From: Wigglesworthia glossinidia
GTDB lineage: Bacteria > Pseudomonadota > Gammaproteobacteria > Enterobacterales > Enterobacteriaceae
Assembly (NCBI GenBank): GCA_030827005.1
Contig: JAVBJL010000009.1
Span: 103,084 to 167,083, forward strand
Direction: 5' to 3'
Length of the DNA: 64,000 nucleotides
Below the pieces are notes generated by a model. The model searched no databases, was not told the origin of the DNA, and worked only from the letters and a program-made list of their open reading frames with translations. A program made the translations under genes and the position numbers. Within the stretch, counting starts at the first letter, position 1; each line of letters begins with the position of its first letter. This document shows positions 1 to 64,000 of the stretch, piece after piece.

Positions 1-645
1 GGAATTATGAAATAAATAAAAAATTTCTGGAAAAATTTTGCTTAATGCTCCGCATTTTAAAAGCACTTTAAAATAAACTTGAGGATTATAAGATGATAAA
101 GCTTTTTGTGTTTCTAACCAAATTCTTTCTGATGGTAAATCTGATAATTCATTAACCATTTCAGACATTTTTTTTAATGTATCTGATGCAATAAAAAAAT
201 TTAGATGTGCTAAATATGCTGCGAATCTAGCTACCCTAAGTACTCTTAAGGGATCATCTTGAAAAGAATTAGATATATGTTTTAAACAACGTAAATTTAA
301 ATCATTTAATCCACCATATGGATCAATAAAATTTCCTTGATCATCTTTAGCAATCGCATTAATAGTAAGATCTCGTCTTTTTAAATCTTCTTCTAAGGTA
401 ATTTTTTCAGATGTTTTAAAACAAAATCCTGTATGACCAAATCCGTTTTTATATTCTGTTCTAGCTAAAGCATATTCTTCACGATTTTTAGGATGTAAAA
501 AAACTGGAAAAGATTTTCCGACTGGTAAAAATCCTAAATTGATCATTTCTTGTGGATTGGATCCTACAACTACCCAATCTCTCTCTTTAACTGGCATATT
601 TAACAGGCTATCGCGTACCGCTCCGCCTACTAAGTATTTTTTCAT
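1..645 (-). CDS. cca: CCA tRNA nucleotidyltransferase, N-terminal part (runs off the left edge; not in the ORF track)
   Basis: Reverse-strand ATG at 645 opens [35 protein letters not shown]..., with the nucleotidyltransferase GGAVRD and [10 protein letters not shown] motifs; open to the window edge. Confidence 0.95.
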
Positions 646-1147
646 GCTTTAAATGAATTTATTAATTTTTTATATAAAAATTAAATCTTTTAGTTTTTAT
701 TTGATATCTATTTTTTTAATTCTTTATTGTAAATTAAAAACGAATAATTTTAATCAACATTAGTATACAAAAATATATTTAAATTTTTAATAAATTTTTT
801 ATATTTTAATATGATAAAGGATTTAATTATATACTGTAAATAGATATAACGTATCAACTTAACGAAATTTTAAATGAATAATTTATATTTCATAAATAAA
901 ATTTTATTGTTAAGACTTAATTCAATTATTAATTTAATTTGAGTATATTTAAATAATTTAATATATTCAATTTTATTGAAAATTAATTAATTTCAATGTA
1001 TATTCTTTTACCATAAAAATAATAGTTTTAATATTTTATATTAATATCAAACAAATAAAAAAAATACTTATTTAAATTTTATTAAAAACAAATTTTAAAT
1101 ATACACTTGGTATAATTAAATCAAATATTTCGATGGAGTGACATATA

Positions 1148-1792
1148 ATGAATAAAAATTTTTTACATAATAAATTTGGATCTTCAAGGCAAAGAGTTGA
1201 AAATGCTTTAAGTGCATTGAAAAATGGACAAGGAGTATTAGTTTTAGATGATGAAAATAGAGAAAATGAAGGAGATATGATTTTTGCCGCAGAAAATATG
1301 ACTATATCGCAAATGGCATTAGCAATTCGATTTGGAAGTGGTATTATATGTATATGTTTAACTAAAGAAAAATGTCGCAAACTTAATTTGCCAATGATGG
1401 TACAAAAAAACAATAGTAAATATCAAACTGCATTTACAGTAAGCATTGAATCAGCATCTGGTATCACTACTGGAGTATCAGCTTATGATAGATTAAAAAC
1501 TATTAAAACTGCTATTCGGGATAATGCCAAACCCGAAGATTTACATCGTCCAGGACATGTGTTTCCTTTACGAGCAAAATCCGGAGGAGTTTTATGTCGT
1601 GCCGGACATACTGAAGCCGCTATAGACTTGACAAAATTAGCTGGATTAAATCCATCAGGTGTTATATGCGAAGTGATGAATGATGATGGATCTATGGCGA
1701 AGATGCCGGAAATATTACATTTTTCTTATAAAACTAATATGCCAGTATTGATTATAAAAGATATTATTTCGTATCGTCTTTCACTAAAATAA
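1148..1792 (+). CDS. ribB: 3,4-dihydroxy-2-butanone 4-phosphate synthase
   Basis: 214 aa; [16 protein letters not shown] and [14 protein letters not shown] motifs of RibB. Confidence 0.97.
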
Positions 1793-1916
1793 AAAAATTA
1801 TTTTTTCTGATCAATTTGCAATTAATTAAAACTTAATGTTTTGAATCTTATTAGTATTTATTTTAAATAATTTAATAAACTAAAATGTTCAAAATATTTA
1901 TTAATCTATAATAGTA

Positions 1917-2945
1917 TTATTTATTTTTTATTTTTAAAAAATTGTATAAATTTGTTAAAAAATAACACGTATCATCCCATCCAATACATGGATCTGTAAT
2001 TGATACGCCATATTTAATTTTTTTTCTTGGGATCATCCATTGTTGATTTCCAGAGTAGATGTTACTTTCCAGCATTAATCCAATAATTAATTGATGATTA
2101 TCTGATAAGTATCTTAAAATAGATTCTGCCACATGAATTTGATTTTTATCATTTTTATCAGAATTACTATGATTGCAATCAATCATAATTGCTGCAGGAA
2201 TATCAAGAATATTCATTTTTTTTTTACAATCATAAATATTTTGCTGAAAGTAATTTGGAAAATTACCTCCTCTTAAAATAATATGACTATCTATATTTCC
2301 TGAGCTAGTTATAGTACAAATCTTCCCATTCTGATTAATACCTAAAAATTTATGGGTTGAAGCGGCACTTAACATAGCATTAAATGCATTATTTATATTA
2401 CCATCTAAACTATTTTTGAAACCTACTGGATTTGATAAATTAGAAGCAATTTCTCTATGTATTTGAGAACTAACAGTGCGTGCACCAATTGAAGACCAGC
2501 TAATAAGATCATTAAAATAATAAGAAAATAAAGGATTTAATATTTCTATGGCTATAGGTTGTTGTATTTTGATTAATTTAAGGAATAAATTACGTACATT
2601 TCTTAATCCTAGTTCGATATTATATAGTCCATTTAAATTCGGATCGTAAATATATCCTTTCCAACTTAATGAAGTACGTGGTTTTTCATAGTAAACTCGC
2701 ATAACAATATATAAGTGATTAATAAATTTTATTGATAATTCATATAATCTAGTTGCATAATCTATTGTAGAATTTAAGTCATGAATTGAGCACGGACCGC
2801 ATATTATTAATAATCTTGAATCTTTATTATGTATAATATTAGAAATAATTTTTCTGGATTGATAAATAAATTTTTTTTCTTGAATCCCAACAGGATATTG
2901 TTTTTTTAGATTTTTAGGACTAATGAATAATTTTTTATTTTGCAT
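1917..2945 (-). CDS. aroF: 3-deoxy-7-phosphoheptulonate (DAHP) synthase, AroF-like
   Basis: 342 aa; CGPCSIHD, VMRVYYEKPRT, GARTVSSQIHRE, HIILRGG, YGVSITDPCIGWDD. N-terminus and GINQ/ESNI segments look closer to AroF than AroG or AroH. Confidence 0.85.
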   Translation of the reverse strand: MQNKKLFISPKNLKKQYPVGIQEKKFIYQSRKIISNIIHNKDSRLLIICGPCSIHDLNSTIDYATRLYELSIKFINHLYIVMRVYYEKPRTSLSWKGYIYDPNLNGLYNIELGLRNVRNLFLKLIKIQQPIAIEILNPLFSYYFNDLISWSSIGARTVSSQIHREIASNLSNPVGFKNSLDGNINNAFNAMLSAASTHKFLGINQNGKICTITSSGNIDSHIILRGGNFPNYFQQNIYDCKKKMNILDIPAAIMIDCNHSNSDKNDKNQIHVAESILRYLSDNHQLIIGLMLESNIYSGNQQWMIPRKKIKYGVSITDPCIGWDDTCYFLTNLYNFLKIKNK

Positions 2946-3218
2946 ATTATTAGCAATATATTTATAAGTTAATTATAGTATAAACATAATTATATTATAT
3001 AAAAATAAAATTTTTGAAATTCAATTTTATTGGATTAATATATCAAATATATGATTTTCCTACAATTTTTATAAAAAATCATTATTTTTACAATGAAATT
3101 TTCGTTAATATTAAATTTATTATTTATTTCATAATGTTTAATATTTAGACTATATTCAAATAAAGTTAATATTTAAATATTTTCATTTAAAATTAATTTT
3201 TCAATTTTGGAAATTTAA

Positions 3219-4226
3219 ATGAATATTAAAAATAGTAAAAAACAAGCATTAGATGCAGCTATGTATCAAATTGAAAAACAATTTGGACAAGGTACCATTA
3301 TGCGATTAGGTGAAGATAGATCTATGGATATAGAAACTATTTCAACAGGATCTTTATCTTTAGATGTTGCACTAGGAGCTGGTGGTTTGCCAATGGGTCG
3401 TATTGTTGAAATTTATGGACCTGAATCATCCGGAAAAACTACATTAACTCTTACTATTATTGCAGAAGCACAAAAAAAAGGTAAAACTTGTGCTTTTATT
3501 GATGCAGAACATGCGTTAGATCCAAATTATGCAAAATTATTAGGTGTGGATATTGATAATCTTTTATGTTCTCAACCAGATACAGGAGAGCAAGCACTAG
3601 AAATTTGTGATGTTTTAACTAAATCAAATGTAATCAATTTAATTGTAGTAGATTCTGTTGCAGCATTAACTCCAAAAGCTGAAATAGATGGAGAAATAGG
3701 TGATTTACATATAGGTTTAGCAGCTAGAATGATGAGCCAAGCCATGCGTAAACTTGCAAGAAATTTAAAACATGCTAATACTTTATTAATTTTTATTAAT
3801 CAAATTCGTGTTAAAATTGGAACAATTTTTGGCAATCCAGAAGTGACAACAGGTGGAAATGCTCTTAAGTTTTATGCTTCAGTAAGACTAGATATTCGTA
3901 AAATTGGTTCAGTCAAAGATGGAGAATCTATTATAGGTAGTGAAACACGAGTGAAAGTTGTAAAAAATAAAATTGCTGTTCCTTTTAAGCAAGCAGAATT
4001 TCAAATTTTATATGGATTTGGAATTAATACTGCAGGAGAAATATTAAATTTAGGCGTAAAATACAGTATTATTGAAAAATTAGGATCATGGTATAGCTAT
4101 AATGGAATAAAAATCGGTCAAGGAAAAACTAACGTTTATAAATTTTTTAAATCAAATGCAAATATTGCACAAGAAATAAAAAAAAAAATACAACTAGGTA
4201 ACATAAATTTAAACAAAAAAAATTAA
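3219..4226 (+). CDS. recA: RecA recombinase (C-terminal acidic tail absent)
   Basis: [12 protein letters not shown] Walker [36 protein letters not shown]2 region; 335 aa. Confidence 0.97.
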
Positions 4227-4341
4227 GTTTATAATTTAATTACATACCAAATTTTATGTTTATCAACTAAAACTATAAGATAGCTATAAATATATTTTCA
4301 AAATATAAAATATATTAAAAAATTTTTAACAATATATAAAA

Positions 4342-6957
4342 ATGAAACATACTTTTGAAATTAGAAAAACATTTTTAGATTTTTTTTCCAAAAAAAATCA
4401 TAAAATTCTTAGTGGTAGCAGTTTAGTTGCGCAAAATGATAAAACTGTATTATTTACTAATTCAGGAATGCATCAATTTAAAAACGTGTTTCTTGGATTA
4501 GAAGAAATACAATATCCATGTGTTGCTACTGCACAACGTTGTATACGTGCAGGAGGGAAGCATAACGATTTCAACATGGTCGGAAAAACTAAAATACATC
4601 ATACATTTTTTGAAATGCTAGGTAATTTTAGTTTTGGAGCATATTTCAAAGTAGAAGCTATTCAATTTGCATGGGAATTACTGACCGGTAAAGAATGGTT
4701 TGATCTTCCAAAAGAAAGGTTACTAGTAACAGTATATTATAAAGATCAAACAACTTATGATATTTGGACAAATAAAACAACTATTAATCCTAAAAACGTT
4801 ATTTTCATTAAAGACAAGCAAAATACACCGTACCATTCAGATAATTTTTGGACTATGGGAAATTATGGACCCTGCGGTCCATGTTCAGAAGTATTTTATT
4901 GTTTTAGTAATCCTGCCAGGATAAATGATTTGTTTTTAAAAGACCAATGTATTGAAATTTGGAATTTAGTTTTTATGCAATTTAATTTAGAATCCACAGG
5001 AAAATTATTACCTTTACCTAAATTATCTATTGATACCGGCATGGGATTAGAACGTATAGCATCTGTGTTACAAAAAGTTAATTCTAATTACGAAATAGAC
5101 ATATTTAAATTTCTTATACAAGAAATATCTAAAGTGATTAAAATTAATGATATTGATTTAACATCACATAAAATTATTTCAGATCATATTCGTGCTGCTG
5201 TTTTTTTAATTTATGACGATGTTATTCCTTCTAATTCTGGCAGAGGATATGTTTTAAGAAGAATTATACGTCGTGCAATTTTGCGTGGAAACATTGATTT
5301 AAATGAAAATTGTTTTTTTTATAAATTAGTTGATCCGGTCGTTCAAATAATGTCGTATATTGATGTTCAATTATATAATAGACAAGATTATATAAAAAAA
5401 ATTATCAAAACGGAAGAGGAACTATTTTTAAATTCTATAAAAAAGGGAATACAATTTTTTAATAAAAAACTTATTAAAATTCGAAATAATATTTTATCCG
5501 GAGATGTTATTTTTAAGTTACACGATACCTACGGATTTCCTGTAGATTTAACACGTAAAATTTGTAATAAAAAAAATATTAATTTTGATCAATCTGGATT
5601 TGATATTGCTATGAAAATGCAAAAACATCAATCATATCAAAATAGTTATTTTAAAAATTTTTCACATTATATAGTAAATAAGAATTCGACTATTTTTTGC
5701 GGGTTTAATAATTTTAAATGCATAGCAAAAATAACTGCAATATATCATGATAAAATATCAACGGAACAAATAAAAAAAAATCAAGAAGCTTTAATTATTT
5801 TAAATACCACCACTTTTTATGGCGAATCTGGAGGTCAAATCGGGGATTCCGGTGTAATTAAATCAAATGATGGGATTTTTCATGTGAAAGATACAAAAAA
5901 ATATGGCGATACAATAATACATATTGGAACAATGATAGATGGAAAATTTAATATTGGAAATACAGTATCTGTGTCAATTGATCGAAAAAAAAGAAAACGT
6001 ATAACTCTAAATCATTCTGCAATACATTTATTACATGCGACATTACATCAAATTTTAGGCTCTAACGCTATTCAAAAAGGCTCTTTAGTACATGAAAAGT
6101 ATTTAAGTTTGGATTTTTCTTATTTTGATAAAATCAGTATAGATACAATTAATACTATAGAGCATACAGTCAATATGCAAATTCGTAATAATTTAAAAAT
6201 TGTCACAGATTATATGTCACTAAACAATGCATTAAATATTGGAGCAATTGCTTTATTTAAAGAAAAATATCATTCTGAAGTTCGTGTGTTAAAAATAGGT
6301 AATTTTTCCGTAGAATTATGTGGCGGTACGCATGTTAAACAAACTGGTGAAATTGGTTGTTTTACGATTATTTCTGAAAAAAAAATTGCTGCAGAAATAC
6401 ATCGTATTAAAGCAGTAACTGGTAAATCTGCTATAAAATTTTTACACAATCAACGTAGTATTTTAAATAAAATAAATTATTTAATGCATAGCAGCACATC
6501 TAATGTATTTGAAAAAATACAACAAATGAAAGAAGATTTAAAATCTTCAAGAAAAATAATATCTGATTCAAATAATATAAAAATCAAAAATTTGATACAA
6601 ATCATTTATAAAAATGCCAAGTTTATTAAAAATAAAAAAATTATTATTGACCATATATGTGATTTGATTGATAAAAAGATGCTACGTTTAATTTTAAATA
6701 AATTGAAAGAAAAATTAAACAACAGTATTATTATTTTAGCTGCGATAAATAATAATCAAATACATGTAGTAGTAAGTGTTGCAAAAGAAATTTGTGATAA
6801 TATACAAGCAAATAATATTATTATTTACTTTAAAAAATTTCATCCTTTAAAAGGCGGTGGAAACGTACATTTTGCTGAAGCAGTGGGATCCATGGATCTA
6901 AAAAGCTTAAAATCTATATTTAAAAAAATATTTGTGATATTATCTAAAAAAATTTAA
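4342..6957 (+). CDS. alaS: Alanyl-tRNA synthetase
   Basis: 871 aa full-length; FTNSGMHQFKNVFLG, CVATAQRCIRAGGKHNDFNMVG, VELCGGTHVKQTGEIG. Confidence 0.98.
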   Translation: MKHTFEIRKTFLDFFSKKNHKILSGSSLVAQNDKTVLFTNSGMHQFKNVFLGLEEIQYPCVATAQRCIRAGGKHNDFNMVGKTKIHHTFFEMLGNFSFGAYFKVEAIQFAWELLTGKEWFDLPKERLLVTVYYKDQTTYDIWTNKTTINPKNVIFIKDKQNTPYHSDNFWTMGNYGPCGPCSEVFYCFSNPARINDLFLKDQCIEIWNLVFMQFNLESTGKLLPLPKLSIDTGMGLERIASVLQKVNSNYEIDIFKFLIQEISKVIKINDIDLTSHKIISDHIRAAVFLIYDDVIPSNSGRGYVLRRIIRRAILRGNIDLNENCFFYKLVDPVVQIMSYIDVQLYNRQDYIKKIIKTEEELFLNSIKKGIQFFNKKLIKIRNNILSGDVIFKLHDTYGFPVDLTRKICNKKNINFDQSGFDIAMKMQKHQSYQNSYFKNFSHYIVNKNSTIFCGFNNFKCIAKITAIYHDKISTEQIKKNQEALIILNTTTFYGESGGQIGDSGVIKSNDGIFHVKDTKKYGDTIIHIGTMIDGKFNIGNTVSVSIDRKKRKRITLNHSAIHLLHATLHQILGSNAIQKGSLVHEKYLSLDFSYFDKISIDTINTIEHTVNMQIRNNLKIVTDYMSLNNALNIGAIALFKEKYHSEVRVLKIGNFSVELCGGTHVKQTGEIGCFTIISEKKIAAEIHRIKAVTGKSAIKFLHNQRSILNKINYLMHSSTSNVFEKIQQMKEDLKSSRKIISDSNNIKIKNLIQIIYKNAKFIKNKKIIIDHICDLIDKKMLRLILNKLKEKLNNSIIILAAINNNQIHVVVSVAKEICDNIQANNIIIYFKKFHPLKGGGNVHFAEAVGSMDLKSLKSIFKKIFVILSKKI

Positions 6958-6975
6958 TTCAATATCATCATATAT

Positions 6976-7061
6976 GGTGAGATGGCCGAGAGGCTGAAGG
7001 CGCTCCTCTGCTAAGGGAGTATATAGAGAATATATCGAGGGTTCGAATCCCTCTCTCACCG
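6976..7061 (+). tRNA. tRNA-Ser (anticodon GCT)
   Basis: GGTGAGA/TCTCACC acceptor stem, long variable arm, CTGCTAA anticodon loop, GGTTCGAATCC T arm, G73. No encoded CCA. Confidence 0.96.
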
Positions 7062-7069
7062 AATCTTTT

Positions 7070-7144
7070 GCATCCGTAGCTCAGTCTGGATAGAGCACTC
7101 GGCTACGAACCGAGAGGTCAGGGGTTCAAATCCTCTCGGATGCA
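7070..7144 (+). tRNA. tRNA-Arg (anticodon ACG)
   Basis: GCATCCG/CGGATGC acceptor stem, CTACGAA anticodon loop, GGTTCAAATCC T arm. No encoded CCA. Confidence 0.96.
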
Positions 7145-7411
7145 GTGTAAGTCAATATAATTTCAATTTTTACAAAACATATATGAAAAAATCATAATAA
7201 ATAATGATTTAGAATAAAGGCTATTAAAAATAAATCAAATAAAACTAAATAGTTTTTATTACACTATATTTAATAAAAAATATTTATAATTTAACTTAAT
7301 AAAACTATTTTATATATTAATTAACAATTAATTTATCAAATATTAATATTGTATATGTAAATTAGTAATATTATATATTACTAGTTTTTTAAATTTTCAA
7401 GAGATATAATT

Positions 7412-7888
7412 ATGAATCATATTCCAATGACTTTAAATGGAGCAAAAAAACTACGTGAAGAATTAAAATATTTAAAACAAGTACGACGTCCAGAAATAAT
7501 AAAAGATATTGCAGAAGCTAGACAATATGGAGATTTAAAAGAAAATGCAGAATATCATTCCGCTAAAGAACAGCAATATTTTTGTGAAGGTAGAATTCAG
7601 GAAATTGAATCTAAATTAGTTAATTCTAATATAATTGATATTAAAAAAATTCCAGTAAAAGATCGCGTAATTTTTGGAGTAACTATCATTATAAAAAACC
7701 TAGATACTTCTGAAAAAAAAGAATATCAGATCGTCGGAGACGACGAAGCAGATTTTAAATCCAACCTAATTTCTATTAGTTCCCCTTTAGCACGTGGTTT
7801 AATTGGAAAAAAAAAATTAGATATCGTTGATATCTATACCCCGAGAGGAATAACAACATATAAAATATTAGATATAAAATATTTATAA
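7412..7888 (+). CDS. greA: Transcription elongation factor GreA
   Basis: 158 aa; [23 protein letters not shown] motif. Confidence 0.97.
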
Positions 7889-7995
7889 GTTAGCCTTTTA
7901 ATTATTTTATGATAATGATACCATTACAAAACTATTTTATCAAAATAAAATAAATTTTTAATTAAATTGGAATAATTTAGTTTTTTAAATAGGAA

Positions 7996-8616
7996 ATGAG
8001 TATGCACTATGCGCATTCTAATACTTGGCTGTCAAAACATGTCTCGGATCAATTTGTAAAAAAATCTAAACGTTTTGGATATAGATCTCGCGCTTGGTTT
8101 AAATTAAACGAAATACAAAAAATAAATAATGTTATTTCTCCAGGAATGACTGTACTGGATCTTGGATCTTCGCCTGGAGGATGGTCTCAATATGCATCTA
8201 AACAAGTGAAAAAACAAGGTCACGTGATATCCTGCGATATTCAACCCATGCATGCAATACCAAAAGTATCTTTTATTTTAGGAGATGTATTTAAAAAAAA
8301 TATACTAAATAATATTTTTAAAAAAATAAAAAATAAAATAGATGTGATTTTATGCGATATTGCTCCCAATATTACTGGAATCACAGAAATAGATCATCCA
8401 AAATGCATCAATATGAATTATAAAATATTAAATTTATACAGATCTATATTATTAAAAAACGGCATATTTGTTATTAAAAGTTTTCATGGTTCAGACTTGA
8501 TTACTTTCTATACAGAAATAAAGCAATTATTCAATAAAATAAAAATTTTTAAACCGAATGCTTCTCGAGCGCATTCCAAAGAGATATATATTATCGCAAT
8601 TGGTTATAAAAAGTAA
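7996..8616 (+). CDS. rlmE: 23S rRNA (uridine-2'-O)-methyltransferase RlmE (FtsJ/RrmJ)
   Basis: 206 aa; SRAWFKLNEIQ, VLDLGSSPGGWSQYA; adjacent to ftsH as in E. coli. Confidence 0.96.
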   Translation: MSMHYAHSNTWLSKHVSDQFVKKSKRFGYRSRAWFKLNEIQKINNVISPGMTVLDLGSSPGGWSQYASKQVKKQGHVISCDIQPMHAIPKVSFILGDVFKKNILNNIFKKIKNKIDVILCDIAPNITGITEIDHPKCINMNYKILNLYRSILLKNGIFVIKSFHGSDLITFYTEIKQLFNKIKIFKPNASRAHSKEIYIIAIGYKK

Positions 8617-8669
8617 ATTTTTATTAATTATTACTAATAAATTTTTAAAATGAAAATGAGGTTACTGTC

Positions 8670-10589
8670 TTGAGCGACATGGCTAAAAACCTAATTCTTT
8701 GGCTAATTATCGCAGTTGTTCTAATGTCTGTTTTTCAAAGTTTCGGGCCAAGTGATTCTAATAAAAGAAAAGTAGATTATTCTACTTTTATGTCAGAATT
8801 AAACCAAGAACAAATTAAAGAAACTCGTATTAATGGTAGAGAGGTTATTGTTTTTAAAAAAGATGGTAGCAAATATACCACTTATATTCCAATTAACGAT
8901 CCAAAACTGCTAGATATTCTTTTGTCAAAGAATGTCAAAATAATTGGTGAACCACCAGAAGAACCAAGCCTATTAACTTCTATCTTTATTTCTTGGTTTC
9001 CAATGCTATTATTAATTGGGGTGTGGATATTTTTCATGCGGCAAATGCAAGGAGGAGGTGGAAAAGGAGCGATGTCTTTTGGTAAAAGTAAAGCACGCAT
9101 GTTAACAGAAGATCAAATTAAAACAACATTTTTAGACGTCGCAGGTTGTGATGAGGCAAAAGAAGAAGTCAGCGAATTAGTAGATTATTTAAAAGAACCT
9201 AGTCGATTTCAAAAACTAGGCGGAAAAATTCCCAAAGGTATACTCATGGTAGGACCACCCGGAACAGGAAAAACACTTTTAGCAAAAGCCATTGCAGGAG
9301 AAGCAAAAGTTCCATTTTTTACAATTTCAGGATCAGATTTCGTAGAAATGTTTGTAGGAGTCGGTGCTTCTAGAGTGAGAGATATGTTTGAACAAGCCAA
9401 AAAGACTGCACCATGTATTATATTCATCGATGAAATTGACGCAGTAGGACGTCAAAGAGGAGCTGGATTAGGAGGAGGACATGATGAAAGAGAGCAAACA
9501 TTAAATCAAATGTTAGTTGAAATGGATGGCTTTGAAGGAAATGAAAGCATTATTGTCATTGCTGCTACTAATAGACCAGATGTTTTAGATCCTGCGTTAT
9601 TAAGACCAGGAAGATTCGATAGACAAGTGATAGTTGGTTTACCCGATGTACGTGGAAGAGAGCAAATACTTAAAGTTCATATGAAACAAGTACCTCTATC
9701 TTCTGATATAGATTCTGCGGTAATCGCACGTGGAACTCCTGGATTTTCTGGAGCAGATTTGGCAAATTTAGTAAATGAAGCGGCATTATTCGCAGCAAGA
9801 AAAAATAATATAAATGTATCTATGATAGAATTTGAAAAAGCAAAAGATAAAATTATGATGGGGGCTGAAAGACGTTCAATGGTTATGACAGAAACACAAA
9901 AAGAAGCCACTGCCTATCATGAAGCAGGACATGCAATCGTAGGTCGTTTGGTTCCAGCACATGATCCAGTTCATAAAGTTACAATTATTCCTCGAGGACG
10001 CGCTTTAGGTATTACTTTTTTTCTACCTAAAGGAGACATTATTAGTACAAGTCGACAAAAATTAGAAAGTCAGATTTCTACTTTGTATGGAGGTAGATTA
10101 GCAGAAGAAATTATTTATGGAATTTCTGAAGTATCTACTGGAGCTTCTAATGATATTAAAATAGCCACATCAATTGCACGTAATATGATAACCCAATGGG
10201 GATTTTCCAATAAACTTGGTCCCTTATTATATTCAGAAGAAGAAGAAGAAATATTTTTAGGTCGTTCAGTTTCAAAATCTCGTCATATTTCAGATAAAAC
10301 AGCATGTATTATCGATCAAGAAGTACGCTCTTTAATTGAAAAAAATTACTTGAGAGCTCGAAAATTAATTTTAGAAAATATTGATATATTACATGCAATG
10401 AAAGATGCATTAATGCAATATGAAACAATCCATGACTATCAGATCGATGATTTAATGGATAGAAAACCAGTTCGACCTCCATCAGATTGGATTGATCCAA
10501 AAACAAAAATTAATAGCACAACAGAAAAATTAGAAAATCAAAATAAATCAAATATTATTAATAAAAATATTTTTAACCAAATTCAATAA
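8670..10589 (+). CDS. ftsH: ATP-dependent zinc metalloprotease FtsH
   Basis: [13 protein letters not shown] Walker A, second-region-of-homology arginines, HEAGH zinc site; likely starts at TTG 8670 or the internal [11 protein letters not shown]. Confidence 0.98.
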
Positions 10590-10643
10590 GATAAATGTTA
10601 ATTATTAAAATTTATTTATAATAATATAATTTAAACTCAGTCT

Positions 10644-11486
10644 ATGTTCGATAAATTAAAAAAAAATATATCATCAAAACTAAATATTATGGGAATTTTA
10701 AATGTCACTCCAGATTCATTTTCTGATGGCGGAAAATTTACTAACATAAATAATGCAATAAATCATGTACGTTTTATGATACGTTCTGGAGTAGACATAA
10801 TTGATGTGGGGGGAGAATCTAGTCGTCCAGGAGCAAAAAGAGTCGGTGAATCCGAAGAGGCAGAACGAGTCATTCCGATTGTAGAAAAAATTTTGAAACA
10901 ATTCGATATAGCTGTCTCTGTTAATACATCGCACTTATCTATTATGAAAGAATGTATCACACTTGGAGTGCATATGATAAATGATATTCGATCATTTACA
11001 GAATGTCACTCACTAAATTCTATCATTCACAGCAATGTTATGCTGTGCTTAATGCACATGCAAGGTAATCCAGAATATATGCAACAATCTCCAAAATATA
11101 AATGTATTATTTCAGAAATAGAAGAATTCTTTACAAAAAGAATCTCTTTTCTTACATTAAAAGGGATAAATAAAGATCGCATTATTATTGATCCAGGTTT
11201 TGGATTTGGAAAAAAAACACAACATAATTATAGTCTTTTGGCAAATTTAAAGTATTTTTTAAAATTTGAAACTCCTATTCTTGTAGGTTTTTCAAGGAAA
11301 ATCATGACAGATATATATAAAAAATACTCTCCAAATCAACGGGTTATCGGTAGTATTGTATGTGCAATTCTTGCATGTATTGAAGGCGCTTCCATTATTA
11401 GAGTGCATGATGTACAAGAAACCGCTGATGCACTTAGCGTCTTAAATACATTTATTTCAGAAAAAATGTTGCATGGTATATCGTAA
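10644..11486 (+). CDS. folP: Dihydropteroate synthase
   Basis: 280 aa; [26 protein letters not shown]. Confidence 0.97.
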
Positions 11487-12834
11487 ATATTTTGGCACAG
11501 ATGGAATAAGAGGTAAATTTGGAGATCATCCAATTACTTCAGAATTTTTTATTCATTTAGGATTTGCAATAGGAAACGTTTTATGTAAAAATTGCACTTC
11601 CCGAATAGTCATCATTGGTAATGATACTAGAGAATCCGGGCCTATTTTAAAATCCGCGTTAGCCGCCGGTCTATCTTGTTCCGGAGTATCGTCATTATTA
11701 ATTGGAACTATTCCAACTCCAGCAATCTCTTATCTTACGCAATTTTTTAACGCAGATGTAGGAATTGCTATTTCTGCATCACATAATCCATTTGATGATA
11801 ACGGAATAAAATTTTTTTCTAAATCTGGTAAAAAATTATCTAAAAAAATAGAAAATCACATTGAAAAAGAATTATTAGAAATAGTATATAAAAAAAACAA
11901 TTTTTTGTGTCAAAAAAAATATCAACAATTCAATGCAATTAATCAATATCTCAAATTTTGCGAGTCTACTATTCCAAATCATCATTTAAACTTAAAAGGA
12001 TTAAATATTGTCGTAGATTGTGCAAATGGCGCTACATATCAAATTGCACCAACTTTGTTAAGAAAACTTGGAGCAAATGTAATTGCTATTAGTTGTCAAC
12101 CTAATGGAATCAATATTAATCATGAATGCGGAACAACTAATATTTTTCCTTTAAGATACAGGGTTTTGAAAGAAAAAGCAGATTTAGGTATCGCTTATGA
12201 TGGAGATGGAGATCGTTTAATTATGATAGACCATCTTGGAAATGTTGTAGATGGAGATCAAATTTTATATATTTTAGTAAGAGATAGAATAAAGAATAAA
12301 AAATTTCACGGAGGAGTAGTCGGAACACTAATGAGCAATATGGGATTAGAACTTGCTTTAAAACGCTTAGGAGTGCCATTTTTAAGAGCACACATTGGTG
12401 ATAGAAATATTTTAAAAGCTTTAGAGGAAAATGGATGGACTCTAGGCGCAGAGAATTCTGGACATATAATTCTATTAGAACATTCTTTTACTGGAGACGC
12501 TATTATTGCGGGGTTACAAATTTTATCTATTATCGTACATGATAATACTACGTTAAAAAATCTTTGCAAAGGGATAAAGTTATTACCTCAGATTTTAATT
12601 AATGTACAATTAAATCAAGAATCTTCTAATCCTTTAGATTCTCATATAGTACAACATGTCAGTGCAATATCAAAGAAGATTTTAGCAGGTAATGGACGTA
12701 TCTTATTAAGAAAATCTGGAACAGAGCCAGTAGTAAGAGTTATGGTAGAAGGAACGGAAGCAACTAAGGTGATTAAATTAGCATATCACATTGCAAATAT
12801 TGTAAAATCAAAAAAAATAGATTTAACAATATAA
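11473..12834 (+). CDS. glmM: Phosphoglucosamine mutase
   Basis: [14 protein letters not shown] start, [16 protein letters not shown] active site, DGDGDR metal loop; overlaps folP by 14 nt. Confidence 0.97.
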
Positions 12835-12870
12835 TTATGTATTTACTCGTTATTTTTATATAGGTACAAC

Positions 12871-13158
12871 ATGCATATTTTTATACTGATAGTTTTTTTG
12901 ATAGTGTCAATCGGATTAGTGTTTTTAATTATTATTCAAGATAGTAAATCTTATGATATTCATACTACATATAATCCATTTTCTAGTAGTATTTTTGGCA
13001 AATCAACTTCTAATAATGCAATTACAAAGTTTACAGCTTTTTTGGCAGCTTTATTTTTTATTTTAAGCTTAATTTTAGGTCGTTTAAATAGTAATGTGTC
13101 CAAAAATGATAATAAATGGGAATCTCTTTTACGTAATGTAAGCAAAGAAGAAAAATAA
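12871..13158 (+). CDS. secG: Preprotein translocase subunit SecG
   Basis: 95 aa, two TM segments, FLIVSIGLVFLIIIQDSK and FFILSLILGRLNSN; position after glmM. Confidence 0.92.
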   Translation: MHIFILIVFLIVSIGLVFLIIIQDSKSYDIHTTYNPFSSSIFGKSTSNNAITKFTAFLAALFFILSLILGRLNSNVSKNDNKWESLLRNVSKEEK

Positions 13159-13207
13159 ATTCGAATTTAAAAATTTTAAAATATATTAAGCACATAAACG
13201 TTATTTT

Positions 13208-13290
13208 GCCGAGATGGTGAAACCGGTAGACACGTTACTTTGAGGGGGTAATGCTGTATAAGCGTGCGGGTTCGAATCCCGCTCTCGGCA
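13208..13290 (+). tRNA. tRNA-Leu (anticodon GAG)
   Basis: GCCGAGA/TCTCGGC acceptor stem, TTGAGGG anticodon loop, long variable arm; leuU position after secG. No encoded CCA. Confidence 0.95.
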
Positions 13291-13349
13291 TGATTTGAGT
13301 TGGACAAAATCATCTTGATTTTTTTTAAATTATAATTTATATTAATTAA

Positions 13350-13426
<77 letters not shown>

Positions 13427-13549
13427 ACAAATAAACGTTAAAATTTAATCAAATTTTGCTTTTACCACTAGATCAGTCTTATTTTTTTAAATTTAAAATA
13501 TACATTTTTTTGAATGATACTATCAGAAATTCACTAATTTTTTGCTGTT

Positions 13550-13577
13550 TTGCACTTAAAATCAATGATGTTATAAT
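13550..13577 (+). promoter_or_regulatory. Candidate sigma-70 promoter for nusA-infB
   Basis: TTGCAC - 16 nt - TATAAT, with a perfect -10, about 40 nt upstream of the nusA ATG. Confidence 0.4.
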
Positions 13578-13617
13578 TTTCAGAAAATATAATTTAAAGA
13601 TTTAATAGGCGATTTAA

Positions 13618-15105
13618 ATGAATAAAGAAATTTTAGCCGTCGTTGAAGCCGTATCTAACGAAAAAGAACTACCAAGAGAAAAAATTTTTGAGGCGTTAGA
13701 AACGGCATTAGAAGCTGCTACAAAAAAAAAATATGATCAAGATATTGACGTAAGAGTAAATATTGATAGAAAATCAGGTAAATTTGAGACATTTCGTCGA
13801 TGGATGATCGTAGACGAAGTAAAACAACCAACTCGAGAAATAACTTTAGATGCTGCAAAAATCGATGATCCACAAGCAAAAATATTCGAATACGTTGAAG
13901 ATCAAGTGCAATCAATTTTTTTTGATAGAATTACAACGCAAACTGCAAAACAAGTAATTGTTCAAAAAGTTCGAGAAGCAGAGCGAGCAATGATAGTGAA
14001 TAAATTTCGTGAACACAAAGGCGAAATAATTACTGGAATTGTTAAAAAACTAAATCGAGATAGTATTGGATTAGACCTTGGAAGTCACGCAGAAGCTATA
14101 ATTAGCCGAGAAGATATGCTACCAAGAGAACATTTTAGACTAGGAGATCGTGTAAAAGGGGTATTATATCTAATTAAACCCGAATCAAGAGGAGCACAAC
14201 TGTTTGTAAGTAGAACTAAAAAAGAAATGCTAATAGAGCTATTTCGAATAGAAGTTCCAGAAATTGGAGAAGAAATTATTAACGTTAAATCTGCAGCAAG
14301 AGATCCCGGATTAAGATCTAAAATCGCAGTACATACTAATGATAAACGTATCGATCCTATTGGGGCATGTGTTGGAATGCGCGGAGCTAGAGTGCAAGCC
14401 GTGTCCAGAGAGCTCGGAGGAGAGCGTATAGATATAATTTTATGGGATAGTAATCCAGCGCAATTTGTTATTAATGCAATGGCGCCAGCAGATGTAACCT
14501 CAATAATAGTAGACGAAGATAATCATACAATGGATATTGCAGTAAAAAGTGAGAACTTAGCACAGGCAATCGGTAAAAATGGACAAAATGTTCGTCTGGC
14601 ATCCCAATTAAGCGGATGGGACCTAAATGTCATGACTTCAGAAGATTTAAAAGATAAACATCAAGCAGAAGAAAAAAAAACAATAAATTCGTTCATTAAG
14701 TATTTAAAAATTACTTCAGAACTAGCAGAATCTTTAGTACAAGAAGGATTTTCTGTATTGGAAGAAATCGCATATGTTCCAATAAATGAGCTATTATCCA
14801 TTAAATCTTTGAACGAAAAAACTGCACAAAACTTAAAAGAACAAGCCCAATTTGTTTTGACAGAATTAGCTTTAAAAAAAGAAGAAAAAAGTCTAATATC
14901 GGTAGATAAAAATCTCATTCAATTATCTGGAGTAAATTCAGAGATTGCTTATCAATTTGCAGAAAGAGGAATTCTCACCTTAGAAGACTTAGCAGAGCAA
15001 GGAATAGATGATATTTCAGATATTCAAGAGTTAACTATTAAAAAAGCCGGAGAATTAATAATGGCCGCAAGAAATATATGTTGGTTTAACAGCAGCAACA
15101 CATAA
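13618..15105 (+). CDS. nusA: Transcription termination/antitermination protein NusA
   Basis: 495 aa; [23 protein letters not shown] domains ([25 protein letters not shown]). Confidence 0.98.
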
Positions 15106-15133
15106 TATTTAAAAAAATGAGAAAATTTGTATT

Positions 15134-17719
15134 ATGACAAATGTTACTATAAAATCTTTTGCTGAACAAATGCAAATACCCATTAAACGTTTAATACAAA
15201 AATTTGCCGATGCAGGTATTAAAAAAACTCCTCTTGACGCAATCAGCATAGAAGAAAAGAAAATACTGCTAGCATATATTAATCGCAATCATCATATATT
15301 TAAAAAAAAATTGAGTTTGAAAAAAAAAACACATAGCACATTAAATATTGCTAAAGTAGGAGGTCAAAATAAGCTAATTCATATAGAAATAAGAAAAAAA
15401 AAATACCTAAAATGCGATATATCTTTAGTATCAAAAAACAAAAGTAACGAAATTAATGATTTAAATTATTTAGAAAATAAATCTACTTTTGATAAAGATT
15501 CTAAAAATAAAATTAAAAAAACTAATTTAAATCAAAAAAATATATTACAAAAAATAAATAGATATCAAGAAGAAAACAATAAAATCGAACTAAATCAAAT
15601 AAAAAATTTATCTAGTAAAAATGATATCAGTTCAGATTGTATAAATATTAATACACAAAAATTAAAATTTATAGAAGAACCAAAAAAAGAAAAAAATACA
15701 AATATTCAATCGAATCAAAGCGATATTTTTAAAGAAACATACGAAAATAAAATAAACAAAAAAAATTCATTAAAAAATAAAATTATAAAAAAAGAAAAAA
15801 ATAAATATTTAGAAAATTTTTATTTAACTGAAGATGAAAATAAAAAATATGTTAAAAAAAGACAAAATAATCGATTTCAAATAGAAAAATCAATAGAAAA
15901 CATAAAAATTGCAGAAAGCAAAGTTAAGAATAAAAAACAAAAAAGTAAGCTTTCACATAAATTTAGTAAACCAACTAAAAAGTTTATACGAAATATTACT
16001 ATAAGAAAAAATATTTCTATAATAGAATTAGCAAATAAAATGGCAGTTAAAAGTTCACGAATCATTGATAATATGAAAAAACTTGGTATTTTTCATACTA
16101 TTAATACGATTATAGATCAAGATACTGCTCAGTTAATCATTGAAGACATGGGTCATAAGGCAAAGTTAATTCGCGAAAATGCTCTAGAAGAATCAATATT
16201 ATCCGAAGCAAATGTATCTCAACCTCAACTTTACCCTAGAGCTCCTATTGTAACAATTATGGGGCACGTTGATCATGGAAAAACATCACTTTTAGATTAT
16301 ATCCGAAAAAGCACTATTTCTCTAAAAGAGATAGGAGGAATTACACAACATATCGGAGCATATTTAGTAAAAACGAAACATGGAAATATTACATTTCTTG
16401 ACACACCAGGACATGCTGCGTTCACCGCAATGCGAGCTAGAGGAGCACAGATCACAGATATCGTAGTTTTAGTAGTAGCTGCAGACGATAGCGTAATGCC
16501 TCAAACTATAGAAGCAATTCAACATGCAAAACATGCTCAAGTTCCCATCATTATCGCAATTAATAAAATTGATAAAAATGTAGCAGACCCGTTAAAAGTA
16601 AAAAAAGAACTCATGCAACATGGAATTCTTCCGGAAGAATTCGGTGGAGAAAATCAATGCATTTTAGTATCTGCAAAATCAGGTAAAGGAATAGATTCAT
16701 TATTAGAATCAATATTATTGCAAGCAGAAATATTAGAATTAAAAGCAAATCATACAGGAATCGCCCACGGAGTAGTAATTGAATCTAGGTTAGATAAAGG
16801 AAAAGGTCCAATAGCTACTATTTTAATTCATGAAGGAAAACTAAATCGCGGAGATACAGTTTTATGTGGATGTGAATATGGACGCATAAGAGCAATACGA
16901 GATTCATATGGAAATAATATTATCTCTGTAGGTCCATCAATTCCAGTTGAAATACTAGGATTATCCGGTGTACCTATAGCAGGAGATAAAACTACAGTAG
17001 TAAAAAATGAAAAAAAAGCACGGGAAATAGCAATATATAGACAAAATAAACTAAGAGAAAACAAATTAAAAAATAATAAAATTAAATATACACAAAATTC
17101 TTTTTTTAATTTGAATGTATCAAATAAAAAGTTTTTTAATTTTATTCTTAAATCCGATGTACAAGGTACTGCACAAGCTATTTCAGATACCCTAAATCAT
17201 CTATCAAGTGATAAGGTGGAAATAAAAATTATCGGCTTAGGAGTAGGTTCAATTACAGAAACAGATGTGGTTTTAGCTAAAGCTTCTAATGCAACTTTAT
17301 TAGGTTTTAATGTACGCGCAGACGTTTTAGCAGTAAAAATAATTGAAGCAGAAAATTTAAAAATTAAATTATTTTCAATAATTTATGATTTAATCAATTA
17401 CGTAAAAAACGAAATAAATTTAGAATATTCTCCAATATCTTGTAAAAAGATTAACGGAATATTAGAAGTAAAACATATATTTCATCTTCCGAAATCTGGT
17501 ATGATTGCCGGATGTATAGTAAAAACAGGAACAATCAAAAAAAATGATAAAGTAAAAATATTAAGAAATAATACTATGATTTATAAAAGTGAAATCTGTT
17601 CTCTACGTAGATTTAAAGAAGATGTAAATGAAGTAAAATATGGAATGGAATGCGGAATTGGAATAAAAAATTTTAATTCATTTAAGATTCTTGATATAAT
17701 TGAAGTGTTAGAAAAATAA
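15134..17719 (+). CDS. infB: Translation initiation factor IF-2
   Basis: 861 aa; [35 protein letters not shown]; Lys/Asn-rich N-terminal region. Confidence 0.98.
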
Positions 17720-17774
17720 TATAAATCAATTAAAAAAATTAAATTTATACTAAATTAGTATTTATGAAAAATAT

Positions 17775-18128
17775 ATGTTAAAAAAAAAAAATAGTAGAAG
17801 ATGCCGAATTTCTAAAGAAATTCAAAGAAAAATTGCAACTATTATTCATCAAAAAATTAATGATCCCAGATTAGGCATGTCAACTGTGTCCGGAATAAAA
17901 TTATCACGAGACTTTTCGCATGCAAAAATTTTCGTAACTTTTTTAAATAAAAACACTCAAAAACAAATCGATTTAAGCATATGCATACTAAATAATTCTA
18001 CAAAATTTATTAGAAAAATACTGAATAAAAATACTAAATTAAGAAACATTCCTAAATTGACTTTTGTATATGACAATTCTTTAATTCAAGGAGCACGTAT
18101 TGATAATTTAATAAAATTAATACATTGA
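17775..18128 (+). CDS. rbfA: Ribosome-binding factor A
   Basis: 117 aa; RISKEIQRKIATIIHQKINDPRLGM; infB-rbfA-truB order. Confidence 0.95.
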   Translation: MLKKKNSRRCRISKEIQRKIATIIHQKINDPRLGMSTVSGIKLSRDFSHAKIFVTFLNKNTQKQIDLSICILNNSTKFIRKILNKNTKLRNIPKLTFVYDNSLIQGARIDNLIKLIH

Positions 18129-18140
18129 TTAATAAATAAT

Positions 18141-18944
18141 ATGTTAAACCACGATTTATATAAAAACAAAAAAAAAGAAAAAAATATCAACGGTCTACTA
18201 TTATTAGATAAACCTACAGGTTATTCATCAAATTATATTTTACAAAAAATAAAAAAATCATTACAGGCAAAAAAAGCTGGATATTCTGGCACTCTAGATC
18301 CTTTGGCATCTGGAATGTTACCTATACTATTTGGAACAACTACTAAATTATCTGAATATTTATTGAATACTAAAAAACAATACTTCGTAACTGCTAAATT
18401 AGGAGAACGTACTGATACTTCAGATTCATACGGTAATATAATATCGACACGCCCAATAAAAATTTCAGAATCTAATATTTATCAAGTTCTTTCTGAATTT
18501 AAAGGAGAAATTTATCAAACTCCACCAATGTTTTCTGCATTAAAATACAAAGGAGTTCCATTATATAAATACGCTAGAAAAAAAATTTATTTACCAAGAA
18601 AAAAGCGTAAAATTTATATCGATAATATAGAATTAATTTCATTTTCAAAAACATTTTTTTCTTTAAAAATTACATGTTCTAAGGGGACTTATATCAGGCA
18701 AATTATTGATGATATAGGAGAGAAATTACTTTGCGGAGCACACGTGATTGCACTAAGAAGAACAAAAATTTCTAATTATAAAGAAAAAAATATGATTCAT
18801 ATTGACATGTTATATAGTCATCAAAAAATAAATCAAAATTATTTTTATAATTATTTAATTCCTACAGAAAAAATAGAATCTGAAATTTCAATGATCATAA
18901 TTGAAAATAAAAAATTCTTACAATTATCACAAATAAAAAAATAA
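18141..18944 (+). CDS. truB: tRNA pseudouridine-55 synthase TruB (short C-terminus)
   Basis: 267 aa; GLLLLDKPTGYSSN, GYSGTLDPLASGMLPI. Confidence 0.96.
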   Translation: MLNHDLYKNKKKEKNINGLLLLDKPTGYSSNYILQKIKKSLQAKKAGYSGTLDPLASGMLPILFGTTTKLSEYLLNTKKQYFVTAKLGERTDTSDSYGNIISTRPIKISESNIYQVLSEFKGEIYQTPPMFSALKYKGVPLYKYARKKIYLPRKKRKIYIDNIELISFSKTFFSLKITCSKGTYIRQIIDDIGEKLLCGAHVIALRRTKISNYKEKNMIHIDMLYSHQKINQNYFYNYLIPTEKIESEISMIIIENKKFLQLSQIKK

Positions 18945-19165
18945 AAATAACAAATTAAAATATTCTGTTATATAAAATGCTATCAGCATACTGATAAATT
19001 TCCTAAAATAGTTAACTTAAATATATACACTATGTCTAAAAATTAATTTAATAATAAAATAAATTTTCTTGCGATTCGATTAAACTAAGAGTAAACTGAA
19101 AATTAAGTAAGCTATTCGTGATTTAAAAATAAATTATATCGTCAAAATACTAAGGCTTTTTTAAA

Positions 19166-19441
19166 ATGCTTCAAAATAATAAAAAAATAGAAAAAACTAC
19201 ACCTTCTAAATCTATAAAACAAAATTCAAATAAAAATCTAGATACTAAACAACAAATCACAATTTTGACTCAAAAAATCAGCAAATTACAACAACATTTT
19301 ATAAAAAACAAAAAAGATCGTCATAGCCGTCGCGGATTACTCAAAAAAGTATCACGACGTCGAAAACTATTAAATTATTTAAAAAATAAAAATTTTACAA
19401 ATTATTCAAGCTTAATAAAAACTTTACAATTAAGAAGCTAA
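19166..19441 (+). CDS. rpsO: 30S ribosomal protein S15
   Basis: 91 aa; [33 protein letters not shown]; position between truB and pnp. N-terminus is divergent. Confidence 0.94.
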
Positions 19442-19481
19442 TAATTTATTAATAAACATCAATATATATTAAATTAAATCA

Positions 19482-19502
19482 AGTTTATTAAAAAAATAAA
19501 CT
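19482..19502 (+). promoter_or_regulatory. Perfect 8-bp inverted repeat (hairpin) in the pnp leader
   Basis: AGTTTATT-AAAAA-AATAAACT, ending 23 nt upstream of the pnp TTG start. Confidence 0.4.
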
Positions 19503-19525
19503 AATAATATAAAAGGATTTTTAAT

Positions 19526-21628
19526 TTGCTAAATTCTACCATTCAAAAGTTTCAATATGGAAAGCACAATATTACTATTGAAACAGGCACGATAGGTCGT
19601 CAAGCAACATCATCATTGATGATACATATGGATGATACCTCAGTTTTAATTGCCGTGGTAAGTGATAAAAAAGAAAAACCATCAGGATCTGGTCAAAATT
19701 TTTTTCCATTAAAAATCAACTATCAAGAAAGATCATATGCTGCAGGTCGATTTCCAGGAGGCTTCTTTAGAAGAGAAGGTCGTCCAAATGAAAATGAAAT
19801 ACTAGTATCAAGACTAATAGACAGACCCGTAAGACCTTTGTTTCCAAAAAATTTTTTTCATGACGTACAAATAACAGCAACAGTTGTATCTGTCGATCCG
19901 GAAATTAATCCAGATATCGTATCTGTTATCGGGGTTTCTGCAGCACTAAGCATATCCGGATTGCCGTTTAAAGCACCTATTGGTGCTGCTAGAGTGGGTT
20001 ATATAAATGGTCAATACATTTTAAATCCTAGCACTACGGAATTAATAAGTAGTAAACTGAACATGATAGTATCTGGAACTTCTAAAGGGATCTTAATGGT
20101 CGAATCAGAGTCTAAAATATTAACAGAAAATCAAATTTTAGAAGCAATGCTATATGGTCATCAAAAACAACAGATAATAATAGAAAATATTAATGAATTA
20201 GTAAAAAAAATAGAAGTACAAAAATGGGAATGGGATGAATTAAAAAATATAAATTTAAAATTACAAACTCATATAAATAATTTATTTCGAAACGAATTAG
20301 AAGAAGCTTATTTTATTTCTGAAAAGAAAAAAAGATTCGAGCAAATTTTGAATATTAAAAATAAAATTTTCGATCATGTAAACGAACAACAAGATGATTT
20401 CAACGAAGATCAAATAGATTTTTTAATTAAAAATATAGAACGAGATATTGTACGAAGTAGAATTTTATCTGGAAAATTACGTATTGATGGTCGAAAAAAT
20501 AATGTAATTAGAGATATAGATATTAAACTTGGTATTTTAAAAAGAACGCATGGATCGGCATTATTTACTCGAGGAGAAACTCAATCGCTTTCAGTAGTCA
20601 CACTAGGAACCGAAAGAGACGCGCAAAATATCGACGAATTAATAGGAGATAGATTAGATAGATTTTTATTTCATTATAACTTTCCTCCTTATTGCGTAGG
20701 AGAAATTGGAATCATTAGCTCTCCAAAAAGACGAGAAATAGGGCATGGAAAATTAGCTAAACGTAGCCTACTAGCTGTTATGCCAGAAGCAAATACATTT
20801 CCATATACAGTTCGTGTAGTTTCAGAAATTACAGAATCCAATGGATCTTCGTCTATGGCTTCTGTTTGTGGAGCATCTTTAGCGCTCATGAATGCAGGTG
20901 TACCTATTAAAAATTCTATTGCAGGAATTGCAATGGGACTCATTAAAGAAAAAGATAAATTCGTTGTTTTATCAGATATATTAGGAGACGAAGATTTTTT
21001 AGGAGATATGGATTTTAAAGTAGCTGGTAATACAGAGGGAATTACAGCATTACAAATGGATATCAAAATAGAAGAAATCACTCCAAAAATATTAAAAATC
21101 GCCTTATACCAAGCTAAAGATGCAAGAATACATATTTTAAATATTATGAGTAAATATATTCAAAAACCTAAAAATGAAATATCGATTTTTGCACCAAGAA
21201 TTTATAAAATTAATATCAATCCAGAAAAAATTAAAAATGTTATCGGAAAAGGTGGATCAGTAATTAGAATGTTAACAGAAAAAACTAAATCTGCTATTGA
21301 AATAGAAGACGACGGTACTATAAAAGTAATTTCTGCTAATATAGAAAATGCAAAAAAAGCTTTAAAAGAAATAAAAAATATTACTGATGAAATTAAAATA
21401 CATAAAATATACGTTGCAAAAATTACAAAAATTATGAATTTTGGTGCTTTTGCAAGCTTAAATAACGGAAAAGAAGGTTTAATTCATGTTTCACAAATTT
21501 CTCATAATAAAATAGATGATATTTCAAAACATCTAAAATTGGGACAACAAGTTTCCGTAAAAGTAATAGAAGTAGATCGATATGGAAAAATACGTTTAAC
21601 AATGAAAAATATAAATGTAAAGACTTAA
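19526..21628 (+). CDS. pnp: Polynucleotide phosphorylase
   Basis: 700 aa; TTG start [36 protein letters not shown]-terminal KH and S1 domains. Confidence 0.98.
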
Positions 21629-21783
21629 ATTTTACATCGATATATACCAAAAGATAGTAAATAAAATATTCAAACTATAAATCAAATTTTCTAAATTTAA
21701 ACAATAAAAATAAATTTATAAAAAACACTATATTTTATTAAATTTAAAAAAATAGTTAATTTAAAAAGAGGTCATATCAGTAA

Positions 21784-23544
21784 ATGTCTAAAAAGCAAAT
21801 TTCTTTTTCCGATCTTGGATTAAATGATGAAATTTTAAAATCTTTACATGATCTTGGATATAAAAGTCCTTCTCCAATCCAATCCGAATGCATACCATAT
21901 CTTCTGCGAGGACATGATCTTCTAGGGATTGCACAAACTGGTAGTGGAAAGACGGCCGCTTTTTTTTTACCTTTATTAAATAATATTAATTTTCAATATA
22001 ATTTTCCGCAAATACTTATTCTCACCCCAACAAGAGAGCTTGCATTACAAATACAAATTGCATGTTCTAATTTATCAAAATACACAAAAAATATTTACAT
22101 TGTTTCATTATATGGAGGTCAAAATTATGAAATTCAATTAAAAAAACTAAAAAAAATGCCACAAATTATTGTTGGAACTCCAGGAAGAATCCTGGATTTA
22201 TTAAATAAAAAATATTTAAATCTATCTAAAATTACTAGCTGCATTTTAGACGAAGCAGATGAAATGTTAAGAATGGGGTTTATTGAAGACGTAGAAAATA
22301 TATTATCAAAAACTTCAAAAATACATCAAACTGTTCTTTTTTCAGCAACTATGCCAAAAGAAATTCATAAAATTGCACGTCGTTTTATGAAAACACCTAA
22401 AGAAGTTCGAATTCAATCTAATATAAAAACACAACCAGATATTAAGCAATATTATTGGATCGCATATCATATACGTAAAATAGATGCATTATTGCGGTTT
22501 TTAGAAGTAGAAAATTTTGAAGCAGTAATCATTTTTGTAAAAACTAAAAATGCTACTTTAGAGCTTTCTGAAATTTTAGAAAAACATGGATACAATAGCT
22601 CTCCTCTTAATGGAGACATGAATCAATCACTCAGAGAGAATACATTAAATAAATTTAAAATTAAAAAATTAGATATTCTCGTCGCTACAGATATAGCTTC
22701 TCGAGGATTAGACGTAGAACATGTTAATTTGATAATTAATTATGATATCCCATCAGACTCCGAAGCATATATACACCGAATTGGTAGAACCGGTCGTGCA
22801 GGAAGAACAGGAAAAGCATTGTTATTTTTAGAAAATCGAGAAAAAAAAATACTTTACAGTATCAAACGTTATACTAAATTAAAAATTACTGAAATCAAAC
22901 TACCTAAAATTCAAGATTTAATGGAAAAACGATTAAGTAATTTATCAAAAACAATTCAGGAATATACGAAACATTTAGATCTAAATAAATATAATCATTT
23001 ATTATTAAAAATTATGAAAATTACACATATATCTGACATAAATATAATATCTGCAGTTTTATTAAAATTAACACAAAAAAATAAACCGCTAATAATATCT
23101 GAAAATAAAAAAATTTTAAACTTAAACCATAGAAAAAAATATGTTACAAATGAAAATGAAAAATATAAGATATACCATAATAAACAGTCAAGTTCTAACT
23201 ATTATTATCAAATAAATATTGGTAAAAAAGATAAAATATTGACTAAACAAATTTTTGAACTACTGATAAATTCGGGGAAAATAAATAAAAAATTTATTAA
23301 AAATATAAAATTATTTTTTAACTATTCTATAATAGAATTATTAACGAATTTATCTGAAGATCAAATAAAATTATTAATGGAGATAGTAATTTGTAAAAAA
23401 CCTTTAAATATTAAATTAATCAGTCAAAATAAAAAATTTAAGAAGCATATTATAAGACATAATAATATGTGTCAAAAAAATCACAATCGTACTTCAAAAT
23501 TCAAAAAAAATCCAAATAAAATTTCTTCAAATCGACAATATTAA
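21784..23544 (+). CDS. deaD: DEAD-box ATP-dependent RNA helicase DeaD/CsdA
   Basis: AQTGSGKTAAFFLP, DEAD, SAT, HRIGRTGRAG motifs; C-terminal RRM-like segment YYYQINIGKKDK...NIKLF..IELLTNL. Confidence 0.95.
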   Translation: MSKKQISFSDLGLNDEILKSLHDLGYKSPSPIQSECIPYLLRGHDLLGIAQTGSGKTAAFFLPLLNNINFQYNFPQILILTPTRELALQIQIACSNLSKYTKNIYIVSLYGGQNYEIQLKKLKKMPQIIVGTPGRILDLLNKKYLNLSKITSCILDEADEMLRMGFIEDVENILSKTSKIHQTVLFSATMPKEIHKIARRFMKTPKEVRIQSNIKTQPDIKQYYWIAYHIRKIDALLRFLEVENFEAVIIFVKTKNATLELSEILEKHGYNSSPLNGDMNQSLRENTLNKFKIKKLDILVATDIASRGLDVEHVNLIINYDIPSDSEAYIHRIGRTGRAGRTGKALLFLENREKKILYSIKRYTKLKITEIKLPKIQDLMEKRLSNLSKTIQEYTKHLDLNKYNHLLLKIMKITHISDINIISAVLLKLTQKNKPLIISENKKILNLNHRKKYVTNENEKYKIYHNKQSSSNYYYQINIGKKDKILTKQIFELLINSGKINKKFIKNIKLFFNYSIIELLTNLSEDQIKLLMEIVICKKPLNIKLISQNKKFKKHIIRHNNMCQKNHNRTSKFKKNPNKISSNRQY

Positions 23545-23819
23545 TTGTCCGATAAAATAATTTTAAATTAAAAATTAGATAAAAAATAAATTATATAATA
23601 TCTATAAAATGATACTTATTAATATTTTTAAATAACTATTTTGAATAATTTCTAATAATTAATAGTAAATTAAAATAATTAATAAATCAAATTCTGAATT
23701 TGTAATATTTTATTCATTGTAATATTATAAGACTAATTTGATTAATTACAGTATAATTATACTAAAACATTAATTTTACATAAATTTTAATTTATAACAC
23801 ATTTTTTGGAAAGATAATT

Positions 23820-25565
23820 GTGAGATTATTTTTAAAATTAAGTTGGTTCTTTAGACGTGAATGGAAAAAATATATTTTATCAATACTTTTATTAATTTTT
23901 ATTTCTATATTAAAATTAATTTCTCCTTGGATGGTAGGAATTATCGTAGATAATGTTGTAAATTTACGTTCTACAATACAAAGTTTATTGATTTTAATTG
24001 CTGGAATTATCGCATCCTCTATTTTAGTATACTATCTACGTTATATTTGGCGTATCATACTATTTAGTTCCGCATATCAACTTGCGTTAGATTTACGCGA
24101 TCAATTTTATATTATCTTAAGTAAGCAAAAACCACATTTTTACTCAAAAAATAAAACTGGAGATCTGATTACTCGGGCAGTACATGATGTAGATAAAGTT
24201 GTTTATGCTGTTGGAGAAGGTGTTTTGGCTTTAGTAGATTCTTTGGTACTCGGTTGTTCTGTAATAATAATTATGAGCATTAAAATTAATATATATCTTA
24301 CATTTTTTGCATTATTTCCTATGCCATTAATGGTTTTATGCATCAATAATTTCGGAAAAAAACTATATCGCAGTTTTTGTATTTCACAAAATGCTTTTTC
24401 TAAATTAAACAATATAATACATGAAAATTTAAAAAATATACGTATTACCAAATCATTTGGATCTGAAAAATATCAATTGACATATTTTATAACTTTTATT
24501 GCAAAATTACATAGGAAAAATATACATTCATCCAAAATAGATGCAAAATTTGATCCAATAATTTATTTTTTTATAGGATTGTCTAATTTACTAGCAGTTG
24601 CTGGAGGAATTTATTTAATTCATAAAAATATTATTACTATAGGAGAGCTAACAAGTTTTATTATGTATCTTGGTTTAATGATCTGGCCAATGCTGGCTTT
24701 TGCCTGGACATTTAATATTGTTGAAAGAGGTAACGTGGCATATAACCGAATTTATGCTTATTTAAATTTAGAACCATTTAAAAATGGAAATTTACCTGTA
24801 CCAGGTCATCAAGGAAATATATTAATATCAATCGATAAATTTTCATATCCTGATAGTAATCAGGTAGTTTTAAAAAATATAAAAATCAATATTAAACCAA
24901 AAAGTTATATCGGATTATGTGGTCCTACTGGATCAGGAAAAAGCACATTAATCTCTCTAATTTTAAGAAATTTAGATTTATATAAAGGAAAAATATTATT
25001 TCATAACTTACCTTTAAGTTCATTAAACTTAAATGAATGGAGAAGTTTAATTTCTTTTGTAGATCAAGTTCCATTTTTGTTTTCAGATAGTATTAAAAAT
25101 AATATTTGTTTAGGAAATCCAAAAGCAACATTAAATCAAATTGAATACGTAGCAAAATTAGCTTGTATACATCAAGATATAATAAATTTTCCAAAAAATT
25201 ATCATACAAAAGTTGGCGAACAGGGAATAATGCTATCAGGAGGTCAAAAACAGCGTATTGCTATTGCAAGAGCATTACTATTTCCTTCAAAAATACTAAT
25301 TTTAGATGATGCATTTTCTTCTGTAGATAATTATATAGGACATAATATATTAACAAATATTAAAAAATTAAAGCATTATTATATTTTAATTATTAGTACG
25401 CACAAGCTGTCTTTTTTAAAAGAATCGTCAGAAATTTTTGTATTACAACATGGAAAAATTAAACAACACGGAAGTCATCATGTACTTATTAAGCAACAAG
25501 GATGGTATTCTAAAATCTATCAATATCAAAAATTCAAATACAATCCTTCTTCAAAAGAAGATTAG
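23820..25565 (+). CDS. mdlA: ABC transporter ATP-binding/permease MdlA (GTG start)
   Basis: TM domain plus GPTGSGKSTL, LSGGQKQRIAIARAL, LILDDAFSSVD; paired with mdlB. Confidence 0.92.
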   Translation: MRLFLKLSWFFRREWKKYILSILLLIFISILKLISPWMVGIIVDNVVNLRSTIQSLLILIAGIIASSILVYYLRYIWRIILFSSAYQLALDLRDQFYIILSKQKPHFYSKNKTGDLITRAVHDVDKVVYAVGEGVLALVDSLVLGCSVIIIMSIKINIYLTFFALFPMPLMVLCINNFGKKLYRSFCISQNAFSKLNNIIHENLKNIRITKSFGSEKYQLTYFITFIAKLHRKNIHSSKIDAKFDPIIYFFIGLSNLLAVAGGIYLIHKNIITIGELTSFIMYLGLMIWPMLAFAWTFNIVERGNVAYNRIYAYLNLEPFKNGNLPVPGHQGNILISIDKFSYPDSNQVVLKNIKINIKPKSYIGLCGPTGSGKSTLISLILRNLDLYKGKILFHNLPLSSLNLNEWRSLISFVDQVPFLFSDSIKNNICLGNPKATLNQIEYVAKLACIHQDIINFPKNYHTKVGEQGIMLSGGQKQRIAIARALLFPSKILILDDAFSSVDNYIGHNILTNIKKLKHYYILIISTHKLSFLKESSEIFVLQHGKIKQHGSHHVLIKQQGWYSKIYQYQKFKYNPSSKED

Positions 25566-25578
25566 GGAATAATATTTA

Positions 25579-27300
25579 ATGCACAAAAAATTTTGCATAG
25601 ACATCACGTTAAAAAGATTATTACGTTATATTTTACCGTTTCGTAAAAAATTTATTTTAATATGCGTATTATTATGGATTTCTTCTATAATGGAAATTTC
25701 TGGCCCAATAATTATTAGTTATTTTATTGATCGTTTTTTTAGTGAAATAAAAATTTCTAATAAAATTATAGTAATATTAATTATAACTTTTTTAAGTTTT
25801 CAATTTTTATCTGCTATTTCAAAGTATTATCAATCATTTTTATTTAGCAAAATATCTTTAGATATTATTAAAGTAATTAGAATCAAAATTATGAATTCTA
25901 TATTAAGATTTCCGTTATCTTGGTTTAATTTTCAATCAACTGGAAAAATAATTTCAATTATTATTAATGATACTGAAATAATAAAAGATTTATTTACTCA
26001 TTTTATATCATCTTTACTCAAAAATGTAGCATTAATTAGTAGTATTTTGATAGCAATATTAATGCTAAATTTAAAACTAGGCTGTATTTTATTTTTTTTA
26101 TTTCCAATAATCTTTTATATAATGCGTTTATACCAATATTATAGTATTCCAATTTTTAGAAGATTACGTATTTGTGTTGAAAATATTAATAATTTTTTTA
26201 GTGAAATTATTCAAAATATGAGTGTTATACAACAATTTAAACAACAAAAAAAATTCAGAAAACAATTATATACATTAAATTCTGAACATTTTAGATTGAG
26301 AATGCAAAATCTAAAATTAGAAGGATGTTTATTACGTCCCTTACTAAGTTTATTATTTTCGTTGATTTTGTGTATTATACTTTTATTTTTTGGATTAAAT
26401 ATTCAAATTATGGGAGTTGGTATTTTATATGCATTTATTAATTATCTTGGTAGATTAAGTGAACCATTAATAGAACTAACTGCTCAGCAATCTATTTTAC
26501 AGCAAGCTATAGCGGCAGGAGAAAGAATTTTTTATTTATTAGATGCTCCTATACAACGTTATGGAAACGATAATAGAAGCATAATTCAAGGAAATATTAA
26601 AGTAAAAAATTTAACATTTTCTTATCATAAGAATGTAATTTTGAATCAAATATCGTTTTCAGTATCAGCAAAAAAATTTTTAGCATTAGTAGGTCAAACG
26701 GGTAGTGGCAAAACTACTCTAGCAAATTTAATTATGGCACATTATCCTTTTAAAAGAGGTCATATATTAATAGATAATAGATCAATAAAAACATTTTCTA
26801 AACATGTATTAAGAAGCGGTATTGCAATGGTACAACAAGAACCAAGTTTTATGGCAAAAACAATTTATGAAAATATATTATTTGGAAGAAATATTAGTGA
26901 AGAAATAATATGGTCTGTTTTAAATAATTTAAATTTAGTTTCTTTTATAAATTCTTTTCCGAAAGGTATTTTTTATAAATTAAATGAGTATGGAAATGAG
27001 TTATCTTTAGGTCAAAAGCAGTTATTATCTTTTGTGAGAGTATTAGTTACTAACCCTAAAGTATTAATATTAGACGAGGCAACTGCTAATATAGATTCCT
27101 CTACAGAACAAAAAATTAACCATATTTTAGATAAAATACGACGTACTACAACTTTAATAGTAATTGCGCACAGATTAAGCACTGTACTTAATGCAGATCA
27201 GATTTTAGTTTTAAATCGTGGAAGAATTGTTGAGAAAGGAACGCATGAATCTTTATTAAAACTGAAAGGACAGTATTATAATATATATTGTGTTCGTTAG
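25579..27300 (+). CDS. mdlB: ABC transporter ATP-binding/permease MdlB
   Basis: GQTGSGKTTLANLI, LSLGQKQLLSFVRVL, LILDEATANIDSSTE. Confidence 0.92.
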   Translation: MHKKFCIDITLKRLLRYILPFRKKFILICVLLWISSIMEISGPIIISYFIDRFFSEIKISNKIIVILIITFLSFQFLSAISKYYQSFLFSKISLDIIKVIRIKIMNSILRFPLSWFNFQSTGKIISIIINDTEIIKDLFTHFISSLLKNVALISSILIAILMLNLKLGCILFFLFPIIFYIMRLYQYYSIPIFRRLRICVENINNFFSEIIQNMSVIQQFKQQKKFRKQLYTLNSEHFRLRMQNLKLEGCLLRPLLSLLFSLILCIILLFFGLNIQIMGVGILYAFINYLGRLSEPLIELTAQQSILQQAIAAGERIFYLLDAPIQRYGNDNRSIIQGNIKVKNLTFSYHKNVILNQISFSVSAKKFLALVGQTGSGKTTLANLIMAHYPFKRGHILIDNRSIKTFSKHVLRSGIAMVQQEPSFMAKTIYENILFGRNISEEIIWSVLNNLNLVSFINSFPKGIFYKLNEYGNELSLGQKQLLSFVRVLVTNPKVLILDEATANIDSSTEQKINHILDKIRRTTTLIVIAHRLSTVLNADQILVLNRGRIVEKGTHESLLKLKGQYYNIYCVR

Positions 27301-27372
27301 TACGATAAAAGCTTTACGTATCAAAAAAAATAAAAAAATAAAAAGTTAATTTTATACAATTAAAAATATTTA

Positions 27373-28071
27373 TTAATATAAAAAATAATGTTTTTTAGGG
27401 CAAGTATATTCGTCAAATTCATATATTAATGGTATTCCAGTAGGAATATTTAGTTTAATTATTTGATTTTCATCAAGATTATCTAATAATTTAATGATAG
27501 CTCTAATAGAATTACCGTGTGCAACAATAATTAATTTATTTTTATTTTTTAATTTAGGAAAAATTTTTTTTTGCCAATACGGCATAATACGGTCAATTGT
27601 AGTTTTTAAGCTTTCCGCAGTAGGAATTTGATCAGTAAGTTTTAAATGAAGATAGCGTGGATCGTTCCCTGGAAATCTTATATCATTTATATTTAATTTT
27701 GGCGGTATGCTTAAAAATCCACGACGCCACTCTTTTAATTGCATACTTCCATATTTTTTTTGAATTTCATTTTTACTTAATCCTTGTAGTGCACCGTAAT
27801 GTCTTTCATTTAATCTCCAAGATTTTTCTATTGGAATCCAGGATTGATCAATTTCTTTTAAAATAATCCATAAGCTATGAATAGCTCGTTTTAATAAAGA
27901 AGTATAAGCAAAATCAAATAAGTATCCAAAAGATTTTAATATTTTTCCTGCATATTTTACTTCACATTTGCCTTTTTCAGATAATGAGATATCTGCCCAA
28001 CCAGTAAATCGGTCTTGATCGTTCCATATGCTTGTTCCGTGACGCATCAAAACCAGTTTAGTTGTAGACAT
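27373..28071 (-). CDS. gpmA: 2,3-bisphosphoglycerate-dependent phosphoglycerate mutase
   Basis: [41 protein letters not shown]; 232 aa, short C-terminus. Confidence 0.96.
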
Positions 28072-28337
28072 ATAAGATCCTTTAACTAATATATTTATTT
28101 AATATTCTTAAATTATTTAAAATAAATTACGTTATCTATTTGTAATTATGCGAGTATTTTTTTTATTTTAAATATATAATTAAAATTTTATTCACTATAC
28201 TGATAATATAATATTATATAAAAAATACAAGTATATAAAAAAAAATATTATATTAAATATATATTTAAATAATTGATATAAGTATTTTTTTACTATCAAA
28301 TTTTATTTTAAATATAAAATAAGACATATATAAAATT

Positions 28338-29405
28338 ATGAAAATAAATATCGCTATTTTATTTGGAGGGCAATCTTCAGAACACGAAATTTCATTGCAA
28401 TCATCAATTAATATTATTCAATCTATCGATCAGAATAAATACAATCTTATACTAATTGGTATTGAAAAAGATGGAAAGTTAGGCATTAGAAAATATGAAA
28501 AATGTATTTTATATCCAAAAGATATCAATCGTATCCAATTGGGTCCAGCTATTGCATATTTAGCGGTAGTACCAGGAAATTTTGGATATAACTTTTTAAA
28601 TTTAAATAATAAAAAAACATTTCAAGTAGATTTAATTTTTTCACTTTTGCATGGTTCAAAAGGAGAAAATGGTAGCTTTCAAGGATTATACAATATTTTA
28701 AATATACCTTATGTAGGCTCTGGAGTTTTGAGTTCTAGCATCTGCATGGATAAGGATATTACAAAACGTATTTTGAAAACTTTTGATATTTCTGTTGCTC
28801 CATCAATTACTATATATGATAAAAAAAAATGTAAAAAAACAGAATATAAAAAAATTATAAAAAAAATTGGTTTTCCATGTCTTATTAAACCGACAGGACA
28901 AGGATCTTCAATTGGCATTAATTTAGCATCAAATTTATTTGAATTAAAACAAGCAATAAATAATTCTTTTCTTTACGATAAAAAAATACTTATCGAACCT
29001 TATATTGTCGGTAAAGAAGTAGAAGTTGGAATTTTAGGATATAGAAAACCAATTGTTAGCATATGCGGAGAAATTCAATTTAAAAATAAATTTTATGATT
29101 TTCAAGAAAAATATATTAATAATAACAGCATAATTATTCCGGCAAAAATTTCAAAAAATTTATCAGATCGTGTGCGTAAAATAGCTAAAAAAATATTTTT
29201 AGTACTGGAATGTAATATAATGGCACGTGTAGATTTTTTTATAACTAGAAATAAAAAAATCATTTTAAACGAAATAAATACTATACCTGGTTTTACTGAA
29301 AAAAGCATGTACGCAAAGCTTTGGAAAGCTTCTGGAATGAATTTTTCTTCATTAATTAATAGATTAATCTCGTTAACACTATCTAAAAATGATCATAATA
29401 TCTGA
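28338..29405 (+). CDS. ddlA: D-alanine--D-alanine ligase, DdlA-type
   Basis: 355 aa; ILFGGQSSEHEISLQSS, CMDKDITKRIL, NEINTIPGFTEKSMYAKLWKASG; closer to DdlA than DdlB. Confidence 0.93.
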   Translation: MKINIAILFGGQSSEHEISLQSSINIIQSIDQNKYNLILIGIEKDGKLGIRKYEKCILYPKDINRIQLGPAIAYLAVVPGNFGYNFLNLNNKKTFQVDLIFSLLHGSKGENGSFQGLYNILNIPYVGSGVLSSSICMDKDITKRILKTFDISVAPSITIYDKKKCKKTEYKKIIKKIGFPCLIKPTGQGSSIGINLASNLFELKQAINNSFLYDKKILIEPYIVGKEVEVGILGYRKPIVSICGEIQFKNKFYDFQEKYINNNSIIIPAKISKNLSDRVRKIAKKIFLVLECNIMARVDFFITRNKKIILNEINTIPGFTEKSMYAKLWKASGMNFSSLINRLISLTLSKNDHNI

Positions 29406-29431
29406 TTTTAAAGTTAATAAAAGAATTCTAT

Positions 29432-29665
29432 TTATATTATTTTATAAAAAGATTTTTTAATTTTTTTTGAAATTGATCTATAATAATCAAGTTGTTTGTA
29501 AAAATATGATAATAAATGTCTGGGTTGCTTACTTGCAAGCTCGGCAATGGATACAGAAATTTTATTTCTTTCTCGAAAGGCAATACTAGCAGCTTCTAAG
29601 TCAGAAACAATTTTTTCTTTTTCTAAACTGGAAATATCAGATATATTAAAAACTATTTTTTTCAT
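29432..29665 (-). CDS. holE: DNA polymerase III theta subunit (HolE-like)
   Basis: 77 aa; VSDLEAASIAFRERNKISVSIAELASKQPRHLLSYFYKQLDYYRSIS lines up with remembered E. coli HolE [48 protein letters not shown]. Confidence 0.83.
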   Translation of the reverse strand: MKKIVFNISDISSLEKEKIVSDLEAASIAFRERNKISVSIAELASKQPRHLLSYFYKQLDYYRSISKKIKKSFYKII

Positions 29666-29727
29666 ATATATTATCCTTAATACTTAAAACGAATAAAAAA
29701 TAATATTTTAAAAAAGGAAATTAAGTT

Positions 29728-30222
29728 ATGATTCAAAAAGAAATGGTAGTAAATTTAAATAAACAACTTAATCTTGAATTGTTTTCTTCTAATTTATATC
29801 TTCAAATGAGTGCTTGGTGCAATGATAATAAATTATCAGAAGGATGTAAATTTTTTAAACAACAATCTAACGAAGAAATTAACCACATGCATCGTTTATT
29901 TGATTATTTAAATGATTCAGGAAACTTACCTAGAATAGGTGCTATAGATAAACCTCCAAAACATTTTCCGTCCTTTAAAGATATTATACAATTTTCTTAT
30001 GAACACGAAAAAATGATTAGTGAAAAAATCAATAAACTATCACATTACGCTATAGAAATAAAAGATTATCTCACTTTTCATTTTTTAGAATGGTACGTAT
30101 CAGAGCAATATGAAGAAGAAAAAATATTTAAATCTATTTTAGATCGAATCGACCTGATGCGTACGGAGACAAATGGACTTTATTTTATTGATCAAAGCTT
30201 AAAAAATATTCGTAAAATTTAA
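29728..30222 (+). CDS. ftnA: Non-heme ferritin
   Basis: LNKQLNLELFSSNLYLQMSAWC, EEINHMHRLFDYLNDSGNLPRI, FLEWYVSEQYEEEK. Confidence 0.95.
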   Translation: MIQKEMVVNLNKQLNLELFSSNLYLQMSAWCNDNKLSEGCKFFKQQSNEEINHMHRLFDYLNDSGNLPRIGAIDKPPKHFPSFKDIIQFSYEHEKMISEKINKLSHYAIEIKDYLTFHFLEWYVSEQYEEEKIFKSILDRIDLMRTETNGLYFIDQSLKNIRKI

Positions 30223-30371
30223 TTTAATATCGTAATATTTTTTTAATATTCTTTACATAAAATAGTAAAAAATTCAAAACATTATTTACAATAAAATTTA
30301 AAAAAATTACTAAATATTTTAAATTTTAATATAAAAAATCTGTTTTTTATAAAAACCTTGATTAATTAGAA

Positions 30372-31295
30372 ATGCATATACCGGTTATGCTAAATGAAGT
30401 TATTCATCTACTTAATATTACTCCTAATGGAATATATATTGATGCAACTTTTGGAGAAGGAGGTCATGCAAAAAAAATTTTATCTAAACTAAACTCTAAA
30501 GGAAAATTAATAATTATCGATCGAGACCCACATTCGATAAAAATAGCAAAAAATATTAAAGATCCAAGATTAACTATTATTCATGGTAACTTTTCATCAA
30601 TAACAAAATATGCTAAAAAATATGAAATATTCGGAAACATTGATGGAATTTTATTTGATTTTGGAGTGTCCTCTTCACAAATTGATAACAAAAATAGAGG
30701 GTTTTCTTTTTTAAAAGATGGACCTTTAGATATGCGAATGAATAATAAATTTGGAATATCCGCATCGGAATGGATAAATAATGCAAAATTTTCAGATATT
30801 TATTTTATATTAAAAAATTTTGGAGAAGAACGTTACGCAAAAAAAATAGCTAGTGCTATTATAAGAAATAAAAAAAAAAAAATAATTACTAAAACTAGTG
30901 AACTGTCTGATATAATATGTCGAACATGTGGAATTTATTATCAAAGAAATAAACATCCAGCACGTAGAAGCTTTCAAGCCATTAGAATTCATATTAACAG
31001 TGAATTACAAGAAATAAAAAATACTTTAAAACAAATATTGCCTTTATTAAAATCCAGAGGAAGAGCGATTTTTATTAGTTTTCATTCTCTTGAAGATCGA
31101 ATGATAAAAAATTTTATCAAAAAAAATAACAAAATAGAAATATATCCATACGATTTACCTATTTTAGAAAAAAAGATAGAAAAATTTTTTAAAAAAAAAT
31201 TGAGTTTTTTTAAAAAGTTTAAACCGTCTCAAAAAGAGATATCAAACAACCTTCGCTCTAAAAGTGCAATTTTACGTTGTATAGAAAAGATTTAA
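30372..31295 (+). CDS. rsmH: 16S rRNA (cytosine1402-N4)-methyltransferase
   Basis: HIPVMLNEVI, IDATFGEGGHAKKIL, RSFQAIRIHINSEL; first gene of the dcw cluster. Confidence 0.96.
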   Translation: MHIPVMLNEVIHLLNITPNGIYIDATFGEGGHAKKILSKLNSKGKLIIIDRDPHSIKIAKNIKDPRLTIIHGNFSSITKYAKKYEIFGNIDGILFDFGVSSSQIDNKNRGFSFLKDGPLDMRMNNKFGISASEWINNAKFSDIYFILKNFGEERYAKKIASAIIRNKKKKIITKTSELSDIICRTCGIYYQRNKHPARRSFQAIRIHINSELQEIKNTLKQILPLLKSRGRAIFISFHSLEDRMIKNFIKKNNKIEIYPYDLPILEKKIEKFFKKKLSFFKKFKPSQKEISNNLRSKSAILRCIEKI

Positions 31296-31299
31296 AATT

Positions 31300-31622
31300 A
31301 TGATATATAAAAAAAAAGTCTTACAAAGATTATTTTACAAGATACATTAAATTATTCAAAATTATCAATACTCATAATATTGTTAATAGTTATTACGTCT
31401 ATTTTAATAATCTACGTTAAATATCAAACTCGCTATTCTATTTATGAACGCGAACGTATTTTATTTGAAAAAGATGTATTAGAAAATGAATGGAGTCATT
31501 TAATATTAGAGCAATATACATTAAGTAATAATCGTCGAATTGAATTGTTTGCCCTAAAAACTTTAAATATGCATCATATAAATTTATTAGAAGAAAATAT
31601 CATAATTCATCATATGAAATAA
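31300..31622 (+). CDS. ftsL: Cell division protein FtsL, apparent frameshift at an A9 tract (31309-31317); ORF track shows only the downstream 31380-31622 part
   Basis: ATG at 31300 reads MIYKKKVLQRLFYKIH* in one frame. The next frame reads KKSLTKIILQDTLNYSKLSILIILLIVITSILIIYVKYQTRYSIYERERILFEKDVLENEWSHLILEQYTLSNNRRIELFALKTLNMHHINLLEENIIIH, which is FtsL-like. rsmH-ftsL-ftsI order conserved. Confidence 0.82.
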
Positions 31623-31650
31623 CTTTTAAAAATACTGTTTATTATAATAT

Positions 31651-33342
31651 ATGAAAATTCGTTTAATCAAATGGCGTTTTTTAATTTTATTAAGCCTTGT
31701 TTTAATTTCTTTATTTATCTTAATTATACGAATTACTTATTTGCAAATTATTAATCCAAATGATTTAATTCGAGAAAGTAACATGAGATCTCTACGCATA
31801 GAATCTATACCCGTTTCCAGAGGTATGATTTTAGATAGGAATAAACGTCCGCTTGCAGTAAGCGTGCCAGTACATGCTATCTGGGTGGATCCTAAAGAAT
31901 TAAATGATCATGGAGGAATAATTAAAAATATATATTGGGAAGCTTTATCGGACACATTATCTATTTCCTTTGATCAACTATTTCAACGTGTTAATAATAA
32001 TCCAAATAGTCGTTTTGTATATTTAGCACGTCAAGTAAATTCCGAAATTGGAGAATATATCAAGCAATTAAATTTGCCCGGAATACATTTAAAAAAAGAA
32101 TCAAAAAGATACTATCCTATTGGACAAGCAGCAGCTCATATCATTGGTATAACGAATATTGATAGTCAAGGCATTGAAGGTCTTGAAAAAAGCTTTGATC
32201 CGTGGCTATCCGGTATGCCTGGAAAAAGAAAAATTAGAAAAGATAGATTTGGAAAAATTATTGAACATATTTTATTAAAAAAAATTCAGCAATCTAAAGA
32301 TTTAATATTAAGTATTGATGGAAATTTGCAAACTTTAGTATATAAAAAATTAAAACAATCAGTAGAACTAAATAAAGCAGAATCAGGAACTGCAATTTTA
32401 GTTAATGTAAATACCGGTGAAATATTAGCTATGACAAATATTCCATCATACAATCCTAATAATCTTGTTAAAACTAATAAAAGTATGATGCGTAATAGAG
32501 CAATTACAGACATCTTTGAACCAGGATCTATTGTTAAACCAATAGTAATTATTTCTGCTTTACAGCAAGGTATTATCAAAGAAAATAGTATCATTGATAC
32601 GCGACCTTATATTTTAAATGGATACCGAATCAAAGATGTAGTAGATTACGATTCTTTAACAGCAGAAGGAATTTTAAAAAAGTCTAGCAATGTTGGAGTA
32701 TCTAAAATTGCATTATCTATGCCGATAGAATCTCTTTTAGAGACATATCAATTATTTGGTTTAGATAGATCTACTAAATTAGGATTAATCGGAGAAAGTA
32801 ATGGATTTTTTCCAAAAAATAAAAAATGGAGTAATATTGAAAAAGCTACGTTTTCTTACGGATATGGTTTAATGGTTACTCCATTACAATTAGCTCAAGT
32901 ATATGCAACAATAGGAAGTATGGGTTTTATGTACCCATTGTCTATTATAAAAATGAATCAACCAATTATCGGCAAGCAAATATTTTCACCAATAATAATA
33001 CGAAAAGTAATCCGTATGATGGAAAGTGTTGCATTACCAGGAGGCAGCGGTGTTCAAGCAGCGGTAAACGGATACAGAGTGGCTGTAAAAACTGGTACTG
33101 CTAAAAAAGTTGGATCTGATGGAGTTTACATTAATAAATATATTGCATGTGCTGCGGGAATCGCTCCAGTAGAACATCCTAGATTTGCATTAGTTGTGGT
33201 AATTAATGATCCTAAAGGTGGAAAATATTACGGAGGATCTGTATCTGCACCTTTGTTTAGTGAAATTATGAATATTGTGCTACATCAAATGAATGTTCTT
33301 CCAGATAAGCTTCCAGAAAATACTTTAATAGTAAATAGTTAA
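31651..33342 (+). CDS. ftsI: Peptidoglycan D,D-transpeptidase FtsI (PBP3)
   Basis: SRGMILDRNKRPLAVSVPV, EPGSIVKP, SSNVGVS, KTGTAKK. Confidence 0.97.
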   Translation: MKIRLIKWRFLILLSLVLISLFILIIRITYLQIINPNDLIRESNMRSLRIESIPVSRGMILDRNKRPLAVSVPVHAIWVDPKELNDHGGIIKNIYWEALSDTLSISFDQLFQRVNNNPNSRFVYLARQVNSEIGEYIKQLNLPGIHLKKESKRYYPIGQAAAHIIGITNIDSQGIEGLEKSFDPWLSGMPGKRKIRKDRFGKIIEHILLKKIQQSKDLILSIDGNLQTLVYKKLKQSVELNKAESGTAILVNVNTGEILAMTNIPSYNPNNLVKTNKSMMRNRAITDIFEPGSIVKPIVIISALQQGIIKENSIIDTRPYILNGYRIKDVVDYDSLTAEGILKKSSNVGVSKIALSMPIESLLETYQLFGLDRSTKLGLIGESNGFFPKNKKWSNIEKATFSYGYGLMVTPLQLAQVYATIGSMGFMYPLSIIKMNQPIIGKQIFSPIIIRKVIRMMESVALPGGSGVQAAVNGYRVAVKTGTAKKVGSDGVYINKYIACAAGIAPVEHPRFALVVVINDPKGGKYYGGSVSAPLFSEIMNIVLHQMNVLPDKLPENTLIVNS

Positions 33343-33356
33343 TATGAGTTAAAAAA

Positions 33357-34853
33357 ATGATTAATTATATAAATTTAAAAAAACTAATCTCTCCTTGGAT
33401 TTCTTCAAATAAGATACCTAATATTAGATTAAATGATATGACATTGAATAGCAAAAAAGTACATAAAAATACTTTATTTGTTGCTGTGTCAGGCAAAAAG
33501 CAACACGGAAAAAATTTTATTTTTGAAGCAATTCAGAACGGTTCAAAAGCAGTGATTGTAGAAACAAATGATGTATTAAAACATGGAAAAATTATATATA
33601 TCGATTTAATTCCAATAATTTTTTTTTATCAATTAAGTCGTGATCTTTCCATGTTATCTGGAAAATTTTATTATCATCCATCTAGATTAATTAAATTGAT
33701 TGGTATTACAGGAACTAATGGAAAAACTACGGTATCGTATTTTATTGCGAAATTGTTAAATTTTTTAGGAAAAACTAGCGGTATCATAGGAACTTTAGGG
33801 TATGGTTGTTTAAATAATTTAAAAAAATCTGAAAACACTACGTGTTCTGCTATTAAATGTCAAAAAATTTTAAATTATTTTTTGAAAAAAAAAGTTCATA
33901 CTGTTTCTATGGAAGTGTCTTCACACGGATTATCTCAAAATAGAGTAGATAATTTATATTTTTCAATAGCTATTTTTACTAATATCACTCATGAACATTT
34001 AGATTATCATAAAAAAATGACTGATTATATAAATGTAAAATGGAAATTATTTTCTAGATTATTTGTATCAAAATACATTATCAATATTGACGATAATATT
34101 GGAAAATATTGGGCACAAAAATTACCTAAATCCATTGTGGTTTCAACGAAAAAAAATATTTCTAAAAAATTTAAAAATCTCAAAATATACACAAAAAAAA
34201 TTTTGTTTCATAATAATGGAGTTAAAATTTTAATTGCATCCAGTTGGGGATCTGGAATAGTGAATATAAAAATTTTCGGAGAATTTAATATTAATAATTT
34301 ATTAATATCTGTTGCTGCACTATTAATTCTCGGTCATTCTTTCGTATCTATTTTAAATTATATCGAAAAAATTAATATGCCAAATGGGCGTATGGAAATA
34401 TTTTATCTTAAAAAAGTACCTAAAATAATTATTGATTATGCACATACTCCAGATGCTTTAAAACAATTACTTATAACCGTTATTTTGCATTTTAAACAAA
34501 ATATTTATGTTGTATTTGGATGTGGAGGAAATCGAGATCATAAAAAACGTGCAATGATGGGTCAAATATGCGAAAAATATGCTAAAAATATTATTATTAC
34601 GAATGATAATCCTCGATATGAAGATGAAGAAAAAATATTTCTTGATATTAAAAGTGGAATAAAAAATTTAAATAATGTCAAGTGTATCCCTTCTAGGGAA
34701 AATGCTATTTATTATGCTGTTAACAATTGTAATAAATCAGATATTATCGTTATTTTAGGAAAAGGTCATGAAGAATACCAACAAGTTAATTCTAAAAAAT
34801 ATTTTTATTCAGATAAAATTGTCGTAAATAATATATTAAAAAAAATTAAATGA
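33357..34853 (+). CDS. murE: UDP-MurNAc-tripeptide synthetase MurE
   Basis: GITGTNGKTTVSYF, TTCSA, DNPRYEDEEKIFLDI, ILGKGHEEYQ. Confidence 0.97.
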   Translation: MINYINLKKLISPWISSNKIPNIRLNDMTLNSKKVHKNTLFVAVSGKKQHGKNFIFEAIQNGSKAVIVETNDVLKHGKIIYIDLIPIIFFYQLSRDLSMLSGKFYYHPSRLIKLIGITGTNGKTTVSYFIAKLLNFLGKTSGIIGTLGYGCLNNLKKSENTTCSAIKCQKILNYFLKKKVHTVSMEVSSHGLSQNRVDNLYFSIAIFTNITHEHLDYHKKMTDYINVKWKLFSRLFVSKYIINIDDNIGKYWAQKLPKSIVVSTKKNISKKFKNLKIYTKKILFHNNGVKILIASSWGSGIVNIKIFGEFNINNLLISVAALLILGHSFVSILNYIEKINMPNGRMEIFYLKKVPKIIIDYAHTPDALKQLLITVILHFKQNIYVVFGCGGNRDHKKRAMMGQICEKYAKNIIITNDNPRYEDEEKIFLDIKSGIKNLNNVKCIPSRENAIYYAVNNCNKSDIIVILGKGHEEYQQVNSKKYFYSDKIVVNNILKKIK

Positions 34854-36235
34854 TTCCTATTTATTTAAAACAAGTAGCGTTTATCCTAAATGCTTTATAT
34901 AAAGGAAATAATTGCAAAATTGATACAATATCTTTTGATTCTCGTAAAATTAAGAAAAATCATAAATCACTATTTGTAGTAATTCGAGGAAAAAAATTTA
35001 ATGGAGAAGAATTTGTATACGAAGCAATCCAGAATGGAGCAATAGCTATTTTAAATACTAGATTATTACCAATTGATATACCTCAAATTATTGTAGATAA
35101 TGTTATTAATTCTTTAAAAAAAATTGCAATATGGTTACGTAATAATATTAACGTTAAAATTATTGCGATCACTGGATCTTGCGGAAAAACTTCAGTCAAG
35201 GAAATGGTATTTAATATTTTAAAAATACATGGAAAAACACTTGCGACAAAAAAAAATTTCAATAATAATTTAGGAGTTTTAATAACATTATTAGCGATAA
35301 AACAACATCATAAATTTGCTGTAATAGAAATTGGAGGAAGTCAATTTAATGAAATTAAATTATCTTCGCGTTTAATACGTCCAGATATAGTATTAATTAA
35401 TAATATTACAGAATCACATTTATCAGGATTTAAATCCCTATATGGCGTCTCCGTAGCAAAAGGAGAAATTTTTTCTGGAATGTTAAAAAATAGTATAGTA
35501 GTTTTAAATTCTGATAGTCATAACTGGTTATTATGGAAAAACAAAATACAGCAGCAATTAGTTATATGGTTTGGACTACGATATTCTCAAAAAAATTTTT
35601 TTCATTTGATCTCTATTATTCAAAAAAACTTAATAACAAAAATAAAATTAAAAACCCCATCTGGAATATTAAATATTACTTTAAATATGTTAGGTCATCA
35701 TAATGTTTCTAACGCTATAGCGGCAAGTATAATATCCTACTTAATAGGAGTAAACTTAATCAATATAGAACTTGGATTAAAGAGTTATTTTGCATTACCA
35801 GGGAGATTGTTTCCAATTTTTTTAAGTAAAAATTGTATACTACTAGATGATAGTTATAATGCTAACATGGGATCGATGATGGCATCCATATCAGTATTAC
35901 AAAAAATGCCCGGATATCGACTGATAGTTATTGGAGATATGTTGGATCTCGGTTTAAAAAGTGAAATTTTTTTACATAAAAAACTTGGAATTATTTTATC
36001 AGATACCAATATTCATAAAGTTTTTAGTATTGGTTGCATCAGTCAATTTACAAGCGATATGAGCAAAAAAGGTCATCATTATTTTAATACCGAGATGCTT
36101 GTAACGCATATAATACAGGTTCTTACTCAATATCCAGTTACTACTATATTAGTAAAAGGATCACATGACACAAAAATGTATAAAGTAGTAGAAATGTTAA
36201 AAGGAAATTTTAAGTATGCTAATATTTTTATTTAA
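34850..36235 (+). CDS. murF: UDP-MurNAc-pentapeptide synthetase MurF
   Basis: [26 protein letters not shown]; 4-nt ATGA overlap with murE. Confidence 0.96.
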
Positions 36236-37298
36236 TAAATTAATGCATATTTATTCTGGTTTCAATGTTTTTTCATATCTAACTGTACGTGCAATTGCCA
36301 GTTTAATTACGGCCTTTTTTTTATCTTTATGGATCGGACCGCATATTATTTCATTTTTAAAAAATATTCAAATAAATCAAATTATCCGTTTGGATGGACC
36401 CAAGTCTCATCTAAATAAGCATGGCACTCCAACGATGGGAGGAATAATGATATTAATTTCAATTATAATTTCTACACTATTTTGGTGTCATTTATTGAAT
36501 CCATATGTTTGGTGTGTTTTATATATTTTAATTGGATATGGAATAATCGGTTTTTATGACGATTATATGAAAATTATTAAAAATAGTTCTCAAGGTTTAC
36601 AAGCAAAATGGAAATATTTTTGGCAATCTATTATAGCATTAACTATTTCTTGTATAATATTTATAAAGTATAATAACTCTAATGCTACACAATTAGTTAT
36701 ACCTTTTGTTAAAGAATTTATGCCTCGATTAGGACTATGGTACATTATCATTACTTATTTAGTAATTGTTGGTACCAGTAATGCAGTCAATTTAACGGAT
36801 GGTTTAGATGGTTTAGCTATTATGCCTATAGTTTTTATAGCCTCAGGTTTTGCAATCATATCGTGGATTACTGGGAATGTAAATTTTGCTTGTTATTTAA
36901 ATTTACCTTATATTAGTTTTTCAGGAGAATTGGTAATAATATGCGCTGCTATTGTTGGTTCAGGATTAGGTTTTTTATGGTTTAATTCTTATCCAGCGCA
37001 AATTTTTATGGGAGATGTAGGATCTTTATCTCTAGGAGGCTCATTAGGGATAATTTCCGTTTTAGTAAGACAAGAAATATTACTTTTTATTATGGGAGGA
37101 ATATTTGTATTAGAAACGATATCTGTTATTTTACAAGTTATTTCTTTTAAACTAAGTGGAAAGAGAATTTTTCGTATGGCACCAATGCATCATCACTATG
37201 AATTAAAAGGATACTCAGAACCTAAAGTAATAGTACGATTTTGGATTATTTCTTTTATTTTAGTTTTAATAGGTATTGCAACATTAAAAGTGAGATAA
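36216..37298 (+). CDS. mraY: Phospho-MurNAc-pentapeptide translocase MraY
   Basis: [47 protein letters not shown]. Confidence 0.98.
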
Positions 37299-37305
37299 AA
37301 TATAA

Positions 37306-38628
37306 ATGAAATCTTATGCAGGAAAAAAAATTATAATTATTGGATTAGGAAAAACAGGATTATCTTGTATAAATTTTTTTTATCGCCGTGGAATCAAACC
37401 ATGGCTAATGGACGAAAATAATACACCAAAATTTTTAAAACAAATTCCATCAGATTTACCATGTCATTTAGGAAGTTTAAATACAAAATGGATATTGCAA
37501 TCCACTTTAATTGTTATTAGCCCAGGAATTCCATTATCACACCCATCATTAATAGCAGCAAAACAAGCAAAAATCGAAATTGTTGGAGATATAGAATTAT
37601 TTGCCAGAGAAGCATTAAAACCAATTATAGCTATTACAGGATCTAATGGAAAAAGCACAGTAACGGCTATGCTAGGAAAAATAGCTTATTATTCAGGAAT
37701 TGAAATAGGTATAGGAGGTAATTTAGGCACGCCAGCATTAAATTTATTAAATAAAAAAAATTGTCAATTATATATTATCGAAGTTTCTAGTTTTCAATTA
37801 GAAAGTACGTATAAACTCAATACTATTGTTTCATCGATACTAAACATCACTCATGATCATATGGACCGTTATCCTTTAGGAATTAATCAATATCGTGCAT
37901 ATAAATTAAAAATTTATAATTATGCTAAAGTTAGTTTAATAAATTTAGATGATCCATTAACATGGCCAATTAAAAATAATATTAATAAAATATATATGGG
38001 ATTTTCAAAAAATTTAGGAGAATATCAAATTAAAAAAACAAAAAAAGGCATATGGTTAGTGGCACATAACAAGTTTATAATGAAGTGCTCATGCATGAAA
38101 ATTCAAGGATATCATAATTATCTTAATGCGTTATCGGCATTAGCGATTGCAGATATTGTACATTTTCCTCGCGACGCTATCGTTAAAGCTTTAAGTAACT
38201 TTTCTGGATTATCACATAGATTTCAATTAATTTTGAAAAAAAATAACGTTTCTTGGATTAATGATTCTAAATCTACAAATATAGAGAGTACTAAAACTGC
38301 TTTAATGTCAACTTATACCAAAGGTATGATCCATTTGTTGTTAGGTGGAGATAGTAAAAAATCAGCAAATTTATCAGTATTATCAAATATTTTAAAAAAA
38401 AAGAAGGTTCAATTATATTGTTTTGGTAAAGACGCCAATTTACTATCTAAAATTCATAATCATGCAGAAATTAGTTGTACTTTAAAACAATCAATAATTA
38501 AGATTAAAAAAAATTTAAAACCTGGAGATGTAGTATTACTATCACCTGCCTGCTCTAGCTTAGATCAATTTAAAAATTTTAGAGATAGAGGAAATCAGTT
38601 CACACAGCTTGCAAAACAATTTGGATAA
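37306..38628 (+). CDS. murD: UDP-MurNAc-L-Ala--D-Glu ligase MurD
   Basis: [48 protein letters not shown]. Confidence 0.97.
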
Positions 38629-39796
38629 ATTAAAATACATATACATGATATACAATAATCAAACAAGTAAAGATAAAATAATATCATTTTATGATAAAAA
38701 ACTATTATTTGTAATTGTAGGATTAAGTATTACCGGTTTTATTATGGTAGCATCGGCATCCATATCTTTTGGGATTAGATTGTATAATGATCCATTTTAT
38801 TTCACAAAACGTAATTTTTTATATTTCTTTATATCTTTTTATGCATTTTTTCAGGTACTAAAATACCCAACAATTTTTTGGGAAAATTATAGTAAAATAG
38901 GGTTATTAAGTACTCTCTTTTTATTATGCACTATGTTTTTATATGGAGATAACATCAATGGAGCAATAAGATGGATATCTATTGGATCATTACATTTTCA
39001 ACCTTCGGAGTGGTCTAAATTAGTATTATTTTTTTATATTTCACATTATATATCAAGAAAACATAATGAATTGAAAAATACGTTTTGGGGTTTTTGCAAA
39101 CCAATCATAATTACTTTAATATTTATAATATTACTACTTATACAACCTGATCTTGGAAATGCACTAATTTTATTTTTTACCACTTTAATTTTGTTATTTT
39201 TAGTTGGAATTAAATTATGGCAATTTTTTTCTATATTTTTATTTGGATTATTAACAATTATAATACTAATTATTTATAAGCCATACAGGATACGTAGAAT
39301 ATTAGCTTTTTGGAATCCATGGAATGATCCATTTGATAGTGGATATCAAATTACTCAATCGTTAATGGCATTTGGAAGAGGGAAAATCTTTGGAACTGGA
39401 TTGGGTAATTCCATACAAAAACTAGAATATTTACCAGAAGCACATACGGATTTTATTTTTTCGGTTTTAGGAGAAGAACTGGGATACTTGGGATCTATAC
39501 TAATACTATTCATGATATTTTTTATGTCTATACGTATATTATATATAGGAAAAAGATCTTTAACAAATAAAAATCAAACTTCTGGATATTTTTCTTATGC
39601 AATAGGAACTTGGTTAAGTTTACAAGCAATTATGAATATTGGGGGCGTCGTAGGTATTTTACCAGTGAAAGGGTTAACGTTACCTCTTATTAGTTATGGA
39701 GGATCTAGTTTGATTACTGTTTTATTATCATTAGCTTTTGTATTAAGATTAGATTTTGAATTACGTTTAAAAAAATATCAAGCCTTTATACTATGA
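38609..39796 (+). CDS. ftsW: Lipid II polymerase/flippase FtsW (SEDS family)
   Basis: [48 protein letters not shown]; start may be the downstream ATG MIYNN. Confidence 0.96.
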
Positions 39797-40875
39797 AAAA
39801 CAAAAAAAAAATACATATTTTAATTTCAGGAGGGGGTAGCGGAGGACATGTATTTGTTGGGTTATCAGTTGCTAAATATCTAATCAATACTGGATGTAGT
39901 GTAACATGGATAGGAGCTAAAAAAAAAATAGAATCTCGACTAATACCTAAAAATAAAATTCCAATTACATATTTTTATGTAAGCGGATTTTGCGGAAAAA
40001 ACATTTTTTTAAAATTTGTTAGTATCATAAAAATGATATATGCTTCGTTCAAAGCTAAAACATTCATAAAAAAAATACAACCAGATATTGTTTTTTCTAC
40101 TGGAGGATATGCATCTTTACCGGGATCTATAGCCTCATGGATGCTAAGTATTCCATTAGTTATACACGAACAAAATAGAGTTCCTGGACTAGCAAATTTT
40201 TTGATATTTAAATTATCTAATTGTAAAATTTTACAAGCATTTCCTAATACTTTTCCACACTCTAAAGTAGTAGGAAACCCTATTAGAGACGATATTTTAC
40301 ATATAAATACTCCTGAAATAAGATTTCAAAAACGCTCTGGACCTTTACGTTTACTGATACTTGGTGGAAGTCAAGGTGCATCGATATTAAATGACATGAT
40401 TCCATCAATCTTAAAAAGATTGCCTAATAAATTCCATGTTATACATCAATCAGGATCTTATGAACATATAAAAGTAAAAAATAAATATAAACAATTATCA
40501 TCTAATATAAAATATAAAGTGGCTATGTTTATAAAAAATATTTATAAAGCTTACAATTGGGCAGATTTAGTAATCTGTCGATCAGGTGCTTTGACAGTTA
40601 GTGAAATCGCTTATATCGGATTAGCTGCTTTATTTATTCCGTATCCTCATAAAGATAACCAACAATACTGGAACGCTAAAATATTAGAATCAGTAGGTGC
40701 AGCTAAAATTATTTTACAAAATCAATCTACAAAAAAAAATATTTTAAAAATATTAAACAGTTGGAATCGAGAAAAATCTCTTATAATGTCTAAAAAGTCA
40801 AAAAATTTAAAAATAAAAAACGCGACAAAAAAAATCGTATATGAAATCTATCAATTGTTAAATATTGCACAATGA
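39793..40875 (+). CDS. murG: UDP-GlcNAc transferase MurG
   Basis: SGGGSGGHVFVGLSVA, HEQNRVPGLAN, GGSQGASILND. Confidence 0.97.
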   Translation: MKNKKKIHILISGGGSGGHVFVGLSVAKYLINTGCSVTWIGAKKKIESRLIPKNKIPITYFYVSGFCGKNIFLKFVSIIKMIYASFKAKTFIKKIQPDIVFSTGGYASLPGSIASWMLSIPLVIHEQNRVPGLANFLIFKLSNCKILQAFPNTFPHSKVVGNPIRDDILHINTPEIRFQKRSGPLRLLILGGSQGASILNDMIPSILKRLPNKFHVIHQSGSYEHIKVKNKYKQLSSNIKYKVAMFIKNIYKAYNWADLVICRSGALTVSEIAYIGLAALFIPYPHKDNQQYWNAKILESVGAAKIILQNQSTKKNILKILNSWNREKSLIMSKKSKNLKIKNATKKIVYEIYQLLNIAQ

Positions 40876-40889
40876 CGAAATAATTTTAT

Positions 40890-42326
40890 ATGAATAAGAA
40901 GGATTTACTTTTTTCAAATATCTTAAAATCCGATAGAATTCATTTCATTGGAATCGGAGGAGTTGGGATGGGTTCTCTTGCAGAGATAATGATAAATTTA
41001 GGATATAACATTAGCGGATCAGATATAATTGAAAATTCAATGATTATTCGTCTTAAAAATCTAGGTATAAAAATTTTTAATAAACATTCTTACCAAAATA
41101 TTTTTTCTTCTAAATTAATTGTAGTTTCCAGTGCTATATCGAAAACCAACGAAGAAATTTTAACTGCTAAAAAATATAATATTCCAGTTATCAAAAGGGC
41201 AGAAATGTTATCTAGATTGATGAAATATAAATATAAAATTATCGTATCTGGAACACATGGAAAAACAACGACTACTGCAATGATTTATAGTATTTTTAAA
41301 TCGGCACATTTACATCCAACTTATATAAATGGCGGGCAATTAATAAGGGAAGATACTTATAGTTATTTAGATAATGGCCGTTATTGGATCGCTGAAGCAG
41401 ACGAAAGTGATGCGTCTTTTTTATATTTTAAACCAACTGTTGCAATAGTTACTAGTATAGACGAAGAACATTTAAATTTTTACCAAGGAAAATTTAATAA
41501 TTTAAAATTAGCTTTTATTAAATTTTTAAATAATGTATCTTACGACGGATATGTTGTATTATGCATTGACGATACTGCTATTCAAGAGATTTTACCTAAA
41601 ATCAATCGAAAAGTTATTACTTATGGTTTTAATAAAAATTCTGATTTATATATAACAAATTATTTTCATAAACGTTTCTTGTTCACTTTCGAGGTTTATA
41701 TTAAAAAAATTAAACAATATATCTCTATAAATCTTAAAACTCCTGGAAATTTTAATATTCTCAATGCCACAGCGGCTATTGCCGTTGCATTGGAAGAAGG
41801 CATTAATCATGATATAATTTTAAATTCTATTTTAAAATTTCCAGGAGTATATAGAAGATTTAATTATAAAAATAACTATGATTTAAAATTAATTAATAAA
41901 AAATTAGGAAAAATTACATTAATCGATGATTATGGTCATCATCCTACTGAAATACAATTAACTATTCAAATTATTAGAGATTTATGGTGTAATAGAAGAT
42001 TGATAATGGTATTTCAGCCACACAGATATACTCGCATGCAATCTTTATATGAAGATTTTATAAAAACTTTATCTCAAGTAGATATCTTATTGATATTAGA
42101 AGTATATCCTGCCGGAGAAAAATCTATCTCTGAAATAAATAGCAAAAAATTTTGCAAAGATATTAAAAATATAAAAAAAATAAGAGCTATATTTGTTTTA
42201 AATAAATTTATTTTATATAAAGAATTAGATTCATTACTTGTAGATAATGATATCCTTTTGTTGCAAGGAGCAGGGGATATTGAATTAATTTTTAAACAAC
42301 TCATGGGTCGTATGCGTCTAAATTAA
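40890..42326 (+). CDS. murC: UDP-MurNAc--L-alanine ligase MurC
   Basis: HFIGIGGVGMGSLAEIM, SGTHGKTTTTAMI, DDYGHHPTEIQLTI. Confidence 0.97.
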   Translation: MNKKDLLFSNILKSDRIHFIGIGGVGMGSLAEIMINLGYNISGSDIIENSMIIRLKNLGIKIFNKHSYQNIFSSKLIVVSSAISKTNEEILTAKKYNIPVIKRAEMLSRLMKYKYKIIVSGTHGKTTTTAMIYSIFKSAHLHPTYINGGQLIREDTYSYLDNGRYWIAEADESDASFLYFKPTVAIVTSIDEEHLNFYQGKFNNLKLAFIKFLNNVSYDGYVVLCIDDTAIQEILPKINRKVITYGFNKNSDLYITNYFHKRFLFTFEVYIKKIKQYISINLKTPGNFNILNATAAIAVALEEGINHDIILNSILKFPGVYRRFNYKNNYDLKLINKKLGKITLIDDYGHHPTEIQLTIQIIRDLWCNRRLIMVFQPHRYTRMQSLYEDFIKTLSQVDILLILEVYPAGEKSISEINSKKFCKDIKNIKKIRAIFVLNKFILYKELDSLLVDNDILLLQGAGDIELIFKQLMGRMRLN

Positions 42327-42360
42327 ATAAAACAAGAAACTTATAATTACCAAGATTTTA

Positions 42361-43098
42361 ATGTTTATCAAAAATTTTTATAAAAAAAGAAAAAAGTCGT
42401 ATGAAGTTGTTTTTTTATTTATATCTTTAGGATGCATAGCATGGTTTATATGGAGCATAGTAAAATTTTCTAATATTTTATTTGTTTTTCCATTATCTAA
42501 AATAGTTATTAAAGGAAATCGCAATTTTACCACAAAAGAAGACATTAATCAAATTATTTTAAATATAAAATATTCTAAAAAATTTATTCAAAAAGATATA
42601 ATTACTATCCAAACTAACATAAAAAGAATGCCATGGATTCAAGAAGCTTGCATAGAAAAAAAATGGCCAGATTTTTTGATAATTAAGCTTTTAGAATATA
42701 CGCCAATAGGATTCTGGAACGAAAGTTATTTTATAGATATACACGGAAAGATTTTTTATGCACCTAAAAATCGATTAAAAAAAGTAAAAAATTTACCAAA
42801 AATATATGCACCTTTGAATACTGAAAAAAATATTTTTCATATTTTGTTAAAAATCAAAAACATCTTGGAAAAAGAAGAAATATTTTTAAGTTCAATTTAT
42901 GTTGGAGAACAATTTACATGGGAATTAACTATAGAAAATAATTTAAAGATAAGATTAGGACGGTATGATAAAATATACAGATTAAAACGATTTGTAAAAG
43001 TATATCCAGTATTATTAAAAATAGCGCAGAAAGAAAACAAAAAAATAAAATATATAGATCTTAGATACAATTCAGGATTAGCAATTGGATATAAATAA
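42361..43098 (+). CDS. ftsQ: Cell division protein FtsQ
   Basis: 245 aa, N-terminal TM, POTRA-like IVIKGNRNFTTKEDIN, IDLRYNSGLAIGYK C-terminus; between murC and ftsA. Confidence 0.92.
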   Translation: MFIKNFYKKRKKSYEVVFLFISLGCIAWFIWSIVKFSNILFVFPLSKIVIKGNRNFTTKEDINQIILNIKYSKKFIQKDIITIQTNIKRMPWIQEACIEKKWPDFLIIKLLEYTPIGFWNESYFIDIHGKIFYAPKNRLKKVKNLPKIYAPLNTEKNIFHILLKIKNILEKEEIFLSSIYVGEQFTWELTIENNLKIRLGRYDKIYRLKRFVKVYPVLLKIAQKENKKIKYIDLRYNSGLAIGYK

Positions 43099-43127
43099 TA
43101 AATTTTATAATAGCATAGGCAAAATTT

Positions 43128-44384
43128 ATGACGAGAGAGACGAATAAAAAACTAGTAGGGCTAGAAATTGGCACATCTAAAGTCGCTCTTCTTGTAGGAG
43201 ATGTTTTACCCGATGGTATTATAAAAATTATTGGATCCGGTAATTCTCCTTCTAAAGGAATCGACAAAGGTGGAGTGAATGATTTAGAAGCAGTAGTAGA
43301 ATGTGTACAACAAGCGTTACATCAGGCAGAAATGACATCTAAGTGTCATATCGAATCGGCATATCTTGCCCTTTCAGGAAAACATATTGCATGCCAAAAT
43401 GAAATTGGAATTGTACCAATTACTGAAGAGGAAGTCACTCAAGAAGATGTAGAAAATGTTGTACATACCGCAAAATCTGTACGAATAAAAAACGAACACC
43501 GTATCCTCCATGTTATTCCGCAAGATTATACTATTGACTATCAAGAAGGCATTAAGAATCCTATTGGTTTAGCAGGAATGAGAATGCAAGCAAGTGTACA
43601 TTTGATTACATGTCATAATGATATGGCAAAGAATATGATTAAAGCTGTACGTAAATGTGGAGTGAAAATAGATCAATTAATTTTTTCCGGATTAGCATCT
43701 AGCTGTTCAGTATTAACCGAAGACGAAAAAGAACTTGGAGTCTGCATAGTAGATATGGGCGGAGGTACAATGGATATCGCGATTTATACAGCAGGAGCAC
43801 TACGATATACAAAAGTAATCCCATATGCAGGAAACATAGTTACTAAAGATATTTCTTATGCTTTTGGAACACCTCCTTTAGAAGCCGAATCAATTAAAAT
43901 TCATTATGGATGCGCTCTGAAATCATTAGTAAATAAAGAAGAAGTTGTTGAAATTGCCAGCTTGGGAGGAAGACCTAGAAGAAGCCTACAAAGAACAACT
44001 TTAGCAGAAGTAATTGAACCAAGATATATAGAATTATTACATTTGGTTAGTAATGAAATTTTAAATTTGCAAAAACAATTGCGTTCTGCAAAAATTAAAC
44101 ATCATTTATCGGCCGGGATAGTCCTGACAGGAGGAGCATCCCAGATAGATGGTTTATCCGATTGTGCACAACAGGTATTTCGTATGCAAGTACGTATTGG
44201 AAAACCTCAAAATGTATCAGGATTAACTGAATCTATAAATCATCCATATCATTCAACTGTAGCAGGTTTATTACATTACGGAAAAGAATATATCTTTAAC
44301 AAAGATGTTGAAACAGCAGAAAAATATACTTTTTTTGCAAATTGGATAAAAAAATTTAATAATTGGATTAAAAAAGAATTTTAA
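43128..44384 (+). CDS. ftsA: Cell division protein FtsA
   Basis: VGLEIGTSKVALLVGDVLPDG, VDMGGGTMDIAIYT, VLTGGASQIDGL. Confidence 0.98.
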   Translation: MTRETNKKLVGLEIGTSKVALLVGDVLPDGIIKIIGSGNSPSKGIDKGGVNDLEAVVECVQQALHQAEMTSKCHIESAYLALSGKHIACQNEIGIVPITEEEVTQEDVENVVHTAKSVRIKNEHRILHVIPQDYTIDYQEGIKNPIGLAGMRMQASVHLITCHNDMAKNMIKAVRKCGVKIDQLIFSGLASSCSVLTEDEKELGVCIVDMGGGTMDIAIYTAGALRYTKVIPYAGNIVTKDISYAFGTPPLEAESIKIHYGCALKSLVNKEEVVEIASLGGRPRRSLQRTTLAEVIEPRYIELLHLVSNEILNLQKQLRSAKIKHHLSAGIVLTGGASQIDGLSDCAQQVFRMQVRIGKPQNVSGLTESINHPYHSTVAGLLHYGKEYIFNKDVETAEKYTFFANWIKKFNNWIKKEF

Positions 44385-44444
44385 AAACTTGAAAATTAAG
44401 TCAGATCAATTCTATTGATTCGATTATAGTTTTGGAGATAAATT

Positions 44445-45602
44445 ATGTTTGAACCCATGGAATTAACTAGCGATGCAGTTATTAAGGTAATTGGAGTTGG
44501 TGGTGGCGGAGGAAATGCAGTTGAACATATGGTACGCGAATGTATTGAAGGAGTAGATTTTTTTGCAGTTAATACTGACGCTCAAGCGCTAAAAAAAACC
44601 GAAGTAAATCAAACAATTCAAATTGGAAATAATATTACAAAAGGGTTAGGAGCAGGTGCAAATCCAGAGATAGGACGTAATTCTGCAGAAGAAGATAAAG
44701 ATGCATTACGTTCCATGTTAGATGGTGCAGATATGGTATTTATTGCTTCTGGAATGGGTGGTGGAACTGGAACAGGAGCAGCTCCAGTAGTTGCTGAAAT
44801 CGCTAAAGATCTTGGAATTTTAACTGTAGCAGTAGTTACAAAACCATTTAACTTTGAAGGTAAAAAACGTATGTTATTTGCCGAACAAGGAATCGATGAG
44901 CTTGCAAAAAGCGTAGATTCTTTAATTATCATTCCAAATGATAAATTATTAAAAGTATTAGGAAGAGGTATTTCATTACTAGATGCATTTAGTGCAGCAA
45001 ATGATGTTTTAAAAAATGCAGTGCAAGGCATTGCAGAACTAATTACGCGTCCAGGATTAATTAATGTAGACTTTGCAGATGTAAAAACAGTAATGTCAGA
45101 AATGGGGTATGCTATGATGGGATCTGGAACTGCTAAAGGAGAAAATAGATCAGAAGAATCATCTGAAATGGCAATATCTAGTCCTTTATTAGAAGATATA
45201 GATCTTTCTGGTGCACGCGGAGTATTAGTTAATATTACTGCAGGCTTTGATTTACGTTTAGATGAATTTGAATCTGTAGGAAATACTGTACGTTCTTTTG
45301 CCTCAGATAACGCTACAGTTGTAATTGGAACTTCTTTAGATCCCAATATGAACGAAGAGTTACGCGTAACCGTTGTAGCCACAGGTATTGGAATGGATAA
45401 AAGACCCGAAATTAAGTTAGTAAAGAATATTGATTCTAATAAAAAAAATATAGATCATTTTAGCTATAATTATCAAGGATCACCTTTAGAAAACAAAATG
45501 CTTATGAATAAAAAATTATTTAATAATAAAAAAATAATAGAAGATAATCTTCAATCTGATTATTTAGACATTCCCGCTTTTTTACGTAAACAAGCGGACT
45601 AA
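44445..45602 (+). CDS. ftsZ: Cell division GTPase FtsZ
   Basis: GVGGGGGNAVEHM, GMGGGTGTGAAPVVAE, C-terminal DYLDIPAFLRKQAD. Confidence 0.99.
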   Translation: MFEPMELTSDAVIKVIGVGGGGGNAVEHMVRECIEGVDFFAVNTDAQALKKTEVNQTIQIGNNITKGLGAGANPEIGRNSAEEDKDALRSMLDGADMVFIASGMGGGTGTGAAPVVAEIAKDLGILTVAVVTKPFNFEGKKRMLFAEQGIDELAKSVDSLIIIPNDKLLKVLGRGISLLDAFSAANDVLKNAVQGIAELITRPGLINVDFADVKTVMSEMGYAMMGSGTAKGENRSEESSEMAISSPLLEDIDLSGARGVLVNITAGFDLRLDEFESVGNTVRSFASDNATVVIGTSLDPNMNEELRVTVVATGIGMDKRPEIKLVKNIDSNKKNIDHFSYNYQGSPLENKMLMNKKLFNNKKIIEDNLQSDYLDIPAFLRKQAD

Positions 45603-45649
45603 TTAAATAAATAAAATTATTTTATATAATATTGTAATAAAAATAATCT

Positions 45650-46564
45650 ATGATTAAGCAAAGTACTTTAAAAAAATCTATACAATGCAAAGGGATAGGT
45701 TTGCATTCAGGAAAAATCATTACACTTACATTGCGACCTGCTCCAGAAAATACTGGAATTATTTATCGACGTATTGACTTAGTTCCTCCAGTAGAATTAG
45801 CTTCGCATATTGATATGATTAAAAATACCAATTTTTGTACATCTTTAGAAAATAAGAATGGAATTAAAATATCCACCATAGAACATTTAAGTGCTGCTTT
45901 ATCAGGACTATGGATTGATAATATTGTTGTTGAACTAACAGGATCCGAAATTCCTATTATGGACGGTAGCGCATGGCCTTTTGTTAACTTAATATTACGC
46001 GCTGGTGTTAAAAAATTAGCATACGAGAAAAAATTTATACATATCAAGCAATTAGTACGTGTAGAGAAAGAAGATAAATGGATCGAGGCAGTTCCACATG
46101 ATAACTTTACTTTAGATGTCACTATTGATTTTGATCATCCAGTAATCGCTTCTACACTGCAAAGTTATTTTTTTTCTTTTTCTATTGAAAATTTTATTAA
46201 AAATATTAGTCGTGCTAGAACTTTTGGTTTTTTAAAAGACATAGATATACTAAGATCGCAAAAATTAGCATTAGGATGTAATTATAATTGCGCTATTGTT
46301 ATAGGAAAAAATAGTATTTTAAATCCAAATGGATTAAGATTTTCTAACGAGTTTGTTCGTCATAAAATACTTGATGCAATAGGAGATTTTTTTATACCCG
46401 GTCATAACTTCATCGGTGCTTTTAAATCTTTTAAACCCGGCCATACTATGCATTACTTATTACTTAAAAAAATTTTAAAAAATAAAAATACTTGGGAATT
46501 GAAAAAATTCAAGAAAACAAATTCAAAAATGTACATAAATAATGATATTATCATGGATAATTAA
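45650..46564 (+). CDS. lpxC: UDP-3-O-acyl-GlcNAc deacetylase LpxC
   Basis: KGIGLHSGKIITLTLRPAPENTGIIYRR, STIEHLSAAL, HKILDAIGDFFIPGH. Confidence 0.98.
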   Translation: MIKQSTLKKSIQCKGIGLHSGKIITLTLRPAPENTGIIYRRIDLVPPVELASHIDMIKNTNFCTSLENKNGIKISTIEHLSAALSGLWIDNIVVELTGSEIPIMDGSAWPFVNLILRAGVKKLAYEKKFIHIKQLVRVEKEDKWIEAVPHDNFTLDVTIDFDHPVIASTLQSYFFSFSIENFIKNISRARTFGFLKDIDILRSQKLALGCNYNCAIVIGKNSILNPNGLRFSNEFVRHKILDAIGDFFIPGHNFIGAFKSFKPGHTMHYLLLKKILKNKNTWELKKFKKTNSKMYINNDIIMDN

Positions 46565-47022
46565 TTTTATTTTTTAATATAACATGATACTCTGATAACT
46601 TTTCATAAGAATAAAAAAGCCATACGTCATATTTGAAAAAAAACATCAAATTTTATTGAAAAAAAATCTATAAAATTACTTTTTTAATTCTTTAATAATA
46701 TAAAATACAAGTATTAAATTAAATTTAATTTGGAATATTTATTTTAAATAAAATCAATCGTTTACTATATTTTTAATAAATTTATAATTAACTATTTTAT
46801 TATTAAATAAAGAACATAAGTATGAAATTTAAAAAATTCTTAAAATCAGTTTAATTATATAAATAATATATACTTTAACTATCATATAAACATTAAGAAA
46901 ATAACAATATATCTGTTTAAATACTTTTATTTTACAAACTGTAAAAATCATGAATTTTTAAGTAAACAAGCATCTTTTTTTCTTTTATAAGAATATTTGT
47001 AAAACAATTATCAAAATATAAT

Positions 47023-49527
47023 ATGTTAAAAAAATTTTTTAATAAAATTATTGGAAATACGAATGCGCGTGCTTTAAAAGCAATTAAAAAAATTGTTTTA
47101 AAGATCAATCAATTCGAATCTTATATGGAAAATCTTACCGATCAACAATTGTCTAATAAAACACAAGAATTTCAAAATCGTCTTACAGATGGTTGTAGCC
47201 TAGAATTTTTGCTTCCAGAAGCTTTTGCAACAGTTCGAGAAGTGAGTAAAAGATTATTAAATATGAGACATTTTGACGTGCAATTAATGGGAGGAATAGT
47301 ATTAAATCGTCGATGTATTGCTGAAATGAGTACGGGAGAAGGTAAAACAATTACCTCAGTTTTACCAGCATATTTAAATGCACTATTAGGTCATGGCGTT
47401 CACATAGTAACTGTAAATGATTATTTAGCAAAACGTGATGCAAATAATAATCAACCTTTATTTGAATTTTTGGGATTAACTGTCGGTATTAATTTATCTG
47501 GATTAACTACTGCAGAAAAACGTAATGCTTATTTAGCAGATATCACATATGGAACAAATAATGAATATGGATTTGATTATTTAAGAGATAATATGATATT
47601 TGATGTAAATGAAAAAGTGCAACGTAAATTATATTTTGCGTTAATTGATGAAGTCGATTCAATTCTTATCGATGAATCTCGGACCCCATTAATTATTTCA
47701 GGTCCTACTAATAATAATTCAGAAATTTATTTAAAAATAAATCATTTAATTCCAAATTTAATTAAACAAGATCAGGAAGATTCTGATAACTTCCAAGGAA
47801 AAGGTCATTTTTCAGTAGATGAAAAATCTCGTCAAGTCAATTTAACAGAACGTGGATTAATATTAATTGAAAATTTATTAATTAAACATCAATTAATAAA
47901 TAAAAAAGATTCTTTATATTCATCAAATAATATTACGCTTATGCATCATGTGATTTCCGCATTAAGAGCGCATACATTATTTTTCAAAAACGTGGATTAT
48001 ATCATAAAAAATGATGAAGTCATAATTGTTGACGAACATACGGGACGTACAATGCCTGGTCGTAGGTGGTCTGATGGATTACATCAGGCAATAGAAGCGA
48101 AAGAAAATGTTCAAATTCACAATGAAAATCAAACTTTAGCATCAATTACATTTCAAAACTATTTTAGATTATACAAAAAACTATCTGGGATGACAGGTAC
48201 TGCTTATACTGAAGCTGCAGAATTTAAAGCAATTTATAAATTAGATACTATTGTTATTCCAACAAATCGACCAATTATTCGTCAAGACTTACCCGACTTA
48301 GTATATATGACAGAAACAGAAAAATTATCTGCAATTATAAAAAATATACAAGATTGTTATTTAAAAAAAATTCCAGTTTTAGTTGGAACAATTTCTATTG
48401 AAAAATCTGAAAAAATTTCAACAATATTAAAATCAATGGGAATTAAACATAAAGTTCTTAATGCAAAGTTTCATGAACTTGAAGCAGAAATTATTTCACA
48501 AGCAGGATATCCTCAAGCCATTACTATAGCTACTAATATGGCAGGAAGAGGTACAGATATAATCCTTGGAGGAAATTGGAAATCTGAAATTTTAAAATTT
48601 AAAAAAAAATTAAACGTAAAAAAAGTGAAACAAATCAAACAATCCTGGAAAATACGTAATCAATCGGTTATTGATTTAGGAGGACTGCATATTATTGGAA
48701 CTGAACGTCACGAATCTCGCCGTATTGATAATCAATTAAGAGGAAGATCAGGTCGTCAAGGAGATCCAGGATCATCTAGATTTTATGTATCTATGCAAGA
48801 TAATTTAATGAGAATTTTTTCTTCAAATCGCATCATACAAACTATGCAAAAATTAGGAATGCGTTCCGGAGAAGCAATTGAGCACAAATGGATTACAAAA
48901 GCTATTTCTAATGCGCAAAGTAAAGTAGAAAATCGAAATTTTGATATGAGAAAACAACTATTAGATTATGACGATGTAGCTAATGAACAAAGAAAAGCTA
49001 TTTATTATCAAAGAAATGAAATTCTATTTTCTGAAAATATTCAAGAAATAATTAGTAATATACGAGAAGACGTATTAAGCAAATTTTTTAAAAAATATAA
49101 TACTCAAGATTCTAAAAAAGATATAAAAAATTTAGCAAAAAAAATAAAAGATAACTTTGATGTAAGTTTACCCGATGAGATCGTACAAAAAAATTTTTTT
49201 GATATCAATAAAATATATCAATACACCTTAAGTGCTATGTTAAATACATATCAAAAAAAAGAAAAAGAACTCGGATATCAAGCGCTAAGAAATTTTGAAA
49301 AGAATATTATGTTAAAAACTTTAGATAATCTTTGGAGAGAGCATTTATCATCTATAGATTATTTAAGACAAGGAATTCATTTAAGAGGTTATGCACAAAA
49401 AGATCCGAAGCAAGAATATAAAAGAGAATCTTTTGCTATGTTCGAAAATATGCTTAACGCGTTAAAGTATGAAGTAATTTATTCTTTAAGTAAAGTAAAA
49501 ATTAGCTCGTTTAATCTTAAAATTTAA
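47023..49527 (+). CDS. secA: Preprotein translocase ATPase SecA (C-terminal metal-binding domain absent)
   Basis: [47 protein letters not shown]; 834 aa. Confidence 0.98.
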
Positions 49528-49555
49528 AATTAAATAGAAATTGCTTAATATTTTT

Positions 49556-50296
49556 TTATATACTGTCTTTCAAACGCGCACGTAATCTTTTTATAGCCAG
49601 ACTATGTAGTTGGCTCACTCTTGATTCTCCAACTCCTAAAACTAATCCGATTTCTTTTAAGTTTAATTCTTGTTGATAATAGAGGTTTAATAAAATCTGT
49701 TCTCTTTTAGGTAAATTTCGCATTTCTTGTATTATTTTCATTTTTAGCGTGTGTATTAGTAATAATTGACATGGATCTTTAGTGTTATCTTCTGGAAGAA
49801 TATTTTTACCAAGCGTTTCTTGGTGGTTTCCTAGGTCTTCTAAAGAAAAAATTTGACTACAATTAGTTTCTTGAAGCATTTTTTGATATTCTGATAAAGA
49901 CACTCCGAGCTCTTTCGCTATTTGTTGTTCAGTAGCAGATAAGCCTAATTTTTGTTCTAATCTCTGTATAGCAGAAGCAATATTTCTAGCATTTCTTCTT
50001 ACACCACGAGGAACCCAGTCTCTCTCTCTCAATTCGTCTAACATACTCCACCGAATTCTAGATCTAGCATATGTAGAAAAGCTTGCCCCTTGATTAATAT
50101 CAAAGTTTTCTATAGCAGATAAGAACCCTATCATTCCTGCTTGAATGAGATCGTCTAATTCGACATTACTTGGTAGTTTAACTTGCAAACGTAATGCTTC
50201 GTGACGAATCATAGGTGTGTATTGTTTCCATAATAAAATATCGTTTTTATTTAAAATATATCCTGATTGGGTGTACGTTATCGTGTTTGTATGCAT
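49556..50296 (-). CDS. fliA: RNA polymerase sigma factor FliA (sigma-28)
   Basis: 246 aa; VELDDLIQAGMIGFLSAIENFD, FSTYARSRIRWSMLDELRERDWVPRGVRRNAR, LVLGVGESRVSQLHSLAIKRLR. Confidence 0.96.
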   Translation of the reverse strand: MHTNTITYTQSGYILNKNDILLWKQYTPMIRHEALRLQVKLPSNVELDDLIQAGMIGFLSAIENFDINQGASFSTYARSRIRWSMLDELRERDWVPRGVRRNARNIASAIQRLEQKLGLSATEQQIAKELGVSLSEYQKMLQETNCSQIFSLEDLGNHQETLGKNILPEDNTKDPCQLLLIHTLKMKIIQEMRNLPKREQILLNLYYQQELNLKEIGLVLGVGESRVSQLHSLAIKRLRARLKDSI

Positions 50297-50420
50297 TTGT
50301 ATCTCATTATTAATGTTTTTATTATGTTATACGATTAATAAAACTATAATTAAAAAATATATTTATATCTTTAAATTTTAGATAAATAAATATTTTAAAT
50401 TATTAAATTGAATTTTTATA

Positions 50421-50831
50421 TTAATAATTCAAGTTATTACTTTCAAATATTACCATAGCACATGCATACTTACGTTCGTCAGTTAAACTAAGATGTATAT
50501 CAGTGATATTTAAATCTTTTAAAAAAGATTTTGCTATTGAATTTAATTTTAAATATGGTTTGCCTAGATGATCATGAATAACTTCGAAATGTACAAATGA
50601 TAGTCCTCTTCGCATTCCCATTCCTAGAGCTTTACTTGCAGCTTCTTTGGCCGCTAAACGTTTTGCTAAAAAATAAGTTGATTTACGAATATGGGTATGT
50701 AGCAGTTGATTATATTGAATTTCTTCATTTTTCGATAAAATTTTTTTTATAAATTTTTTTCCATAATATAAGATTACTTTATTGATTCTTTTTATACTTA
50801 CGATATCTACTCCAATGCCAATTATTGTCAT
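50421..50831 (-). CDS. acpS: Holo-[acyl-carrier-protein] synthase
   Basis: [44 protein letters not shown] overlap with pdxJ. Confidence 0.96.
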
Positions 50832-51562
50832 TTATCACGTGCCATGTAAATAACATGTTTTATTTCTTGAATTGCTTTAAATATACCTAATATTATGCTT
50901 CTACTAATTATAGAATGTCCTATATTTATTTCTGTAATTTCTTTAATTTTTGCAATATCATATACATTAAAAATATGCAATCCGTGCCCTGCATGTACTT
51001 TTAATCCGAGATCAATAGCGTATTCGGAGCAATTTTTAATTTTTTTTAGTTCTATTTTTTTATTAGTTAAATCATTTTGATTTGAATAGTTTCCTGTATT
51101 AATTTCTATACAATTTGCATGAATTTTAGATGCTGCTAGAACTTGTTCTTCTATGGGATCTATAAATACAGATACTTCTATACCTATTTTTTTTAGCTTT
51201 AAAACTAAATCTCGTAAACTTTTTTTTTGTTTTATTATATCTAGGCCGCTTTCTGTGGTAATTTCTTGCCTATTTTCTGGAACTAAACAGCAAGAATGGG
51301 GAAGAGTATTGCTTGTAATATCAAGCATATTTTTTGTAGGCGAGATTTCAAGATTAATTTTTGAATGTACAATTTGTTTAATTAAAATTAGATCTTTTTC
51401 ACGAATATGTCTCCGATCCTCTCGGAGATGCATGGTAATACCATTTGCGCCTGCAGATTCGGCAATAATAGCAATATGGGCGGGATTTGGATAATTTCCT
51501 CCTCTTGCATTTCTTAATGTAGCAACATGATCGATATTTATACCTAAAAGTAATTCTGACAT
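50828..51562 (-). CDS. pdxJ: Pyridoxine 5'-phosphate synthase
   Basis: [48 protein letters not shown]. Confidence 0.97.
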
Positions 51563-51690
51563 ATATTTTAATAAATTTTTTGATTATATAGTGAATACTA
51601 AAAATAATAAAATATAAATATAAGCATATTAAAGTTTTTGTCAAGAAATATTATTTTATATTTTATCTTTTTTATAAAAATATATTTTAT

Positions 51691-52371
51691 TTAAGTTTTA
51701 TTTAATAGAAATAATGCTTTTTCTGCTGCAGATTGTTCTGCTTTTCTACGTGTACTACCGCATCCAATAATTTTTATATTTAATTCGTGAATTAAGCAAT
51801 ATATGAAAAATTTTTGATTATGTGATTCTCCTTGAATTTTTTTCAAAAAATAATTTGGTGGTGAATATTGATTGCTTTGTAAATACTCTTGTAATCTAGT
51901 TTTTGGATCTTTTTGTATATTTCCTGGATGAATAGAATTTATTCGTTTTTTATACCAATTAGTGACAATTTTATAAATTGTGTCTATATTACTATCTAAA
52001 AAAATTCCTCCTATTAATGCTTCTATTGTATTAGATAAAATAGATTCTCGTTTACGACCACCTGTTTTAATTTCTCCAAATCCTAAAATTAAATAATTTC
52101 CTAAATGAAATTCACGCGCAATTTCTACCAAAGTATAACTTCGTACTAGAGAAGCTCTTATTTGACTTAATTCGCCTTCCGTTATATCTGTAAAATTACG
52201 ATATAATAAGTCTGAAATAATATAATTTAAAATAGAATCGCCTAAAAATTCTAATCTTTCATTATGATTATTACTAAAACTTCGATGCGTTAGAGCTTGC
52301 TCTAAAATAACGTCATTTCTAAAAATATATCCTATTTTATTTTGTAATTTTTGTGATATATCGATATTCAT
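51691..52371 (-). CDS. rnc: Ribonuclease III
   Basis: NERLEFLGDSILNYIISDLLY, C-terminal dsRNA-binding domain DPKTRLQEYLQSNQ. Confidence 0.97.
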   Translation of the reverse strand: MNIDISQKLQNKIGYIFRNDVILEQALTHRSFSNNHNERLEFLGDSILNYIISDLLYRNFTDITEGELSQIRASLVRSYTLVEIAREFHLGNYLILGFGEIKTGGRKRESILSNTIEALIGGIFLDSNIDTIYKIVTNWYKKRINSIHPGNIQKDPKTRLQEYLQSNQYSPPNYFLKKIQGESHNQKFFIYCLIHELNIKIIGCGSTRRKAEQSAAEKALFLLNKT

Positions 52372-52460
52372 ATAAACGGAGTATTATAGCAGGTTTATTT
52401 TTAATTAAGTAGTTAATATTAGCTAAAATGATGATTTTTTTAATAAAAAAACTAAAAAAA

Positions 52461-53429
52461 TTATTGTATTTTTCCAATACGATGAATACGTATTCCAGTG
52501 GGCCATTTATTTTCTTTTTTCTCTAAACTCATCCAAATTAAAACGGCTTTTCCTACAATGTTTTTTTCAGGAACAAAACCCCAGTATCTACTATCTGAAC
52601 TATTATCACGATTATCACCCATTACAAAATAATTACCTTTAGGTACAGTCCAGTTTCCTAAACCTTGATTAGATTGATAATAATAATTATTTAATTGATC
52701 TTGATATATTGGTAATGTTAAAATATCATGACTATGATTCGCAATCGTTTCTTTTTTTGATAACATACGAATTCCCATCGAAACTGGTTTATCAAGATTT
52801 AATTCTATAAAATCATGATCTATTTGATTATTTTTTTGAAGCAATAAAGTTTGTACGAAAATACTTGGTTGAGATATGCTATAAGAAGATAAAAAAGAAT
52901 TTTGAGGAAAAACTATACTTTTTTTTGATGATGTTCCTGATTGGATAATAATTTCTTTATTTATTGGATTGTAAGAAATTCTATCTCCAGGAATACCTAT
53001 TACTCTTTTAATATAGTCTAATTTATTGTTTAAAGGATATTTAAATACAATAACATCTCCTCTATGCGGAGAGCTAATAGATAGTATGGTACTTTGTGTA
53101 ATTGGTTCTTTAACTCCGTATATAAATTTGTTAACTAAAATAAAATCTCCAATCAATAAATTAGGCATCATTGATCCAGAAGGAATTTGAAATGGTTCAA
53201 ATAAAAAAAATCTTATTATTATTACAACTAGCAATCCTGGAAACATAGATGCAATTGAACTTATCCATACAAAATGCTTGTGTTTTGTATATTTAAATAA
53301 TTTATTTTTATCAATATCAAAATTACATTTTGATTTAAATATTTTTTTTTCCAAAATATTTATAAAAACCCAAAAAATTCCTGTAATAAAAGTGATACTG
53401 ATAAGTAATAAAGAAAACAGGTTAATCAA
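52461..53429 (-). CDS. lepB: Signal peptidase I
   Basis: PFQIPSGSMMPNLLIGDFILVNKF, DYIKRVIGIPGD, GDNRDNSSDSRYWGFVPEKNIVG. Confidence 0.97.
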   Translation of the reverse strand: MINLFSLLLISITFITGIFWVFINILEKKIFKSKCNFDIDKNKLFKYTKHKHFVWISSIASMFPGLLVVIIIRFFLFEPFQIPSGSMMPNLLIGDFILVNKFIYGVKEPITQSTILSISSPHRGDVIVFKYPLNNKLDYIKRVIGIPGDRISYNPINKEIIIQSGTSSKKSIVFPQNSFLSSYSISQPSIFVQTLLLQKNNQIDHDFIELNLDKPVSMGIRMLSKKETIANHSHDILTLPIYQDQLNNYYYQSNQGLGNWTVPKGNYFVMGDNRDNSSDSRYWGFVPEKNIVGKAVLIWMSLEKKENKWPTGIRIHRIGKIQ

Positions 53430-53462
53430 ATTTTTTCCTTAAATTTTTAATTTTAATATTCA

Positions 53463-55253
53463 TTATTTTTTAATATCTAAAATAGAAAAGAAGGCTTCTT
53501 GAGGTAAAAAGAAATTTCCTATCTGTTTCATTCGCTTTTTTCCTATTTTTTGCTTATTAAGCAGTTTTTTTTTCCTGCTGACATCGCCTCCGTGACATTT
53601 TGATAAAACATTTTTTCTTAATTGTTTTACTGTTCCTTTTGCAATAATTTGATTACTTATTGCAATTTGAATAACAATATCAAACTGTTGTCGAGGAATA
53701 AATTTTTTTAATTTTTCTATAATTTTTCTGCTATATATATGCGTATAATCTTTGTGTACTATGCACGTGAGAACATCCAATATGGTTTTATTGACTAATG
53801 TTTTTATTATAACAGCATTAGTTTTTTTAAAATATTTAAATTTATAATTTAAAGAAGCATATCCATGTGAAATAGATTGTAATCGATCAAAAAAATTTAA
53901 TATGATTTCTGACATTGGTAACTCATAGACTAACATAATACTTGCATTGTAGTATAATAGATCTATTTGTATACCGCGTTTTTCATTACATAAAACAAGT
54001 ACTTTTCCTAAGTATTTTGACGGAAATAAAATATGACATAAAGCAATAGGTTCTCTTAATTCCAATATGTTTTTTTTTTCAGGCATTTGAGAAGGCGATT
54101 GAATATGCATAATAGTTTTATCTTTTGTTAATACTTCATAGATTACTGTAGGAGAAGTTACAATTAAATTGATTTTATATTCTCTTTCTAATCTCTCTTG
54201 AATAATTTCTAAATGTAATAAACCAAGAAATCCGCATTTAAATCCCATACCTAACGAATTAGAATTCTCAGTTTCATAAAAAAATGAAGAATCATTTAGA
54301 CTAAGTTTATTTAAACTTTGTTTTAAAGATATATATTTATCTGACGATATCGGAAAAATACTGGCAAATACTTTAGGAGAAATTTTTTCAAATCCAGGTA
54401 AAGCTTTTTTTGATGGAAATGATGCCAAAGTAATTGTATCGCCAACAAGCACCCCATGTATTTTTTTGATAGAACATACAATCCATCCAACTTCTCCGCA
54501 TCTAAGATCTTGCGTATTTATTTTTTTTGGAGTAAACACTCCTATTTGAGTAACAGAATAAATTTTTTGAGTACTCATAATTTGTATTTTTTCACCTTGT
54601 TTCAAGTAACCATTTTTGATTTTGACTAAAATTACTATACCAAGGTAATTGTCGAACCAAGAATCTATAATTAATGCTTGCAATTCAGAATTAGGATCAC
54701 CGTTAGGTGGATTTAAATTATTTACGATATACTCTAGTATGTTAGAAATTCCTAATCCAGTTTTTGCAGAACATTCAAGAATATTGTTTGAATTAATTCC
54801 AATAATACTCTCAACTTCCTGTGCAACTTTTTTAGGATTAGCATGAGGTAAATCTATTTTATTTAAAACAGGTATAATTTTAATTTTCATTTTTAAAGCA
54901 GCATAGCAGTTGGCAATAGTTTGCGCCTCTACACCTTGTGATGCATCAATAATTAATAATGCGCCTTCGCAAGCTGACAGAGATCGAGAAACTTCGTAAG
55001 AAAAATCTGCATGTCCTGGTGTATCAATTAAATTAAATTGATATATATTTTTATTTTTTGATATATAATGTAGTCTAACGCTTTGTGCTTTAATTGTAAT
55101 TCCACGTTCTTGTTCTAATTCCATTGTATCTAACATTTGATTTTTCATTTCATGCAAGGATAAATTATTACAAAATTGAATAAAACGATCAGATAAGGTA
55201 GATTTACCATGATTAATATGAGCTATAATAGAAAAATTTCTTATATTTTTCAT
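53463..55253 (-). CDS. lepA: Elongation factor 4 (LepA)
   Basis: [48 protein letters not shown]-terminal [25 protein letters not shown]. Confidence 0.97.
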
Positions 55254-55689
55254 AAATAATTAATAAGTCTTAATTTAGGTAAAATTTAATAAATATATTA
55301 TATATAATAATTTTATATCATTTAAGTTATTTTTATATTTTATATTTTATTCTAAATAATGTATTTTAATAAGAGTTTTAATTTTATCAAAATTAAATAA
55401 ATAAATTATATTTTTTAATATATTATATAAGTTATTTATATAAAGTAAATATAATATAATTAAACAATTTATTATATTATAAATAAAAGACGTGTAATTC
55501 GTATAATAAAATATTAAATCATATATTTCATTCATAAATATTAATATTTCTTAAAAATTTTAAATAAATTAAAATTCAATATAAATATAAATTTTTAATG
55601 TTTTGAAAATAAAAAATTAAATTTTACTTCTTATTAAAGAATAAGTATGATCTTAAAATATATTTTTAAATTCTATTTAACTTTATCAC

Positions 55690-56286
55690 ATGTATTTTAA
55701 TAAACATATTAATACTCCTTATATTGTTGGAATAACCGGCGGCATTGGAAGCGGAAAAAGCACAGTAGCAAAAATTTTTGCACAATTTAATATTCCTGTG
55801 ATCGAATCAGATTTAGTTGCAAAAAATCTTATTTTTTCCGAAAAAAGAATTTATAAAAAAATAAAAAATAAATTGAAAATAACTAAAGATTTAAAAAATA
55901 CCAAATTCTTTTTGAAAGAATACATATTTTCATCTAAGAAACATTTATTATGGATAAACAAATTAGTACATCCAATTGTAATCGAAAAAATAAAAAAAAT
56001 GATTTTTCGATATACGTCATTTCCATATATAGTATGGGTGAGCGCTTTATTAATTGAAAATAATCTTCAAAATTTTGTAGACAGAGTTTTAGTTGTCAAT
56101 ATTGATCCAGATTTACAGTTAAAAAGAACTTTATTAAGAGATAAAATAAATACAGATCAGGCATGTAAAATAATTAATTTTCAAGTATCTCAAAAAAAAA
56201 GATTAAAATTCGCTCACGATATTATTGATAATTATAATTTAAATTCTTTGAAATATAAAATTTTTTTTTACATAAATACTATATAA
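55690..56286 (+). CDS. coaE: Dephospho-CoA kinase
   Basis: VGITGGIGSGKSTVAKIFAQFNIPVIESDLVAK. Confidence 0.95.
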   Translation: MYFNKHINTPYIVGITGGIGSGKSTVAKIFAQFNIPVIESDLVAKNLIFSEKRIYKKIKNKLKITKDLKNTKFFLKEYIFSSKKHLLWINKLVHPIVIEKIKKMIFRYTSFPYIVWVSALLIENNLQNFVDRVLVVNIDPDLQLKRTLLRDKINTDQACKIINFQVSQKKRLKFAHDIIDNYNLNSLKYKIFFYINTI

Positions 56287-56649
56287 GTGAATCTATTAAA
56301 AAATTGGTAATTAATAAATATTAAATTTAAAACTATTTTTTTAAAAAAATAATAAGATTTAATTTATTTATAAAAAAATTTAGATTAATATTAATTTTTA
56401 ATTTAAAAATTCTAATTTTATAAAAAAATTTTATATTTTAAAAAAAATTATATTTCAAATATTTTAATTTAAAAATAATTAAAATATACAAAAATTAATT
56501 TTTTAAAAAAACAAAATATTAAAAAAATTTATATAAAAATAATTTAAAATTAATTCATTAAAACATAAAACTTTTTATTGTACTTAAGGTGTAATTATAA
56601 AAATATAACATGAATTATGTTTAATAAAAATCTATAGGATACAAAAATA

Positions 56650-57432
56650 ATGTTTACTAAATTGTTTTCAAAAATGTTATATCAAATAATTTTATTAAGT
56701 TTTTCGTTAATACCATTTCAAATGGTATTTGCAGATAAATTAAATGATATTCGAACATCTGGGGTATTAAAAGTAGCAATATTTGATTCTAACCCTCCGT
56801 TTGGAAAAATCGATTTTAAATCACATCAAATCATAGGATATGATGCAGATATCGCACAAGCAATAGCCAATATGATGGGGGTAAAGTTAAAATTAATATC
56901 TACTAACCCTTCAAATCGCATACCACTATTGCAATCTGGAAAAGTAGATTTAATCATTGCAGATATTACTATTACCCCAGAAAGACAAAAAGTAATTAAT
57001 TTTTCTATTCCATATTTTATTACAAAACAAAAAATTTTGGTACATATATCTTCTTCAGACATCTTGCAAGATTATTCGTCAGAACATATTGGCGTTGTGA
57101 AAGGAACTACCGGGCAACAAACATTGAGTCGTATTTTTCCACAAGCAAAAATAATTGCTTATAATGACGTGCCAATGGCTTTTTCTGCCTTAAGAAATGG
57201 CAATGTTAAAGCTATTACACAAGATAGTACTATCTTGGAAGGGTTAATTGCTGGAGCTCCAGATAAAGATAAATACAAAATATTACCACATGTAATTAGT
57301 GAAGAAATAATCGGGATAGGAATGAAAAAAGGCGAAAATTTATTATTAAGTGAAATTAACAAAAATTTGATGCAATTAGAAAGTTCCGGAATGAAAACTA
57401 ATATTTATAATAAATGGTTTAAAGTAAAATAA
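56650..57432 (+). CDS. Periplasmic polar amino-acid ABC transporter substrate-binding protein
   Basis: Signal-peptide-like N-terminus ending MVFADKL; GYDADIAQAIANMMGVKLKLI, DLIIADITITPERQKVINFSIPYF; SBP family 3. Confidence 0.9.
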   Translation: MFTKLFSKMLYQIILLSFSLIPFQMVFADKLNDIRTSGVLKVAIFDSNPPFGKIDFKSHQIIGYDADIAQAIANMMGVKLKLISTNPSNRIPLLQSGKVDLIIADITITPERQKVINFSIPYFITKQKILVHISSSDILQDYSSEHIGVVKGTTGQQTLSRIFPQAKIIAYNDVPMAFSALRNGNVKAITQDSTILEGLIAGAPDKDKYKILPHVISEEIIGIGMKKGENLLLSEINKNLMQLESSGMKTNIYNKWFKVK

Positions 57433-57433
57433 T

Positions 57434-58213
57434 ATGACAAATAACGTATATATTGAACAAAAAAAAAATAAAGTAGCAATCGAATTTTTTGAAGTATGTA
57501 AAAAATTTAATAAAATATATACCCTAAATAATATTAACTTAAGTATTTTTTCCGGAAAAGTTATTGTGATTTGTGGTCCATCTGGATCCGGAAAATCTAC
57601 TTTAGTACGGTTAATCAATCGATTAGAAAAATTTGATAGCGGAGAAATTTTTGTCTATGGTAAACCGATATCGAATTTAAAAGGAAATAATTTACGAAAA
57701 TTACGTATGAACATCGGTTTTGTTTTTCAAAAATTTAATTTATATTCAAATTTAAATGTTTTAAATAATGTCGCATTATCTTTAATTCAAATCCAGAACT
57801 GGAAGAAAGAAAAAGCTTATCAATATGCTATCGAAAAATTAAAAGAAGTAGGTATATCAAATAAAACTCATTCTTATCCACACGAGCTTTCGGGTGGACA
57901 ACAACAAAGAGTTGCCATCGCACGAGTTCTGGCGTCAAATGCAAAAATTATTATTTTTGATGAACCGACTTCTGCACTAGATCCTGAGATGATTAGCGAA
58001 GTCATGATTGTTATAAAAAATTTATCTTATCATAAAATAACCATGATAGTTGTTACACACGAAATTCAATTTGCACGAAAAATAGCAGACCAAGTTGTAT
58101 TTTTATCGTCTGGAAAAATTTTAGAACAGTCCGATCCAGAAAATTTTTTTTCAAATCCAAAACATCCACGTGTCAAAAAATTTTTAAAAAAAATACTTTT
58201 TCCATTGAAATAA
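57434..58213 (+). CDS. Polar amino-acid ABC transporter ATPase (GlnQ/GltL-like)
   Basis: GPSGSGKSTLVRLINRLEKFDSGEI, LSGGQQQRVAIARVLASNAKIIIFDEPTSALDPEM. Confidence 0.94.
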   Translation: MTNNVYIEQKKNKVAIEFFEVCKKFNKIYTLNNINLSIFSGKVIVICGPSGSGKSTLVRLINRLEKFDSGEIFVYGKPISNLKGNNLRKLRMNIGFVFQKFNLYSNLNVLNNVALSLIQIQNWKKEKAYQYAIEKLKEVGISNKTHSYPHELSGGQQQRVAIARVLASNAKIIIFDEPTSALDPEMISEVMIVIKNLSYHKITMIVVTHEIQFARKIADQVVFLSSGKILEQSDPENFFSNPKHPRVKKFLKKILFPLK

Positions 58214-58228
58214 GTATAAAGAGAATAT

Positions 58229-58957
58229 ATGCAAAATTTAAGTTTTGATTGGATAGGAACTTTCAAAGGAGAATCTATTACGTGGATAATCACTGGATTA
58301 ATCAATACCGTACTGGTTACTGTAGTTGGATCTTGTTTTGCAACAATTTTTACTGCTATTTTATTTTTTTTAAAAAAAATATCGAATAATTTTTTAAAAT
58401 TTTTTATTTCTTCATTAACATCTATTATCAGAAAAACTCCGTTTTTAGTGCAATTATTTTTTTGGTATTTTTCCGCCTGGAATATATTACCTAAACTTTG
58501 GATAGAATCTATACTGAATTTTTCAAATATTAAAATATTTTCGTATAACATCTATTTATGTACTTCAGAATTTATTTGTTCAGTTTGGTCTTTAGCTATT
58601 TTTACATCTGTCTATTTAATCGAAGAGATACAATCAGGATTGAATAAATTATCAAAAGGACAAAAAGAAGCTGCTCTTTCACAAGGATTGAATACGTGGT
58701 GTATATATTGCAAAATACTATTACCTCAAAGTATATGCAATTCTTATCAGCCAATAATTAGTCAGTATTTAAATTTAATAAAATTGTCTTCTTTAACTTC
58801 TGCTATTGGTTTTGGAGAATTAACATATCACATTCACCAGATAGAAAGTGTTAATGCACATTCCATAGAAGCTTTTGCTATTGGAACAATTTTATATTTA
58901 ATTTTAGGATTATCAATTAGTTGCATTTTATCTTATCTTTTTAAGAAAAAATCATAA
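58229..58957 (+). CDS. Polar amino-acid ABC transporter permease (GltJ-like)
   Basis: Multi-TM; EEIQSGLNKLSKGQKEAALSQGLNTW...LPQSI EAA-loop motif. Confidence 0.9.
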   Translation: MQNLSFDWIGTFKGESITWIITGLINTVLVTVVGSCFATIFTAILFFLKKISNNFLKFFISSLTSIIRKTPFLVQLFFWYFSAWNILPKLWIESILNFSNIKIFSYNIYLCTSEFICSVWSLAIFTSVYLIEEIQSGLNKLSKGQKEAALSQGLNTWCIYCKILLPQSICNSYQPIISQYLNLIKLSSLTSAIGFGELTYHIHQIESVNAHSIEAFAIGTILYLILGLSISCILSYLFKKKS

Positions 58958-58963
58958 AATTTC

Positions 58964-59656
58964 TTGTTTTTTAAGGCGAACATTATGGATTTTCAATGGT
59001 CAATAATTTTAGAAAACCTATCTTATTTTATTTTTGGAAATACTTTCGTAGGAGAAGTTGGAGGATTATTACTTACACTTGTTATTACTATAATTTCTAG
59101 TATTTTTTCTATTTTACTAGGAATATTTTTAACAATGTTGTCCTGGTGTTTTCCAAAAATTTTTGAAAAGATACTGTTTTTTATATCTGAAATTGTCAGA
59201 GGAGTTCCATTAATATTTATAATTTTTTGGATATACTTTACATTTCCATTTTTTTTTTCAAGTTATATTTCACGAGAAATTACGATAATTTTATCTCTAG
59301 TCTGGTTTAATGCATCGGCGGTTATGTATATTATTTTATCTGGAATTAATGCCCTTTCTAGAGGACAGATTGAAGCTGGAATTTCAGAAGGTTTAACTAA
59401 TTTTCAAATTTTTTGGAAAATTTTATTCCCCCAATCTGTTAGAAATTCTTTTCCTTCTTGGAAGAATTTAATTATTAATTTAATAAAAGATACTTCTTTA
59501 GCATTTATTTTAAATGTCCCCGAGCTCACTACGGTTGGGAGTCAGTTGAATAATGTTTTTCAGGTGTATTCTGCAGAAATTTTCTTATTCATTGCTTTTT
59601 TATACTATTTATTGTGTGAAATATTCGAGGTATTTTTCAAATTATTTACCAAATAA
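58964..59656 (+). CDS. Polar amino-acid ABC transporter permease (GltK-like)
   Basis: EIVRGVPLIFIIFWIYFTFP, SGINALSRGQIEAGISEGLTNFQIFWKILFPQSVRN. Probable start is the internal ATG at about 58985 (MDFQWSII). Confidence 0.9.
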   Translation: MFFKANIMDFQWSIILENLSYFIFGNTFVGEVGGLLLTLVITIISSIFSILLGIFLTMLSWCFPKIFEKILFFISEIVRGVPLIFIIFWIYFTFPFFFSSYISREITIILSLVWFNASAVMYIILSGINALSRGQIEAGISEGLTNFQIFWKILFPQSVRNSFPSWKNLIINLIKDTSLAFILNVPELTTVGSQLNNVFQVYSAEIFLFIAFLYYLLCEIFEVFFKLFTK

Positions 59657-59669
59657 AAATTTTAATTAA

Positions 59670-60656
59670 TTAACTTTCAACATTATGCATAAAACGTAAA
59701 AAATTACTTTTAGAATCAATCAAAATTAAATCTTGCGTGTTGTTAAAGCTATTTTCATATGCACGTAAGCTTCTGATAAATACATAAAATTCTGGATCTG
59801 CATTAAAGGATAGCGCATAAAGTTTAGCTGTTTCAGCATCTGCCTCACCTTTTATAATTAAAGATTGTCGCTTAGCTTCTGCTAAAGTACGTGTCACTTT
59901 GTAATCTGCAGTAGCACGTAGTTTTTCCGCTTCTTCTTTTCCTTGTGATCTATGTCGTCTTGCTACGGCTTCTCTTTCGGCTCGCATTCTTTGATAAATA
60001 GCATCGGAAACTTCGGATGGTAAATTAATTTGTTTTATTCTAACGTCTACTACCTCGATTCCTAATGCAGCCATACTATTGGGATGTATACCAACTTCTT
60101 GACCTTGTTGTATTTGATTCGATAGTGCAGTATCTATTTTTTTATTGTATATAGTATCATCTTCGTCTAAACCTGATGTGCCATTATTTAATGAAAATCG
60201 TACGTCGCTCATTAGTTTATTTCTAGAATCTGTTACGATTCCTTTTACGTCTAATCGACCAAGTTCTGATCGTAATCTATCAGAAAATTTTCTTTTTAAT
60301 AACACTTCCCCTTGAGCTACATCTCCGCCTCCAGTGGCTAAGTAATACCTACTAAAATCTATTATTTTCCACTTAATGTAAGAATCTACGATTAAATCTT
60401 TTTTTTCCATTGTGACAAATCGATCTGCTTGATTTTCCATGGTTTGTATTTTTGCGTCAAGATTTTTAACTGTTTCTATTAGAGGTATTTTTATATGTAT
60501 ACCGGGAGTATATATAATTGGCGTATTATCTTCTCCACGTAGTACTTTTCCGAACCTTAGTACTAATCCTCTTTGGCCTTCCTGAACAATGAAAAGCGCA
60601 GAATATAAAAATATAGAAGTTAACAGAAAAATAAAAATTATAAAATATTTTTTCAT
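59670..60656 (-). CDS. hflC: FtsH modulator HflC (SPFH family)
   Basis: VQEGQRGLVLRFGKV, YQRMRAEREAVARRHRSQGKEEAEKLRATADYK. Confidence 0.96.
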   Translation of the reverse strand: MKKYFIIFIFLLTSIFLYSALFIVQEGQRGLVLRFGKVLRGEDNTPIIYTPGIHIKIPLIETVKNLDAKIQTMENQADRFVTMEKKDLIVDSYIKWKIIDFSRYYLATGGGDVAQGEVLLKRKFSDRLRSELGRLDVKGIVTDSRNKLMSDVRFSLNNGTSGLDEDDTIYNKKIDTALSNQIQQGQEVGIHPNSMAALGIEVVDVRIKQINLPSEVSDAIYQRMRAEREAVARRHRSQGKEEAEKLRATADYKVTRTLAEAKRQSLIIKGEADAETAKLYALSFNADPEFYVFIRSLRAYENSFNNTQDLILIDSKSNFLRFMHNVES

Positions 60657-60676
60657 TATATATCTCGCGTTTTATT

Positions 60677-61909
60677 TTAACGTAAAATTAATTCATTTCT
60701 AACATTATTTTTCTTTGTATCAAATTTTTTTTTGTACTTATAAGAATCTTCAGAATTTTTTCGATTATCTGTATTTATATCATTTTGATTTTTTTTGTAA
60801 ATAGTTTCATGTAAATCTTGTTGAGAATTTTTAAATTCAGAATTTTTAAATAATTGATCTAATTGAAATAAAAATAAATTATGATTAGCAGATTCTGCAC
60901 TATGGATAAAAAGTTTTTTATTTTTACTCAAAATACGCTCCATTGTATCAATGTATAATCTTTCTCTTGTAATTTTAGGAGCTATTTTATATTCTGGAAG
61001 AACTTTTGTAAATCTTTGCACTTCTCCTTGTGCTTCTAAAATAGTACGAGCCTTATAGGCTCTTCCTTCTTCTAAGATGCGTTGCGCTTTTCCATTAGCT
61101 TGCGGTTGTACTTCATTTGCATAAGCTTCCGCTTCTCTAATATATTGTTGTTCATTTTCACGTGCAGCAATTGCGTCGTCAAAAGCTGCTTTGACTTCTT
61201 CGGGAGGTCTCGCTGTTTGAAAATTAACATCTAATAATTCAATTCCCATATTATACGGTTGAATAGTTTCTTCTAAAATTTTTTGTGTATCACTGCGTAC
61301 TAATGTTCTTCCTTCTGTGAGAATACGATCCATAGTATATTTTCCAATCACTCCTCTTAATGCACTATCGGTAGCTTGTCGTAAACTGTTATCTGCATTA
61401 GTTACGCTAAATAAATAATTTTTAGGATGAATTACTTTGTATTGAACATTCATTTCTACTTTAACAACATTTTCATCAGAAGTTAACATAATACCAGATG
61501 CTGCTAATTCTCTAACAGATTCTACGTTCACAGGATATATGACGTCAATAAAGCTTGGTTTCCAATTTAGCCCGGGCTGTACAATATGATGAAATTTTCC
61601 TAATCTAAGTATAACGCCTCTTTCTGCTTCTTTAATAGTATAGAATCCACTACTTATCCATACAACTAATAAGCATATTAGTATTGATCCTATGTAAAAT
61701 TTCGGATGTTTATTTGTTTTATGTGTAATATTTTTTCTTTTAAATTTATCAAATTTTTTGCTTAATTTACGAAAAATATCATCAAGATCTGGAGGTAAAG
61801 AATCATATTCATTAGTTTTTTTATCTTTTACATCAGAATTTTTTTGATCTTTTTTCCAAGGATCATTGTACTGATTGATATTAGTTTTGTATGCCATATC
61901 TTTTTCCAT
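60677..61909 (-). CDS. hflK: FtsH modulator HflK (SPFH family)
   Basis: GFYTIKEAERGVILRLGKFHHIVQPGLNWKP, EAEAYANEVQPQANGKAQRI. Confidence 0.96.
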   Translation of the reverse strand: MEKDMAYKTNINQYNDPWKKDQKNSDVKDKKTNEYDSLPPDLDDIFRKLSKKFDKFKRKNITHKTNKHPKFYIGSILICLLVVWISSGFYTIKEAERGVILRLGKFHHIVQPGLNWKPSFIDVIYPVNVESVRELAASGIMLTSDENVVKVEMNVQYKVIHPKNYLFSVTNADNSLRQATDSALRGVIGKYTMDRILTEGRTLVRSDTQKILEETIQPYNMGIELLDVNFQTARPPEEVKAAFDDAIAARENEQQYIREAEAYANEVQPQANGKAQRILEEGRAYKARTILEAQGEVQRFTKVLPEYKIAPKITRERLYIDTMERILSKNKKLFIHSAESANHNLFLFQLDQLFKNSEFKNSQQDLHETIYKKNQNDINTDNRKNSEDSYKYKKKFDTKKNNVRNELILR

Positions 61910-62280
61910 ATGTTATTGAAATATAAAATTTTTAAAAATTTATTTAGTTTAAAAATATTATACGAAATAATGTTAGTATTAAAATTTAGATTGAGACTGT
62001 AGTTATGCATAAATTAAAATATCATTACGGTCATATTTAGTACAAAATAGTATAAAAAAAGATTATTATTTTAAGTTTCTTTAAATTTATTGAAAAATTT
62101 TAAAAAATTCATTTAGATTTTTTAATAAATTATACAATTAAGAGAATTCGCATTGATTTTGCATCATATTGCAACTCAAAAAATTTTTAAACAAAAAAAT
62201 TAAACAATTTACGTGAAACTAGTTATTTTTCAACTATTCTAACAATCATTAGATATTTAGATAAAGCAAAATATTGACTT

Positions 62281-62574
62281 TTATTTTTTAATAACCGAGC
62301 CCTTATTTAAGGGGTTTGACGTAAATGCATAGTTTATGTTACGACAAAAATCTTCGGAAGATTCGTCATTTTTTATATGATTTGGAACTACTGTAGAGAT
62401 GGCATGTTTATATATCATTTGACTAATACTATTTTTTAACAAAATAACAAATTGATCAAATGATTCAATATGACCTTGAAGCTTAATGCCATTAACTAAG
62501 TAAATAGACACTGGAATTCTTTCTCTTCGTAAGGTATTTAAAAAAGGATCTTGTAAGGATTGTCCTTTAGACAT
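62281..62574 (-). CDS. hfq: RNA chaperone Hfq
   Basis: [64 protein letters not shown]; next to miaA. Confidence 0.98.
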
Positions 62575-62628
62575 GTTTTTTCCTGATAATATTTAATAAA
62601 AATATATTTTTTATAAAAATTTTAAAAA

Positions 62629-63588
62629 TTAATTATGGTTAAAATTTTTTTTTAAGAAATTACGTATCTCTTCTACGGCAAAAGTACGAGAGTGAGTATT
62701 AATAATATAGCATGATTTTTCCCACTTACGTAACCATGTTATTTGTTTTTTAGCAAGATATTTTGTTGCGTTTAAAGTAAGAGAAATCATTTTATCATAA
62801 TTTATTTCTCCAGATAAATAAGACCACATTTGAGAATAACCGACACAGCACATTGCAGGAGCATTTTTATAAAGCTTTCTCTTAAATTTTAAATTAGAAA
62901 CTTCTGTTTGAAATCCATTTTCAAGCATTTTATGAAAACGATTTTCAATATTTTTGTATAAAATATTTTTGTTAGGAATTAAAAAAAATTGATACACATC
63001 ATAACAAAATTTTTTTTTCGGTAAATTAAATAACTCTGTAGGAGTAAATCCTGATGCAAGATATATTTCTAAAGCGCGTAATAATCTTTGATGATCATTG
63101 GGATGAATGCGCAGTGCGGATTGTGGATCAACTTTATTTAATTTTCGATATATATAATTCCAACCAAGCTGATTAGCTTGATTTTTTAAGATATTACGAA
63201 TTTTTGGCATACGCGATGGAAGCGTCGATAATCCATAAAATAAAATATAAAAATACAACATACTGCCGCCGACTAATAATGGTATGCGATTATTTAAAAT
63301 AATTTTTTGCATTACACGTAGTGCATCATGTTTAAAATCTCTAATAGAATATCTTTCTGATGGATTACGAATATCAATTAAATGATACGGTCTATATCCC
63401 ATCTCTGATAGAGAGGGTTTGGCAGTACCAATATTCATTCCTCGATAAATACATGCAGAATCTACACTAATAATATCAACTGGCAGATGCTGTTTAAGTT
63501 TTTCTGCAATTTTAGTTTTTCCAGAAGCTGTTGGTCCCATAAGAAAAATGGCTTTAGGACTTTTTTTAGTTTCTAAATTATCGTACAT
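62629..63588 (-). CDS. miaA: tRNA dimethylallyltransferase
   Basis: FLMGPTASGKTKIAEKL, ISVDSACIYRGMNIGTAKPS, LLVGGSMLYF. Confidence 0.97.
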   Translation of the reverse strand: MYDNLETKKSPKAIFLMGPTASGKTKIAEKLKQHLPVDIISVDSACIYRGMNIGTAKPSLSEMGYRPYHLIDIRNPSERYSIRDFKHDALRVMQKIILNNRIPLLVGGSMLYFYILFYGLSTLPSRMPKIRNILKNQANQLGWNYIYRKLNKVDPQSALRIHPNDHQRLLRALEIYLASGFTPTELFNLPKKKFCYDVYQFFLIPNKNILYKNIENRFHKMLENGFQTEVSNLKFKRKLYKNAPAMCCVGYSQMWSYLSGEINYDKMISLTLNATKYLAKKQITWLRKWEKSCYIINTHSRTFAVEEIRNFLKKNFNHN

Positions 63589-63961
63589 AATTTAATTATG
63601 TTAAATAGTAAAATTTTATATGCTCTAAATATAGAGTATATTTGTTTAATTATATTAAAAATACTTTAAAATATCGTATATAACTATTATTAAGTATATA
63701 ATATATTATTTTAAAATATATAATAAAATTTTAAATTTATTAAATTTTTCATGTGAAAAGATATAAAATTAATGTAAATATTTTTAATGTTCTGGATAAA
63801 ATTGTTATTATTTTGTGTATATTAAATATTTAATAAAAAAATGTTAATAAAAAATTTCTTAAATGTTTATTTAGATAAAAATTTTTAAAAAAATATATTA
63901 TTTAAATATCTAATATTTATTATACATAATTTGTTTTATCAAAGTAATACGTATTAACCTT

Positions 63962-64000
63962 ATGGATAAAATTTTAGTATGGTTTCGAAATGATTTGAGA
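63962..64000 (+). CDS. phrB: Start of a deoxyribodipyrimidine photolyase (truncated by window edge)
   Basis: ATG opens MDKILVWFRNDLR, the photolyase/cryptochrome N-terminal signature. Confidence 0.85.
   Translation, partial: MDKILVWFRNDLR

Follow-up and report, generated by a model that had tools for sequence, protein, structure and literature searches.

In E. coli dnaX, translating ribosomes undergo a -1 frameshift at A_AAA_AAG. In Thermus thermophilus dnaX, an A9 run gives mRNAs of variable A length, where the unslipped template specifies the long product and slippage a second functional product (PMC1088944). In the insect endosymbionts Buchnera and Blochmannia, Tamas et al. (2008) described, as cited in later articles (PMC5009743, PMC3017870), frameshifts at poly(A) tracts that are rescued by RNA polymerase slippage; a review places the rescued fraction at 12–50% of transcripts (PMC5009743). 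Polymerase slippage on runs is insertion-dominated in both Buchnera and E. coli; in Buchnera, 151 of 157 insertions lay in runs, versus 16 of 57 deletions (PMC5574713).

The ftsL gene of Wigglesworthia glossinidia described here belongs to this known endosymbiont kind. As far as the cited articles describe the Buchnera and Blochmannia cases, ftsL resembles them in its AT-rich insect endosymbiont host (a property that the first-pass annotation had read from the letters, and that was borne out), in having a single indel within an A9–A11 run of an otherwise intact gene, in the normal selection on that gene, and in being one of several genes so affected in a genome, among them cell-wall genes. The likeness extends to dnaX, dnaG and pth of Blochmannia vafer, essential genes that are broken at homopolymers with no rate acceleration, and to the occurrence there of both shared and independent homopolymer frameshifts between species (PMC3017870). 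Compared with the Buchnera and Blochmannia cases as cited, ftsL differs in its genus, in being known here from DNA alone, in being broken in two species at one tract but in opposite phases, and in the position of the run at codons 3–6, just past the start. It shares an A9 run with T. thermophilus dnaX but, unlike that gene, would need slippage for any functional product. Like E. coli dnaX it has an A heptamer that is slippery and correctly phased, but it lacks a stimulatory stem-loop or internal Shine-Dalgarno sequence (fold z +0.39). In the searchable literature we found no report of an ftsL or mrdA frameshift in Wigglesworthia. What is new is thus the occurrence in this genus, the two opposite phases of a single tract, a link to the FtsL residue Leu24, and a genus-wide break in mrdA.

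The frame break in ftsL

The window, the whole 64,000-nucleotide stretch that was analysed, is C10:103084-167083 of a 719,035-base W. glossinidia genome. Judging from its match, this genome appears to be the draft from Glossina palpalis gambiensis, which was sequenced by Illumina from pooled bacteriomes to a contig coverage of >1400x; the reported Wigglesworthia genomes measure 0.698 Mb (G. brevipalpis), 0.719 Mb (G. morsitans) and 0.719 Mb (the G. palpalis gambiensis draft) (PMC10868223). We refer to the window genome as Wgp and to two genomes of the same genus, which by their matches appear to be those of the G. morsitans and G. brevipalpis symbionts, as Wgm and Wgb, respectively. Wgm and Wgb are both collinear with the window, at nucleotide identities of 80–83% and 72–80%, respectively.

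As expected in the dcw cluster, the FtsL sequence lies between rsmH and ftsI, all on the forward strand. The intact rsmH (mraW; 30372..31295; Pfam Methyltransf_5, E 1.3e-101) ends with its stop codon at 31293-31295. Four nucleotides later, the ATG at 31300, at the conserved position, opens a short frame of 16 codons (31300..31350) encoding MIYKKKVLQRLFYKIH and ending with a stop at 31348-31350; 3/3 Wigglesworthia genomes retain an ATG at the rsmH stop or overlapping it. The FtsL body occupies another frame (31311..31622), which is closed upstream by a TAA at 31308-31310, remains open for 103 codons until the TAA at 31620-31622, and encodes the end of the cytoplasmic part, the transmembrane (TM) helix and the coiled coil. 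It matches Pfam FtsL (PF04999) with 91.3 bits (E 4.1e-26) over profile positions 1–96 of 97. With an estimated ~9% stop codons per codon at the base composition of the window, a frame of 103 codons would stay open by chance with a probability of ~1e-4, so this frame is more than a chance occurrence. The two frames meet at a tract of nine A's at 31309-31317 (C10:134,392-134,400), and the downstream ftsI (31651..33342; Pfam Transpeptidase, E 1.6e-77) is intact. Thus, the single open frame running from a normal start codon that is expected of FtsL is not found in Wgp. The first-pass annotation had placed the split, the ATG with its short frame and the stop closing the body frame at these positions, and it was correct to the base. 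Its proposal that ten A's would restore FtsL also holds, but not as the sole route, since the same downstream frame is reached by the loss of two A's or by a -1 ribosomal shift on A_AAA_AAA. The frame-restored protein is predicted to begin with MIYKKKSLTK..., and its predicted peptides include IILQDTLNYSK, DVLENEWSHLILEQYTLSNNR and, with a missed cleavage, SLTKIILQDTLNYSK, which spans the A tract.

Homopolymers are the likeliest sites of length errors, most of the breaks found in the survey described below point in the undercall direction, and DNA from pooled bacteriomes could carry mixed alleles (PMC10868223). An assembly error, or a minority or mixed allele hiding a true tract that is in frame, is nevertheless improbable, given the Illumina data with the reported >1400x coverage (PMC10868223). 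Among ~53 shared genes in the window, only ftsL is frame-broken, and 38 other A or T runs of at least 9 lie in intact, in-frame genes, which argues that run lengths in the assembly are not generally wrong. The other division genes of the window have no frame break, in line with the earlier reading of ftsI through ftsZ as apparently intact. A second, separately sequenced genome, Wgm, is moreover broken at the same tract. These results show that the frame break in ftsL is real and local. The rsmH gene itself contains an A13 run (30870-30882) that is in frame in Wgp and corresponds to A7 and A6 in the two relatives; mixed transcripts would be expected from it if RNA polymerase slips.

The ftsL tract has ten A's in both of the other genomes. 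The Wgb gene reads ATG-ACT-AAT-A10 and is in frame, with the product MTNKKKINQIIIEDVL. The Wgm gene reads ATG-ATA-AAA-AC-A10 and is out of frame, yielding MIKTKKKSYKNNFTRYIKLF before a stop codon, while its FtsL body, NLTKIILQDILNYSKLS..., lies in a separate frame that is closed upstream by TGA TAA. The distance from the ATG to the conserved block of the body is 15 nt in Wgb, 17 nt in Wgp and 19 nt in Wgm, so that all three phases occur across the three genomes. To come into frame, Wgp ftsL would have to gain one A (or lose two), whereas Wgm ftsL would have to lose one base (or gain two). Thus, a second species repeats the break at the DNA level, but in the opposite phase. Among 20 other reduced-genome relatives, 18 carry an ATG or GTG that is in frame and precedes the FtsL TM helix, a stop close to the FtsL C-terminus being present in three of the 18, and the remaining two are degraded; the 5′ phase break is therefore peculiar to Wgp and Wgm in this sample.

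Selection on the FtsL body and its candidate starts

Comparison of the FtsL body between Wgp and Wgm (101 codons) gave a dN of 0.115, a dS of 0.611 and a dN/dS of 0.19, so that among 187 intact genes it ranked at the 53rd percentile by dN/dS and at the 40th by dN. Neither genome has an internal stop in the body. The FtsL body, which the first-pass annotation had called conserved, is thus under ordinary purifying selection, like intact genes. These features, together with the retention of FtsB in the window genome, speak against ftsL being a recent pseudogene in cells that divide with little or no FtsL. Such a loss would have parallels, as ftsL has no match in 24 of 150 family genomes (the 20 that are listed measure 0.2–1.4 Mb) and a few other relatives carry internal ftsL stops or breaks. 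In E. coli, however, FtsL is required to recruit and activate FtsWI, and its Leu24 helps to recruit FtsW (PMC7733951). We consider the pseudogene explanation doubtful, to about the same degree as an assembly error.

The equivalent of Leu24, which is residue 24 in E. coli-type sequences, is encoded at 31320..31322 and is conserved in 32 of 35 aligned FtsL sequences; the motif [KR]-x-[SN]-L-x-x-[IV]-I-x-x-D is preserved right up to the A tract. In E. coli FtsL, the L24K/I28K substitutions abolish function, and deletion of residues 1–30 stops the recruitment of FtsW/FtsI (PMC7733951). Between the upstream stop and this Leu codon, Wgp has only the codons AAA AAA AGT, with no known start among them, and ATG, GTG, TTG, CTG and ATH are absent from this interval in both Wgp and Wgm. 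If the Leu24 equivalent is translated, the A tract must therefore be crossed, because no possible in-frame start precedes that residue.

Two starts further downstream in the body frame have to be weighed against this. The first conventional one is the TTG at 31380..31382, which is the first ATG, GTG or TTG of the body frame. The first-pass annotation had judged it a poor start, rightly so: it lies inside the TM helix, its use would remove the entire cytoplasmic part, and a deletion of that part blocks division in E. coli (PMC7733951). Moreover, the codon is TTA in Wgm, where the frame has no ATG, GTG or TTG until near the C-terminus. Initiation at this TTG is hardly credible.

The other is a non-canonical ATT at 31329 or 31332, inside the body, whose use would make the phase of the ATG irrelevant in all three species. 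The three genomes do occupy all three phases, as such irrelevance would predict, and the second of these ATT positions (31332) is common to all of them. ATT start codons are very rare, and no Shine-Dalgarno sequence is present here. The ATG by the rsmH stop has been kept in every Wigglesworthia genome, and the Leu24 equivalent, Thr and Lys that precede the ATT show no amino-acid change between Wgp and Wgm (0 changes in ~6.7 nonsynonymous sites, for which the chance is ~0.03 at the synonymous divergence of the gene). We thus regard an ATT start as very unlikely.

Frame breaks at other A and T runs

We surveyed the whole contig C10 (245,029 bp) against 253 kb of Wgm, with ~213 shared genes, and 80 kb of Wgb plus mrdA. 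A non-overlapping gene set was used, because a comparison of all open reading frames was swamped by antisense frames. The survey is pairwise between species, and could overlook a gene with the same break in every species; mrdA was caught only through an internal ATG in Wgp. The broken genes, which amount to ~2–3% of those surveyed, were ftsL (A9), dapF (A9), amiC (A9), recD (A11), lipB (A11) and mrdA (T9) in Wgp; ftsL (A10), amiC (A10), lpxK (A11), engB (A10), pssA (A11) and mrdA (T9) in Wgm; and rlmE (A9), hemC (A9) and mrdA (T9) in Wgb. All of the junctions lie at A9–A11 or T9 runs. In 212 kb, there are 146 A runs and 16 T runs of at least 9, which make up <1% of coding sequence, and coding regions here show no depletion of long runs. 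With mrdA counted once, 11 of the 13 breaks would be mended by adding one base (binomial p ~0.02), the exceptions being Wgm ftsL and Wgm amiC. A strictly one-way bias, with every break needing an added base, is ruled out by Wgm amiC, which needs one base fewer, as Wgm ftsL does. The 11:2 bias fits rescue by RNA polymerase, -1 ribosomal shifting, or deletion-biased mutation without any rescue.

Apart from ftsL, the genes broken at A9–A11 in Wgp or Wgm are usually intact in the other species, and they include a number that are essential in E. coli or have a role in the cell envelope. The Wgb rlmE and the 5′ end of hemC, on the reverse strand, are broken at A9 and intact in the relatives compared. 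At the 5′ end of Wgm ruvX/yqgF (L072:11190-11330), no in-frame ATG, GTG or TTG is present near the expected start, possibly reflecting an ATT/ATA start or another 5′ break. A 787-aa gene that is split near C10:237,500 was set aside: a scaffold gap of N's occupies C10:237,499-237,744, flanked by a duplicated stretch containing A9, and the split looks like an assembly join.

The mrdA gene, encoding PBP2, lies outside the window at C10:~181,670 and is frame-broken at the same T9 in 3/3 Wigglesworthia genomes. The T9 sits in an invariant 19-mer, ATATCTTTTTTTTTATTAT. The N-terminus, MKDKLNYYKQYF..., is in one frame and the body, FFFI(M/I)LLTGILIFNLYYLQI, in another; the two would be joined by one added T or by a -1 shift on U_UUU_UUA. 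As a candidate for a conserved and possibly programmed event, mrdA surpasses ftsL. The conserved length of its T9 is not in itself special, as 4 of 38 other runs also have identical lengths in the three species.

Slippage as a route to full-length FtsL

With a single indel in a homopolymer of at least 9 in an otherwise intact gene, and with purifying selection downstream like that on intact genes, Wgp ftsL is probably functional. We favour, as somewhat better than an even bet, the explanation that the ftsL indel in the A tract is fixed and that FtsL is rescued by slippage, mainly of RNA polymerase. The indel in the 5′ A tract would put the start out of frame with the FtsL body; in a fraction of expression events the tract would be copied or read with one extra A, chiefly through RNA polymerase slipping backwards on A9 to give A10 mRNA, and full-length FtsL would result. 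Its output may be lowered yet sufficient, which would leave the body under normal selection while the phase at the DNA level is free to drift. This explanation is supported by the retention of FtsB and the unbroken state of the other division genes in the window, and by the confinement of the breaks to A9–A11 and T9 runs, 11 of 13 needing an added base.

The same protein, MIYKKKSLTK..., could be made from a nine-A mRNA by the ribosome, through a -1 shift on A_AAA_AAA_G or sliding on iterated AAA. The heptamer A_AAA_AAA_G is a perfect -1 slippery sequence in the right phase, E. coli ribosomes do slide on iterated AAA (PMC4363877), and 11 of 13 breaks need a change that a -1 shift mimics. However, ftsL has neither a downstream structure (fold z = +0.39) nor a Shine-Dalgarno-like stimulator upstream of the tract, and a cell-free E. 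coli system showed little sliding on A9 or A10 but robust sliding on A11 (PMC4363877). The shift is also not conserved, as Wgb is in frame and Wgm needs the opposite one. Ribosomal frameshifting is therefore unlikely, although it is the least unlikely of the single rivals. Several considerations favour polymerase slippage over it: slippage can serve both the Wgp and the Wgm phases, ftsL shows no frameshift stimulator, sliding of E. coli ribosomes is slight on runs of nine or ten A's, and transcript rescue of 12–50% is documented for Buchnera and Blochmannia (PMC5009743). The earlier proposal of rescue by RNA polymerase slippage thus stands in that frame-restoring slippage is the best explanation; that slippage occurs, that the polymerase rather than the ribosome slips, how efficiently it does so, and that full-length FtsL is rescued are what we infer.

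Several points weigh against slippage rescue. In Wigglesworthia, Baranov et al. (2005) found A/T runs to be equally dense in coding and noncoding DNA, which they read as no slippage (PMC1088944), and Traverse and Ochman found no restored frame in Buchnera (PMC5574713). Equal run density could equally mean that slippage is tolerated. A tract of nine A's is close to the shortest on which slippage occurs, Wgm ftsL would have to lose one base (or gain two), a change in the direction that is less favoured, and deletion-biased replication alone could yield the 11:2 bias. A bolder, and rather unlikely, version is that the phase of the ftsL A tract is selectively neutral in Wigglesworthia and slippage in both directions routine; ftsL and mrdA would then be expressed largely through slippage, which would hold the cell-wall machineries for septation and elongation at low, fixed doses in a slow-dividing symbiont.

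Rescue of ftsL by slippage can be tested at once from the A counts in deposited reads, both DNA (SRR21669497/SRR21669498) and RNA-seq of tsetse bacteriomes or flies (SRR3956925-7, from G. morsitans bacteriomes, and PRJNA668823). For annotation, the ftsL case shows that essential genes of such genomes can be misjudged by pseudogene callers and by procedures relying on open reading frames only. The case also challenges the earlier inference of no slippage in Wigglesworthia (PMC1088944), and probably extends slippage-dependent expression to this obligate partner for tsetse reproduction and to a core division gene.
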